Shown here: piece by piece, positions 1 through 64,000 of the stretch
How the letters are laid out: the number at the start of each line of letters is the position of its first letter
How positions within the stretch are numbered: position 1 is the first letter of the stretch
Origin: Allomyces arbusculus
Lineage: Eukaryota; Blastocladiomycota; Blastocladiomycetes; Blastocladiales; Blastocladiaceae
Length of the DNA: 64,000 nt
Assembly (NCBI GenBank): GCA_027604705.1
Contig: JADHYV010000014.1
Span: 248,001 to 312,000, forward strand
Reading direction: 5' to 3'
Position numbers and translations under genes: made by a program
The notes under the pieces: generated by a model
The model's database searches: none
What the model saw: the letters and a program-made list of their open reading frames with translations, nothing else
Told to the model about the DNA's origin: nothing

Positions 1-1204
1 GCAAGATATTGCGCATGTGATCGCCCGGCTCGGACAGCCGCAATGATTTTTGGATGTGCGTGTGCAGCAGTGACACAGTCTTCCACTTGGTGTAGAGCAC
101 CTGCAAGTCGGCAATCTGCGCGCCGACCAGCGGGATCCGCAACTTGTTTTGAATCACGTCCAGGTCCGCCTCGCCGCCGTGGAACAGGAGTCGCGCGTGT
201 TCCTGCCCGACAAATTTGCGAATCGGCATGGGAACTTTGTCTATCAAGTCGGTCAGCGTCGTGTCGAGGTTGGAGGTGAGCGCGTCGTGCAGCGCGTGCA
301 CTTTCCACGGCTGCACATGAATGTCGCCGAGCGGCACGTAGAAGACGGACGAGACGACACGTGGGCGCGAGTCGAGCGTGACGGGCACCGCATGGCGGAC
401 CGCGATTTGGATACTGCTGCCAAACGCGGATCGGCGCACTGCTGCGCGCGACTCGTCGGCTGGGAGCACGGGCGGGATCGAGGGCATAGTGGCCCAATTC
501 GAGTCAAATTCGAGCTTCGACGGCATGGTCGGCACGTTGTCGTGGTGTTCGAGGTCCACAGCCACGTACTCGGCGGCCTTGCACCGCCGCACCATGACTT
601 TGGCAATCTCGGGCGTGTTCACCATGAACAGCTGGAACGGCGGGCGTCGAGTGCGCTGCCGCGGCAGCTGCACAATGTACGGGTTCACCCCAGCAACCGG
701 GTCCAGCACCATGCTCATAAAGAACGCGTCAGGCAAGACTGGGTACCCCTTGGCGTCGGTCTCGAGCTTGGAGAGCGGCTCGAGGTGTGTAGGCGAGAGC
801 ATCAGGTCCTCGAGTTCCGACTGCTCAACGAGCATGGCGCGCTCAAAATCCTCGCCGTCGCTCCACTCGTCTTCTTCTTCCATCTGGTTCATACGTTCGT
901 TGCGATTCAGCACTTTGATGAGCTTGCGCCCAAACGGCGAGTTCGGGTCGATCGGTTTCGAGAGCACGTCCTTAATTTGCTCGTCGGACGGCATCGGACT
1001 GCCCTTGGGCAAGACCTGCATCATGAGCTTGCGCATCTTGCGCATATTCCGCTTCTCACCGACTTCACGCAGCCAGTCGAACCCGAGCGCGATCGCAAAC
1101 TTGCCAAGGACCTTGGTCATGTCCATGAACCCGGTCCCCTTCTTTTCAGATGCGTAGAATCTATTGAACGCGCAGGAACGTATGGTCGGTGAGTATTTGG
1201 TCAT
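1..1204 (-). CDS. Rrp6/EXOSC10-like 3'-5' exonuclease, N-terminal part (cut by window edge)
   Basis: An open frame of 401 codons runs from an ATG at 1204 to the left edge of the window, so the C-terminus is missing. A segment reading EYVAVDLEHHD resembles the Exo I motif of DEDD exonucleases of the Rrp6/EXOSC10 type (DLEHH). A later segment, LLFHGGEADLDVIQNKL, resembles Exo II (HGADSDIEWLQ in EXOSC10). Between them lie about 85 residues that do not show the usual Exo I continuation, so the domain is divergent or carries an insertion. An acidic stretch (MEEEDEWSDGEDFE) precedes the domain. Known members trim nuclear RNA with the exosome; that role is inferred here. The start was chosen as the in-frame ATG after which the frame stays open with no intron needed. 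An EXD1-like or other DEDD family member is possible. Confidence 0.5.
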   Translation of the reverse strand, partial: MTKYSPTIRSCAFNRFYASEKKGTGFMDMTKVLGKFAIALGFDWLREVGEKRNMRKMRKLMMQVLPKGSPMPSDEQIKDVLSKPIDPNSPFGRKLIKVLNRNERMNQMEEEDEWSDGEDFERAMLVEQSELEDLMLSPTHLEPLSKLETDAKGYPVLPDAFFMSMVLDPVAGVNPYIVQLPRQRTRRPPFQLFMVNTPEIAKVMVRRCKAAEYVAVDLEHHDNVPTMPSKLEFDSNWATMPSIPPVLPADESRAAVRRSAFGSSIQIAVRHAVPVTLDSRPRVVSSVFYVPLGDIHVQPWKVHALHDALTSNLDTTLTDLIDKVPMPIRKFVGQEHARLLFHGGEADLDVIQNKLRIPLVGAQIADLQVLYTKWKTVSLLHTHIQKSLRLSEPGDHMRNIL

Positions 1205-1701
1205 GGCACATGTTCCCGACCATTCTCTGCAGCGTTGGCCTGTTTGCAACCAAACAGCGTGCGGGTCATACGGACCGGCGCGAGTCCAAAGTCACGCCGA
1301 CCACGGGCGCGAGCGGCAAGTAGCCATGGTGCGGGCACGCCGACAAGACTGTGCGAGCACTTGACGAGCGCATTGCCGTGGTGAATAACCGGTTATTTGC
1401 AGCAGTATTGGTGATCCATGCAGGCCGCTCCGGAAGCGCGATCCGGGGCCGAACAAGATTAAACGCTAGCGGGCAGGTACGGTGTGCCGTGCGCGCGAGT
1501 GCGCCAGCAGCAGTTGGGTAGCCCATAATTTTTGGTCGATTTGGTGGAGAGCAAGAATCGCCCGCGAGTTGCGATCAGCGCCAGCAACCGCAAGGTGGTC
1601 GTTGGTCGTCTGAGCCTCAAATGTGATCGCGCATTTGAAGACGGTTGCTTCCGCAAGCTTGCACTGACACTTGACAGTTGAGCATCAGCCCAAGGCACAC
1701 C
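1205..1701. promoter_or_regulatory. Divergent intergenic region (exonuclease / DCAF5)
   Basis: About 500 bp between two divergently transcribed start codons, at 1204 (-) and 1702 (+). It should hold both promoters. I see no recognisable TATA box, repeat or RNA gene in it. Confidence 0.4.
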
Positions 1702-3890
1702 ATGGATGCGACCAATAACCACCAACTTGCTGCAACACAACAGCCTTCTTTGGTTGAGCGTGGACAACCAGCCGAATTCGTATCCGCGGCGGTGCCATGG
1801 CGAACTCGAAGTGATTTGACCGGCCGCATCGACAGGCGCCAAGTCTACGACCGCCTCTCCTGGCGCATCGGCTACCCGTACTTCAAGTAATTACTACACT
1901 CTCGCGAAAAGACGAAAAATAAACGCCCGATTTGACCAATTTCTTGATACTTCATCAACAAGACCTGTCGCGAGGCAAGGTGGATGCATCAACACGGTTG
2001 AATTCAGTCCATCAGGGCGATGGTTGATTACTGGGTCCGATGTCCGTACTGACACTCTCACGTTGAGTTGATCATGTTCTGGTGCTGATGGACTGTTCGA
2101 TAGGACCAAACGGTCACGCTCCGATCCATGGACGAGCTCGTTTCAGGTTCTGACGCGGAACGGACGCAACCAGCGCACGAATTCCATGGCCACCTCGCCA
2201 ACGTGTTCCACGCCGTGCTCAACCCGGAGGAGCGGTTCCTCATTTCGTACGCATGCTTCTCCACAACGTGGTTCCTTATCATATTTGCACTCGACACTGA
2301 TTTCATTGTGGTGCGGTGGTCGTCCACAAGATGTGGCTCCGACGGCTACATCTACCGCCATGTCCGTGTTTAATTCATCTTCTCAAGTCGGAAGCGTGTT
2401 CTGATGCCGATTTCTGTCCTCTAGGATGTTGAATCCGAATCAACGCTCCCACTCGATCGACTCGCTGGTCACGAAGACGCGGTGCATCGCGTGAGTCTCC
2501 ACCCGAATCAGACCAGCGTCATTCTCTCGGCGGGGTACAATCCGCTACTTTTCGATCTGCTTGTGCAGCGCGAGCATCATGTTCTGACCATGTTGTCCGA
2601 CCGCGCGACTAGCGACGACGGAACCGTCAAGCTGTGGGACTTGCGGATGCCCGTGCGCGACGTGGGCACGCTCGACATGTTGTGCGTATTCTCTTCTGTC
2701 CCTTTCCCGCTCTCAATGCCCACATGCCAATACTTCCTTCGATGCCCAGCGTCGCCGTCAACTGCGCCGCATTCCACCCAGACCACCGGCCGTATATGTT
2801 CACAGTGTCCGGGTCCGACGGGTGCCTGGCGACATGGGACATGCGCGCGGCATTCATGTCTTCGGTCGGCGACAGGTCCGCTGCGTCCGCCGCACGCCGC
2901 AAGCGCAAGCGCGCCGACCGCGAACCGCTGTTTGAGGTACGTTCAGCCCACACCAATCACAACGTGGAGGACGGTGCGCTTACGACAGTGTTTGCGAGCA
3001 GTACCACACGGGCACGAAACACACCATCGGCGCATTTGCACTCAGTCCCGACGGCGAGTCGCTCGTCACGCTCGAAATCCAGTATGTGCGCGTCTCTCGC
3101 CCATTCGTTCCTTTCTGCATCCGACTAACGCCCACTCTCCACCAGATCCGGCCCAAGCCTCTGGTCCGCAACCTCCCCACGCAAACTCGCGACTTTTCAG
3201 CACCCCTACCCGACACCACCGACGCACGTCCCCACGACCGCGCCCTTCCACCTCGCCTCCACCCCTGACGCTAACCACACCCGGTTCGGGTTCCACGCGC
3301 GCGGATACCAGCACCACGTCACGCACAAGGCGCCTGCATGGCATCCAATGGGCGCGCTCGTTGCGTCCGGCAGCGATGATTTTGGCGTGTACCTGTGGCG
3401 CGTCCCGCCCGCCGCCCTTGATTCCGATACCACCGTGGAAGTCCTGCGCGCCGAGCATGTCTTGCACGGCCACCACTCAATTGTGAACCGCGTCGCGTTC
3501 CACCCGGACTGGCCAGTCATGGTCTCGTGCGGGATCGAGTCGCACGTGTTGATGCATTCGCCGGGGTACTTGGGGGGTGGTGGCAGGGGGGAGCCAACGG
3601 GCGTGCCGCCGCCGCGCGTGCAGCGCGCGCTGATGGCGAGCGAGGTGGTAGATTGGGAGGGGAAGGTCACAGACACAGAGGATTTGCAGGTCGTGCTCAT
3701 GTTTGATGGGCTGCTGGTGCGTTGGCGTATGTCCCGCGATGCTGGGGAGGCGGGGAGTAGTGATGGCGGGTGGGTGACAGACGATAGCGGGAGCGATGGG
3801 GGTCGGTATGACGAGGAGGAAGAGATAAGTGGGGACGTGGAGGAGAGTGACGGTGAGGACGAGAGCGATTTGGAGGACCAATATAATTAG
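1702..3890 (+). CDS. DCAF5: DCAF5-like WD40 protein (CUL4-DDB1 substrate receptor type)
   Basis: Nine exons (1702-1886, 1963-2041, 2104-2246, 2331-2361, 2425-2534, 2613-2681, 2750-2936, 3002-3081, 3146-3890) join in frame to 542 residues. The introns are 62-84 nt with GT-AG ends. The order of blades matches human DCAF5: GCINTVEFSPSGRWLITGSD, then LAGHEDAVHRVSLHP, DDGTVKLWDLR, and a late blade reading SGSDDFGVYLWRVP followed by GHHSIVNRVAFHP. The last 40 residues are strongly acidic. DCAF5 proteins are thought to present substrates to CUL4-DDB1 ubiquitin ligases; the role here is inferred from similarity. The start is the ATG in a good CACC-ATG-G context. It is convergent with SPAG16, whose stop lies 145 bp away. 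The least certain junction is the acceptor before 3002, chosen because the nearer AG breaks frame. Confidence 0.85.
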
Positions 3891-4035
3891 GTATGGTTTT
3901 GTACCTCGACCACAATGCCAATGACGAGAGGAGAGACGGTGTCGTGCAAGTCGTTCGAACACCCAGATCTGTTGTTGTCCAGCCTCGTCCCATCATCAAT
4001 CACATATGCAGTATGCAGTCGTATTCACGCACGCA

Positions 4036-6601
4036 TCAGTTCCACGCCTTCCACGTCCCGTCCGACGAGCACGTCACCAAGTAATCCCCCTGCACGTGGT
4101 CAAACTGACACGCCTGCACGGCGTCGCGGTGGCCCGTCAGGTCACGGCGCGTCCCGTCGCGCGTGTTATACCTAGCAAACAAACGGTGCGTGAGGGCATC
4201 ATCCTTGTCCACCAACCCACGACGAACGCACAACGTACACTTTGCACGTTCCGTCATTGCTCGCCGCTGCGATCACGACCCCGCTCATATCCATGGCCAC
4301 CTTATTGACCGGGTGCGGGCCCAAATCCACGGACACGAGTTCCGCGGCCGCGCGCACGTCCCAGACTTTGGCGATGCCGTCGGCGTCGCACGAGGCAAAG
4401 TGGCCCCCCTATGTGCGCCGCAAAATGAGTAAACGTGTGTCCGCGACCAGGGCAGTGTGGGAACGGCCGTACAGCGAGCGCAAACGCGAGCCCATTGATC
4501 GCATTCCCGTGCCCAAAGAACGTCTGCGCGCACTGCGCCGACCGTGCGTCCCACGCTGAGACGGTCTTGTCGCCGGAGCACGTAAAGAGCAAGTTCGTGA
4601 ACGGCTGCCAGGCAACGTTGTTGACCGAGTCGGAGTGGCCGCGGAACGTCTGTCGACACTTGCCACTATGACCACCATCGTGCGTGAGTGGAACGAGCGG
4701 CGGGGAATGGAAAAGAAGTAAGCGCGGCGTACGTCGTCAAATCCCACAACTTGGCCGTATGGTCCATGGCGCCCGACGCGAGGAACGCGCCCGTGTCGTG
4801 GAACTTGCACGACCACACGGGCTGCGTGTGCTCGCGCAGCTTGAGCGTCGCTTGTGCCCGCGTAAAGTCCCAGACCTTGACGGTCATGTCTCCAGATGAG
4901 GTCGCGAGGTGCGTGCCCCTATCCGGATTCGGATATGCGTCAGTCGTCGGTGCTCGGTGTGCGGGGGACAATCGGTCTTGACGTACTGTGGGTGGAAATC
5001 CACGTCTGAGATCCAATCATGGTGCCCTTCACCTGTCATCAACAAATCTCCCGTCGGAAAATTCCACAATTTCCAGGTATGGTCGTCGGAGACGGTCGCG
5101 AGCACGAGTTTCCTTGGGTGGAACGCGATCCTACACCCCTCTCGTCAGTTGTTGACATCCCCCCAAATGACGCTCGACCAAGCCCAACGTACGCGCTCAC
5201 CGCCAAATCGTGCGCTTTTGCTGTAACCACCTCGCGCAACCCGGCTACGCGCACCGGCTGCATCGCTGCGCCTGCGCCACTCGCATGCGGGTTCGGCCGA
5301 TCGTGTGCCGGCAACTCGTTCACGCGGGCGCGTTTCTTTTTTGGCAACGCCGGCATCTGCTGCTGCTGCGCGGGCGTGGCACCGGCATCGGGCGACGTGC
5401 GCGCCGGCCGCCCCCCCGCGCCGTTCGGCCGCCGCACGCCATTCCCGGCAGTCCTCGGCGCGACCGGCGCCGGCGGGACTAAAATCCGGCTCGGTCCCGC
5501 GGTTTCTTCTCCGTCGCGCACCGGACCGGGACTCGCGGGCGCACTGCTCGCGCCCCTTGCCAAACTCGCGTGAAACTTGGCCGCCCACTTATCGCGGTCC
5601 AATTTCGCGACCGCGCGGTCCTTGACGGCGACTTCCAACTTCGCATTCGCGGCGCGCGCCGCCGCGTCCAATTCCTCGACCCGTTGGGTGAGCCGCTTAA
5701 CGTCGTTCTGCAGTCGGGACTTTTCCTGCGCGGTGCGCGAATGGTGCATGCGGAAGAAGTCGCGGTCCTTGCGCACTTTATCGTGCCGCGCCTGGACCGC
5801 GTCGGCGACGGCTTTCACGGCGTCGAGTTCGGCGCGCAGGACGCGCACGGTTTCCTCGAGCGCCGCGGTCTTGTGGTAGATGTCGGGGACCGGAGAGAGG
5901 TCTTCCGGTGCGAGGCGGCCGGATTGGGCCAGGTCGTACCATTCGTTCTGGAATGAACAGGGTGAGATACGTGGAGTGCGGGAGGTGGTGGAGAAGGGGA
6001 TAGGGGCGGACCTGGAACACGTCGAGTGTCTGGAACATGCCTTTGGCGACGAGGAAGTTGCGGATGAAGTCGTCAACGACCTCGGGCCGCTGCTCGAGTG
6101 TTGGGCCCGAATCGTCATCTGCGGCCGCCGCGGCGTCATCGCCCTTCGTGTCGAGCACTGTCTCGGCCGCATGCGTCTTTTCCAATCCTATCCCACCAGC
6201 GCCTCGTCAGCCCCGGCTCAGCGGCTCAGCGCCCACTCGCTACCACTCCTATGCAAACACGTACGGCTCAACAACGCGCGCTGCTGCATCCGGCGAATTG
6301 CTTCCTCGAGATCCTCATTCTCGCGATCATCCCCGTCCACTTCGCCACCAGCACCCGCAAGGTCGGGTGCCGACGCTGACGACGACGAGTCGAGCAGGAG
6401 CCGCTCGAGCTGCAGTTGCGCAAGATCCAGGTCGTCGGCACCGCCCACCTCAATATCATCGTCGTCCGAGTCACCGACGGCGGCCCAGGTCGCGGCCTTC
6501 GGGAATGTTGGTAGGGCATTACCACTGGGAACGGATATGGATGGCCGCTTGCCCTCGGAGGTGAGCGCGGTAGGCGGGTCGGCAGGCGCGGCGGCGGCCA
6601 T
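4036..6601 (-). CDS. SPAG16: SPAG16/PF20, axonemal central-apparatus WD40 protein
   Basis: Eight exons (6601-6265, 6187-6012, 5947-5193, 5130-4987, 4918-4733, 4665-4473, 4408-4239, 4171-4036) join in frame to 698 residues. The protein starts with an acidic segment (LEEAIRRMQQ, as in human SPAG16). A short helical segment, VVDDFIRNFLVAKGM, and FQNEWYDL follow near residues 145-175. Next come a coiled coil at about 190-300, a low-complexity Pro/Ala linker, and WD40 repeats from about 415 to the end. The blades carry the family signatures LATVSDDHTWKLWNFPTGD, MTGEGHHDWISDVDFHP and FASCDADGIAKVWDVR. SPAG16/PF20 sits in the central pair apparatus of motile 9+2 cilia, so the organism should make a motile flagellum. 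Human SPAG16 is about 630 residues; this copy is longer mainly in the linker. Confidence 0.95.
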
Positions 6602-7037
6602 GGTTGCTGGATTTGGTGATGTTGGTGCGCCGTGCGGGGAGTTAACGGCCTGGTGTTGGAATGATTTGGTGGTTATCGACGACTGCAGGAATGGTGTAGT
6701 GATTCGTCTTGAGGACTTGAGCGGTGATCGACAAGGGCGAGACGCGACTTGAGCCCCGCGTTCGAACCCCACGTTTGTCGCCTGCATCTAATGCTCAACC
6801 AATTCAGCACCAACGACGGATGACGACAACAACAACAACGACGACGACGACGACAAGCCATGACGCACAAACCACAGATGCATTTGCTCGCCCGGGCAGC
6901 CAAACGCTGCTGCGCCGTCCGGGACCCAGTTAACGAACCACCAAACAAAACCCAACGAAAGAACGGAACACCAGTGCCAACAAAAGCAACCAGGTCTAAA
7001 GAAAAACGAACATTGCAAACAAACCAAAGCCACCTCC
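6602..7037. other. Intergenic region with no gene seen
   Basis: 436 bp upstream of SPAG16 and downstream of HMG-CoA reductase, both on the minus strand. It contains a simple (ACA/ACG) trinucleotide run at about 6822-6855. The SPAG16 promoter is expected next to 6601; a single AGCAAC half-site overlaps the start region, but no full RFX X-box is visible. Confidence 0.4.
6822..6855. repeat. (ACA/ACG)n trinucleotide repeat
   Basis: A run of ACA units changing to ACG units, about 34 bp, in the intergenic DNA between SPAG16 and HMG-CoA reductase. It does not appear to be coding. Confidence 0.8.
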
Positions 7038-10000
7038 TCACGACTTGATGCACGACCCGACCACTGGCCCGGGCGCGCACGGCGCCTCCTCGACAGCCAC
7101 AGACGCGGCCGAGTCCGCGCGCGGTGCCGGCGCTGCTGCCGGCGTTGGTGCTCCTGCTGCTACGGGTGCCGCGGGCGCCTTGCGGTTATGCTGCATGTGC
7201 GACTGGACCAAATGCCCGGCAGCCAGAGCAGCGAGCAGCGACAGTTCCCCTGCGAGGACCGCGGCCGCAATCAGTCGCGCGAGCCGCTGCGCGTTGGCGC
7301 CCGGGGTCGTCGGATGCGGTCCACGGACACCAAGAAGATCCAGCATCGCGGCCTGAGGCGCGAGCCCTGTGCCACCCCCAACGGTGCCGACTTCAATACA
7401 CGGCATCGTGACGGACATGAGCAAGTCCGGGTCTTCGGCATTGCCGACGGGTTCCATGAGCGTGATACACTGCGACGACTCGACGTTCTGTGCCGGGTCC
7501 TGCCCCGTCGCGAGGTAGACGGCGGTCAGGATATTGGCCGCGTGCGCGTTGAACCCGCCGACCGACCCGGCCATGGCCGACCCGACGAGGTTCTTCTTGA
7601 CGTTGACACTGACAATGGCGTTCGTGGTCGTCTTGAGCACCTTGCGCACGGTCTCGGCATTCACGCGGCAACTCGCGACGACCGACTTGCCACGCCCTTC
7701 GATCCAGTTAATCGCCGCGGGCTTCTTGTCGGTACAGTAGTTCCCAGACAGCGCGACCACGTGCATCGTCGGGAACCGCGTCTTGAGCTGCGCGAGCGCG
7801 GCCTCGCACCCTTTGGAAATCATGTTCATGCCCATCGCGTCGCCCGTGACCGTCGCGAACCGCACGTAGACCAGCCGCCCAGCAACCGCCACCTGGACAC
7901 GCTGCAGCCTTGCGAACCGCGAGGTTGCATCGAACGCGGCCTTCAACTCGGCAAACCCGTCGGGGGACTCGCAGAACCGGCGACACGTGGCGGCCTCCTT
8001 CATATCCGGGAACTCGAGGCAGGGTCCACGGGTCATCCCGTCGCGCACCAACTCCGTCTCGGCACCACCCGATACCGTGATCGCCTTACACCCGCGCGAG
8101 GCCGACGCGACGAGGCACCCTTCCGTCGTCGCCATCGGGATATACACCAATTCACCGTCCACCTGGTAGGGCCCCGCAAGGCCGACGGGCAGGGGCACGT
8201 ACCCGACAACATTCTCGCAGCAGGCGCCGAGGACCTGGTCGTACCGGTACGAGGCCATGGGCAGGGCCGACTCGGCGAGAGACCTGGCGCGCGGCACGAT
8301 CTGGTCGGCGGCGAGCCGGCGCACGCGCACGGCGCGTTCAAAGTCCTTGTTCAGTTTCACTTCGAGTGCGTGGAACGGAACTTTTCCGGCAGCAACGAGC
8401 GCCGCGAGGTCCGTGTCGGGCAGCGAGGCCAGGTCGGTCGTGGCCACGTCGATCTTGGGGGCCGCGGGCTTGGCGACGGGTTTGGGTGCGGGAGCGGGGG
8501 TCGGGGCGGGAACCACGGCGCGCGCGACGGGTGCGGGCGCAGCAACTGGCTTCACCTCCTCCTTGATCTCCTCCGTTTTCTTGTCCTTGTTGCGCACCAT
8601 CTGCACGGCCTGCATCGCAATCGACACGACCAGCAGCGCCGGGACGAGCCACTCGGACTTGCCTTCCTGCGCGACTTGCTCGACCGCGGGCACGACCACC
8701 TCGGCCGTCGCCGGCGCGACGTGGAGGACCGTAACCGGCGGGAGCACCGTGACGGCAATTTCCTCGCCGACGGCCTTGCGCACGGCGTGAACCATGGCGC
8801 GCACGTGCGGCGCCGCCACATCGACAGGCTGCGTGCGCGGGATCAGCTCAAACATGGACCGCGGCGCCGCGAGCGCGGCGGCCGGGTCAGCCGATGCCTG
8901 GGTGAGAACAGCGGCGGGCGTGGCCGTGGGCGCAAACGGCTTGGTGACAGGCGCCGGCGACAGACCGGACATGCCGAGGAGACCCCAGACGTGCACGGCG
9001 ACAACGGCGACGAGAAGCGCGAGTTTCATCGATGAGACGAGCGACGCCGACGCGGTCGCGGGCAGCGACGACAGACCGGCCGGGCCTGTGCTGGCGGTAC
9101 CGGAGGCAGCGGCAGCGCGCACCTTGGCGGGGGACTTGGCCTCGACCAACTTGGCGCGACGCGACTCGAGCCGGAGGGCGACGACGGCAATGAAGAACGA
9201 GAACATGAAGACACCGTCCAGGGCCAAAATCAGGGCGGCGAGCGAGCAGAATTCGGCAAGCCCGCGAACACCCGAGACGGCGCCGACGCACAGAACCGCA
9301 ATTTCCGTAACGAGGTCCTTGACGAGCGACGGGCCCACGGCGGCGACGCCCGCGCGCACCTTGGCGACGACGCGGCGCGAGACGACACCACTATCGTTGC
9401 TCTCATCATCGGCCGACGCCGACGACGACGCGAGCATGATGGCCTTGGCGAGCAAATACGGCCGCTCGAAACCGACCGTGATCACCAAAAACGGCGTGGC
9501 CTCGAGCAACATCACCAACGACAACGGAATCCGCAACATCCGGGTCACAGCCACCGCGGCGACCAACGCCAGAGCGCCGTGCGCCATGACCGCCGCGGCC
9601 AGCATCCCCTTGGACCCGAGCTTGCGCATATTGTAAACGAGGTACCCGAGCGTCGCGTGCATCATGACGTACGCCGCGACGACGACCACGACATCCGCGG
9701 GTTCCGCGAGCGCAACGAGCGCGGCAAGCGTGCTCACGACCGAAGTGAGCGTCCATGCCGTGGGTGCCGCCGGGTGCGCAGCGCGTTCCGCGACCCAGTC
9801 GCCACGCGCCTGCATCTTGGCCACCTGGTCGGCCCAGGCGAGTGCGCGCGCGCGCGCCTCCGCGTTGGACCCGTCGAGCGCGACGCCGAGGAAAGCCCCA
9901 CCGGCAGACCGCACGGCGCCCGACGGGGAGGTCGTCACGTCAGCGAGCAGCGCGGCGTGCGGCGCGAGCGTTGTGCCCGGGTTCGCATCGGCGTTGAGCG

Positions 10001-10439
10001 CGGCCAGGTCGTGCTTCCACGCGGCGAGCGGGGAGACGGGCGCGACGCACTGCTTGTCGGAACGGAGGCACAAGTTACTCCAATCGGCATCGTCGCGCGT
10101 CAAGACATTCTCCAAGTCCGCAAGCGCCGTCAGCGCCGGGGCGGCGGCCGCGGCAAACGGCGCCGCGGCGGGCCGCACGAGAACCGGCACGAGGACAGCG
10201 GTGTTTCCACTCTTGGCGGACCCAGGCACGGTCGCGGGCGTGAGTGTCGGACTGAGTGCGTGCGGCGCGAGATTCAAAAACTGCGGTCCACCGCCGGGCA
10301 AAACGCGGCCGAGCGCGAGAATGGCGAGCGCAGCGACGAACGCCGTCGCGACGAGCGTCTCGGCGGGGCGGCGCGCGCAGGCCGCGGCGAGTCGCACGAG
10401 CGGGCGGCGCACGGCGGCGTTGACCGACGACGTGGCCAT
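7038..10439 (-). CDS. HMGCR: 3-hydroxy-3-methylglutaryl-CoA reductase
   Basis: A single exon of 1133 residues. The enzyme reduces HMG-CoA to mevalonate with NADPH, the committed step of sterol and isoprenoid synthesis, in the ER membrane. The N-terminal half has a first membrane segment near residue 30, a lumenal-type loop, and a cluster of about six hydrophobic segments around 260-520. An Ala/Pro/Lys-rich linker follows (about 640-700). The catalytic part runs from about residue 690. ENVVGY lies near 741, the catalytic Glu in TTEGCLVAS near 775, DAMGMNM near 871, GTVGGGT near 1015, and the catalytic His in the [10 protein letters not shown] segment near 1080. The ATG at 10439 was chosen. The open frame continues 49 codons upstream to non-ATG starts and includes another ATG at 10577, which cannot be excluded. 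The absence of introns contrasts with most neighbours. Confidence 0.97.
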
Positions 10440-11579
10440 GGTGCGGGTGGTGCGCGGCAGCGGCGGATTCAAAGCGCAGGTCTGTGGGGGAGATGGCAGC
10501 GACAGCGACGACAACCGAAGGTCAGCAAGCAGGCACCGGTGCTCACACACACATGCATTCGCGTGTTCCGTTCCCATCGTCGCCAACCGCAGCCCACGCG
10601 GGCCGCCATCGACCGTGGGGCGGGACTGCGGATCGTCGTGGTGCCGGCAACAGGCGCACGTACGTCACGCTGGGCAACCGCGGAGAGGGCGTGCAGGGTC
10701 CGAGCGACGGCGTCGAGCAAACGAGCGAGCGAGCGAGCGCGCCGTTGGCAGCAGCGCGGCGTGATCCGACGCGGTGCGTGAGCGCGGCAGCGAAGTTGGT
10801 GGGGTGGACGAGCGAGCGAGCAAGAGGGCGAGCCAGGAGAGTTGCGCTCGAGCAGGAGAGCGCGAGCGTGCGTGTGGAAGGGTCGCGCGTTCGTTGCCGT
10901 GTCGAGCAGGAGGTGGGCGACGGCGAATGGCGGCGGTCGACGAGCGGCGACTTAGCGATTTGGCGCGGCGGTCGCCGGATTGGCCGGCGCGCGAGCAAAG
11001 TCCTGGTGTGCGAGCAACGTCCTGCCGACCTCCGCGCGACCGCCGCCAAACTCTGCGCTTTCACTGCTTTCGGCGCCGAAGGCCGCGGATGACTTTGACA
11101 GGTCGGCGCAATCGAGTGCATCGCGGCGCCGCTCGGAACCTCCAATCGCACGTGACGTGACCCACTTGAAAGGCGCGCTTGGGATTCCCTGCCATCCGCC
11201 CTGCGCTGCGATACTGAATCCAGCCATCCGACCAACCCTCGATCACGCATCGGAGACCTGCGCGAACTATGATCGTGGATCGCGGAACTGCGCAACGGCC
11301 CTCTGCACCTCAGCCGCACGGCACCATCGCGCGATGGTTTAATCTCGCCGACCGTTCTCACGACGTCCCCCCGCCCGAAGCACACCCGCTCACGATGATG
11401 ACCAGGCCTTGACGCGCTCGCTGGCGCGCTCCTGATGCTGACGGTACGGACACTTGCACGCGCCAGACATGCTCGAGAGCTCGGCTTCCTTCCACCCCAG
11501 ATTCAGCATGATGGCACAGACGAAACTGATTGTCATTTCACTTCCCTTCCCTCCCTCCCTCGTCTCTCTCTCCACCGAC
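10440..11579. other. Intergenic region, HMG-CoA reductase upstream / GATA factor downstream
   Basis: About 1.1 kb with no gene I can support. It has short GAGC/GCGA-rich stretches (about 10720-10850) and a C/T-rich block (about 11540-11670), which is probably the 3' end of the GATA factor transcript. The HMG-CoA reductase promoter should lie next to 10440. I found no clear sterol-response element by eye. Confidence 0.35.
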
Positions 11580-14489
11580 TTACATCGGTGCTCCTGCTCC
11601 TCCTGCTCCTCCATTCCCATCCCCTCCTCCCTCTCCTCCTTCTCCACCCTCCCCTCCTCCTCGTGCAGCCTGCTGAGCGGCCTGCGCCGCGGCTCTCGCC
11701 TGCTGCGCATGATACTCCCTCAGCTCGGCGGCACGCCGTTCCAAATTGCGCGCCTTCTCACGGTGCTTCTTCTCGCGGTAATACTTGAGCCCGCACGCAT
11801 TGCACAGCGTCCGATCCCCGAGGGGCCCACGGCGCCACTCGGGCGACGACGTCACGCCGCAGCGCGCACACGCCGCGGGCGCCGGCAACGTCGCGGCGCG
11901 CTTGGTCGCGGAACTCGGAGGCGTCTCGCCCGCCGGCCGCTTCTTGCGCGCGCGCGCGGACGCGGGCGCGATGGCGGCCGACGCGGGCGCGGCGGGTGGC
12001 GGTGGTGGGGAGGTCGCGGTCGCGCGTTCGGCGGCGACGGCGGGCGGCGCTGGTGGTGGAGGCCGCGCCGCGTCGGGCCACGCCGGCGCGGTCACGTGCA
12101 GCGCCGCCCCCGCCGGCATCGGCGACGGGTCCGCTGCCGCCGGTTCCGCGTGCGGCGGCGGCGGCGGCGGCGGCGGTGGGACGTCGCGGTACCACGTGTT
12201 CCAGTCGGCCGCGGTCGGCGGCGGCGGCGGCAGCGGCGGCGGGGCGCCGTAGGGTGCGCCGTAGGGCGTCGGCGGGTATCCCGCGTCCCATCCCCACGGC
12301 GGCGGCGGCGGCGGCGGATGGTGGTGGTGGTGGTGCCCGTACTCGTACGCCGCCTCCGGCGGCGGTGGCGGTGGTGCCGATGGGTAGTAGTGGTGGTGGT
12401 GCGCGGCCGCGTCGGGGTGCCAAGACGGATCGGGCGCAGGGTCGTCCACGGGCGGTGGGGGTGGAGGCGGCGGGGCCGCGACTGACCGCTTGGGCTGCGG
12501 CGGCGCGCGCGGATCGTCGCGCGCGACGGGTTCTGGCACGTGCGTGCTCCGGTCCAGCCAGGGCGACGGCGGGATCGCGCTCGCGCTCTCGCGCGCCCTG
12601 TCCTCGTACCGCGCGGCCGGCATCCACGCGCGGTCGTCGACCACATGCAGGGCCGGCCGCGCTGCTGCCGCGTGCCAGGAATGGTGCGCGTCAAACGGAT
12701 CCGCAGACCTCCAAGCGTGTGTGTGTGCGGGCACCGAGGGCGGCGGCGGGGGTGGCGGCCAGTCGTGCCTTGCGTGCGCGCGGTCATGGCGCGCGTACGC
12801 GTGCGGGTGCGCCCACGGGTCCCACGCGTAGGGGTCGCCGTGCGGGGCCGTCGGCGCGGTCCAAGACGCCGGCGCGGCCGCCGTAGGGGCCGACCAGTAC
12901 GGGTCGAGCGGGGTCGGCGGGAGCGCAGAACTCGCGTCGGTCGGCCACGTGGACGGCGGCACTCGCGCCCAGTCGTCGTCCAAGTCGGTGCTGCCGTGGT
13001 GGTGCGGGTGCGGGTGCGGCGCGGCGGCGGCGCGTGGCGGGCCAGGGGCAGGACGTCGCTCGGCGGGTGGTGGCCGGAGCGCCGGTAACCGCGTCGCGCC
13101 CGGCGGTGGTGGCAGCGCGGACGGCGTGGCGCGCTGTGCGGCAGCAGCGGCAGCAGCAGCAGCATCGCGTTGGTGGTTGTCGGTGGTCCCGCCGTTCGGC
13201 CGGCCACCACCGACGAGGCGTGGGCGCAGCGGCGGCTGCCGATCCAGAGCGGTGCCGATCGGCGGCAGCGTGTCATTGCCCGATCGCGCGCGCGCCGGTG
13301 GGTGAACCACGTGAGCGTGCGCAGGCAGTGGTGCCACCGTGGAAGCCGGCGCGATCCGTCGTCCCGCCGGTGGTGCTGGCCGTGGAACGCGGGAATCTGG
13401 ACCACGGTCGCGGCTGCGAGCGTTGCCGTCGGCGTCATTGTCGTTGTCGACACAAGCCGTGTCATGGGCCGTCACCGTGAGGCTGCCCGCGGTCGCTGCG
13501 GTGCGCGGCGGCAGCGGCGGCCGCGCGACCGGAGCGGACTCCACCACTCTGTTGGTGGCAGCGGCGGTGTGCGAGGTGCCACCGAGTGCGGTGGCGCCCA
13601 AGGGGACCGCGCGCACGTGTTCCATGACGACCATGTACCCGTCGGCGAGCGGCACGCACTTGGCCATGTACACGGTGTGCGCGCCGTGCGTCGGGTCCGG
13701 CGCGGACTTGCCCTCCGGGGCGGTGGCCGACGCCGTGGCGAGCGCTGGCACATAGAGTTCGGTTGGCGGCCGGTTGCCGAGCGCGTTGGGCTGAAACGCC
13801 GCGCGCTGAGCGGGACGCATCAGCGCCTGCAGCGAGGTCCCAACATCGGCCGCGTCAGCAGCGGGCGGGTACCGAGCAACAATTTGCAGGTCTTTGCCGC
13901 GGACCACGAGCAGTGCGCGCGACCCCGGGCCCGTAGCGGGGGGTGGGCCTGGTGCGTCGCCCGCGGCCTTGGGGACGGGCGTCGAGGCGGGGGTGAGCGG
14001 GCGGTGCGTGCGTAACCACCCGACGAGCGCGGCGAGGTCGTTCATGGCGACCGTCTCGGCGAGCAGGGACGAGCGGCCGGGCGGGGCGACCGTCCAGAGC
14101 ACGAGCGTCGGCGCGATGTAGTGCAGGGTCACATCGACGGCGGTCGCGGGTGCGGCAGGTACTTCCTTGTAGTCGGCGAGCAAGTTGAACTGGATCGGGT
14201 CGGCGTACGGCGGTTGTGGTAAAGGCACGTCGCGCCACTGCGGGCGCGCGGCCGTGCGCGCAACGACGCCACGCACGCCGGAGTTGGCATGGTGCCGCAC
14301 GAGCCGGGCGTGAATCGTTGCCAGGTCGCGCACCGTCTCGGGCGTGAAAAAGCAGTACTGCTGCGACCGCCAAATCAAGTCGAACCGGTCGTTGGTCACG
14401 ACTAGGCCGACGGGCGCCGGGTTGCCGGCCGGGCCGCCGGCGGACGGGGTGGAGCCCGTGCAGGTGGCGGGCGGCGGCGAGTCCATCAT
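11580..14489 (-). CDS. GATA-type zinc-finger transcription factor (X18 loop), Pro/His-rich
   Basis: A single exon of 969 residues from tandem ATGs at 14489. Near residues 871-896 lies one GATA finger with spacing C-X2-C-X18-C-X2-C (CARC ... CNAC), containing SPEWRRGPLGD and CNACGL. A basic tail follows (KYYREKKHREKARN). The X18 loop is the class seen in fungal White Collar proteins and plant GATA factors; common fungal nitrogen regulators have X17. The N-terminal 300 residues hold two regions that could be PAS-like folds (around 20-60 and 190-290), but the match is weak. The middle is Pro/His/Ala-rich low complexity. A White Collar-2-type light or signal regulator is possible and not shown. 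The frame stays open upstream to 15227, but that part is low-complexity and is treated as 5' sequence. Confidence 0.75.
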   Translation of the reverse strand: MMDSPPPATCTGSTPSAGGPAGNPAPVGLVVTNDRFDLIWRSQQYCFFTPETVRDLATIHARLVRHHANSGVRGVVARTAARPQWRDVPLPQPPYADPIQFNLLADYKEVPAAPATAVDVTLHYIAPTLVLWTVAPPGRSSLLAETVAMNDLAALVGWLRTHRPLTPASTPVPKAAGDAPGPPPATGPGSRALLVVRGKDLQIVARYPPAADAADVGTSLQALMRPAQRAAFQPNALGNRPPTELYVPALATASATAPEGKSAPDPTHGAHTVYMAKCVPLADGYMVVMEHVRAVPLGATALGGTSHTAAATNRVVESAPVARPPLPPRTAATAGSLTVTAHDTACVDNDNDADGNARSRDRGPDSRVPRPAPPAGRRIAPASTVAPLPAHAHVVHPPARARSGNDTLPPIGTALDRQPPLRPRLVGGGRPNGGTTDNHQRDAAAAAAAAAQRATPSALPPPPGATRLPALRPPPAERRPAPGPPRAAAAPHPHPHHHGSTDLDDDWARVPPSTWPTDASSALPPTPLDPYWSAPTAAAPASWTAPTAPHGDPYAWDPWAHPHAYARHDRAHARHDWPPPPPPPSVPAHTHAWRSADPFDAHHSWHAAAARPALHVVDDRAWMPAARYEDRARESASAIPPSPWLDRSTHVPEPVARDDPRAPPQPKRSVAAPPPPPPPPVDDPAPDPSWHPDAAAHHHHYYPSAPPPPPPEAAYEYGHHHHHHPPPPPPPWGWDAGYPPTPYGAPYGAPPPLPPPPPTAADWNTWYRDVPPPPPPPPPHAEPAAADPSPMPAGAALHVTAPAWPDAARPPPPAPPAVAAERATATSPPPPPAAPASAAIAPASARARKKRPAGETPPSSATKRAATLPAPAACARCGVTSSPEWRRGPLGDRTLCNACGLKYYREKKHREKARNLERRAAELREYHAQQARAAAQAAQQAARGGGEGGEGGEGGGDGNGGAGGAGAPM

Positions 14490-16536
14490 CGTGGTGGTGG
14501 TGGTGGGGGGGGCGGGGGGGGGAGATGGTGGTGGAGCGCGGCACGGGGCGCGGTGGGGTGCGCAATGCGGGGAGTGGGGCGCGAGTCGGGATGGGCAGTC
14601 GAGGAAGGCCGCAGTCGGACTTGGGCCGATGGAGATGTGGAGCCTAGTTGCGTGCGCGGGGAAGCAGCGAAGCGCTGGGCGGCGGGCGGTCGACGGGGCC
14701 GCGGCGGCCGAGCGTAATCGAGGGAGCGCGGCGCACAAAGACAGGAGGGCGGGAGGGGGGGGCAAGATCGCAGCAATGAGCAACCAGCGCGGCGTGTGAA
14801 CGACGGCAGGGGGCGAGCGAGCGGTGGGGCTCTCGGGTGGGCGGGTGGGCAGGTGGGCGGGCGCGCAGCGCAGCGCAGCGCAGTGTCGGCGTGAGGAAGA
14901 CGAGCACCTCGATGTTGTTGGTGGTGGTGGAGGCAGTGGTGCCCGGTGCGTTGCGTTGTCGCGCCAGGGAGAAAGAGCCGCGCAGCACCGGCCACCGCGG
15001 CCCCCTTGGCTCACGCGGTCGCACACGCACGCGGGCGGGCCAGCAACGTGGGGCAACGCGCGCGCTGCGCAATCACCACGCTCTCGTGCAGCCTCCCGCA
15101 TGGCGGGCACTCGGCCTCGAGTCGGGCGCCGAGCGCCACGTGCACCGCGACGGTCGCGCCCCGTCTCGCCCACCGCGCGCGCAAGAACGACGGGTCGCGC
15201 CCGCCCTGGACCCCGCGCCGCGAACACCAGCTGAACCTTGCTGAAACCAGACTAAAGGTACCAGTTGCTGTTGGACGGTGGTGTGCGGATGCCAGCCCGC
15301 GAGGAGGCCGGAGGGGGAGCTGGCAACTGCGCGGCGGGCGACACGCGTGGTGGTCGAGGTGGGCGACAGAGCACCGCCACAGCGAGCGGCGCTGCGGCTG
15401 AGCAGGGGCAGGATGCGGGCAGAGGCGAACGAATGCTGCTCGCGAACAAGGTGGATCGCGTAGGCTGCCGAAGCGCTCCGTGTCAGTTGGTGATCGTGGG
15501 CCCGTGGCGCGCGCGCGCGGGAGGCCGTTGGAGAGGGGAGAAGGAGGCAGCGAGCTGGCAAGTCGATTGGTTCCCGATGGGGAAAAGCGAGGAGAAAACG
15601 GGGGCCGCACACTGAACGGGTCATGGAACACGGGCCCAGCCTTTGGCCGAGGTCTTCGCCGGCCGGCGCGTGTGTGCCAAGCCGACAAGGCGCGGCCGGG
15701 CAGACCGACCAGACGCCCGATGCGCCATCGTGCTGTTTAAGCGATGAGCGATCATGGCGGGCGCCGGTGTGCCGGCCGATCGGGCGCGCGAGGCACTTGG
15801 CGCGGCGCTGGGCCGTGACTCGGTCGCAGACGGCCGCAGCGCAGATGGGCCTGGGTGCGCGGCGTGCTCGATGCCGATGGAGACAGACGTACACAAAGCG
15901 CTCGTTTGCTCGATCACGGAGAATTCGGGGAGGAGCAGGAGGAGGAGCGGCAGCGGCGCGGTCGCGCGAGTGGTGGAGGCCCCTTCGAGGCCCATCGTTG
16001 AGCCGCCGCTCGTGCCGGTTCGGGTCGCACCAACTCGCGGCGCGTTCCATGGTACGAAGACCACAGTGAGGTTGCGCGCAACGTGCAGATCACACTACCA
16101 CCCCGTCCGGTGCCGCGAGGCCGGTCCCGACTCGGCATGTCTGTGTGCTTGCTGGGCGGTGGGCTTGCGGCAGGCACCCTCTCGGCCATCACGCCGCTGA
16201 TCAGCTCCCGTCCCTGCACCGCCCATGCGGTCTGGGGGTCGCCGGGCAGTGTCGTTCATGCTGCGCGTCGCGCGTTTGTGTGTGACATGCAGGATTTCAA
16301 GACGCGTCGCGTTGGCAGCCCTCTCGTGAACGAGCACACACACGACCATGAACGCGCGCCAGAACGGGAGACACGCGTGCTGACGCGTCCGAGGGTGCAG
16401 AGCAGAAACACCACGGCTTGCGGTGGCATTGAGTGTCTCTAATTTCGTTTGCTTGCGTTGCCCAATTTATCGCTCTCTGCTTTGGTGTATATTTATTTTA
16501 AGTAATCAATCGATAAAGCTCTCACCTTTCTTTCAT
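14490..16536. other. Long upstream region of the GATA factor, no gene seen
   Basis: About 2 kb with long but compositionally driven open frames on both strands and no recognisable domain. Features visible are a G-rich run just before the ATG (about 14504-14522), GCGCA tandem units at about 14862-14884, and falling GC toward 16440-16540. It most likely holds the GATA factor promoter and 5' UTR, and the 3' end of the TLDc gene. Confidence 0.35.
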
Positions 16537-18116
16537 TTACTCGGCCCGCGGCTCGCCCTCGTCGTCGCCAAAGACCAACGGCGCCGGCTCGTGCATCACG
16601 TCCTTGCTGTACATTTTGCGGCCGGCCATTTCAAACAACTCTACACGACGTCCTGCGTGTCAGTATTCTGTGTCCCCGCGCGCACCGATCCGCTCATTCT
16701 CGACCATCAAACCGTACCCATCAGCTCCGGATACTGCTCCAACACGCTCTTCTTGCCATTCGACAGCACCACCTCTGCGTCCGGATCCCGCGTGAACGCC
16801 GGATCGTCCACAACCCACACCTCCACCGCCTCTACCTCAAATTCCTCGGCATTCGCCAACCGCGGATTACCATACGTCGAACTGACCCCACCGGCTGTGC
16901 GCGAATGCCCCTTCTCCATCCCGCCCTCGACCCACCACCCGAAATGGCCCATTTGCCCGCCCATCCCGATCCCGTGCGCGACCGTCGCCCCCGCGCCATG
17001 GAAATAGACCAAATGCTCGTTCCGGCCGGTGGGGGAATACACGTGCAGCGCCGGCGACGCCTGAAACACGGACGCGGGAATGGCCAGTGTGTTGGGCGCC
17101 AAGTCGCGCGCGGACTGCCACGTCGGCGCGAGACGTAATGGCGCGGCTGCGACAATCCCGCCAAAGACGTAGCCCTGCGTGTCGCGCACGAGGATCACGG
17201 TCGCCGCCGCATGCGGTGCCGCGCCCGTCGCCGCGTACAACCCGCGGGTCAGTGCCGACCACGCAAGCCCGTCCCGCGGGGACGCGTACGCGCAGTGCCA
17301 TGCGCCAGGAGGGACCACGCTTGTCGCGGACAGGGCCAAAACGAGCGACAGGGTCAGGAGCGGCCGCGCGACCGGCGGGTGGCCGAGGTCCAGGTGTGGT
17401 AGAAGAAGGCGGTGCGCGCGGTCGTCCCGGAGAACGCGGCGCGCGACGGACGCGAGGCTGATGGGGGTGGAGAGCAAGTACGGGCGCGCCGCGTACAGCC
17501 GCAGGACGGTGCTGGGCGGCGGGATCGCCAAAGGGTGGAGGGCCAGGAACTCGACGAGCGCGGTTGGGAGGGTCTTGAGCGGCTGCGGCGCGCAGTGCGT
17601 CGGGTGGAACGCGAGCATTGTTGCTGGATCGGTCGGGTCCGGGTCCGACACGGGCGGACTTGCGATCGCCGCGCACGTGCGGTAGATTGGCAACCAGGCG
17701 GCGACCATGGCGGCCGCACGCGCGCGAGCGAATTCGGTGTCGTCGGCACCGTCGAGAGCGGGTAGCCACACGGTCCATTGCGCGCGGTCATCGAACAAGA
17801 GGTCGGCGTGCGCCATGGTCGCAGTAATGGTCGCGGTCAGGTCAGGTGGCGGTGTAGTGGCGCGGCGCTTGGGCGGAATCGCATTCTGCAGGGAGGCTGT
17901 CGCGTGCTCGACAGCGACATCGACCAGAACGCGTAGGTCGAGGACCGGCGTGCCATTTGTGGTTGGTGGTGGTGGTGCCGGCAGGAGCGAGCGCAGGTCG
18001 GCGGCAGACTGCCAGCGGCCGGAGGCAATGAGCGCGGCGAGGTGCGCGGCCTCTTCGGCAGTCAGGGACAAGGTTGGCGGCGGCGGTGCGGGCGGAGAGG
18101 AGGACGCGGCGCCCAT
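16537..18116 (-). CDS. MEAK7: MEAK7/TLDC1-like TLDc-domain protein
   Basis: Two exons (18116-16718 and 16640-16537) give 500 residues; the 77-nt intron is phase 1. The C-terminal TLDc domain (about 268-475) contains VYSPTGRNEHLVYFHG, the diagnostic GIGMGGQMGHFGWWV, KGHSRT and VEVWVV, in the same order as human MEAK7. The second exon extends it with LFEMAGRKMYS, fitting the family C-terminus; without this splice the frame would stop four residues past the exon end. The protein begins MGAASSS, a plausible N-myristoylation signal like that of human MEAK7 (MGNS), which acts at the lysosome in a TOR-related pathway. TLDc proteins can also bind V-ATPase. The membrane or vacuole role is inferred. 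It is divergent from the PPR-like gene. Confidence 0.85.
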
Positions 18117-18396
18117 GTTGGCGGGAGTTGGTGGACAGGACGTGGATCGCACGCGGCGGTGGTGGTGGTGGTGCGGGCGAGAACGGCGGCGATCGCGTGC
18201 GGTGGATCGGGCACATGCGAGCACGTGGTCGCGATCAGCACTTGGCTCGCCAACCAAACGCTCCGGCCACCAACCCTCGAGCACCAGCTGCTGTCGTCGT
18301 CGTCGACCGCGACCGCCGATCCGCCGTGCATCCCACCGCCAGACTGTGAAGCGCGAGGCCTTGACTTGCGGCAACTTACGCGGCGCCCCGACCACG
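18117..18396. promoter_or_regulatory. 280-bp bidirectional promoter region
   Basis: Compact spacer between the divergent start codons of the TLDc gene (18116, -) and the PPR-like gene (18397, +). No distinct motif was recognised. Confidence 0.45.
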
Positions 18397-20973
18397 ATGC
18401 GCCCCTTGCCGCGCCCGAGCGCCCTGTCTGCCATCCGCCCTCCATCCATCCAGTTCGCGATCACCTCAGTGCCCCGACGCTGTGCACAATGTCGCACGAT
18501 ACGATGCGTTTCGACCACCGGGAACCCTTCCGAGCGACCAGCGGCGCACCGACGACAAGGAAACGGACACGATCACGACGGGAACAACGAGCGCGGCGCG
18601 CGCGCTCGCCCTGCGCTGCCACCTCTGACCAGGCCCGCGCGCCGACTCAAGGCCGAGTACCAGCCGTCCGGCACCAAGCCGCTCTATTCGCCTCGGACCG
18701 TGCCGCGCACATCGACGGCCCCCACTGCCGCTGCTACGGCCGCGTCGTCGCTGTCGCCAGCCTGGCTTTCGCCGACACAAGCCTCGTCCACGACGCGCTC
18801 CGCTGTCACGATTGCCGACCACCTCCAATGGGATTTTGTCCGCCACGATCCCGACCTGACGGCTGCTCTCGCGTTATTCCGCCGCGTTCTCGCGGACCGC
18901 GCCGCCGCGCTCCCGCTCGGATCTCCGCGCATCGCCCCCGTCCAGGTCCCGCCGCTCGCTGACAAGACCTCTGTGCCGTGGTCGGCTGTGTCGCTCGTGC
19001 GCGCCGCGCGCCAGCTCGCGCACCGACTGCTCAAGGCTGAGACGGAACCTAGCGAAGAAGACGACAGCGACGACACTTGGGAACCGACATGGGCCGCACC
19101 GTCGCGTGTCTGGTCGCCGACCCCACCTACCGTCCAGGTCGACTCGGGCACCTGGACCGACGTCGTGCGACTCTACCAGGAAGCCGTACAGGTTGCGCAC
19201 CGCGATACCGGTCGCGCATCGTCGGCACGCACGCACCCGGCGCACGACACGCCGTTGCACACGCTCACGCACCACGATCACAACCTGATTCTCTCGGCTC
19301 TCCACCGTATCGACTCGGCCCACAGCGCGCCGCCGACGATCTGGCCCGGTCTTGGCCGGGACGGCGCGCCGTACCGCGCAGCCACTGCCGTTGCCTGGTA
19401 CCGGCGCATGCAAATGCACCGTATCCGCCTCGCCGCGGGCACCGACGCAGCAGCCATCGTCATCTACCACTTGACCACCGCGCACAATGATGCACCGCAC
19501 GTGCGCGGCCTACTCTCCCGGCTCGCAGCCGCGGGGATCAGCGACTCACCACTCGACGGCGCGGTGGCCTCCGCGCAGCTCGAGCGCGCCGTGCACGCGT
19601 ACGTCGTCGCGCTCGCGCACGGCCACTACCCGGTCGCCGCTCTGCACGACGCCTACGCGAACGTCGTCCCCAACATCGCTCCGGCCGTCGCGCGCTCGCC
19701 GGCGTTTCTCGAACTGGTTCTGGTCACGGCCACGCAGCATGCTGACGCGATGATCCCCGCGCATGATGCGCGCACGCTCGTCGCGTCGGTTCTCGACGAC
19801 TTGCGCGGGCACACGTGGTCGCGCGCGACCTACCACGCGGTCGTCCGGTTCCACCTCGCTCTCGCACGAACCAACCCGGCCGAACGGTTCCTCGTGCCTT
19901 ACTGGCTCGCGGAAATGAAGGCGCGCGGTGTACCGTGGACCACGGCCACGCATAACCTCGAGCTGCAGGACCGCGTTTTGCAAATCGGACACACTCCCAG
20001 CGACTCGGATTTCGCCAGCGCTACCGGGTACCAGCCGCGCGGCGTCGCCAGACTCCTCTCCTGGGTCCGCCCAACCGCGCGCGACACCCCCGTGCGCCCA
20101 TCACGCACCGCTCAGATCGCGACCGCACTCAAGGGCGTCCGCGAGCACCTCGCGCGAATCCCCGCGCCCGACGCGGACAGTTACGCGATTGCGATCCGCG
20201 CGCATATCGACCACGCCGCGCGCGGTAAGGCGCATGCGCTGTATTTTGATTCGATCCGGGCCGGTTTGTGCGTGCCGAGCGACGTGCCTCTGTCCCTCCT
20301 CGCTGCGCACTTGGCCGCGAACGACGTCGATGCCGCGGTGCACTTGTTTGTTACCGCACACGACCACGTGCCCGGGTTCCCCGCGGCGTTCGCGCAGAAT
20401 GGCGGGCCGGACCCGGCGCGGCTTGCGGCCGCAACGCTCCCAGCGCGCCGCGCGCATCGTGCAACCACCACAGGCGGTGGTGGTGGTGGTGGTGGTGGTG
20501 GTGGTGGTGGTGGTGGTGGTGGTGGTGGTGGTGGAGGGGCCGACGTGACGCTCGTCTCGCCCTGGCACGTCATGTGCCATGCGGCGCTCGATGCCGAGCA
20601 CGTGGATCTCGTCCGGCTCATGGCACGCACGTTGAGCGCGGCGCTTGACGCAACGCCCGAGCGTGGCGATGAAGGGTTTTCGCTTCCGGAAGTGTCCCTC
20701 GTCACGCTTGCGCGCGCGCTCGATATGCTGGGCCGTCGCGGGTTGGTCGAGGACGCGGCACGGCTGGTCGAGTGTGCGATCGCGCTGCAGAACCGGATGG
20801 CCGCCCATGGGTTGGTTGTGGGGGAGGACGAGCAGCGCGCGTGGGTGCGGTATGCGGTGGACGCGTTTGGGAGGGGGGTGGAGCGGATGGGGGGCACGCA
20901 TGCGAGGCGGGAGATGGTCGCTGAGTTGGAGGAGAGAGTGAGGGTGGGGAGGGGTGGAGAGGAGAGGGAATAG
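18397..20973 (+). CDS. PPR-like helical-repeat protein, probably mitochondrial
   Basis: A single exon of 858 residues. The first 45 residues are rich in Arg, Ser and Pro and lack acidic residues (MRPLPRPSALSAIRPPSIQ...), as in mitochondrial presequences. The body is a succession of helix pairs with PPR-like character, for example DADSYAIAIRAHIDHAARG followed by KAHALYFDSIRAGLCVPSD, and LVTLARALDMLGRRGLVEDA. Fungal PPR proteins bind organellar RNA in processing or translation; the target is unknown. A run of 22 glycines encoded by a GGT repeat interrupts the C-terminal third. The start was chosen because it gives the presequence; the frame is open further upstream but would overlap the divergent TLDc gene. 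Confidence 0.6.
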   Translation: MRPLPRPSALSAIRPPSIQFAITSVPRRCAQCRTIRCVSTTGNPSERPAAHRRQGNGHDHDGNNERGARARPALPPLTRPARRLKAEYQPSGTKPLYSPRTVPRTSTAPTAAATAASSLSPAWLSPTQASSTTRSAVTIADHLQWDFVRHDPDLTAALALFRRVLADRAAALPLGSPRIAPVQVPPLADKTSVPWSAVSLVRAARQLAHRLLKAETEPSEEDDSDDTWEPTWAAPSRVWSPTPPTVQVDSGTWTDVVRLYQEAVQVAHRDTGRASSARTHPAHDTPLHTLTHHDHNLILSALHRIDSAHSAPPTIWPGLGRDGAPYRAATAVAWYRRMQMHRIRLAAGTDAAAIVIYHLTTAHNDAPHVRGLLSRLAAAGISDSPLDGAVASAQLERAVHAYVVALAHGHYPVAALHDAYANVVPNIAPAVARSPAFLELVLVTATQHADAMIPAHDARTLVASVLDDLRGHTWSRATYHAVVRFHLALARTNPAERFLVPYWLAEMKARGVPWTTATHNLELQDRVLQIGHTPSDSDFASATGYQPRGVARLLSWVRPTARDTPVRPSRTAQIATALKGVREHLARIPAPDADSYAIAIRAHIDHAARGKAHALYFDSIRAGLCVPSDVPLSLLAAHLAANDVDAAVHLFVTAHDHVPGFPAAFAQNGGPDPARLAAATLPARRAHRATTTGGGGGGGGGGGGGGGGGGGGGGADVTLVSPWHVMCHAALDAEHVDLVRLMARTLSAALDATPERGDEGFSLPEVSLVTLARALDMLGRRGLVEDAARLVECAIALQNRMAAHGLVVGEDEQRAWVRYAVDAFGRGVERMGGTHARREMVAELEERVRVGRGGEERE
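20476..20532 (+). repeat. (GGT)19 coding repeat, poly-Gly
   Basis: Nineteen uninterrupted GGT codons, flanked by GGC before and GGA GGG after, encode 22 consecutive glycines in the PPR-like protein. The near-perfect unit suggests recent slippage expansion. Confidence 0.95.
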
Positions 20974-21123
20974 AATGAGAAGTGTTGCACAATTCAACAC
21001 ATGTTTTGCGTCTTGCTGGGTCGACAGAGGTCTGAACTTGTCAGCTCCAGGCAAAAAGTTGAGCATGATGTTCAAACATGTGGGTTCCGTCGTGGAAGGA
21101 CAAACACGCCTTCTGTTACATAG
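20974..21123. other. Short 3' flank before the tRNA
   Basis: 150 bp between the PPR-like stop codon and the tRNA gene on the opposite strand. No feature was recognised and there is no obvious run of four or more T just past the tRNA 3' end on the minus strand. Confidence 0.4.
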
Positions 21124-21196
21124 TGTCACCGGCCAGGATCGAACTGGCGACCTTGAGTGTGTGAGACTCACGTGATGACCACTACACCACGGTGAC
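21124..21196 (-). tRNA. tRNA-Val (anticodon CAC)
   Basis: A 73-nt cloverleaf on the minus strand. The acceptor stem GTCACCG pairs perfectly with CGGTGAC, with discriminator A. The D arm reads GTGTAGTGGTCATCAC. The anticodon stem TGAGT/ACTCA closes the loop CTCACAC, giving anticodon CAC (Val, codon GTG). The T arm is GCCAG-TTCGATC-CTGGC with the internal B box. There is no intron and no encoded CCA. The D arm matches eukaryotic tRNA-Val. Confidence 0.95.
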
Positions 21197-22005
21197 AAAG
21201 CCAGCTTGTGCTTAGCCCTTGAGCTAAGCTGCCGTTGTACAATTTGCCAAATGAATTTTCCCGGTCCCGGCAGGGCATCTGGTGCCAAAACCTCGCTGAG
21301 CACTCCCTCGCTTGCTCGCGGGCCGTGCGCACGCGTCCATAACTTAGTTCCAGCTGTGTTTGTGCGCGGAAGCCAGTCGGGGCAAGATCAGCTATTGATC
21401 ACCTGGCGGATGCTGACGACAACATCCCAAACGCGTCTCGCACGGACAGTCGGGCACATCACGTTGCATGCCATCACCGCTGGCAGTCTGAAACAGGGTC
21501 GGCTCGTTTCAAAGCCAGGCTTATGCGTAACTTGAGCCGGATCAAATACGGGTCAATACGCCGTGCATATCTGGGGCCACTTCGCCAGTTGCCACCGCTC
21601 GCCACTGGAGGTCCAAATCGGGCTCAAACCAGGAACACCATCGTCTGCGACGGTGGACCCCGTTCGTCTGTGCAAGAAGAACTGGTGGAGGGACGACTCT
21701 CTCTGCCCGAGCAGTATCGGCACTGAATTCATCGTGCAGCGTGCCGCCAAGTGATCAAGTTAGCGCGTCTAAGTGCAGCCCCTGTGCTGCGTCTACTCGC
21801 ACAGGACTTGACCTCCATCGACTCGCCGAACATCATGAGCGGGAACGCGGCCGCGCGCGCTGCGCGCCGAGTGTGCTGCTCGCCCACACGCATCGCCATG
21901 GCGCCGCTCGCGTTTGCGACAGTCGGGTACAGCAATTCCCCACCACCTCCACCACGGCAAGCCGCCCTCTTACGCGCAGTCGACATCGACTGTAGATTTA
22001 TTGTC
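21197..22005. other. Intergenic region upstream of the PhoD-like gene
   Basis: About 800 bp containing the upstream flank of tRNA-Val and the promoter of the PhoD-like gene. A frame in phase with the PhoD-like protein extends back to about 21751 with other ATGs (for example at 21835). Its composition does not look like conserved protein, so it is treated as 5' leader. Confidence 0.35.
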
Positions 22006-23701
22006 ATGGCGACCATGACGCTTGTGCGCACGCCGTACCGGCAGCTCTTGCCGTACGAAATTGCCATGTTTGCCGTCGCACTCGTGTTCTTGGCCGTGTG
22101 GGGCGCCCTGTGGCTCCGTGCACGCCGTCTTCGCGCGCGCAGTGCCGCGGAATCGAGTGGCAAGCCGGGTAGTGCCGGCAAGGCCGCGCCGTCGTCGCCG
22201 AAGCCGGTCCTGGCCATGGTTGCGGGCGTGGTCGCGATTATGGCGGTTTTGCTCGGGCTCGTGTTCGACAACAACTGGCACATTCGCATGTACTCGCACA
22301 GCGACGTGCGCACCGTGCGGCTCGGTGCCGTGACCGGCTCGTTTGCGTCGGTCATTGTGCGCGACCCGACGGCCAAGTCGATTACCGTGACGCTGACCGC
22401 ACCCGATGCCAAGAAATTTGATGTCACGGTGCCTGTGTCGCAGGATAATGATTTTGTCGGGATCGCTCGGTTCACGGGACTGTCGGGCGGTGCCGAGCAT
22501 GCCGTCCAGGTCAAGAACGACCGCGGCGAGGACGTGAAGCGGACCAGTGGCCAGGAGCTCAAGATCAAGACATTGCCGACCAAGAACCCGGACTCGTTCA
22601 AGGTCGCGTTTGGTTCCTGCAATTTGCCATTCCCGTACCGTCACGGCATGGCTGGGTTCAAGAATGTGCTCGACATGAAGCCCGACCTGTTTTTGCATTT
22701 GGGTACGTCTCCTCGCTGGCTCGTGGACAAGTGATTTTGCTGAATCTGACCCTCCGTTTTGGTCCAGGTGACTTCATCTACGCCGACGTCCCGTTCCAGG
22801 TCGGTGACTCGACGGAAAACTTCCGCCGCCTGTACCGCCGCAACCTCAACGACGCGTACTACATGGAGCTCGCACAGTCCGTTCCGTCGCTGCACATGTT
22901 TGATGGTATGTGTGAGCATGTTCTCCACTCTCCACCCAGTCTTGACCACAACTGACTCGCGGATAACCACTAGACCACGAAATCTTCGACAACTGGGTCG
23001 CTGCCGCGCCGCCCGTCCCATACGCGCCGACCGCGCTCGCCGTCTACCGCGAGCACGTGCACAATGCGATGCCGCACGAGGCCGACCCGGGCACGCCCAA
23101 CCCGGCGTGGTTCTACAACGTGACGGTCGGTTCCAACCTCGCGACCATCTTCATGTCCAACACGCGCGCGTACCGCAAGCCCGCGTCGACCCCGGCCGCC
23201 ACTTCCAAAGACCTCGAATCGGCTGACGCCACCTTCCTCGGCGCTGACCAACTCGCTGCCGTCGACGCCTGGCTGCAGGACGCGCAAAAGCGCAATGTCA
23301 TCTGGAAAGTGTTTGTCTCGTCGGTGCCATTCTCGCCCAACTATGTCGACCCGGATACCTGGTACGGCGCGCGCCGCGAACGCGCGGCGATCTTGAAGCG
23401 CGCCGATGAATTGGGTGTGCATAACTTGATTGTTCTCTCGGGCGACCGCCACGAGGTGGGCGTGTTTGAGATCCCGCGCAAGCTCGAGGGCGCGCGGTCG
23501 GTCGAGTTTAGCGTCTCGCCGCTGCACGCGTTCTACGACGATCTGCCGTCAATCAAGGAAGAGATTGAGCCTATCTTGTTCAAGGACGCCGGTGCGCGGT
23601 CGTACGCGGGCGCAATTGAGATTTCTGAGCAGGAGGTCAAGTTTGCCGTACGCCGCATGGGCGAGCCGCTGTATGATTTGACGGTCAAGCGGACCAAGTA
23701 G
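22006..23701 (+). CDS. PhoD-like membrane-anchored metallophosphatase
   Basis: Three exons (22006-22702, 22768-22905, 22974-23701) give 520 residues. Two hydrophobic segments near the N-terminus (about 15-40 and 65-90) predict membrane anchoring. The phosphatase core has FGSCNLPFP (about 203), HLGDFIYAD (across the first intron, about 230-240), DDHEIFDNW (across the second intron, about 278-288) and LSGDRHEVG (about 432), which together are the metal-binding pattern of PhoD/DUF3209-type alkaline phosphatases (D, D-H, H). The substrate is not predictable; the family hydrolyses phosphodiesters or phosphomonoesters. Both introns interrupt metal-ligand motifs, which strongly supports the splice model. 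The ATG at 22006 was chosen because it directly precedes the first membrane segment. Confidence 0.85.
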
Positions 23702-24070
23702 ACATGCGTGACGAGGCGGCGCTAGACGAAGCGGGGGAGAGACCGGTCAATCGCATACTCGCGTGCCTGCAGCGCACCGACGAGCTGCGTGACGGTCGCT
23801 CCCGTCGCCACAAAAGCGTTTCGGTTTTTTGCTTGGGGTGTCTCCAGGCCCGTCTGGACCTGACTAGGGTGTTATTTGGTATTTTGTAAGTGCTGTCCAT
23901 CCCTTCAACCAGAGCGTAGACGTCTCGCGATACAATCAATTTTGTTCGGATTCGAATCGATCTCTCCAACCGCATTGTCCAAAGTCCTGACTCGCAGCGA
24001 AGGTCAGTCCGACAACGAGTGCCTGCCAAATACCAGCAGTCCAATCCGATCCAACGTGCCACGAACCTCA
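23702..24070. other. Convergent 3' spacer
   Basis: About 370 bp between the stop codons of the PhoD-like gene (+) and MYCBPAP (-). No gene or repeat was recognised; it should contain both polyadenylation regions. Confidence 0.4.
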
Positions 24071-27000
24071 TCAGCAACCTGAACCAGCTCGAGCGTTAGT
24101 CACGATCCCTGCGTGCCGTCCGAAATCCATCGCGATCCCACGCACCATATCGTGCAAGTGCTCGCGGTACTGCTGCTCCAGCGCGTGCCGCTCGGGTGGC
24201 CACGTCTCAGGCGCGTCCATAGCCCCGTCCGCGGCCGGGAGCCCCACGGATGCCGTGAGACTGAGGCCGAGCGTCGACGGATCCTCAGCTGCATGCTCGT
24301 TAATTCAATGCTACGCCGCGAAATTGATGGCGGTGGAGAGCGGACCTTTTCCCTTGCTTCCAGCCGCTGTTGAATTTGCGGGCGTGTTCGCCTTAGCATC
24401 CTTGCTCGCCGCCCCCTTAGCGGGAGCACCGGCCCCGCCACCGGCTGCCGCGCTCTTGGCCGTGTCCTTGCCGGCCTAAACGTGGCGATGGTAATCAATC
24501 AACGATGCTCGATCAGGATGTGATGGAAAGCTCGACCACGTGCCGCCGCGCCCTTCTTGTCGAGCCCCTTCTTATCGGCACCGGGTACGTTCTTGCCTCC
24601 TAAATTCGTTTCGCAATCTCCGGTCAGCTCACTCCCGCTCCGCCGCAACCCGCCCACGCAACGTACCCGGCACCGCCGCAGCTGCGGCCACCGCCTCGGC
24701 AAGCGCCGCCTGCGCCTCGGCATCTGCCGCTGCATGCATTTCCGCGTCCACGGCAAACTTGCGCGTGCACGGCCGGTCGAGCGGAAGTCTCGCAAGCGCC
24801 GTCCGGATTTGGACCGCAACATCACCGACGGCGTCGCACAGGTCGACGACCGCGGCGCGCACGCCATGGAATGCCCGCGGCGGCAATATTTCGGGGGTGC
24901 GCACGAGAATCGCGTTCAGGTCGCGCAACGCCGATTCGCGCGCGTCAATGTCGACGAGGAAGTCAGTGAGCGCGTAGAGGTCCCGGATTGATCCGGAGAA
25001 GGGGGTCGTAGGGACTTGCATGGCGTGCGTGATGCGCGTGTATAGGTCGGCGAGGTCGGCGACGAGCGTTGGGGACCAGGGGATCTGGAAGGTCCGGGGG
25101 AAGTAAGAAGGCTGAGGCAGTATGAGCAAGAGTGGATCAGGATCACGTACGTTGAATTGGGAATTGGCCTGGTAGAACCGGTGCGCGGCCGCGTTGAAGG
25201 GGCGGAGCGATGACCGGAACGCGAGCGTTTCCCAGACGTTGTTGAGAATGGTGTTCACGGCCGACTTGGCGGCATGGTGAGCACTGGAGAGACATCGAGA
25301 AAAAAATGTCGGTGAGCAGTCGTTCCGGATCATGGGCGCCCGCAAGTCAGATGCGTACGCTTTTCGCGTAAGCTCGCGCACAAACTGCTCTCGCGCCGGC
25401 TTCAACGTATCGGGTTGCGTGCAAATGCCCTACCATAAACCAATTCAACATCGTGAACTCACCAAGACTATGCTTGCGGTCACGTACATCGAGCCGTAGC
25501 ATCAACCCTTGCACGTCAGGTCTCGCTTTGATCCTCCAGTCCTCGACGTACACGCCCGGCTGCATCGCCTTGAAAATGACGTGGAAATCAAACGCCGATC
25601 GCGGCAGCAATATACCGCGCACGACCGGAAAGTAGAACGTCGACGCCGACGCCGTGGGTGCTGGGGTTGCGTCAGAGCCCGGGAACGCGCGCGGCGGCTG
25701 TCGCTCCCAGCAAAAGTGCACGGCCACGTTGCCACGATTGTAGAGCGTCACGACCGACCCCGTCACTTCATGCACAACGCTCTCAAACGAGAGCGACGCC
25801 GTGCCGAGTGTCACGTCCAAAACAATTGACTCGGACACGGTCGTCGACGATGGACAAGGTGGAGCGTCGGGCTGCGAATCAGCGGGTTCGGCGACACCGG
25901 TATCGGGCCGCAGCTGGTGAAGGCGGTCGAGAAGTTGTTTCTGCTGGTGGCCGAGGGAGGAAGAGACACCGGTGCCGATCACAGACATGGGCTCGAGGCG
26001 CGACGACGCGACGGTTGGGTCCAGGTACGCCATGGCCGTGCGCAACTGCTGTTTGCGGTTGGCAAGGTAGGCTTGCTCGCCTTGTGATGGTCCGTGCGCA
26101 GGCGCGTGGGCGCGGCCTTGGTCAGGGTGGATGACGCGCTCGATGCTAGCAAAGCGTACACAAATCAGTCGGCCAAGTCGATTAATTTGCCATCAGCAGA
26201 AAAAATAGCACACCTCCGGGGGCCCGAGCGAGGGAGTGGAAGGTTCAGACCAAGCAGGTCGTGACCAATGCTCAGCCCAGTCATCCAGAAATCATAGTTG
26301 GCCTCGAGCACCTTGATGGCCTCCTCGACGAGCTCGCGCTCCTCCATGAACTGGCGAAACTCGTTGATCCGTGCCATCAGCAGTTCCTCGGGTCCCTACG
26401 CGCTCACGTGTTTGAGCAACGGGTTGGCTGCCGGACGCGAGAAATGAGAAACGGACGAACCTTGCCCACTCGGCTGGCCAGCCGCTGCTCCGTCTTGACC
26501 CAGCCAATGCTGTGCCGCTGCCAGTTGCGCAATGCTCGCTCCTGGCGCAAGTTTCTGGCACGATCACATCGCGAGGAGGTCAATGCCGCATCGATTCTCC
26601 ATTTGCCATTCACTTAACAACGCATTCGTACAGAAAATTGCGAAATAACGTAGGCCTCTGGTCACCATCGCGACTCTCCACCCGACTTCCATCCGCGGGT
26701 GTGCCCCCACCCCATGCGACGCGCTCAAACACCGGGTCGTACGGGAAATCGCCGTAGAGTAGCGTCGGCGTCGGCGGAAGCCGCTCCGAGTGCGGCCACT
26801 TGGCCGCGTCCTCCAAAAAATGGCCCAAGGCTGCATGATGGTGATGGTGGATGTTTTCGTGCAGGGAAGACGTGGGACGTGACAGCGCACGCGGCGACGT
26901 TGCTGCCGACCGGGCCAACGAGTCCGCCTTTGCCGAGGCTCGGTCAGAATGATTCGGCGCGCAAGAAGGGCGCCGCAGTGCAGCGCGCGTGGGTGGGGGC

Positions 27001-27077
27001 TCAGCAGTCGGAAACGGCGCCGCAAAGAGTGCGTCCGGGTCGAGCTCGAGTGCGGCCAATGTGGTGGGCGCGGCCAT
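24071..27077 (-). CDS. MYCBPAP: MYCBPAP (MYCBP-associated protein), flagellar
   Basis: Ten exons (27077-26632, 26554-26461, 26395-26214, 26145-25463, 25389-25359, 25283-25151, 25084-24667, 24599-24537, 24444-24346, 24288-24071) keep frame throughout and give about 788 residues. Exons 2-3 read LRNWQRHSIGWVKTEQRLA and ELLMARINEFRQFMEEREL, closely matching the N-terminal block of animal MYCBPAP. The central Ig-like region has VVTLYNRGNVAVHFCWER, then FYFPVVRGILLPRSAFDFHV and PGVYVEDWRI. The C-terminus has a Lys/Ala-rich linker and a final helix, ALEQQYREHLHDMVRG. MYCBPAP is tied to sperm flagella and the central apparatus in other organisms; a flagellar role here is inferred. The acceptor before 25389 and the junctions near 24537-24444 are the least certain. 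Confidence 0.85.
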
Positions 27078-27530
27078 GGTCGATGGATATCAAACTGTCG
27101 CCAGTTTCAGTGGCAATTATTTGCAGCGAGTTGCGGAGCAGCTGGTGTTATTCGTTGGCCGACAACTCGTTGCCGGTCACGGTAAGAGAAAGCGTGAGCG
27201 AGATGAGCTGATCAGCAATACGCGGTCTGCTGTTCTGCTCGCCACCACGTGCCGATTCTGGTCCTCCCTCTTTCCTCCTCCTCGCCTGTCTCCACACCGT
27301 CGCGACGACGACGACGACCGACATCGCAGCGGACCCTTCTTCCATCGACGCCAGTGCGTGTCCTGGCCAAAAGCTTGCTGCACCCTGCTCGCGGAGCGAG
27401 CTCAACCCTTTTCCAACCGCCTCGCTCCACGGGTCTTCCCGTCGCCCCAAGCACGCTCGACTCCGGCTGACCGCAGCCGCTCGTCCGGGCGCTATTCTCT
27501 GCAGCCGTTGCCGCCAACTCCGTCCGCACC
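27078..27530. promoter_or_regulatory. 453-bp bidirectional promoter, MYCBPAP / CDK1
   Basis: Spacer between the divergent ATGs of MYCBPAP (27077, -) and the CDK (27531, +). The half nearer the CDK is C/T-rich. I looked for a full RFX X-box palindrome and an MCB-type ACGCGT element and did not find a convincing one. Confidence 0.45.
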
Positions 27531-29065
<1,535 letters not shown>

Positions 29066-29540
29066 GTGTGTGAGTGTCGTCGATCGGTGCCGCACGTCGT
29101 GCCTGAGCGGTCGGGCTTACCTTGTCGTACACGAGCTCGCGCGCCCTTGATGGTGATTGCATTTTTGGGGTTGGTGGGTCCGCCTTGTGTGTTATTTCGT
29201 TGCCTTAATTTGTTTTTGTGAGTTGGCCTGTCCCCTCCCTCCCTCCCCCTTTTGCACATATGTCGTGGATACTGCTGCTTTATTGTGCCCTTCCTGCCTG
29301 TTTGATTTCTTGGGTCCAGCTCTTTCCCGGCTCTGTTTTCTTTTGCTTTGCTTTGTTTCGTTGGTCTGATCCTGGCGTTTGGTGGGGCGTCTGGTTGGCG
29401 TGTGTCATGAAATACATTTGCACATTTCACGGAACTCGTCCTCTCACTCTTCCCGCGCGCACCGCTCCACTTGCGAATTCCATAATAACGTGTGTATGGC
29501 TAAAGACTATGACAATCACTCTCCACCCCCTCTCGTTTCC
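29066..29540. other. Convergent 3' spacer
   Basis: About 475 bp between the CDK stop and the stop of the next minus-strand gene. T-rich and lower in GC than the coding DNA, as expected for 3' UTRs; no gene was recognised. Confidence 0.4.
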
Positions 29541-30274
29541 TTATTGCGACGCCGGCGACATCGCCTTCTCCCCCCACGCCTCGTCAATCCGCTTCACATA
29601 CGCCGGCGTCTTGGTCGGAATCACCTGGTGCGTGACCTCGGCAGGCCACAGCATTTGCTGGTCCTTGACCACATCCTTCAAGTCGAGCCGCTCCCACTGC
29701 GCTGTCAACGGCGGCAGCCGCGCGCCGCGCGCCTTCACTTCGTCGAGCGCCTTGGCTACGGCCAAAATCTTGCCCTTGACGGGATCGTACCCCTTGGCAC
29801 GGTGGTCCCGCGGGATGGGGAGGTCGTAAGCCTTGATCTTGCCCAAAGCGCGGTCGGCGTGCTCGTCGGTCGAGAAACCGGTCAGGGAGAGGACTTTGGT
29901 CCAGTGGTCGGGGCGGAACGTTGGCGGGCGCAGGTTGAGCGGGAGGGTTTGCATTTCCTTGGCCTAGAGACGGGCGGTCGGAGTGCACGGCGGGTCAGGC
30001 CAATGGGGTTGGCGATGGGGGGGGGGGGGAGGGGATTGCGACGAGAATTCCGACTGGCCAGCCGGCGAGCCCAGCAGTTCCCATTCCCATTCGCAAGAAA
30101 TGAAAAAGCCGGCTTGAATTAATTTCTGCATATTGCGCTCGCGCCGGTCGAGGGGGCCGGCCGGGTCGGTGGTATTGCTGTTGTCGATGTCGGTGCACGG
30201 ACCCGGATCGAATTGCTGCGCGTGACGACGGTCAGCGTGCTCTTGAGGTTGCGGAAAACATTGATCCTCGTCAT
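29541..30274 (-). CDS. Small protein of unknown function, possible mitochondrial presequence
   Basis: The last exon (29963-29541) encodes 140 clearly protein-like residues beginning AKEMQTLPLNLRPPTFRPDH and ending near PTKTPAYVKRIDEAWG. Upstream, an ATG at 30274 opens a basic, acid-free segment (MTRINVFRNLKSTLTVVTR...) that looks like a mitochondrial presequence and ends at a possible donor at 30202. Joining these two directly gives 164 residues in frame with an intron of about 240 nt, much longer than others here; an extra small exon may lie between. A 13-base C run (minus sense) sits before the last exon. Size, presequence and charge would suit a mitochondrial ribosomal or respiratory accessory protein, but I do not recognise the family. 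Confidence 0.45.
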
Positions 30275-30686
30275 TTTGCGGGGAGTTGCTGGCCGGTCGG
30301 ACGGCGGGGAAGTGGTCGAATGAACTGATTTTGGAGCTCGTGCTGGTCTGACCACAAGCCGGTTCGATCAACAGCTGTTCAAGGTGTTGTGAATCCACCG
30401 CAACTTCTGTGGCCTGGAGTGGAGAAAGGGTGTGACCTGTCCACCGCAGCACACATAGATTTGAGCGAAGTCCGATTCTGGCCCGGGGCCAGCGGCACTG
30501 TCTTCAAACAGCGGGGCACCGTCCTGCTTTGCGATTCCAGGTGGACAGAAACCAAAATCACGTTCTGTAATGGATAATTCACTTGCTCGTCCATCACGGG
30601 CAAGCGTCATCCGAGGTTTGACGGTCTTCACCAATCCATTCACACTGGCGCACGATGGGCCGGGGTGCGAGCTGCCCGATCACGAA
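30275..30686. other. Intergenic region, no gene seen
   Basis: About 410 bp between two minus-strand genes, containing the promoter of the small protein gene and the 3' end of the methyltransferase gene. Nothing else was recognised. Confidence 0.4.
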
Positions 30687-31603
30687 TCACCACACCATGG
30701 GCACGAGCCGCCACCGCTGCGCGAGGTATGCGTCCCACTGCTCGCCAAACTTGCCGCGCAGCGCCACCTCCTCGTCAACAATCCGCGCGTACGTAAGGCT
30801 CAATGCCACAACCGACACGAGACCCAGTCGCCACCCGCGCAAGCCGACCACGTACAAGTATCCGACCACAGCCAGTCCGAGCCCCGTGTAACTTGGGTGG
30901 GCCAGGTACGCGTAAGGACCCGTCATGATCAGCTGGTGGTCGGCAAAGATGCGCACCGCGTAGGTGAAGTGGTCGGCAAGCGTGGCAAACGACCACAGCC
31001 GCAGGTACGCGCCACATAGGCACACTACCGACATGGTCACTTCGTTGGCGGTCAGCGGCTGGTAGAGCGGCGAACACAGCGGCGGGCGGTACCCGAGCAG
31101 AAAACGGCGCAGGCGCGCGAGCGGGACACCGTACGGGACCCACGCGAGGTGGAGAGGGGCGAGCGCGGCAAAGAGGGCGATTGCCAGAGCGAGCGACGCG
31201 CTGTAGGTCATGACGAGGAGCATCATGTCGTTGACGTAGCTGGACTCGCGCAGTCAGTCGATGGATACTGCCACGGCGTACATGGCCTCCAAGATCGAAC
31301 GAACCTGTCCTGGAGCGACCCTTCGATATCGGGCGCGACCTGCTCATGCTTGAGTGCGGCCTCGCCCTCGGGCACGGCGTCTTGTGGCGGCAGACACACG
31401 CGCACCGTGTAGGCGAGCAACACCACGGTAAAGAGCAGCTTAAGCTTGTCGAGTTTGGGCGCATAGATACGGGTACCATCGCGCTCGACCGTGACGGGTT
31501 CTGGGTCGGCGCTGTCGTTGTATTGCGGGCCTTGGCGAGTCGCGCCGGTCGTGCGTCGCGTCAGACCACTGTCTTCGTGGCGGGGCTCGCGGCTGGTGGA
31601 CAT
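30687..31603 (-). CDS. ICMT-family membrane methyltransferase (isoprenylcysteine methyltransferase-like)
   Basis: Two exons (31603-31305, 31239-30687), joined in frame across a 65-nt intron, give 283 residues. About five hydrophobic segments are visible (one in exon 1, the rest in exon 2). The C-terminal signature GPYAYLAHPSYTG followed by RIVDEEVALRGKFGEQWDAY is the SAM-binding/catalytic pattern of the ICMT/PEMT superfamily (R/x-HPxY ... EE..L...FG..Y..Y). STE14-type enzymes methylate prenylated cysteine at the ER; this protein may be that or a paralogue acting on another small substrate, since HPxY lacks the usual preceding Arg (Ala-His instead). The start is the first ATG of the open exon. 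It is divergent from the P2 ATPase gene. Confidence 0.7.
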
Positions 31604-32625
31604 GATCGCTGTCGACGTTCCGAGCCAGGTATCGGATTCTGGTTCAAGTGGGATCAGGTTGCAGCGGGTCGAGCGGTGAAGACTGAGAGAGGATGTGAAA
31701 AAGGAAGCAGTTGCAACGACTTGATCGCCGCACCATGCTCTCCATCCGCGGGCCAACCATCAACTTATTGCAGTTATCTGAATGGACGTGTCCCGTCGCC
31801 ACGTCTGCCACGCGAGATCTCCTTCAACGCCGACCTGAAATGCCAGGAAATGCCCGCCGTCGCAGCGGACAAATGGCACGGCGCGCAGCATGGCCGACGG
31901 GCGCAGTTAGCGGCCATGGGCCCGCGCCATCCAACCGCTACGGAGAGCGGACCGTACGGGACGCCATCAAGGGTCTGTCCAGGACAGCACCGGCTCGAGC
32001 TGCCGCCGAGGGTGGGGGCAGAAGCGAAGGCGTGGCGAGAGAATCGCCAGCTGAGGCCGTCTTGCGGCACCAGATGCGCACCCGCGGGCCAAAAATATTG
32101 TGGGCACCGAGACGAGACAGCCTGACAGGAGACGCTTGTTGCGCCGCGGTCGCGTGATGTTTCTGTCAAGTCCACTGTTCCATCTCGGCTTCTCGAACAA
32201 AACCGGGGGGCGTCCCTGCCCAAGCCTTGCCGCTGCAGCACCACCAGAAATCTGATCTCGCTTGTTTTCTCCGAGCACGCCCAGTTCATTTCTGCCCACC
32301 TCCCCCGCTGCAGCCAAGGACCGTCCCGGCGTCGCAGAGCCCGCCACTGCCGACAACTCGGCGCAATCCGCTCGCGGCTGCCGTGCCATCACCCGCGCCT
32401 TGTGTTCGCCCAGCTCCAGCTCTTCGACAAAGGACACCAACCAACCAAGCAAGCGCGCACGCTTCCCCTCGCGCCACTCCCCCTCTGCCCACACGCAACT
32501 ATTTTCTTGGCGCGCGCCAAGCGTTTCGCCCTCTCTCTCTCCGCTCTGCTCCCCTGCGTGCTCCCAGTCTGTCGTCGACGTTGCCAATCCGCCCCATTCT
32601 CCCCGTATCGCTCCCACCGTCTGGA
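31604..32625. promoter_or_regulatory. 1.0-kb divergent region, ICMT-like / P2 ATPase
   Basis: Spacer between divergent start codons at 31603 (-) and 32626 (+). The part next to the ATPase gene (about 32280-32600) is C/T-rich on the plus strand, like a fungal promoter or 5' leader. No gene was recognised. Confidence 0.4.
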
Positions 32626-35600
32626 ATGGCTGTCGGCGCCCCGCTCCTGTCGGCGTCGCAAGAAGTCGTTTCGCTGCGCGCCATTGACGGCAAGGCTTCG
32701 TGCGTATTCCTGGCCGGCGTGCGCTGCCGTTGCTGTTGCCGCCAAATGACCGAGGACTTGGCCTTGCGCGCCTTCTACCCCACAAAACTCACCACGCGGT
32801 GCCATTCCGCTCATTAGCATCGAACACCTCGTCTCCATCCATGTCCAGGACCTGTTCGACATTGCCACCAACCCGGACATCACCGCCGCCGAGGTGCTGG
32901 CCGGGTTGCGGTACCTGATGGTCTACCGGATCCGCGGCGGCAAGATGCCCTCGCTCGACGCCGACGTCATGAAGCGGCTCGCCGACGCGCTCTTGCTCAA
33001 CATGGGCCACCGCGACAACGACAAGGGACTCTTCAAGCGGCTGTCGGTCGTGGCCAATGAGGCGTTTTGCCTGTTTGTCGAGTTTCTCGAAGAGGTCGAG
33101 GAGTTTCGACTCGCCGTCGCGGCCAAGTCGGCCGCCGACGTGCGCCACCACCTGCGGCTCGACAAGCGCGTGAAATCGAGTGCCGGCAAGGAAGTGCAGC
33201 AAATGGCCGTGCATGCGGTCCGGTTGCTACCCACGCTCTCGCCGCAGTTTGCCGATTGGAAAGACTTGGTCGTGCGCGACGGCATCGACGATGTGGAAAA
33301 GGCGTTGCGCGAGTTTGCTGACCTCGCCGTGCCCACGCTCGCGCCGTCCAAGGAGCGCTTGTTCCCGCCACCGGGTACGTTTGCTGCCATGCCCGAATCG
33401 TTGCCGGGTTCCCCGTTTGCGTGCGAAACTAATCGAATTGGATCGCTTATCCAGACCTCTACTTTGAGCGCACGATCAAAAAGGTCATCTACATGTTCAA
33501 GACCAGCCTCGACAACGGCTTGTCAAGCGACGCCGTCCCGGCGCTGCGCGAACACTATGGCAAGAACGACTTGCCCGAACCGCCGAAACCATCGATTCTG
33601 AAAATGCTCTTCGCGCAGCTGACCGACTTCATGGTCATTATCCTGATCATCGCGGCCATTGTCGAATTCATCATTGGCGAGCCGGACCCGGGTATCGTCC
33701 TGCTTGTCGTCGTCGTGCTCAACGTGGTCATTGGCTTCTCGCAGGAATTCCAGGCGAATAAGGCGCTCGAAGCCCTCGCGTCGCTGACCGTGCCCAAGGC
33801 GCGCGTCTTGCGCGACGGGAAAACCGAGGAAATCAATGCCGTCGAATTGGTGCCTGGCGACGTGGTCATTCTCGAAGAGGGCGATGCCGTGCCCGCCGAC
33901 TTGCGTATTGCCGAGTCGGCGCAGCTCGAGGTGATTGAAGCCATCTTGACGGGCGAGCCCATCGGGATCCTCAAGTCGCCCGACGCGATCCGGTCGAGCT
34001 CACGACGCATGCCCCTCGGCGACTGCAAGGGCAACGCGTTCATGGCGACCATGGTCGCGCGTGGCCGCGGTAAAGGCATTGTCGTGCGCACGGGTGCGCG
34101 CACCGAGGTCGGCAAGATCTCGTCGGCGATTACGGCCACGCCCGCGGTAGTGACCCCGATCCAGCGGAAATTGGCCAAGCTCGGGAAGATCCTGGTCGTG
34201 CTCTCGTTTGTGCTCTGCGCGCTCGTCGTTGTGATTGGGCTCGCGTGGAAGCGCGAGGTCGTGCAGATGATCAAGGTCGGGATTTCGCTCGCCGTGTCGG
34301 TCATTCCGGAAGGTCTTGTCGCCGTCGTCACCGTGACCATGGCGTTGGGTGTGCGCCGCATGGCGCAGCAGGCCGCGATCGTGCGCAAGTTGCCATCGGT
34401 CGAGACGTTGGGCTCCGTGACGGTCATTTGCTCGGATAAGACAGGCACACTAACCGAGGGGAAGATGGGCGCACAGGAACTGTGGACCGTCGACCAGCAC
34501 GGGTACGCATTCACCGAATCGACGGTGCTCGACCCGAATGTCGGCCAGCTCACGGACCGCCAAGGCAACCACGTTGCAACGGAAATGCAGTCGCCCATGG
34601 TGCAACTCGCGATGATGGTCACGGCGCTGTGCAATAACGCGGCTGTCGCCAAGCAGGACGACGGGTCCTGGAAGGCTGTCGGCGACTCGACCGAAGTAGC
34701 CATGGTCGTGGCGTCGCAAAAGGCGCAGCGGTCGAAGCAGCACTTCGAGGCCCACGGGTGGGCGCGGATTGGCGAGAATGCGTTTGATTCGGACCGCAAG
34801 GTTATGTCCGTCGTCTACACGCACGAAGGTAACGGGTTCGTGCTCGCCAAGGGCGCGCCCGAGGCTGTCTTGCAGCGTTGTGTCGGCGTTGTCGAGCACT
34901 ACGACGGCGCCACGGGCTTGCGCGGTTCCGGGGCCGCGATCGACCAGGGCGAAATGATGAACGCGATCAGCGATGCGTCGGCGGCCATGGCATCCAAAGG
35001 TCTGCGCGTGCTCGGTCTCGCCGTGCGCGCCTGCCCCGCCGACGTGGACACGGCCACGGTCGAGTGCGAGTGGCTGTTCGTCGGTTTGATTGGTCTGATT
35101 GATCCGCCGCGCAAGGGCGTTCGCGAGTCGGTCGAAATGTGTAAGACGGCCGGCATCAAGGTGGTCATGATCACGGGCGACCATATTGCCACGGCGACGG
35201 CGATTGCGACGCAATTGGCGATCTTGGACCCGAGTAATCCGGCCGAGAACCGCGCGATCCGAGGTGCCGAGTTGGACTTGCTCTCGGACGAGCAGATTGC
35301 GTCGCTGAGCCCGTTCCCGAACGTGTTTGCCCGTGTCTCGCCCGATAACAAGCTCAAGATTGTCAAGGCGTTGCAAAAGATGGGGCATTCGGCTGCCATG
35401 ACCGGTAAGTTTTGTTTTTTCTTCTTCCTCTTTCGTTTAGTCGGAAAGCATGCAACGCAAGGCTGACCATTGACCGTTTGATTTTCAGGTGACGGTGTCA
35501 ACGACGCTCCCGCGATCAAGGCCGCCGACGTGGGCGTGGCCATGGGCATTGGTGGCACGGAAATCACCAAGCAGGCCGCCGATATTGTCTTGGCCAACGA

Positions 35601-36453
35601 CAACTTCACGACGATTGTTGTGGCCGTCGAGGAAGGCCGGCGCGTCTTTGACAACATCCAGAAGTTCATCATCTACCTGCTCAGCTGCAACTCGTCGGAA
35701 ATCGGCCTGATGCTGCTGACCTCGGCGTGCAACCTCGATCTGCCCTTGACGACCATGGTCATTCTGTTTGCCAACATCATTGCCGACGTGCCGCCGGCCA
35801 TGGCCATGGGCGTGGAGCTGCCTGAAGTCGATATCATGGAACGCCCGCCGCGCGACCCGTCGGCGGCCGTGCTCGACTTTAACGCCGTCATCTCGATCAT
35901 CACGCAGGGTCTGTCCATGACGCTGATTTCGTTCACGACCTACATTCTCGAGGTTGGCGATGCGCGCGCCGCGGTGGACGACCACGGCCACGAGACGTCT
36001 GTGCCGGAACAGCTCACGATGGCGCGCACGGAAACGTTCCTGGTCTTGACGCTCATGCAGCTATTCCAAGGTTTCATTTCGCGGTCCACGACACACTCGC
36101 TCTTCAAGATTGGCCTGATTGGCAACCGCGCCATGGTCTATGCCGTGCTCATTTCGCTCACGTGCCTGCTCATTGGTGTCTACGTCCCGCCTGTCGCTAG
36201 GTGGCTCGAGCTCGAGGGGCCCGACGGATTTGTCTGGCTCAAGGTCCTCGCCGGTCTCGCGGTGCACATTACCATCACCGAGTGCATGAAGTTGTTCTTG
36301 CGCTGGCACGACCGCCGCCAACTCGACAAGCATGGCGTTGGTGCGCACTTGCACCCGCATTTCAGCACATCGGCGACGGGCATGAACTTGCTCGCGCAGG
36401 ACGAGGAAACGGCGGCGGCGCGTCGCGATGATGCGGCCGCGACCATTGTTTGA
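32626..36453 (+). CDS. P2-type cation-transporting ATPase with ~200-residue N-terminal extension
   Basis: Four exons (32626-32699, 32818-33374, 33455-35404, 35489-36453) give 1181 residues. The first 210 residues form an all-helical-looking extension ([19 protein letters not shown] ...) that I do not recognise. The pump follows, with [10 protein letters not shown] (211-220), A-domain motif TGEP at about 375 where TGES is usual, VIPEGL in M4 (about 492), [11 protein letters not shown] (about 537), and [16 protein letters not shown] at about 860. Compared with SERCA, the M4 Glu, M5 Asn and Glu (CNSSEIG) and M6 Asn and Asp ([11 protein letters not shown]) are kept while the M6 Thr is Ala. It is probably a Ca2+ or related cation pump of the SERCA/PMR1 branch; the ion is uncertain. 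The first intron could instead end at 32755. Confidence 0.85.
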
Positions 36454-36729
36454 AACCACGCCAAACTCAGCTAGACGTGTTCAATTGCTTTGGTCGTGGC
36501 CTTGATTTCTTTGTTGATCTGCGTTGTTTTTTTTGGCTTCCACTTTGTTTCGAGTGTCCACAAATTAGCGGCGTGCACGCTCCTCCTCCCTCCTCTCTCT
36601 CACGTTTGCGAGTAAACTGTTTTTCATCGTGCCGTGAACATCTTATCTCAAGTTGTCGGTCGCTGCACATGGTTCACAGCAAAACCGATTCCATTCCTTG
36701 ACGTCGACACCGACATCAGCAGCGACACA
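36454..36729. other. Convergent 3' spacer
   Basis: 276 bp between the ATPase stop (+) and the AAA protein stop (-). T-rich just after the ATPase stop; no gene was recognised. Confidence 0.4.
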
Positions 36730-38864
36730 TCACGGTTGCCACGCTTCCAGTCGCTTCAAATCCTCGGCGCGAATACTCGGCTTCGTGCCCTTCAGCGCCA
36801 CGAGCAAATCGTCGACAACCAACACGTGGCCGCGACGACGCGTCATGATCCCAGCGGCGCGGCGCACCAGCGCCTTCAAGTCGGCCCCTGAAAACCCATG
36901 CGTGCGCGCAACCACCTCGTCTGTGACGGCCGCAGCTGCATCACCAAGCGGCGCTGCGTACAGGCGCAAAATCTCGCGGCGGTCCTCGTCACTGGGCAAC
37001 CCAACGTAAACGTGCGTATCAAGCCGCCCGGGCCGCAACACCGATGCGTCCATCGCGTCCGGGTGGTTGGTCGCGCCCAGAACCACGACCCCGCGGCCCG
37101 CACTCTCGTCGAGCTCCATCATGAGCTGCGTGATCATCTACAGCAGCATGATCCCCTCACGGTCAGAATCTTCGCACGCGCGCAACTCAACTCCGCATCA
37201 CAACGCAACGCACCTTGCTTGACATCGACCCCGTCTCCCCACCTTCGCGCGACCGGAACATGGCGTCAATCTCGTCCAGGAACACGACGCACGGCGCGGC
37301 CGCACGCGCTGCACGGAACAGTGCCGCAATGCGTTTTTCCGATTCGCCCACGTAACTCTGCACGAGTTGCGCGATGCTCGTGCTCAGGTAGTTGATCCCG
37401 CACTCGCCCGCGAGCGCGCGCGCGAGCAAGGTCTTGCCTGTGCCGGGTGGGCCGTACAGGAGAACCCCAGCCGTCGGAGTGATGCTGAGTTGCGCAAAGG
37501 CAGCGTGGTGCTGATGCATCCACACGATTGAGGTCGTGAGGGCCGACTAGAGAGATAGGAAGGGAGGGAGGGAGGGGGGGGGGGGTCAGTTTGGGAATGA
37601 AGAGGGTAATGAAAGTTGAGCGGGACAGACCTTGGCGTGCTCGAGCCCGCCGACCATCGAGAACCGGGTCGAGGGTACATCGACCACATCGACGGCCGAG
37701 GACCGCAGGGTCATGGGCGTGATCAACGGGATCAATGACTGCAGGAACGCGGTCGCCGAGATGCCGCTCGGGACACCGTCGACGAGCAGCGACGCCTTGG
37801 CGCGCATGAAGAGCGACGCGATATCGGCATGGACCCAGCCATGGCATTGTGGCGCGATCGCCGCCGGGTCGACAGTCGCGATAAACGCGACCGCGGCGGG
37901 GCTGCTGGCGAATTCTTGTTGCAGCCGCTGCGCGTGGCACTGGACGAGACTGGATCTTTGAGCGGATCCCGGCACGGCGAGAGAGATGAGGTCCTACGAG
38001 GGGGGGGGGTGAGAGATGACCGTGCGAGAGAAAACCGACCGCGTCCGCGTACCGTGACAAGTGACTTGACCGGGACGCTGATGCGATCTGGCGCTCGTGT
38101 CGTGGCAATGACCAGCGCAAGGCTCGAGCCAGCTTCAAGACAGGCTTGCAAGCACGTTACGACGGCCTGTGCCGTTTCAAACTCGGAACACAGCGTTTCG
38201 ACATTGTCCAGAATAACTGGCGGGTGGAGAAGCATTGATCAGACTTGAAAATGAGGATGCAGGTCCACGGCTAGCAACGACACGAACCGACGCGCTTCGA
38301 AGACAGGGCTGACAGGAACAGATGCTCGACACCGCGCGGCTTGTTGAGCGGGAAATTCAAGTTGACGAGACCCATATTGATCGTGGTGCACTAAAAACTG
38401 CCAGATCAACACACGGCTCGAGGACCTTGGAGCCTGGGCTGTCCAGGAACTGTTGGCGACGAACCTCAAGCCCATGTGCCCTGGCCAGCTCGTGAACGAG
38501 AAACGATTTGCCTAGCCAGAACAACCAGCTGTTCAGAATTGTCTCATTCATGGAAGACCAATATTGCCCACTCACCGACGCCAGATGGCCCGTCCAGCAG
38601 GACCAGGCTGCCATTTGGGATGCACGAGTCGCCAAAGATGGCAGACACGAGGTCGACCTCTTGGTTGGCAGATATCCGGTCTGGTGGTGTTGCGTGACCA
38701 GAAAAACAAGAGAACAGCTGGTCGAGTCTTGAAATAGTCGGTTGGGCCAGTTGCGAGCGTCAATTACGGCTGCTGGCTCAATCGACCGCAGGTTGCAAGC
38801 CAGAGGGTCATTACCGCTCAAAAGCGCCGGGGTAGACTACAGCGAGCGGGTTGGTTGGTGCCAT
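36730..38864 (-). CDS. Compact double-AAA+ ATPase with degenerate first AAA domain
   Basis: Eight exons (38864-38815, 38727-38576, 38511-38465, 38390-38288, 38216-38053, 37993-37631, 37546-37214, 37137-36730) give 539 residues in frame. The first AAA domain starts almost at the N-terminus: GPSGVGKSFLVHELA (about 61-75) is an acceptable Walker A, but the Walker B region reads VVILDNVETL, with Asn after Asp and Glu shifted. The second domain is canonical: GVLLYGPPGTGKTLLARALAG, SYVGESEKRIAALF, VVFLDEIDAMF, GATNHPDAMDASVLRPGRLD and HGFSGADLKALV. Family members with two rings (AFG2/SPATA5, CDC48, PEX1/PEX6) unfold or extract proteins but are 700-1000+ residues because of an N-domain, which is missing here. 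The closest guess is AFG2/SPATA5L1-like; a peroxin is possible. Two introns contain long C runs in their pyrimidine tracts. Confidence 0.75.
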
Positions 38865-39036
38865 TTCGGGGAGCGTTGCGCGCAGTCAGAGCGGGAGGAT
38901 CAATCATCAGTGCGCCGCGTTGGTGTTGGAGCAGCCTTTTGATGGCAACAGCACGAACACTTTGCAAATTCACCACATCAGACGCCATCGGTCACCACGT
39001 CAATCTTAGCAAACAGATCAACGACGTGCCGCCCCC

Positions 39037-39985
39037 ATGTCCCTTCAGCGCATCCCTCCCGCAATGGACCTGGAACCCGAAGAACTTCCTGCAATGTCGC
39101 CGGAGGCGCCAAAAGACGACAATACCGCGTCCGACGCGCCCATCGGCGCCGCGGCAACCGATGACTGGCAGTCTGCAGCATATCAAACCAGTCACGACGA
39201 GCCTGTCCGTGACGCACTCGCCAACACGGTGCCTGCCGCTGATGCCGACGCCGACGCTCCCACTACCAACTTGCCGACCGGCCCCGAGCTCGCCGACCCA
39301 GCCGCCGCCGCCGCCCCAGCGTCTCGAGTAACAAGTGCCGCAAGCCTGAACGACGATACAGCTCCCGCATCGATCCCGCTCCCGCCGTCAGCCGCACCAG
39401 GCACAGATCCCGACACGACTCTCTCTGTCCCGCTCGACGCACGCGCAGACGCGGCTGCCATTGCCGCCGTGATCGCGTCCTGGCACCTCGACAAAGCGTG
39501 GGCACACTCGACCGTGTCGGCGACCACCGCAGCTGTGCCGCCAGCACTCGTTGCTGATCTACCAGCGCACTACGTGACCACATTCAGCAAGCCCGCGCCG
39601 GACCATCCGATTCCGGCTGCAACGTGCCGGGCGTATTGGCGCAAGGTGGGGAGGGACGCTGCTGACGTGCCCGAGCGGGTAAGCTCTTCGTTTTCTGCTT
39701 GTTGTTGGGGCTTTGAACAGCAGATGCTGACGGGCAGCTGTGGACACACAGTGGCTCTTCCGCGTCGAGCACCATCACCTTGTCCTGCAGTACAACGTCG
39801 TGCCGCCTGTAGGGTCTCGCCCAGCCACGGCCACCGCGAGCACGACGCAGTCGGTTGGGGCCAAGGCCGACGTGCAGAAACTGCTCGAGTTTATTTTGGA
39901 CCGCAAGGGCGCGTGCAGCCAGTGGTGGGACGGCGTGCAGCAGCAGACGAAGCAGACTGAGAGTGGCCGTGGACTCGCAGCGTAA
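39037..39985 (+). CDS. Unrecognised acidic, low-complexity protein; junction unresolved
   Basis: The first exon (39037 to about 39678) encodes about 214 residues: an Ala/Pro/Asp-rich N-terminal half and a more ordered end (AHYVTTFSKPAPDHPIPA, AYWRKVGRDAADVPER). A GTAAGC donor follows. The second coding segment (about 39738-39985) is protein-like (DTQWLFRVEHHHLVLQYNVV ... LLEFILDRKGACSQWW) and stops at 39985. However, the only visible acceptor (AG at 39737) joins the two in different phases, so either an additional splice site, a non-GT donor, or a sequence error is involved, or these are parts of two genes. I do not recognise a family. Both ends converge with or diverge from neighbours normally: 172 bp from the AAA gene start, 330 bp from the RIM15 stop. 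Confidence 0.4.
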
Positions 39986-40315
39986 GAGACGTGGACTCGT
40001 GCCTTCTTGCCGAATGGGAAAACCGTGGGTATATCGATCAATCAATCAATCGGATGGGTGGGTGACAGGGGTGGTGCGCGCCGTGCAAGTGCAACTGCGG
40101 CGGCGGCAAATGGAATCCTGTTAGGATGCTTGCTCGCTCATGCTCATGCACCAGCGGACGAAAACAACCTTGAGAAGGAATGAGGAGGGAAAAAATAAAA
40201 ACCACAGAATGGCAAGTCCGTGACCGAAGAACAAAAAACCAAAAGAAAGTGGGACGATGGACTCGAAAACATATCTTGTCGCAAGCAACACAAGGGAACG
40301 ATAAGAGCAAAGCAC
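39986..40315. other. Convergent 3' spacer
   Basis: 330 bp between the unrecognised gene (+) and RIM15 (-). Contains ATCAATCAATCA tandem units near 40040 and an A-rich stretch at 40180-40260; no gene was recognised. Confidence 0.4.
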
Positions 40316-40911
40316 TCAGAGCAAGTCGAGCTCGCCGAGCAGCTCCTTCAGGCTGGACCGCGTCAGCGCCTTGCCAACAACACGGTCAAAGTGCTTGTTG
40401 CTGCTGATAAACTGCTCGTAGGCCGAAATGCCAATGATTGGCGTGAGCCGGTTGACGTTTTCGGTCGACCGAATCATGCGCGCCGCGTTCTCGCCGTCCA
40501 CTAGATGATTAGGGTCGAGTAGCGTTAGTCGGGTATTCAAGGGAGTCAACGAAAAAAGTAAGCAACAAACGCTAACGTACAGATGGGCATGCCAACATCC
40601 ATGAAAATCACGTCCCAGAGGGTCGACCCAGTCGCCATGAGTACCGCGTCAGCACCATTGTGCACGACCTTGCACGCCGCACCAAGCTTGTTTAAGATCG
40701 TTTCAAGAATCTTGCACGCGATCGGGTTGTCGTCAGCAATCAGCACGCGCAGCTTGTCCGACGGGTTGCGGCGGCGGCGCGGCGGCGCCGCTGGCAAGGG
40801 TGGTGGTGGGGCCACGCCCTCGACCTCCACGCCCTCTTCCTCTTGCATCGCGGTAAGGTCGTCGACCTCGTCACCGCGCTCTAACGGCACTGCGGGCAGC
40901 AGGCCTTTGCA

Positions 40912-40944
<33 letters not shown>

Positions 40945-40954
40945 ATGCTCGTGC

Positions 40955-40986
<32 letters not shown>

Positions 40987-43900
40987 ACACTCGGCAAGTT
41001 CGGGCGGTGCCGAACCCACAGACGGCGCTGACGGCGGCTTGACAATCTCGAACCCAAACTTGGGCGACGCGTCTGTGCCCGGGTCGCGACCCTCGTCCAC
41101 GTCCAACCCCGCCATTGGTGTCAAGATCGACTTGGACGGCGACGACACGGGGACCTGGGCACGCGGCGGCGACTGAACCGCCGACAACGACAGCGTGCGG
41201 TGCCGGCACGACAACCTGCTCTGGCTGCCGGTCGGCGAAGCCATGGTGCTGCCCATGCTCGCCGTGGGCCTCGAGAACGCCTGCACGCCGAGCCGCGACG
41301 ACACGGGCGTGCCACGGGCCCCGGCAGCGGTGCTGGGGCTGTTCACAGGCTCGAACGAGTCGGAGCACGACGAGAGGAACAGCGATGACACGCTGGACGC
41401 TGGGCTCGACGGCGGCGGTGTGCTGGCGTGTAGCGCCATGAGCAGCGGGCGCCGCGACTGCGACGCCGTCGACCGCGACCGCGGGCGCACATGCAGCGCA
41501 TTCACGTTGGGCGAGAGCGGCAGCGATGCTGACGACGTGTTGGCCGACGACACGAGCGAGAGCGTGCCACCGAGCCCCGTCTGCATCTGCTGCTCGGTCT
41601 TGATGCGCTGCACAGTCGAGTTGTTGGCCTTGACAAGCGGGTCGAGGTTGCGGAACGAGAACGTGCCAAAGTCCGACGCCGTCGGCTCCGAGTGTGCCGA
41701 GCTCGATGACGGGTAGATACCCTTGTCGCCCCGGTCCCGGTCGCGACCACGCCGCCCACGCGCAATCGATCCGCGCGCGTCGGCCGGATCGCTCGATACC
41801 GACCCGTGCGTCCACTTAGGCCCGCCGCCTTCCTCGACACGCAGCAACGACGACCGGCTGCCCTTGTGTCGCACCGCGTGCTCGGCGCCACGCGCGTCAA
41901 AGTACTCGGTGTCCTCGGGGTTGCTTACGACTGGCACAAAGTTGGGCTCCTCGGTCATGAGCGTGTCCCAGTTGATCGACTCGAAGAACGGGTGCGCCTT
42001 GACCTCGGCCGCGCCCTTGGCGCCGAGCCGCTGCTCCGGGTCCATGCACAACAACTTCTCGATCAAATCGCGCGCCTCTTCCGACACGTCCTCTTCAAAC
42101 GCCGGGTCAAACGTGAGCCGCCGCGACAAAATGTTTTCAAACACCTTGTCAATCGTATCGTCGTGGAACGGCGGGATGCCGTACAGGAACTCGTAAAGAA
42201 TCACGCCGAGCGCCCACCAATCGACCATGACATTGTCCTGACCCGTGCCGAGAATACTTTCGGGCGCGAGGTAGTCGGGCGTCCCGGCAAATCGCCGCTG
42301 GTCCGGCGCCAGGTCCGGTTGCGGCACGCCAGTCGGCGATTCGCTCTGCGCATTCCCAATAACCGCCTCTGCCGCCACGGCTGCTTCAGCGGCGCTGCCC
42401 TGCGACGAGGCCGTCGAGTTGCGGCGGCTCTGCATCAAGTAGCTCGCGACGATCGGCACGCCATGCTCGATCAGTGGGCTTGCTGCCGAGGGTGGTGGGA
42501 CCACGTCGAGCGAGTCGGTGCGTGGCGGCCGGTTCGAGCTGGCCGACGAAACCGTCGACGACGTGCGGACCATGCCGCTCAGCACCGAGTTGGTCTGGTA
42601 CGCTTGGCTGCGCCGATCAAGGAAACCGACGCGAGACAGACCAAAATCGGTCAGCTTGAGGTGACCTGACTGGTGGATGAGGAAGTTGTCTGCAAACCCG
42701 GATTGTTTTGGTCAGTTTTCGGCACGGCACGAATTCGATGAAACAAACAAAAGGAAAAGCGCAAACGTACCGGGCTTCAAATCGCGATGCACAATCTTTT
42801 GCGAATGCAAGTACTCGAGGCACAGCACCATTTCGGCCACATACTTGCGCGCCCAGTCTTCGGACAAGCAGCCCACATTCTTCAAAAGCGACGCGCAGTC
42901 GCCACCGTTCATGTACTCCATGACGAGGTAGAGTGCGTCGCGCGTCTGGAACGTGCAGTAGAGCCGCGTCACGTAGTCCGAGTCCGGCTGCAACATCAGA
43001 ATGAGCCGCTCGGCCTTGACGTTCGTGACCTGGTTCTTGGCAATCATGTCGGCCTTGCGCAGCGTCTTGATCGCAAAGTACTCACCCGTCAGCTTCTTCT
43101 TGGCCAGGTAGACACTGCCAAACGCGCCGCGCGAAATCGGCTTGACAAAGTCGTAGTCGTCAATCGATGGCGACGTCGTCGACGACCCAGAGGGTCGACC
43201 TGCGGGTGAGGCCAGCGGCGACGGGATCAGCGGCGAGTGCGGCAGCTTGCTCCCGGCCGTGCCGCTCGTCGTGCCCTTGGTGTTGATCTTGGGCGGCCGG
43301 TCTTGCCGCCGCGACTTGCCCATGGACCCGCGCGCATGTGGCGATTTGGCAGACCGCCGCGACGACGGCGTCGGCGCCGCGGGCTCGTCGGGCCCCGTCG
43401 ACGCGCCACTGTCCATGTCCCTTCCCGACCGCGCCGACGTGGACCGCGACGTCGGCGCGCGCGACGTCTTGGTGCTCGACCTCGACTTGCGCGCGCCTGT
43501 CACAGCGTCTTTGGGAGGCGGTGCCGAAAGGGAAATGCCGGCACGTTCCTGCTGCACTTTTTCCTCGCGCACGTGCTTCCATTGCTCCTGCTTGGCGGCG
43601 AGCAAGTTCTGCGACCCGATCAGCAGCACGTTGACGAGTTCCTGCACCTCCTTAGCAATCTCCGACAGAACCGGCGGAAGCGCGTCGTCAGGCGGGATCG
43701 TCCACCCGGTGACCACAGCGGGGACCCACAGCGGGCAGCAGTCGTTGGGCAGTGGCGGGAACCCGGCCTTGTCGTCGCGCGCGACCGTGAGCAGCGGGCC
43801 CATGCCGGGAATACGCAGCGTGTAGCAGATGCGGATCGGCAGACTGCAGTTGAAATCGTTGACCATAGTGCGGATCGCGAGACAGCCTGTGATCACGTCG

Positions 43901-46900
43901 GCGAGCCGGCGCGCAAACTGGACCTCGAACAGCTGCTGGTCGGTCGGCACCACGGCCGGCACTGCTGTGGCTGCTTGGGCCACGTCGACGTTGCTGCCGG
44001 TGCGCTCCGACGCGACGTTTGCCGTGTCTGCTGCGAGCACGGCATCCGTTGTTGGTGCCGCTGCTGGTGCCGGGGGCGACAAGAACGGTTCCAGCTCGGC
44101 GCGCTTCTCGCGCAACCCCTCGAGCACGAGCGCGACGTCGGCCTCGCACTTGTGCACGTCGTAGCAAATCTTGTTGTGCACAGCGAACAGGAAATCCGGC
44201 ACGTGGCGCTCGCAGACGTGGCAGAGCACGGGCACCACGTCACGCGTCGACAGCCAGACCGTGTGCGGCGGAATCGACGGCGCAATCCCGGCCATGTTGG
44301 GTGGCGGCGCGCGTTCCGGCACGAGCACGCCCTTGGACTCCATGTGACACTCGCGGCTGCCCTGCAAGAACTTGAACCGCACCGACGCCGACGACTCGTG
44401 GCCGGCATTGCCCTCGGCGGCGGCACGCTGCAGCAGCGCGGTCGCGTCCTCAAAGAGCCGGTGCTGCACGGGGCCCAGCACGTCCTCAACGCGCTTTCCG
44501 ACCAAATCGGCCGGCTCGAACCCGAGAATCTGCGCAAACAACGGCGAGACGTACCGGTACCGCACGTCGAGCGAGAGCTCAAACACGTAGTTGATGCGGT
44601 GCTCCGACTCGCTGCCGCCAGGCTCGGTACGCGTCGACCGGCGCCGCCGCGACAAGCCGCCCGCCGCCGCGTCCACATTGAGGCTCGACATTGATGACGA
44701 CGCCAAATCCGGCTCCGACTTGACCCATGCACGCACGCGCGGCGACGCGGCCTCGAATTCCGTGTCGGCGTCACCTCCGAAATCGTCTTCGCTGAAACTG
44801 TGCCCGAGCTTGGACGGCGGGAACACGGGCGTCGCGGCCGAGACGAGAATCTCCTGCATACCCGCATCGTAATTGTCGTCGTCCTCGTCGAGAAACGCGC
44901 CGGCTTCGTCGTTCAACGCCTGCACGTCGTCGTCACCATCATCGTCGTTCGGGACGGGCGACGCGACCCGGTCAGCAAGCCACGCCTGGTCCTCGTCGTC
45001 GTCGAGGTCGCCATCGTCCTGGATCGAGCTTGCCGCTTCCACGTCCGCGCTCATGTCGTCCTCGGTCAACTCGCTTCCCTCGCACGGCTCGTTCGCCGTC
45101 TCGGTCAACCCCTCCTCGCAACTATCCCCAGACCCCGACTCCTCCTCCTCCTCCTCGTCATCCTCGCCTTCGCTCGCGGTACGCGTCGACGGCGACGACT
45201 CGCCTGACGACAGCGACGAGAGCAGCGAATCACTCGCGACGAGCGCCGGCTGCGCGGTCCCCGCGACCTTGATCTCCAGGATATTCGTCAACTTGGCCAT
45301 GGCCGTCATGATATGCACAATGCAAATCGACAGCGGCGACCGCGGCGGCAAGCTTGCCGCGAGGAACAATGCCTTGAGCCGCTCGAGTTTCGCAAAGCAC
45401 AGCTTTTCGCGATCGTAGAGGAACATGGCATCCGCATCCAAAATCTCCTGCCCGATCCGGGTAATCTGCAACAGGATTTGGAGCAACGGCGTCGGCGCGA
45501 CTTCCTGCCCGCCGAGGACCGGCAGCGGCGAGAGCGGCGGGGACGCGACATTTTCAGCGGACGTGGCCTCGGCGACGCGCTTGGGCCGGAACGGGCACGG
45601 GTCGTCGGGGGTACACTGTCCGCCGCACCGCGCGGTTCCCGAACACCCGAGCTGTGCCTCGTTGAAGAGACCCTGTTGCTGCGCGTCGAGCAGTTCCTTT
45701 TCCACGAGTTCGGCGAGCTCCACCATGGCCTTTTGCAGTTCCACGTCGCACTCTTCCTTCTTCTTGGCGAGCCGGCCCGACAGCGACATGTTGACGAGGT
45801 GAGAGAAAAAGCCAAACGGCTTGGGCTTGGGCGAATGGTGGTGCGGTTTGTGGTGATGATGGTGATGGCGGTGGTGGGAGGAGTGATGATGATGGGGATG
45901 GTGCCGATGGTGCCGCAGCTGCTTGGCCCCGGGCGTCGGCGACGGCGTCTCGTCCTCGTCGTCTTCGCCATCCGTGTCGTGGTGCGAGTCTGACTCGGGC
46001 AGGAACCCGGGCACCGCTGCGGCAAACACGTCCTCCATCGACTCGCGGCGGGCCGCATGCATCTGCGGCGGGGCGCGCGGCGGCGTCGTCAGCCCGGCCC
46101 CAAACAAAACACTCGACGGCGACGCGGCCGCAACGGCCAGCAGCGGCGGTGGCGGCGGCGGGGTCAGCGACCCGTGCTTGACGACATCCGCGTATGACAG
46201 CGAAAACAGACCGCCCTGAGGCGGCGACGGCGTCGTGCGGCCCTGCCTGCTGGCGGCGGGCGGCGGCGGCGGCGGTGGGGTGATCGGCCGCGCGCGCGTG
46301 CCTACGAGTCCCGCAAGCGCAGGGGACGAGGCCGTGAGCGACGGGACCTCGACCGACGCCACCGATCCGCGGAGGGACGGCGCGGTCGCGGGCGAAGTCG
46401 CGCCCGACGACGCTGCGGCGAGACGCTGCCGGCGCAAATTGTCGTGCGAGACGCGCCGCAATGGGGATGCGTCCTTGGACGACGACCGACGCCGCGCTGC
46501 GGCCATGACGGCTGCTGCCGCGGGCCCCGGCGCGACGCCCGGCGCCGCCATGCTCCCCGCACCGGAATTCGACCCGGTACCCACCGAGGACAGTGCCGTT
46601 GCTGACGACGATGCCGTGGCCGACGACGACTCGGACGAGACCGACCCCGCCGACGGCCTGCGCTCATGCAACACCCCAACAGAACCGGACGCCGACGTGG
46701 TGCGCCTCGACCGCGCCGCCGCCGCCGCGGCCGACGGGCCGGACACGCTCCCGCCCGATGCTGTGCGCGTGGACGACCGGCGCGAGCGTTTCCCCGTATC
46801 CTCTTCACCGTGACTCGCCTTGGCGACGGCGCGCCGCCACTCGTCGATCCAGTCGGTCCACTTGGCCGGCTGCACTTTCCACTTGGTGCATTTCGCGACG

Positions 46901-49900
46901 CGCGTGCGCACCAGGTACTGCAAGTACGCGTTCGTCTCGTTCTCGTCGTGGTGGCCCTCGGGCGAGCCGGGCGGCCGCTGCGGTGCCGTGGCGGTGGCGG
47001 GCGGGGGCGTTTGCAGGCGCGGGACTGGTACCGCTGGCGCAGGGGACAGACCGAGCGGACAGACGGGCACGGGCGGCGCGTCGTGCGCGCTCTGGAACCC
47101 GTGTACGGCCGCATCCCGACCCTCTTCGTCGAGCGCGAGCGCGCGCGTCCCGATCTCGCGTCCACTCGCGAGCCCGAGCGCCATCCCGACCGTGACGGTC
47201 CGCGACCGCGTGCGGCGGCGGCGCGGTGGGGTCACCGTCTCAGCATCACTCCACGCCGTCGGCACCGGCACGACGACTGGCGGTTTCGGCGCCGGCGGGT
47301 CCCCGTCCCACCCGACGCGGCCGGACAAGAAGGGGATCGGCGGCGCCGACGTCGCGAGCCCAAACGCCGGGTCGGCCGCACGCTGGTACGGCGATCCGGC
47401 AGGTTCCTTGTGAATGCGGACGGCCGCAGCCGTGGCCGCAGCGCCCGCGGCGCCCGCGCGTTGCGGGACCGGCGGCATGTCGACAAGCGCGGCGGCCAAC
47501 GCGGGGGTCGCGCGCGGATCGGTCGCGGTGGCCGCGCGTGCGGCGCGGCGCGGGGTGCCGTGCACGAGCGACGCTGGCCCGGACCCGGAGCCCGCGGCCG
47601 CAGCGAGACTTGCGGGCGGGGTCATGGTCTCGCACAGGAGCAGCGCTGACGCGAGCGACGACGAGGCAGCGGGTGCGCCCAATCCGCCGGCGGCAGCGGA
47701 CGCGGCGATAGTACTGGCCGCGGCCGACGCGAATCCGGGCGGGAACATGTCAAAGTGCAATACCGTGGGTGAGGCCAAGTCCGATGCGTTCGTCGGCGAC
47801 GGCAGGCCCGGACTGAGCAGGGCCTGGTGGTCGCGGTTCGACGCCTGGGACTCGACCGACCAGTGGTCGTCCGAGTCCCCACCCTGCTGTGCGCCCGTGG
47901 TGGGCGAGTCGGGCGGTGCGTCGCCGCCATGTTCCGACATCGACGCGACGGTCGGTGCGGTCGATGCCGATCGTGTCGACGACGCGGGCGCGAGCGGCTG
48001 TGCGGCCATGAACAGGCGCACCGTGCGCCACTGCGGGCTGACGGGTGCGCCGAGCGGGACCATGGTGGGTGATTCCGGTCCTCCGAGTCTTGCGGGGATC
48101 GTCGTGGGCGACGCGTCGGCGCCCGTGGCGGAAAATGTGGGTGAACTCAAGGCCGACGTCGAGAGCGACTGGCTGCGCGGGCGGAAATGCGCGGGCGTGA
48201 GTGGGACGACGGCGTGCCGCGAGGTCGAGAGTGCAGCGTAGGCCGCGGTCGCGTCGGGCGTCGCTTCATACGCGGACATGTGCCGTGAACGCGCGGGGGC
48301 ACCACCGATGCTGCCAGCAGCGCTGCTTGGCATGACGGGCTCAGCCGTGTTCGCACTAAGGGCGCACATAGGCGGGCGGGAAGGGGACTCGGGCGGGTCG
48401 CCCGTGGTGCTGCTGCCAACAACAGCGACACGCACGGGAGACGGCGTCATGGGGGACTCGGATGCACACGAAAAGGCGCGCGCGTGCGGCACGTGCGTAG
48501 GACCGGGGAGTTGCGGGGTCGAAGGAAGCGAGCCAGGCGGGGAGGGAGCCCACATGAGCGCCGACGGAGTCGTGGGTGTGCCAACAATCGACGGAGGGCC
48601 GACCGTCGGACTGCCCATGGCCGACAGCGCACCCACCGAACTGGCGGGCGTTACCGTGGACGGCCGCCGCGACGACGTCGTCGAAATAAACAACTTGTGC
48701 TTATCCGACCCGGTCGCTGCCGACGATGCACCGTGACCCAGAGCCGGCGACGACGGCAAACTCGGCGCGGGCGACGCGTTCGTGGTCCCGCCACCACCGC
48801 TTCCACTACCAGCGCACGTCGCTCCACCCAGGCCGGGCACCATGGGCGCAAACGCAGACCGTTCGCGCGGCAAGTCAGCCACATCGCGCGCACCGGGCAT
48901 CGGCGACGACAGTGCCATCGCCGGCATCGTCTCAACGTGCGGGTGCATGTTCGGTCCCGGCGCGCCCGCGGCCATGAGCGGCGACACGAGCGGGCTGACG
49001 TTCCCGAAAAACGGTGTTGCCCCACCACGTGCGCGCACGGGCGATTCGGTCTCGGACCCCGACTGCGATGCGTTCGATCCATGCGATGCGGCCGCCTGTG
49101 CGGCCTGTGCGGCCTGAGCGGCGGCAGCGACTCCCGCAGGCGTGCTCGCGACCATGGCCGAGAGTGCCGCGCTCGCGGTGGCCGCGCTGCTGCTGCTGTA
49201 GGACGAGACCGACGAGGACGTGCTGTGCAGCGATGCCGACGAGGCGGTGCGCAGGACGCCCGGTGGGGTCGGCGGCGGGACAAACGCGGGTGGAGAAGAT
49301 GTCGCCGTATTGGGCGCGTTGGGCGGTCCTGGTGTGCCCTCAGGCAAGTGGTGCAAATGGTGCAGGATTGCGCGCTGCTCGAGCGAGACCGACCGCGCGT
49401 GCGTGCGTGGCGGGGTCGGCGACAGCGTACCTGCGGGTGAACCGCGCCCGGCTGTCGTGACCGGCGGCGTTGCCGCGGGCCGCGCCGTTTCCACCACGAC
49501 ATCTTCCTCCTCATCGGTCACGGGCGACGGATCCTCGCCGACATCCGCCAACGCAGCCGCAGGCAACCGTTCCGGCGAAATCGTGCGCAACCGTACCCTC
49601 CCCGTGCCCGCTACTGCCGGGTTCGCCGTCGCGTGCAACGTCGGCGACATGTTCGCTGCTGTCGTTGTGGTCGGAGCTGCCGGGAGCGGCGGCACGCTCG
49701 CTGCCGCGGCGGGTACAGCGTTCGGGTTCAGCGGTGACGGTTTGCGCGCCATATGCGGGCGCAACAATGCCTGCGCGACGCCCGCGGGAGTCCGAGGCCT
49801 CGCTTCCACTGCTACGTTGGCCAGACTGCCCGCCGACGACGCCGGGGTCGCCGACTGCGGCGATCCGTGCAGCGGGCCGGACCCGAGCATGTACGGTTTC

Positions 49901-50244
49901 GACGGCGCGTGTTGCGGGTGAGCGTCCATGTCCGGCAGGGACTCGGTGCGGTCATCGGCCGAAAGCCGGCGCGCGCGGTCGGCGGGCATGGGGAGCACGG
50001 GAAGCACGGGAGACGCGGATGGGAGCGCAGCGGCGGCGGGAACGGCTGGCGGACCGGCGAGCGAGGGTAGTGACGCGGTGCGCGGCGCGTCGCGGACGGC
50101 GTCGAGCGGGGACCGCGCGCGCGGTGCGGGTGCGGCGGGCGCGGCGCGTATCGCGGCTGCGGCGTCGGTTGTGGCCGCGTCGACGGACGGAGATCGCGCG
50201 CGCCGTGGCGGCGGCGGATTCGCGCGGAAAGCGCGGTCGGGCAT
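40316..50244 (-). CDS. RIM15: RIM15-type PAS / AGC kinase with C-terminal response-regulator receiver
   Basis: Three exons (50244-42771, 42689-40581, 40500-40316) give 3255 residues. The first 1800 are Ala/Pro/Ser-rich with a His-rich patch. A PAS-like domain (about 1880-1960, VSPLFAQILGFEPADLVGKR) is followed by a Cys/His module (LCHVCERHVPDFLFAVHNKI ... H) at about 2005, as in fungal Rim15. The AGC kinase has SRGAFGSVYLAKK (about 2373), MEYMNGGDCASLLKN, HRDLKPDNFLI (2485-2495), DFGLSRVGF, then an insert of about 115 residues before FAGTPDYLAPESILG (about 2626), also a Rim15/Greatwall trait. The receiver domain at about 3134-3255 has VLIADDNPIACKILETIL and the phospho-acceptor Asp in VIFMDVGMPILDGE. 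Rim15 links nutrient and stress signals to quiescence. The yeast protein is about 1770 residues; the extra length is mostly N-terminal low complexity. Confidence 0.93.
40911..40992 (-). repeat. Hexanucleotide coding repeat, (Glu-His)n
   Basis: About 13 units of GAGCAC (GCTCGT/GTGCTC on the plus strand) with a few substitutions encode alternating Glu-His in the region between the kinase and receiver domains of the RIM15-type protein. Confidence 0.9.
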
Positions 50245-51223
50245 GGCGGAGTCGATCGTATGCGATTGGCCGCGAGCGGGTGGGCGGGACTGGCGTAGCC
50301 GGCAGGGATCTGTGCGCGGGGCGGACTGGGCGGCGCGCGTACGTCGGTGGGCCGAGTCTAATCGCGATCACGGCGTGCTGTCAGTCTCCGTCGCTCCGCT
50401 CGCGCCAGCTGGGCCGACTTTCCCGTCCAACGGCAATCCACGCCGCGCCAAGCACCGACGCCGTCGTGGCACACTGCCGTTGCGGACCGCTACTTCACGC
50501 GCGCGTCCGGTTCAGAGGCAGTCCAGCGGCGCGCTTGGCACGGGCGTCCTCGGCCTGGTTTCTTCACCAAGTGCACACTCACCTCAACACCTCAGCACCA
50601 CCGCTGACAACGATGCGTGACTTGACCCGGCAAATGAGATGCAGCGGGTCGGGTTGTGCGCGTGCGTGTGCACGGCTCGCGGCAGACGAGCACCGGCAGA
50701 TGCAGGAGCTGATACGACCGGGTGTGTGGGTGCCGGTCGAGCTTGCTTGATCTTGATCCAAGAGCGAGCTGTGGGGGGTTCGGGCGTCGTGAGTGGGGCG
50801 CCGTGCGCGGGAGAGGGGCCGGTCGCTGGTCGCGGCGAGGAAGCGAGTTGCACGGCGGAGTGGAGGGCGGGCGGCCGCGCCGGCAGTGTCGAGGGTGACG
50901 AAGGAGGAGCGCGGCCACAAACGAGAAGCGAAACGAGAACGAAGTCACCCGACACACACGAATGGCCCCGACCGTCGTTCGTCACGAGCTGGGAGCCACG
51001 CAGCCGCGTGAGCTGCTGGACCTCTGCGCGCTGGGGCGACGCGCACGTGGCTTGCTGTTCCACGACACGTGCTCGACCAAGACGATCGTCTGCACCACCA
51101 CGACACGGCTCTGACCACGACCACGCCGAGGTCACCGTCGCGACCACCACCACCGCGACGAGACGGCACGGCGGCGGCCACAGTGGCATTGCCCTCCCCA
51201 CCGCCTCTCCGGCGCCCGCAACC
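50245..51223. promoter_or_regulatory. 1.0-kb divergent region, RIM15 / coiled-coil gene
   Basis: Spacer between start codons at 50244 (-) and 51224 (+). The frame of the coiled-coil protein stays open upstream to about 50639, but that part is low complexity and not supported. No repeat or RNA gene was recognised. Confidence 0.4.
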
Positions 51224-53884
51224 ATGACCGCCGCCGCCAAACCCGCCAGCACCCCATCGCGGCCCCTGACGCGCGCGGCCAAGCGCGCGTCGGGCGTCGA
51301 CCTCGACACGCCTGCCGCGACCCCATCGAGCCCGTCGGCTCCGACGCCCCCACCTGCCAAGCGCACGCGCCGTGCCGCGACCATGCCGGCAGTGCCCGCG
51401 CCCGTCGCTGAAGAACATGCGGCTACGGAAGAGGAGGAGCCGGCCGTGGAGCTGCCGCCCACGACCGCGTCTGCGCCCGCTGCAACGCATTCCGTCAACA
51501 GCAATGCGGACGACGACGAGGAGGTATCGGACCTGTCGGACTTTGAGGTTTTCGAAGCGCGTGTCAGTAAGCTCGAGCTGCATGGCTCCCCGACCAAGCC
51601 GACGACGGCCAAGGCTGCCGTGACGGCGACACCGGCGCGCGCGACGCGGTCGCAGGCGGCGGCGGCCGCTGCTGCTGCTGCGAGTCACGCCGACTCGACC
51701 CCGTCGTCGCGCGTGTCGCCCTCATCCACGCCGCTCACGCCCGCCGGCCGGCCGCGCCGTCCTGCCGCGCACCGCAAACCCGACACGACTCCGTCCGCAC
51801 CTGCCGCGTCCAAACCCGCCAAGGGCAGGAAGCAGCCCAAGCCCAAACAACCTGCCGCCGCCAGGTCCAAGTCGAAACCCCCCATGAGCCCCGTCGAGTC
51901 AACTTCCACCGGCACCCCCGGGACGGCCGCGAATGGCGTGCCGCATCCCGCGACCCCGAGTCCCGGGCCCGGCAAGCGCAAGCTCGACGACCGTGTGCAG
52001 GCATTGCTCGAGGAAGCACAAGCGCGCGCGCGCGACTTGGACGCGGACCTCGATGCCGCGACTGCGCAACTCGCCGCGTCGCGCAGGCGCGAGACCGCGC
52101 TGCAGGCGGAACTCGACCGCGTGAAGCGCGAAATGCATTTCGCACGCGACCACGACCGCGGCGCGCGGCACCGCGTGCACCAGCTGGAAGTAGATTTGGC
52201 GGCGGAGCGCGAGGCGGCCGCGGCGTTGCGCAAGAAAGCCGAGACGCTCGAGACGCAATTGCTCAAGGCCGAGGCCGCGCGCGCGGCCGACGTGAAGGTG
52301 CGCGGTGCGTACCAGATCGACTTGAGTCCGACGAAAGTCTCGCAGGCCTTGGATGATTTGGGGCTGCGAATGCCTGTGGTCGTCCGCGCGATCATGAAGG
52401 AGCAGTCGCGCGACGTGCAGGCAAAAGTGGACGAGGTAGTGGTGGCCGAATTGCGCGCGAAAGCGAACGAGGAGCTGCCGCAGTTCACGCTGTCCAAGTC
52501 GCAGCGCGACAAGTACCTCGGCGGCCTGATGTACCGTGTGCTGATGGCGCAGTTTGCGTCGAACGCGAATCCGGTCACCGCGCAAATTCACGCGCTCGCT
52601 AATGCGTTCCAGACGCTGTTTACCGCGGCGGAGGGGGGCGCGCAGACGGCAATGCAGACGGCGTGGGACCGGTCGCGCGCGGCCGTCGAGCGGCACTGGG
52701 CGCAGGTCGCGATGGTCCCGGATTTGCACGCGCAGCCAAGCTGGGCGGGGTTTTACGAGACCGTAATCGCGGCTCTGCGCGCGGCGCTCGAGCTGCGGCA
52801 CGTGCAGGTTCCCGACCAACTCGTCGCTGACAAGTTGGTCCCGCTCGTGCGCGCCGCCGCGCGGCTGTGGTACCTGACGCAGGCGGTGGACTCGGAGTGG
52901 GTGATTGCGTTCCCGGACGACGTGGCGCGCATTGACGCGGACCGGATCAAGGCTGATAATGCCGCGCGGCTCGTGGATGGGGTAGGGGCCGATGGGCCGG
53001 GCAAGTCGGTATTTGTCCTATTTGCGACGGCGCCGATGATCGTGATTGGCAAGGAACAGGACGCGCCGCTCGTGTTTAAGGCCGAAGGGGTACGGCTCGA
53101 CGTCTCGGACCCGGAAGCCGTGGCTGCGGCTGCAGCCGCGGCGGCGGATGAGGAAGTGGAAGCTCCTGCGGTATCGGCGCTCAACGGGTTGGTCCAACCA
53201 CCGACGTCCGCGCCGCACCAGCACGCCGCCGGCGGCAGCGCGCACGCGCCGGACCCGCTCGAGGACCCGATGCCGACCCCACCGCCGCCTGCACCTATCG
53301 ATGACGACGACGACGATCTCGAAATCATGCCGATCGGAGCGGCATCCAGCGCCGCCGCGACCCCGGCCGCGGCGCACCCGTCGTCGCCGCTCGTCGACGT
53401 GGACGTGACCATGGACGACTTGCCCGTAGACCGGCCGTCGTCGGCGATGTCGGGCTCGCAGCCGTTTTTCACGGCGCCGAGCGCAGTCGGTGATTTTGAT
53501 GTGGAGGGAGACGATCAGGACGTGGAGATGGCCGGCGGTGCTGGTGCGGCGGGATCGACGGGCGCGGGCCTGCTCGCACAGCTCGGTGCTAGCGCAATGC
53601 TCGTTGCAAACACGGCAGTTGCGCCGGCACCGGCATCTGGTCTCGCGCCGTCCGTGATGGTCCCCGCTCCGGCCTCAGCACGCGCGCCCGTTCCGGCGGC
53701 CCTCGCCGTGGCCGAGGGACGCGCATTCGACGCAGTTCTGCATGAGATGATTGGTCCAGTGATGGCGGCGCAAGCGGCGGCGGTGGCGGCGGCCGCTCCC
53801 GCCCCGGTCGGGTCGGCTGGTGTGGAGACGAACGATATGGAGATGAGCGAGGCCGAGCCGCTGCCGACCGCGCCGCCGTCGTAG
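51224..53884 (+). CDS. Unrecognised coiled-coil protein, probably nuclear
   Basis: A single exon of 886 residues from an ATG in context ACC-ATG-A. The first 240 residues are disordered-looking, Ala/Pro/Thr-rich and basic, with likely nuclear localisation signals (PPAKRTRRAA, KPAKGRKQPKPK). A long coiled coil (about 255-360, LDDRVQALLEEAQARARDL ...) leads into a helical region (about 365-600) with LSPTKVSQALDDLGLRMPVV, SKSQRDKYLGGLMYRVLMA and AVDSEWVIAFPDDVARIDAD. That region is well ordered and could be a conserved domain I do not know. The C-terminal 280 residues are Ala-rich with acidic clusters (IDDDDDDLEIMPIG). Nuclear scaffold, kinetochore or chromatin roles are all conceivable and unsupported. 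It is divergent from RIM15 and upstream of the Ca2+-ATPase on the same strand. Confidence 0.65.
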   Translation: MTAAAKPASTPSRPLTRAAKRASGVDLDTPAATPSSPSAPTPPPAKRTRRAATMPAVPAPVAEEHAATEEEEPAVELPPTTASAPAATHSVNSNADDDEEVSDLSDFEVFEARVSKLELHGSPTKPTTAKAAVTATPARATRSQAAAAAAAAASHADSTPSSRVSPSSTPLTPAGRPRRPAAHRKPDTTPSAPAASKPAKGRKQPKPKQPAAARSKSKPPMSPVESTSTGTPGTAANGVPHPATPSPGPGKRKLDDRVQALLEEAQARARDLDADLDAATAQLAASRRRETALQAELDRVKREMHFARDHDRGARHRVHQLEVDLAAEREAAAALRKKAETLETQLLKAEAARAADVKVRGAYQIDLSPTKVSQALDDLGLRMPVVVRAIMKEQSRDVQAKVDEVVVAELRAKANEELPQFTLSKSQRDKYLGGLMYRVLMAQFASNANPVTAQIHALANAFQTLFTAAEGGAQTAMQTAWDRSRAAVERHWAQVAMVPDLHAQPSWAGFYETVIAALRAALELRHVQVPDQLVADKLVPLVRAAARLWYLTQAVDSEWVIAFPDDVARIDADRIKADNAARLVDGVGADGPGKSVFVLFATAPMIVIGKEQDAPLVFKAEGVRLDVSDPEAVAAAAAAAADEEVEAPAVSALNGLVQPPTSAPHQHAAGGSAHAPDPLEDPMPTPPPPAPIDDDDDDLEIMPIGAASSAAATPAAAHPSSPLVDVDVTMDDLPVDRPSSAMSGSQPFFTAPSAVGDFDVEGDDQDVEMAGGAGAAGSTGAGLLAQLGASAMLVANTAVAPAPASGLAPSVMVPAPASARAPVPAALAVAEGRAFDAVLHEMIGPVMAAQAAAVAAAAPAPVGSAGVETNDMEMSEAEPLPTAPPS

Positions 53885-54365
53885 TGACCGTGCGCCGCGT
53901 CGTGTGTGTGCTTGATCGTGTTGCTCCGGTTGACCAAGATTGGTGTATTTAAGCTTCGAAGAATGATTTTTGTAACTTGCGCGTGACATGCGTTTCTACG
54001 TGACTTGCACGAGTGGTCTCGCGGCGTGTCTCCCACGTCCATCTTCGCGCGCCATGCGAGCACGCGACGGCGACGCTGCCGCTGCATCTGCACGAGCTGC
54101 ACGGCGGCACATCGCGCATCCACGCGTGGCCTCGCCCGGACTCGGACGCGCCTGAGCTCTGCGCTCGCACCCGATCAGCGCCGGAAATTCGACTCGTCTC
54201 GCCTCGTCAATCGGGCCTCGGCCTGGACCCCAAACCGCATTCGCTCGCGTGCCGTCCGTCAGTCCGCCTTTTGCCGCCCGCAAGTGCCGGCACCGCACCA
54301 CACCACACCCGCACCTCATCGACGCTCGCGCGCTCTTTGCCCGCCATCACCCACCGCCATCCGCC
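53885..54365. promoter_or_regulatory. Intergenic region upstream of the Ca2+-ATPase
   Basis: 480 bp. AT-rich just after the coiled-coil gene (about 53930-54000, likely 3' UTR), then C-rich toward the ATPase start (likely promoter and 5' leader). No gene was recognised. Confidence 0.4.
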
Positions 54366-57300
54366 ATGCCGCCGCCGACCAAGTACCTGCGTCTCGACGC
54401 CGGCAGCAGCCGCGCCGCCGCCATCGACGACGACGACCACGACGCCATTGCGCTCGACGTACCGCTCCCGTCCTCGCCGACCCGCGCGCCCCTCCCTCCA
54501 CCACCCGTGATCGTCGCGAACCCCGACTCTCCGTCCCCACCCGCGGGATCCGGGTTTTCCGTGACCGTCGCGGCGCTCACGCACCTGATCGACCCCAAGG
54601 ACCCGGCGCACCTCGCCTCGCTCGGTGGTCCCGCCGGCGTATGCCGCGCGCTGCGCGTCGACCCGAAGCGGGGCCTGTGCCCCCCGCTGGCCGGATACGA
54701 TCCACCGTCGGTCGTGCATGCGCGAGCGGTGCATGATGCCAAGGCCAAGAGCTGGACCGCGAAGGTGCGCCGGGTGCCGGCTTTTGTGCCGCCGCCGGGC
54801 GCGGGGGGTAGGCGCATGAGTGGTGCGGTGGGCGGAGGAAGGGAGGAGGTGGGGCCGCCGCCGACGCGCGAGGAAGAGGAAATGGCGCGCCGGGATATGG
54901 AGGAGCGGGTGGCCGTGTTTGGCGCGAATCGGTTGCCGGAGGTCAAGATGGACTCGATTTTTGGTGCGCTGGACTCGATTTTTCCGATGCTGGATCACGG
55001 GCGATGAACTGACCTGCGTACGCGCCACGGTGGTCATGTGTAGAGCTCATGTGGGCGGCATTACAGGACCGGACCCTGGTACGCAGCGCGCGGTTCCTCG
55101 GGACGGCATTCTCGGCATTCACGCTACGACGACCCTGACCCACGCGTCGCTCTCTCCAGATCATGCTCACGATCGCCGCCATCGTCTCGCTCGCGCTTGG
55201 CCTGTACGAGGACTTTGGCATGCACCAGGACGACGTGCAACACGAGAAAGTCAAGTGGGTCGAAGGTGTCGCTATCATTGTTGCGGTCCTGATTGTCGTG
55301 CTCGTCGCGTCGGTCAACGACTGGCAAAAGGAGCGCCAATTCCGCGCGCTCTCCGCCAAAGTCGACGACCGTACCGTCAAGGTCCTGCGCCACGGTGCCG
55401 TGACGCGGATCTCGGTGTATGACATCTTGGTCGGCGACGTGCTCACGCTCGAGCCGGGTGATATCTTGCCCGTCGACGGCGTGTTTTTGCATGGGCATGG
55501 GCTGCGGTGTGACGAGTCGGCGGCGACGGGCGAGTCGGATGCGATTCGCAAGGTACAAACACGCAATTTGCTGCTTCTTTTTGAGGGAGAACGTCGGGCT
55601 CATTGTTTGGTGCGCGTATTAGGGCCCGGATCACGACATGTTTTTGTTGAGCGGGAGCAAGGTGATCGAGGGGACGGGCCTGTGCATTGTCACGGCTGTC
55701 GGCGTCAACTCGCTCCACGGGCGCACCATGATGTGTACGCAGACGCTCTTGCTCGTGCCCTTTCTTGTTGTACTTGCTGATGACTCGTATTGCGTAGCGA
55801 TGCGCACCGAGGACACGGAGACGCCGCTGCAGGTCAAGCTCAACGAGCTGGCCGAGCAAATCGCCAAGCTCGGCATGGCCGCTGCGAGTCTGATCCTGGT
55901 CGTCTTGCTCATCAAGTACCTGGCTGTCACGGGCACGCAGGGCGGGTTCGTCGACGGGCCAAACAAGCAGTCGCCCGCCAAGATTCTCGAGTCGATTACA
56001 CAGGTACGATTCGACGTGGTGAACACTTCTCGGAGCTCGCTCTCTGACTGATCTGCGGCGCTGTAGATTTTCATCACGACCATCACGGTGCTCGTCGTGG
56101 CCGTCCCCGAAGGACTACCATTGGCCGTGACTCTGTCGCTTGCCTTCGCCACCAAAAAAATGCTCGCCGACAACAACCTCGTCCGCGTGCTCGCCGCGTG
56201 CGAAGTCATGGGCAACGCGACGACCATTTGCTCCGACAAGACCGGCACGCTTACGCAGAACCGCATGACCGTCGTCAAGGGCCGGTTCGGCGCGCCGAAG
56301 CCCAACGTGCGCGCACAGGCCACCGTCTCAGACTCGTCTCCCACCAGACCGACCTCGCCCTCGTCCGATCTGACCTCACCTGACGACGTCCCGCGCCTCC
56401 GCGCATTGATCGACGACCCGCGGCTATGGCTCCTCCTGCAGGACGCGATCGCCATCAACTCGACCGCATTCGAAGACGTCGACCCGAAAACCGGCGCAAA
56501 AGTCCTGATCGGGTCCAAGACCGAGACCGCGTTACTCGAATTGCAGCAGGCGGCTGGTGGGCCCGCATTCACGACCGCGCGTGCGGGCGCCGAGATCGTA
56601 CACATTTACCCGTTCTCGTCGGCGTCCAAGTGGATGGGCACGGTCCAGGCCCTCGGGCCGAACGCGGCCTGCAGCCACCGGCTACACGTCAAGGGGGCCG
56701 CGGAAATTGTGCTCGCGCACTGTTCGGCAACGTACGTCCGCGGTGTCGGACCCGTGGACATGACGCCCGCGCATATTGCGGAATGGACATCGACGATTCA
56801 GAAGTACGCCGCGGAAAGTCTGCGCGCGATCGCGCTCGCGTATATGGACGTCGCGCCGGACACGTTGCCGGACGACTTGGCGACACACGCACCGCTCGGG
56901 ACCGCGGTGGCTGGGAATGTGGCCGACGGGACGCGTACGCCGCAGCCCTCCACCCCAGCGCGGTCGACCAACGACCTCGCGCCTAAGTCGCTGGCCGTGC
57001 AGGGCAGCTCGCAGCTCGCCATGTCAGACCTGCTCCCGCGACTCGAGACGCCGCTCGGGTCTGCGACCGCCCTCAATTCGAGCGGTCCAACCGACTCCAC
57101 GACCGTTGCGAGCCCCGCCACCACCGACGCGTGGTGCCGCCCCGTCCCGGCCGAGCACCGCAACCGCGTCCCCACCTCGACCGGCCAACTGGTACTGCTC
57201 GCGGTGGTCGGGATCGAGGACCCGCTGCGTCCGGGCGTGACCGAGGCCGTCGACGCGTGCCAGCGCGCGGGGGTGTTTGTGCGCATGGTCACGGGGGATA

Positions 57301-58825
57301 ACTTGACGACGGCGCGCTCGATTGCGGCCAAGTGCGGGATTTATTCCAAGGGCGGGATCGTCATGGAGGGGCGCGCGTTCCGCAAGTTGTCGAAGGATCA
57401 GATGGATAAGGTGCTGCCGCGGCTGCAGGTGCTGGCGCGGTCGTCGCCGCTGGATAAGCAGGTGTTGGTGGATCGGCTCAAGGCGTTGGGGGAGACGGTC
57501 GCGGTGACCGGGGATGGAACGAATGATGGGTACGTGAGGCCGCCGACTTTACTTACTCCTCGCTGATGCGCGACGCTTGTGCGTTTCTAGACCAGCGCTC
57601 AAGATGGCCGATGTCGGGTTCAGCATGGGCATTTCCGGGACCGAGGTGGCCAAGGAAGCTTCGTCGATCATCTTACTCGACGACAACTTCTCGAGTATCG
57701 TCAAGGCCATGCTCTGGGGCCGGTCGGTCAACGACTCCGTCAAGAAATTCCTGCAGTTCCAGCTGACAGTCAACATTACGGCCGTGGTTCTCACGCTTAT
57801 CACGGCCGTTGTCTCGAACGAGGAAAAATCAATTCTTACGGCCGTGCAGCTATTGTGGGTCAACCTGATCATGGACTCGCTCGCGGCACTCGCGCTCGCG
57901 ACGGAACCGCCGCAGCGCGAGTTGCTCGACCGACATCCGGACCCGAAATCGGCGCCGCTGATTACCTACTCGATGTGGAAAATGGTGACCGGCCAGGCGG
58001 TGTTCCAGATCGTCGTCAACTTGCTTGCACTTTATGTCGGGCCGCTGGTCCTGCAGGACGAGACGGTACTGCGCACGGTCGTCTTCAACAGCTTTATTTT
58101 CTTGCAGATTTTCAACGAGATCAAGTACGTTTTTGTCATTTTTTCTCACCGCGCCCATCTGCACTGATCTACCCGCCCTGCTTCCCACGACCAATAGCTG
58201 CCGGCACCTGACCAACGACCTGAACGTGTTCCGTGGCATCGGTAACAACAAGTACTTTGTCTCGATTTTGCTCCTGACCATTATCCTGCAAGTGATCATC
58301 GTCGAGCTCGGCGGGTCGGCGTTCCACACGGTCCCGCTCAACGTCGCGCAATGGCTCTTCTGCATCGGCATCGGATTCCTGTCGATCCCGATGGGCGCAT
58401 TGATCCGCGTCCTACCCGACTGGTTCTACGTCGAGCCCCCGACCGACCGTGTTTTCTTGACAAAGGAACGGCTGCGGTGGCTGCACACGGTTTCGCAGAT
58501 TCAAACGCAGTTAAAAGTTTTCAAGGCACTGCGCGGCGCACAGCGCGTGGATATGGCCTCGAATGTGCTCACGATGCCCGCGGGCAACTCGCGGCACTCG
58601 ATTTTCACGTCGACCACGGGATTGCCATCGGCGCAGCAGCAGCAGCCGGCGTCGCCGCCAGGATCGAGGCAATTGGTCCCGGATGCGGTCAAGGTCGCGG
58701 TGATTGGGGGGGCCATGGCCAAAGCCGGGGTCCGTGGCGACGCGGATGGGCGCGGGCAGGAATTGCACGCGGCGGATTTGGGCGCGAGCGGCGTCGGCAA
58801 GAACGGGTACTTCAGTTTGGAGTAG
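54366..58825 (+). CDS. PMC1: PMCA/PMC1-type P2B Ca2+-ATPase with calmodulin-binding-like tail
   Basis: Eight exons (54366-54963, 55044-55078, 55160-55552, 55623-55734, 55798-56003, 56067-57529, 57591-58124, 58198-58825) give 1322 residues. It should export Ca2+ from the cytosol across the plasma or vacuolar membrane. Motifs in order are FGANRLPE, LQDRTLIMLTIAAIVSLALG (M1), ATGESDAIRK, GRTMMSMRTEDTETPLQ, AVPEGLPLAVT (M4), DKTGTLTQNRMTVV (about 504), GDGTNDGPALKMADVGFSMG (about 929), LLWVNLIMDSLAALALATEPP (M6). A Pro/Ser/Thr-rich insert of about 100 residues lies in the N/P domain (around 820-870). Near 1204-1230 the tail reads LRWLHTVSQIQTQLKVFKAL, strikingly like the calmodulin-binding autoinhibitory segment of animal PMCA pumps, followed by SRHSIF. 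Yeast Pmc1 lacks such a tail. Confidence 0.95.
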
Positions 58826-58952
58826 GACGAGCGAGACTGGAGGTTGCGGGCGGGTGGGGACTGCATGGCGTGCCGTTGGTGGCCGGCAAATCGATACCGG
58901 CAAATTGATACACACACTTTGGAACGAATGGGATGGCATTTACAATGGAGAA

Positions 58953-59558
58953 TCACATGGCGATGAGGACATTACTCGCGTTGCTCGAGTCGAGCGACGT
59001 GTTGGCGACGTCGGCAGCAGTCGCGTCCGCGAGCATTTCCTGGTTCATCATGTGCCGCGGATTGTTGGCCGTGTGTTGTCTGCGCTCCTCTTCAATCTCG
59101 ATCGCCAGCTCGACGACCATTTGCCAATCTTCGTGGAAGTTTTCTATCCACCGATCCACGGTCAGTCCCTTGATCATCTTCACCCCACAGCCGAACCACA
59201 AATTACCTAGCACGCACGCCTTGAACTCAATCAGCGCATTCTCGAGCTCGCCGAGCGACAAGTAACAATAGGCCAACAGGTGTCGCCCCGCCGTGATCGC
59301 TCCGGGAAAGGCCACATAGTGCTGTAGGCACACGAGCGCGCGCGAGTAGGCACCGAGCTGGTAGAACTCCTTGCCGACTTTGAACACGTCGGCCGCGTCG
59401 GCGGCACGCCCGAGCCGACGCGAGAACCAGTCGAGCATCTCGTCGCGCGTCATGATGGGGCTGAAGGACTCAAAGTCGGCATACTCGGAGGCATGTGTCG
59501 AGGTGCCGGCATTGGGGCCTGTGGTGGTGCCGGCGGTGCGAAGTGGGGGTGGTGGCAT
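58953..59558 (-). CDS. Small TPR-like protein of unknown function
   Basis: A single exon of 201 residues. After a 35-residue disordered start, MTRDEMLDWFSRRLGRAADA leads into two or three TPR-like helix pairs: VFKVGKEFYQLGAYSRALVC and HLLAYCYLSLGELENALIEF. A segment with KGLTVDRWIENFHEDWQMVV and a Glu-rich helix (IEIEEERRQ) follow, then a polar tail. TPR modules bind partner proteins; no partner is indicated. The ATG at 59558 is the first after a low-complexity stretch; the frame remains open upstream to 60197 but would run into the divergent hydrolase gene. A cilium-related role is conceivable given other genes here but is speculation. Confidence 0.6.
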   Translation of the reverse strand: MPPPPLRTAGTTTGPNAGTSTHASEYADFESFSPIMTRDEMLDWFSRRLGRAADAADVFKVGKEFYQLGAYSRALVCLQHYVAFPGAITAGRHLLAYCYLSLGELENALIEFKACVLGNLWFGCGVKMIKGLTVDRWIENFHEDWQMVVELAIEIEEERRQHTANNPRHMMNQEMLADATAADVANTSLDSSNASNVLIAM

Positions 59559-60049
59559 GGCGGTCGGTCGGAGCGTCGAGGGTGAGGTCTTGACTCGAGA
59601 GCGGTGCTGCGTGGCGCGGTGGTTGCGGGTGCTTGCGATCGAAGCGGTCGTCGGTCGGTTCGATGGGCGATCTGCTCGCCGAGCTGCGGGTCGACGGGTG
59701 CAGGCTGCAGGCGAACACGCGGGTGGGAAGATGTGATCGTCGTGTGCGAGACGCGTCTGCCCCGCAGCAATTAACGGATGTGACTTGCACGTTTGCACCT
59801 TCACCGCACGTTGCCGGTCCAGCCGCGTCCCCATCGCCCCACTTTCACCCGTCGCGACCAACAACAACCGCTGGCGCGACCATCGAACCATCGACGACCT
59901 ACCCACAACGACGCCGGTAACCGCGCACTCGACCAGCAGCAAATTGCGCGCGCTCCCCGGCCTCTCGAGCTTCTCCACCGCCCCGGAGCCCACCCCTGCC
60001 CACCGTGCCCGTGCTCGACAAGTACCTTCCCCGCGCGCTGAGCGTGCGC
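59559..60049. promoter_or_regulatory. Divergent promoter region, TPR / YML020W-like
   Basis: About 490 bp between start codons at 59558 (-) and 60050 (+). The hydrolase frame is open back to 60005, so its first codons may lie up to 45 bp upstream or in an earlier exon. Confidence 0.35.
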
Positions 60050-61919
60050 ATGAAGGCCTACTGGCCGCGCCTACTCGCGGGCGTGCGCGTGCCGCCCGTG
60101 GCCGCCGACCCGGCCGCCGACCCGCTGACCGCTGCCGAAGATGCCGCCGCGCGCACGGCCATCGAGGACGCCAACCAGACGAACCGCCCGCCGCCACGCC
60201 AGCGGCATAATCCCGTCAATGTCGTGCTGCCGTGGTGCGAGTATACGCCGACGCATGCGATGGCGGCGATCGTGAACAATACGCAAAAGATGATCACGAA
60301 TGGCGAGACCGGGGAAGAGGAGCAGCGCGCGGTCGCTGCAAGACCAACGGCGACGAGCGTGCAGCTGCTCGACAGTATCGACCGCGTGTTTGCGACACGG
60401 CTCGGGCAGTGGGTCGGCGCGTGGATGCCCGCGACGTGGACGAGTTCCAGCACCGCAACGCCCGTGTCGTGGACGAAGCGGTATGGCGTCCCCTCGTCAC
60501 TCGACCGAGTCGCCGTGCTCGGCATCCACGGGTGGTTCCCTATCCGGACCGTGCAGCGCATCGTCGGCGAGCCGACGGGCACGTCGCGCAAATTCTGCGA
60601 GCAGATGCACTTGGCGCTGCAAAAATGGGTGCAGCATCATTATCCGGGCGCCGAACTGCCGGCGTCGAAAGTGACACTGGTCCCGCTCGAGTGGGAGGGC
60701 AAAGTCGAGGACCGTGTGGACCACTTGTTTGAGCAAGTGATCGACTTGGCGCACTCGCATCCGGGCGAGAAGGCGAAAGAGTCGTGGCCGTCGCACAAGA
60801 GCTATTGGCAGCACCAGATCGAGTCAGCAACGACCGTTTTTGTCGCGACGCATAGCCAGGGCACGCCGACATCGATTATGTTGGTGGAGAGGTTGATTGA
60901 GACGGTACGGAAATCTGGGGTGGAGAGTGTTGTTTTGGCTCTCCCATGCATCTGCTCATTCTTCGATAATTTGTAGGGAATCATCGACCCGAAAAGGCAA
61001 CGCGTCGTGATCCTCGCACAAGCCGGTATCTCGCACGGCCCGTTCCCCTGGAATGGGTCGTCCATGTACGTCAAGTACCTCGAAGCCGACGCGGCGCGCG
61101 AGTTGTTCGAGTTTAACAAGCACGACTCGCCCGTGGCCAAGCGGTACTACAAGGCCGTTGAGCGGCTATTGGAGCACGACATCAGGCTCGTTCTCGTGTC
61201 GAGCTGGCTCGACCAAGTTGTACCAGTACGTCATTCTGTCCCTCCCCCCCCCCCCCCGTCCCTCCTCTCTAACGCCCCCGAACTGCCCATAGTTGTACTC
61301 GTCGGCCTTCCACGCGCTCTCGCACCCGAACGTCTACCGCGCCGTCTTCATCGAAGCCGAGCAATTCTTCCCGAACGATTTCCTGCCGCACCTGGTCGTC
61401 TTTGCGCTCAAGCTACGCAACGCCGGCATTTCCGACCAGGACCTGCTCGTCTACCTGAGCGACGTCGTCGCCGGATCGCTCTACTTTGGCACGGGCCACT
61501 CGACGCTCTACGAGGACGTGCGCGTCTACGAACTCGCCATCAACTTTCTCTTTGCCGACCGGCCGAGGCCAGCTGCGCAGGGCAGCGGGTTCTGGTCAAG
61601 TTTATTTGGTGCGGCACCGAGCAAGGCTTGCGAAATTGTGCCGTTTGACGCACCGCACCGATTGAATTCGTATCATTTGCCATGGAGTACGTGCTCCTTG
61701 GCGCGTCCGCACCGACCCATGATGCGGGTGACTGACCTCCGCCGGTGGTGTCTAGTTTTGAACTCGATCTTCTCGAACAAGGAGATTCAGGCGCACCCGA
61801 CACTCGCGCAAGATATGCGGCAGCTGTTGCAGCTGTTCAAGGACTGGGACGTGAGCGGGTCCAAGGCGCGCCGCGACCTCAAGTTCAAGCTCGACCCGCT
61901 GCATCGCGCCAAGTTGTAG
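60050..61919 (+). CDS. YML020W-family alpha/beta-hydrolase-like protein
   Basis: Four exons (60050-60919, 60977-61225, 61293-61686, 61756-61919) give 558 residues if the first in-frame ATG is used. The core has LGIHGWFPIRTVQ (about 157), EPTGTSRKFCEQM and FVATHSQGTPT (about 265). THSQG fits a G-x-S-x-G-like nucleophile elbow of an alpha/beta hydrolase. WNGSSMYVKYLEADAARELF and LYSSAFHALSHPNVYRAVFI follow, in the order of the fungal YML020W family, whose substrate is unknown. The catalytic Asp and His were not assigned. The introns are 57-69 nt; the second has a run of 14 C in its pyrimidine tract. The start is uncertain: the frame extends 15 codons upstream without an ATG, so a short 5' exon is possible. 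Confidence 0.8.
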
Positions 61920-61978
61920 CCTGGTGGCTGCTTGTAGTAGAGAACACAAAAGTTTTGCACCATTGATTTCCATTTGCG

Positions 61979-62662
61979 TTACAAGGCCAGTTTCAGTCGC
62001 GTCAGTCGCCATTGCACGGCGATCGCGGCGAGCTCAAGGACGAGGACGGGCAGACTGATGGGTGGAGGTGAGCATCGCGCACATCGTACTACAGGGTGGA
62101 GAGCGGCGCGTACCTCGTCCACAGAAAAATGTACCACAACACGCGGTAGTCCATGCGCGGCTGCATCGTATACGCGAGCAACCACAGCGCGCCGAGCGCG
62201 TGGTCGATAATATCTAGTGTGTCGACACGGTCAGTTGCGGATGCTGTTGCGCACGCGCACATGGCCCAGACGTACAAAATAGATTGACGAGTGGCCGGAA
62301 CACGGTCACGCCCGTGAAAACGCCAGCGAAATTGACGAGCGGGCCAAAGGCGATGAGAACATGCGCACTGATGGCTCTATTTTTGGTGTGGATGAGCGGG
62401 ACTTACAACGACCGGTTAGCGGGTCGTCAACGTACGCGGTATCAGCGGCAGAGTGCTCGGCTGCCGTGTACACGGCCGACAGCGCAGCGACGACGTGTGG
62501 GTCCTAAATGGAATGATCGGCGATTGTTGAGCGCTCTGGGCGTTCTCCACCCGACCACGACAGTTGGAATGAGGTCGAGCGTACTCGGCTGGCCAGGCAC
62601 GTCAGGGACGAGACGGTGAGCCCGACCGCGGTCAGGAACCGCAGGGAGAGAAGACTCGCCAT
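61979..62662 (-). CDS. TMEM107: TMEM107, ciliary transition-zone membrane protein
   Basis: Five exons (62662-62585, 62503-62436, 62367-62276, 62213-62114, 62054-61979) join in frame to 137 residues; human TMEM107 is 140. Four membrane segments are visible. Matches to animal TMEM107 run the whole length: LRFLTAVGLTVSSLTCLASRD at the N-terminus (human SRFLTLLAHLVVVITLFWSRD), FAGVFTGVTVFRPLVNL (human ELAGFLSGVSMFNSTQSL), and LWYIFLWTSLPVLVLELAAI (human YWYIFVFCSALPAVTEMALF). TMEM107 is part of the MKS module at the base of cilia, where it helps gate membrane proteins. All four introns have GT-AG ends with GTACG donors. The short length means an unspliced reading would miss the gene completely. 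Confidence 0.85.
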
Positions 62663-63003
62663 TTTTCGATTTTTTCTCTTTCAAATGCGAGGACTCGTCC
62701 CAACCACCATCGTTTTGATTGAGCGAACGAAAGTGCTGACTTGATTGCAGTGTTCTGCAGCACGTGAGCGCGAAGGGAGTGCTCATCACAATCGCAGCCA
62801 AATCGGTCTCGCCATTTCGGGTATCGATCCACCCATGCACGCGAGGATGCCCGTGAACCTGCGTGCTCTCCACATAAATCTGGCGAGGGGTGGTCGGCAG
62901 GCGGCGCTGCGCTCTCGGGCATGGCACAGGTCCTTACCTCATCCGCCTGAACCTGGTGGAATGTCGAAACTGGCGCTGCCGCTGGCTCATTTGCGCACTC
63001 GCT
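62663..63003. other. Upstream flank of TMEM107, no gene seen
   Basis: About 340 bp. T-rich next to the TMEM107 start on the plus strand (A-rich in its transcribed sense). No supported coding sequence. Confidence 0.35.
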
Positions 63004-63063
63004 GCGCTTGTTTTTCTTTTGTACTGACCTCACCGTATTGTTCTTCTTTTCTACTGACCGCAT
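63004..63063. repeat. Imperfect 30-bp tandem duplication
   Basis: Two adjacent 30-bp units (63034-63063 and 63004-63033, minus sense) share a core GGTCAGTA-AAAAGAA-AACAA and match at about 22 of 30 positions. No function was recognised. Confidence 0.6.
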
Positions 63064-64000
63064 CGTACGCTAGACGGAAATGCTGTTGGTGGCTCTTCTA
63101 GGCCAGCTCAAACAGCTTATGTTGCTGCCGCTGCTGGATGCACCAGTCGGAAATGGCGACGCTCAAGCGCCGTATTTGAAGCAGCAATCCGCGTTCCGCA
63201 CTCGGGACGTTTGCGCTCAGCATTGCCGTTTCCAGCAAGAGCATTAACGGCCTGCTTCAGCCGACACTCCCGCGCTTTCAGTCATTCATCAAGTCGCAGA
63301 CCACCGCCGCCATGACGCCGCAGCTTCTGATGTCGATTGCTGACGTGTCGTACTCGAGTCGGTCGAGCTCAACTACCTCTTATACCCAGACGAGCTAGCA
63401 GTTGGACGTGTTCGCGCAGTTCCTTACCAAGCGCGCCAGTTGCGGCACCTTGTCATGTTCCATCAGCACAGCCAAGCGCACATCGATCCTGGAATATACG
63501 TGCCTGCATACGCATATGCATGGGGGATGGCGAATGGACCATGTCTGGCGCGGGATGGCCGACGTGCTCACTTTTTGCGGCCGCCACGGCAGACTTCGCT
63601 GCAATAGCCGTGACTAAATGACAAGAGAGCAGGGGCTCAGGCGCGTCTCAGGTCTGGTCTGATGGAATAGTTGATTGGCTCTCGAGCATGCAATGGTGTT
63701 CTGGAGTAGTCGAACTTTTCATCGTTCGTCAAAGTACTTGTTGCCGGCCATGCCTGCTGATGCATGAAATGGATGGGATGCGATCGTGAATTGTTGGTAT
63801 TTGGGCTGTGCAGATCATTTTCTGTCGTTTGCTGGCTTTATTGTTTCCCACCCCTCACCCGCGCTTGTAACATTGTGATACACCACGAGCGTGCATTGTT
63901 GAGGGAAGCAAAACTGACTCTGCACTCCACATGCACTTGTTCTCTCCGTGATCGCTACGACATCGCTATTTTGATTGACAGGGAGCAATGCACTGTGAAC
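63064..64000. other. Right end: possible multi-exon minus-strand gene, unrecognised
   Basis: GC is lower than elsewhere from about 63620. On the minus strand three short protein-like pieces appear between splice-like signals: AIAAKSAVAAAK (about 63570-63610), IDVRLAVLMEHDKVPQLARL (about 63440-63500) and LLLQIRRLSVAISDWCIQQR followed by HKLFELA and a stop near 63102. I could not join them in one phase, no start is clear, and I recognise no family. It could be a small helical protein gene, a decayed gene, or chance. Confidence 0.2.

What the first reader, a model, noticed from the sequence alone, without database searches (positions are those of the whole stretch)
61979..62662. TMEM107, a ciliary transition-zone gene, in a fungal-type genome
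Seen: five tiny exons with 62-81 nt introns splice to 137 residues matching TMEM107 end to end, including the spacing of four membrane segments. Known: TMEM107 belongs to the MKS transition-zone module, and many lineages with simplified or lost cilia lack MKS genes. Inference: this zoosporic fungus keeps at least part of the MKS gate. Such a small, intron-split gene is easily missed by automatic annotation, so its reported distribution in fungi may be an underestimate.
Basis: partly seen in the sequence, partly recalled or inferred. Interest (0 to 1): 0.72.

Follow-up and report, generated by a model that had tools for sequence, protein, structure and literature searches.

The report
TMEM107 cilium-gate gene in zoosporic fungus

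Summary
On the minus strand, 62662-61979, five exons joined by four GTACG...AG introns (81, 68, 62, 59 nt) encode 137 residues. Pfam's only match is TMEM107 (PF14995), 57.9 bits against a cut-off of 26, E 1.7e-15, nearly the whole profile. No second copy was found. PACRG, a flagellar marker, is present. No third B9 locus (MKS1) was seen; CEP290, AHI1 and NPHP genes were not searched.

This is not surprising. Chytrid genomes are reported to carry 'MKS complex' and 'ciliary transition zone' terms (PMC6572847), and a TMEM107 residue is described as conserved 'from fungi to humans' (PMC8971417). That such genes are easily missed gains some support: a six-frame profile search of the genome missed this one. 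New member of a known family; transcripts untested; fungal identity likely, species unnamed.

The parts
62585..62662 (-). TMEM107 exon 1 (ATG at 62662-62660), first hydrophobic segment
62504..62584 (-). intron 1, 81 nt, GTACGC...TTTAG, in-frame TAG at its end
62436..62503 (-). TMEM107 exon 2
62368..62435 (-). intron 2, 68 nt, GTACGT...ATCAG, with CTAAC inside (starts 52 nt from its 3' end)
62276..62367 (-). TMEM107 exon 3, second hydrophobic segment
62214..62275 (-). intron 3, 62 nt, GTACGT...ACTAG, CTGAC starts 21 nt from its 3' end
62114..62213 (-). TMEM107 exon 4, third hydrophobic segment and the WYIF start of the fourth
62055..62113 (-). intron 4, 59 nt, GTACGC...ATCAG
61979..62054 (-). 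TMEM107 exon 5 with TAA stop, rest of the fourth hydrophobic segment and basic tail

Best explanation
This is a functional TMEM107 gene, with no second copy found. Its product is a small membrane protein, probably with four membrane segments, that most likely sits at the transition zone of the zoospore flagellum together with the other MKS membrane proteins (TMEM231, TMEM17/216, Meckelin, tectonic) and the B9/CC2D2A proteins beneath them, and helps form the gate that keeps flagellar membrane composition distinct. Shown here: the intact gene, family membership, and the presence in the assembly of matches to five other transition-zone families over their cut-offs. Inferred from animals and other models: location, complex membership and gating role.
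For: Profile match over nearly its whole length, only one family hit; intact frame and four matching introns; all five exons found at this locus only; B9 domains at two loci, best E 3.3e-34; TMEM231 two exons, best E 1.9e-12; TMEM17/216 family at two loci, best E 2.5e-14; Meckelin E 2.8e-50 and phmmer to the solved Meckelin chain 7fh1_A E 2.3e-23; tectonic domain twice in one locus, at the cut-off; CC2D2A-like gene with a CEP76-type peptidase-like domain E 1.3e-29; PACRG E 1.2e-33.
Against: No transcripts, protein or localisation data. No TMEM107 from a named fungus was available for comparison or for a test of selection. The tectonic matches lie at the cut-off (21.4 and 23.3 bits on rescanning, 22 needed); the CC2D2A N-C2 match is below it (16.5 bits, 14.1, 25 needed). 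Only two B9 loci were found, so MKS1 was not seen; the RPGRIP1-type C2 match is below its cut-off (18.6 bits, 29.2 needed). The profile search with TMEM107's own family found nothing in the genome. Hydropathy does not cleanly part the second and third segments. Two introns lack a CTRAY motif.
Confidence: 0.93

Rival explanations
1. It is a decaying copy (pseudogene) of TMEM107.
For: No expression data; small gene; no relative to test selection.
Against: Open frame end to end, all eight splice-site dinucleotides intact, coding-type third-position GC of 0.77, no second copy found that could have taken over, other MKS families retained.
Confidence: 0.03
2. It is another small multi-pass membrane protein with chance resemblance.
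For: Such proteins share hydrophobic composition; splice-model choice multiplies the trials.
Against: Only PF14995 matches up to E 10, at 57.9 bits; correcting for 134,522 models leaves about 2e-10; TMEM17/216-family genes, the other small MKS membrane proteins, are found separately elsewhere.
Confidence: 0.01
3. The contig is contamination from another ciliated eukaryote such as a protist or animal.
Against: The gene sits inside a 440-kb contig, C14, with a Rim15-type gene in the same window; its introns share the 5' splice-site type enriched in the window; matches to MKS families lie on other contigs of the assembly: C2, C4, C7, C8, C12, C37 over the cut-off and C21 below it for N-C2.
Confidence: 0.02

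Closest known systems
TMEM107 (Pfam PF14995), MKS-module membrane protein of the ciliary transition zone
   Same: Profile match over positions 1-122 of 123; 137 residues; hydrophobic pattern that fits four membrane segments
   Different: Nothing beyond ordinary divergence was seen; five short exons
TMEM17/TMEM216 family (PF09799)
   Same: Small MKS membrane proteins with several membrane segments
   Different: The window protein does not match PF09799; genes of that family exist on C4 and C7
MKS/transition-zone genes reported in chytrid fungi (PMC6572847) and in ciliated eukaryotes (PMC4092220, PMC4794247)
   Same: Same module; PMC6572847 finds the GO terms 'MKS complex' and 'ciliary transition zone' only in the chytrids it compared; a figure legend in PMC4794247 includes Batrachochytrium in its TMEM17-family survey
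   Different: The word TMEM107 does not occur in the main text of PMC4092220; its tables were not seen

Membership tests
TMEM107 (PF14995) | Match to the curated profile above its cut-off over its length | tested here: met
   57.9 bits, cut-off 26, profile 1-122 of 123
TMEM107 (PF14995) | Four membrane-spanning segments | tested here: inconclusive
   Kyte-Doolittle maxima fit four segments, but the second and third run together
TMEM107 (PF14995) | Occurs together with other MKS-module genes | tested here: met
   Whole-genome searches with seven further transition-zone families: five over the cut-off (B9, TM231, Transmemb_17, Meckelin, TCTN at 22 of 22 bits), two below (CC2D2A N-C2, RPGRIP1 C2-C2_1); CC2D2A candidate has a CEP76-type peptidase-like domain, E 1.3e-29
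TMEM107 (PF14995) | Localises to the transition zone | not testable with these tools
   needs microscopy
TMEM107 (PF14995) | Fold matches TMEM107 | not tested
Zoosporic fungus (host) | Fungal gene content plus flagellar genes | tested here: inconclusive
   Rim15-type PAS/kinase/response-regulator gene, thymidylate synthase frame without DHFR, PACRG; no phylogeny could be made

The most novel reading that the evidence does not exclude
TMEM107, because of its short exons, is systematically missing from fungal proteomes, so that presence/absence studies of the MKS gate in fungi built on annotated proteins undercount it across zoosporic lineages; the MKS gate would then be nearly complete wherever fungi keep a flagellum.
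Probability: 0.3. Interest if true: 0.4.

Novelty: new member of a known kind. Interest (0 to 1): 0.22.

Why it matters
It adds a well-supported gene model to the transition-zone set of what is most likely a zoosporic fungus and shows, with the other MKS genes found, that a good part of the gate is retained there. It also gives a concrete case of a five-exon, 137-residue gene that a six-frame profile search misses. It does not change the accepted picture that ciliated fungi keep the MKS module.

Tried and rejected
A whole-genome PF14995 search found nothing, neither here nor in the 14 control genomes; the tool itself says this does not show absence, and the exons are short. The control genomes rang in 0 of 14 for every transition-zone family and PACRG, so the own-genome searches have no positive control. 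PDB sequence search with TMEM107 found nothing up to E 10; with the B9 frame of L001 nothing up to E 1. I did not map human Phe106 of TMEM107 onto this protein: no human sequence was obtained and my recall was unreliable. The paper on TMEM107 by Lambacher et al. (PMC5580800) is not held, so whatever it says on distribution was not seen. The names B9D2-like (L001) and B9D1-like (L002) rest on recall of the human proteins, not on a call, and are not used as evidence.

Full report
What is there. The minus strand of window 62662-61979 carries a five-exon gene. With introns read as GT...AG at 62584-62504, 62435-62368, 62275-62214 and 62113-62055 the exons of 78, 68, 92, 100 and 76 nt give 414 nt, that is 137 codons and TAA. 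All four introns begin GTACG. GTACGY is enriched in the window (85 seen, 47.4 expected, 0 of 100 shuffles as high). A CTRAY motif is in introns 2 and 3 only. The third-position GC of the model is 0.77; a conserved P-type ATPase frame in the window has 0.81.

Is it TMEM107? A Pfam scan of the 137 residues returns one family up to E 10: PF14995 TMEM107, 57.9 bits against a cut-off of 26, E 1.7e-15, residues 4-123 on profile positions 1-122 of 123. I counted 134,522 splice models that join the same ATG and stop with introns of 50-120 nt; the corrected E-value is about 2e-10. Counting every ATG-to-stop model in 1.25 kb on both strands (about 1.4e13, nearly all on the plus strand and overlapping) would push it to about 0.02, a correction far too strict, given here for completeness. 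Hydropathy fits four segments, but the second and third run together. A search of the whole 25.9-Mb assembly with the protein lists five matches up to E 10, the five exons of this locus. A fold could not be predicted, and no solved chain matches by sequence.

Is it part of a working gate? Seven further transition-zone families were searched in the same assembly, six-frame, E up to 1. Five passed their cut-offs: B9 domain at two loci, C8 (E 3.3e-34) and C12; TMEM231 on C7, two exons; TMEM17/216 family on C7 and C4; Meckelin on C2, E 2.8e-50, which also matches the solved Meckelin chain 7fh1_A with E 2.3e-23; tectonic on C37, 22 bits against 22, with a second weaker match 0.8 kb on (21.4 and 23.3 bits on rescanning the frames). 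Two did not: CC2D2A N-C2 on C21 (16.5 bits, 25 needed) and RPGRIP1 C2-C2_1 on C20 (18.6 bits, 29.2 needed). Next to the N-C2 match an open frame has a CEP76-type peptidase-like domain (E 1.3e-29) and a CEP76 C-terminal domain (1e-7). I read this as CC2D2A rather than CEP76 because the two adjoining frames are 831 and 809 codons long, stop to stop; not all of that is coding, and the reading is inference. No third B9 locus was listed, so no sign of MKS1. CEP290, AHI1, NPHP1/4, TMEM138 and TMEM237 were not searched. PACRG, a motile-flagellum protein (from general knowledge), is present. The 14 control genomes rang in none of these searches, so they serve as no positive control.

Whose genome? The window holds an HMG-CoA reductase with a sterol-sensing domain and a GATA-finger gene, and a very long gene with a PAS domain and a kinase whose second part is best matched in the PDB by Greatwall and carries a response regulator (29.6 bits, just under its cut-off of 30.2); that order is the Rim15 architecture of fungi (recalled). 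Thymidylate synthase has no DHFR domain in its 419-codon frame. EF1A-family proteins carry residues where mammalian EF1A has the opisthokont insertion (recalled meaning, no non-opisthokont compared). With the flagellar genes, a zoosporic fungus is the best reading; no tree was made. Window GC of 59-74% per 4 kb is nearer to the 61.6% listed for Allomyces macrogynus than to the 44.9 and 47.6% listed for two chytrids (PMC8371127, passage), only a hint.

What was known. PMC6572847 (passages) reports the terms 'ciliary transition zone' and 'MKS complex' exclusively in the chytrid genomes it compared with six other fungi. [quoted passage not shown] PMC4092220 (one passage and part 1 of 2 of its results) finds most transition-zone proteins widespread among ciliated eukaryotes and several lineages with unusual cilia that lack them. 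PMC4794247 (two passages) includes Batrachochytrium in a TMEM17-family survey. PMC13358043 (abstract and one passage) finds a 'defined transition zone cohort' in the minimal fungal flagellum; its main text has no word beginning TMEM or MKS. PMC10425847, PMC8371127 and PMC12659703 (passages) did not mention TMEM107 or no TMEM word. Six literature searches were sent and five answered (one search failed); their lists were partly capped (for example 20 of 2,850), and no listed title deals with TMEM107 in a fungus. The paper by Lambacher et al. is not held.

How it works. By its family, TMEM107 helps organise the MKS membrane proteins into a barrier at the flagellar base (family knowledge; PMC8971417 passages describe the transition zone barrier); in this organism that is inference from homology. 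The retained partners give it weight.

Missed by annotation? The PF14995 six-frame search of the genome had no candidate, while the same-protein search recovered every exon.

Verdict. Observation confirmed, interpretation supported, novelty low.

Noticed in passing
G000 C83:57070-58371 (L015) and C47:110385-111686 (L016): The two best EF1A-family matches are divergent (345 bits in the main exon, EF1A cut-off 540; none of 22 listed matches passes it, scored exon by exon) and about 98% alike over the main exon with unrelated flanks, so a recent duplicate; they may be EFL-type factors that replace EF1A (EFL is recalled).
   Followed up: partly
G000 C4:768884-770360 (L018, L021): A differently diverged EF1A-like gene in two frames, with a 'MPWYQGWSRQSKDG' stretch at the insertion region.
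   Followed up: no
window 40549-50367 (-): Very long Rim15/Greatwall-type gene: PAS, kinase and response-regulator matches in two adjoining frames, with a His-Glu repeat near its end.
   Followed up: partly
window 61293-61979: TMEM107 lies tail to tail with a plus-strand open frame that ends about 60 nt from its stop codon.
   Followed up: no
G000 C21:190763-195685 (L026, minus strand): CC2D2A-like gene in two long adjoining frames with a strong CEP76-type peptidase-like domain but a weak N-terminal C2 match.
   Followed up: partly
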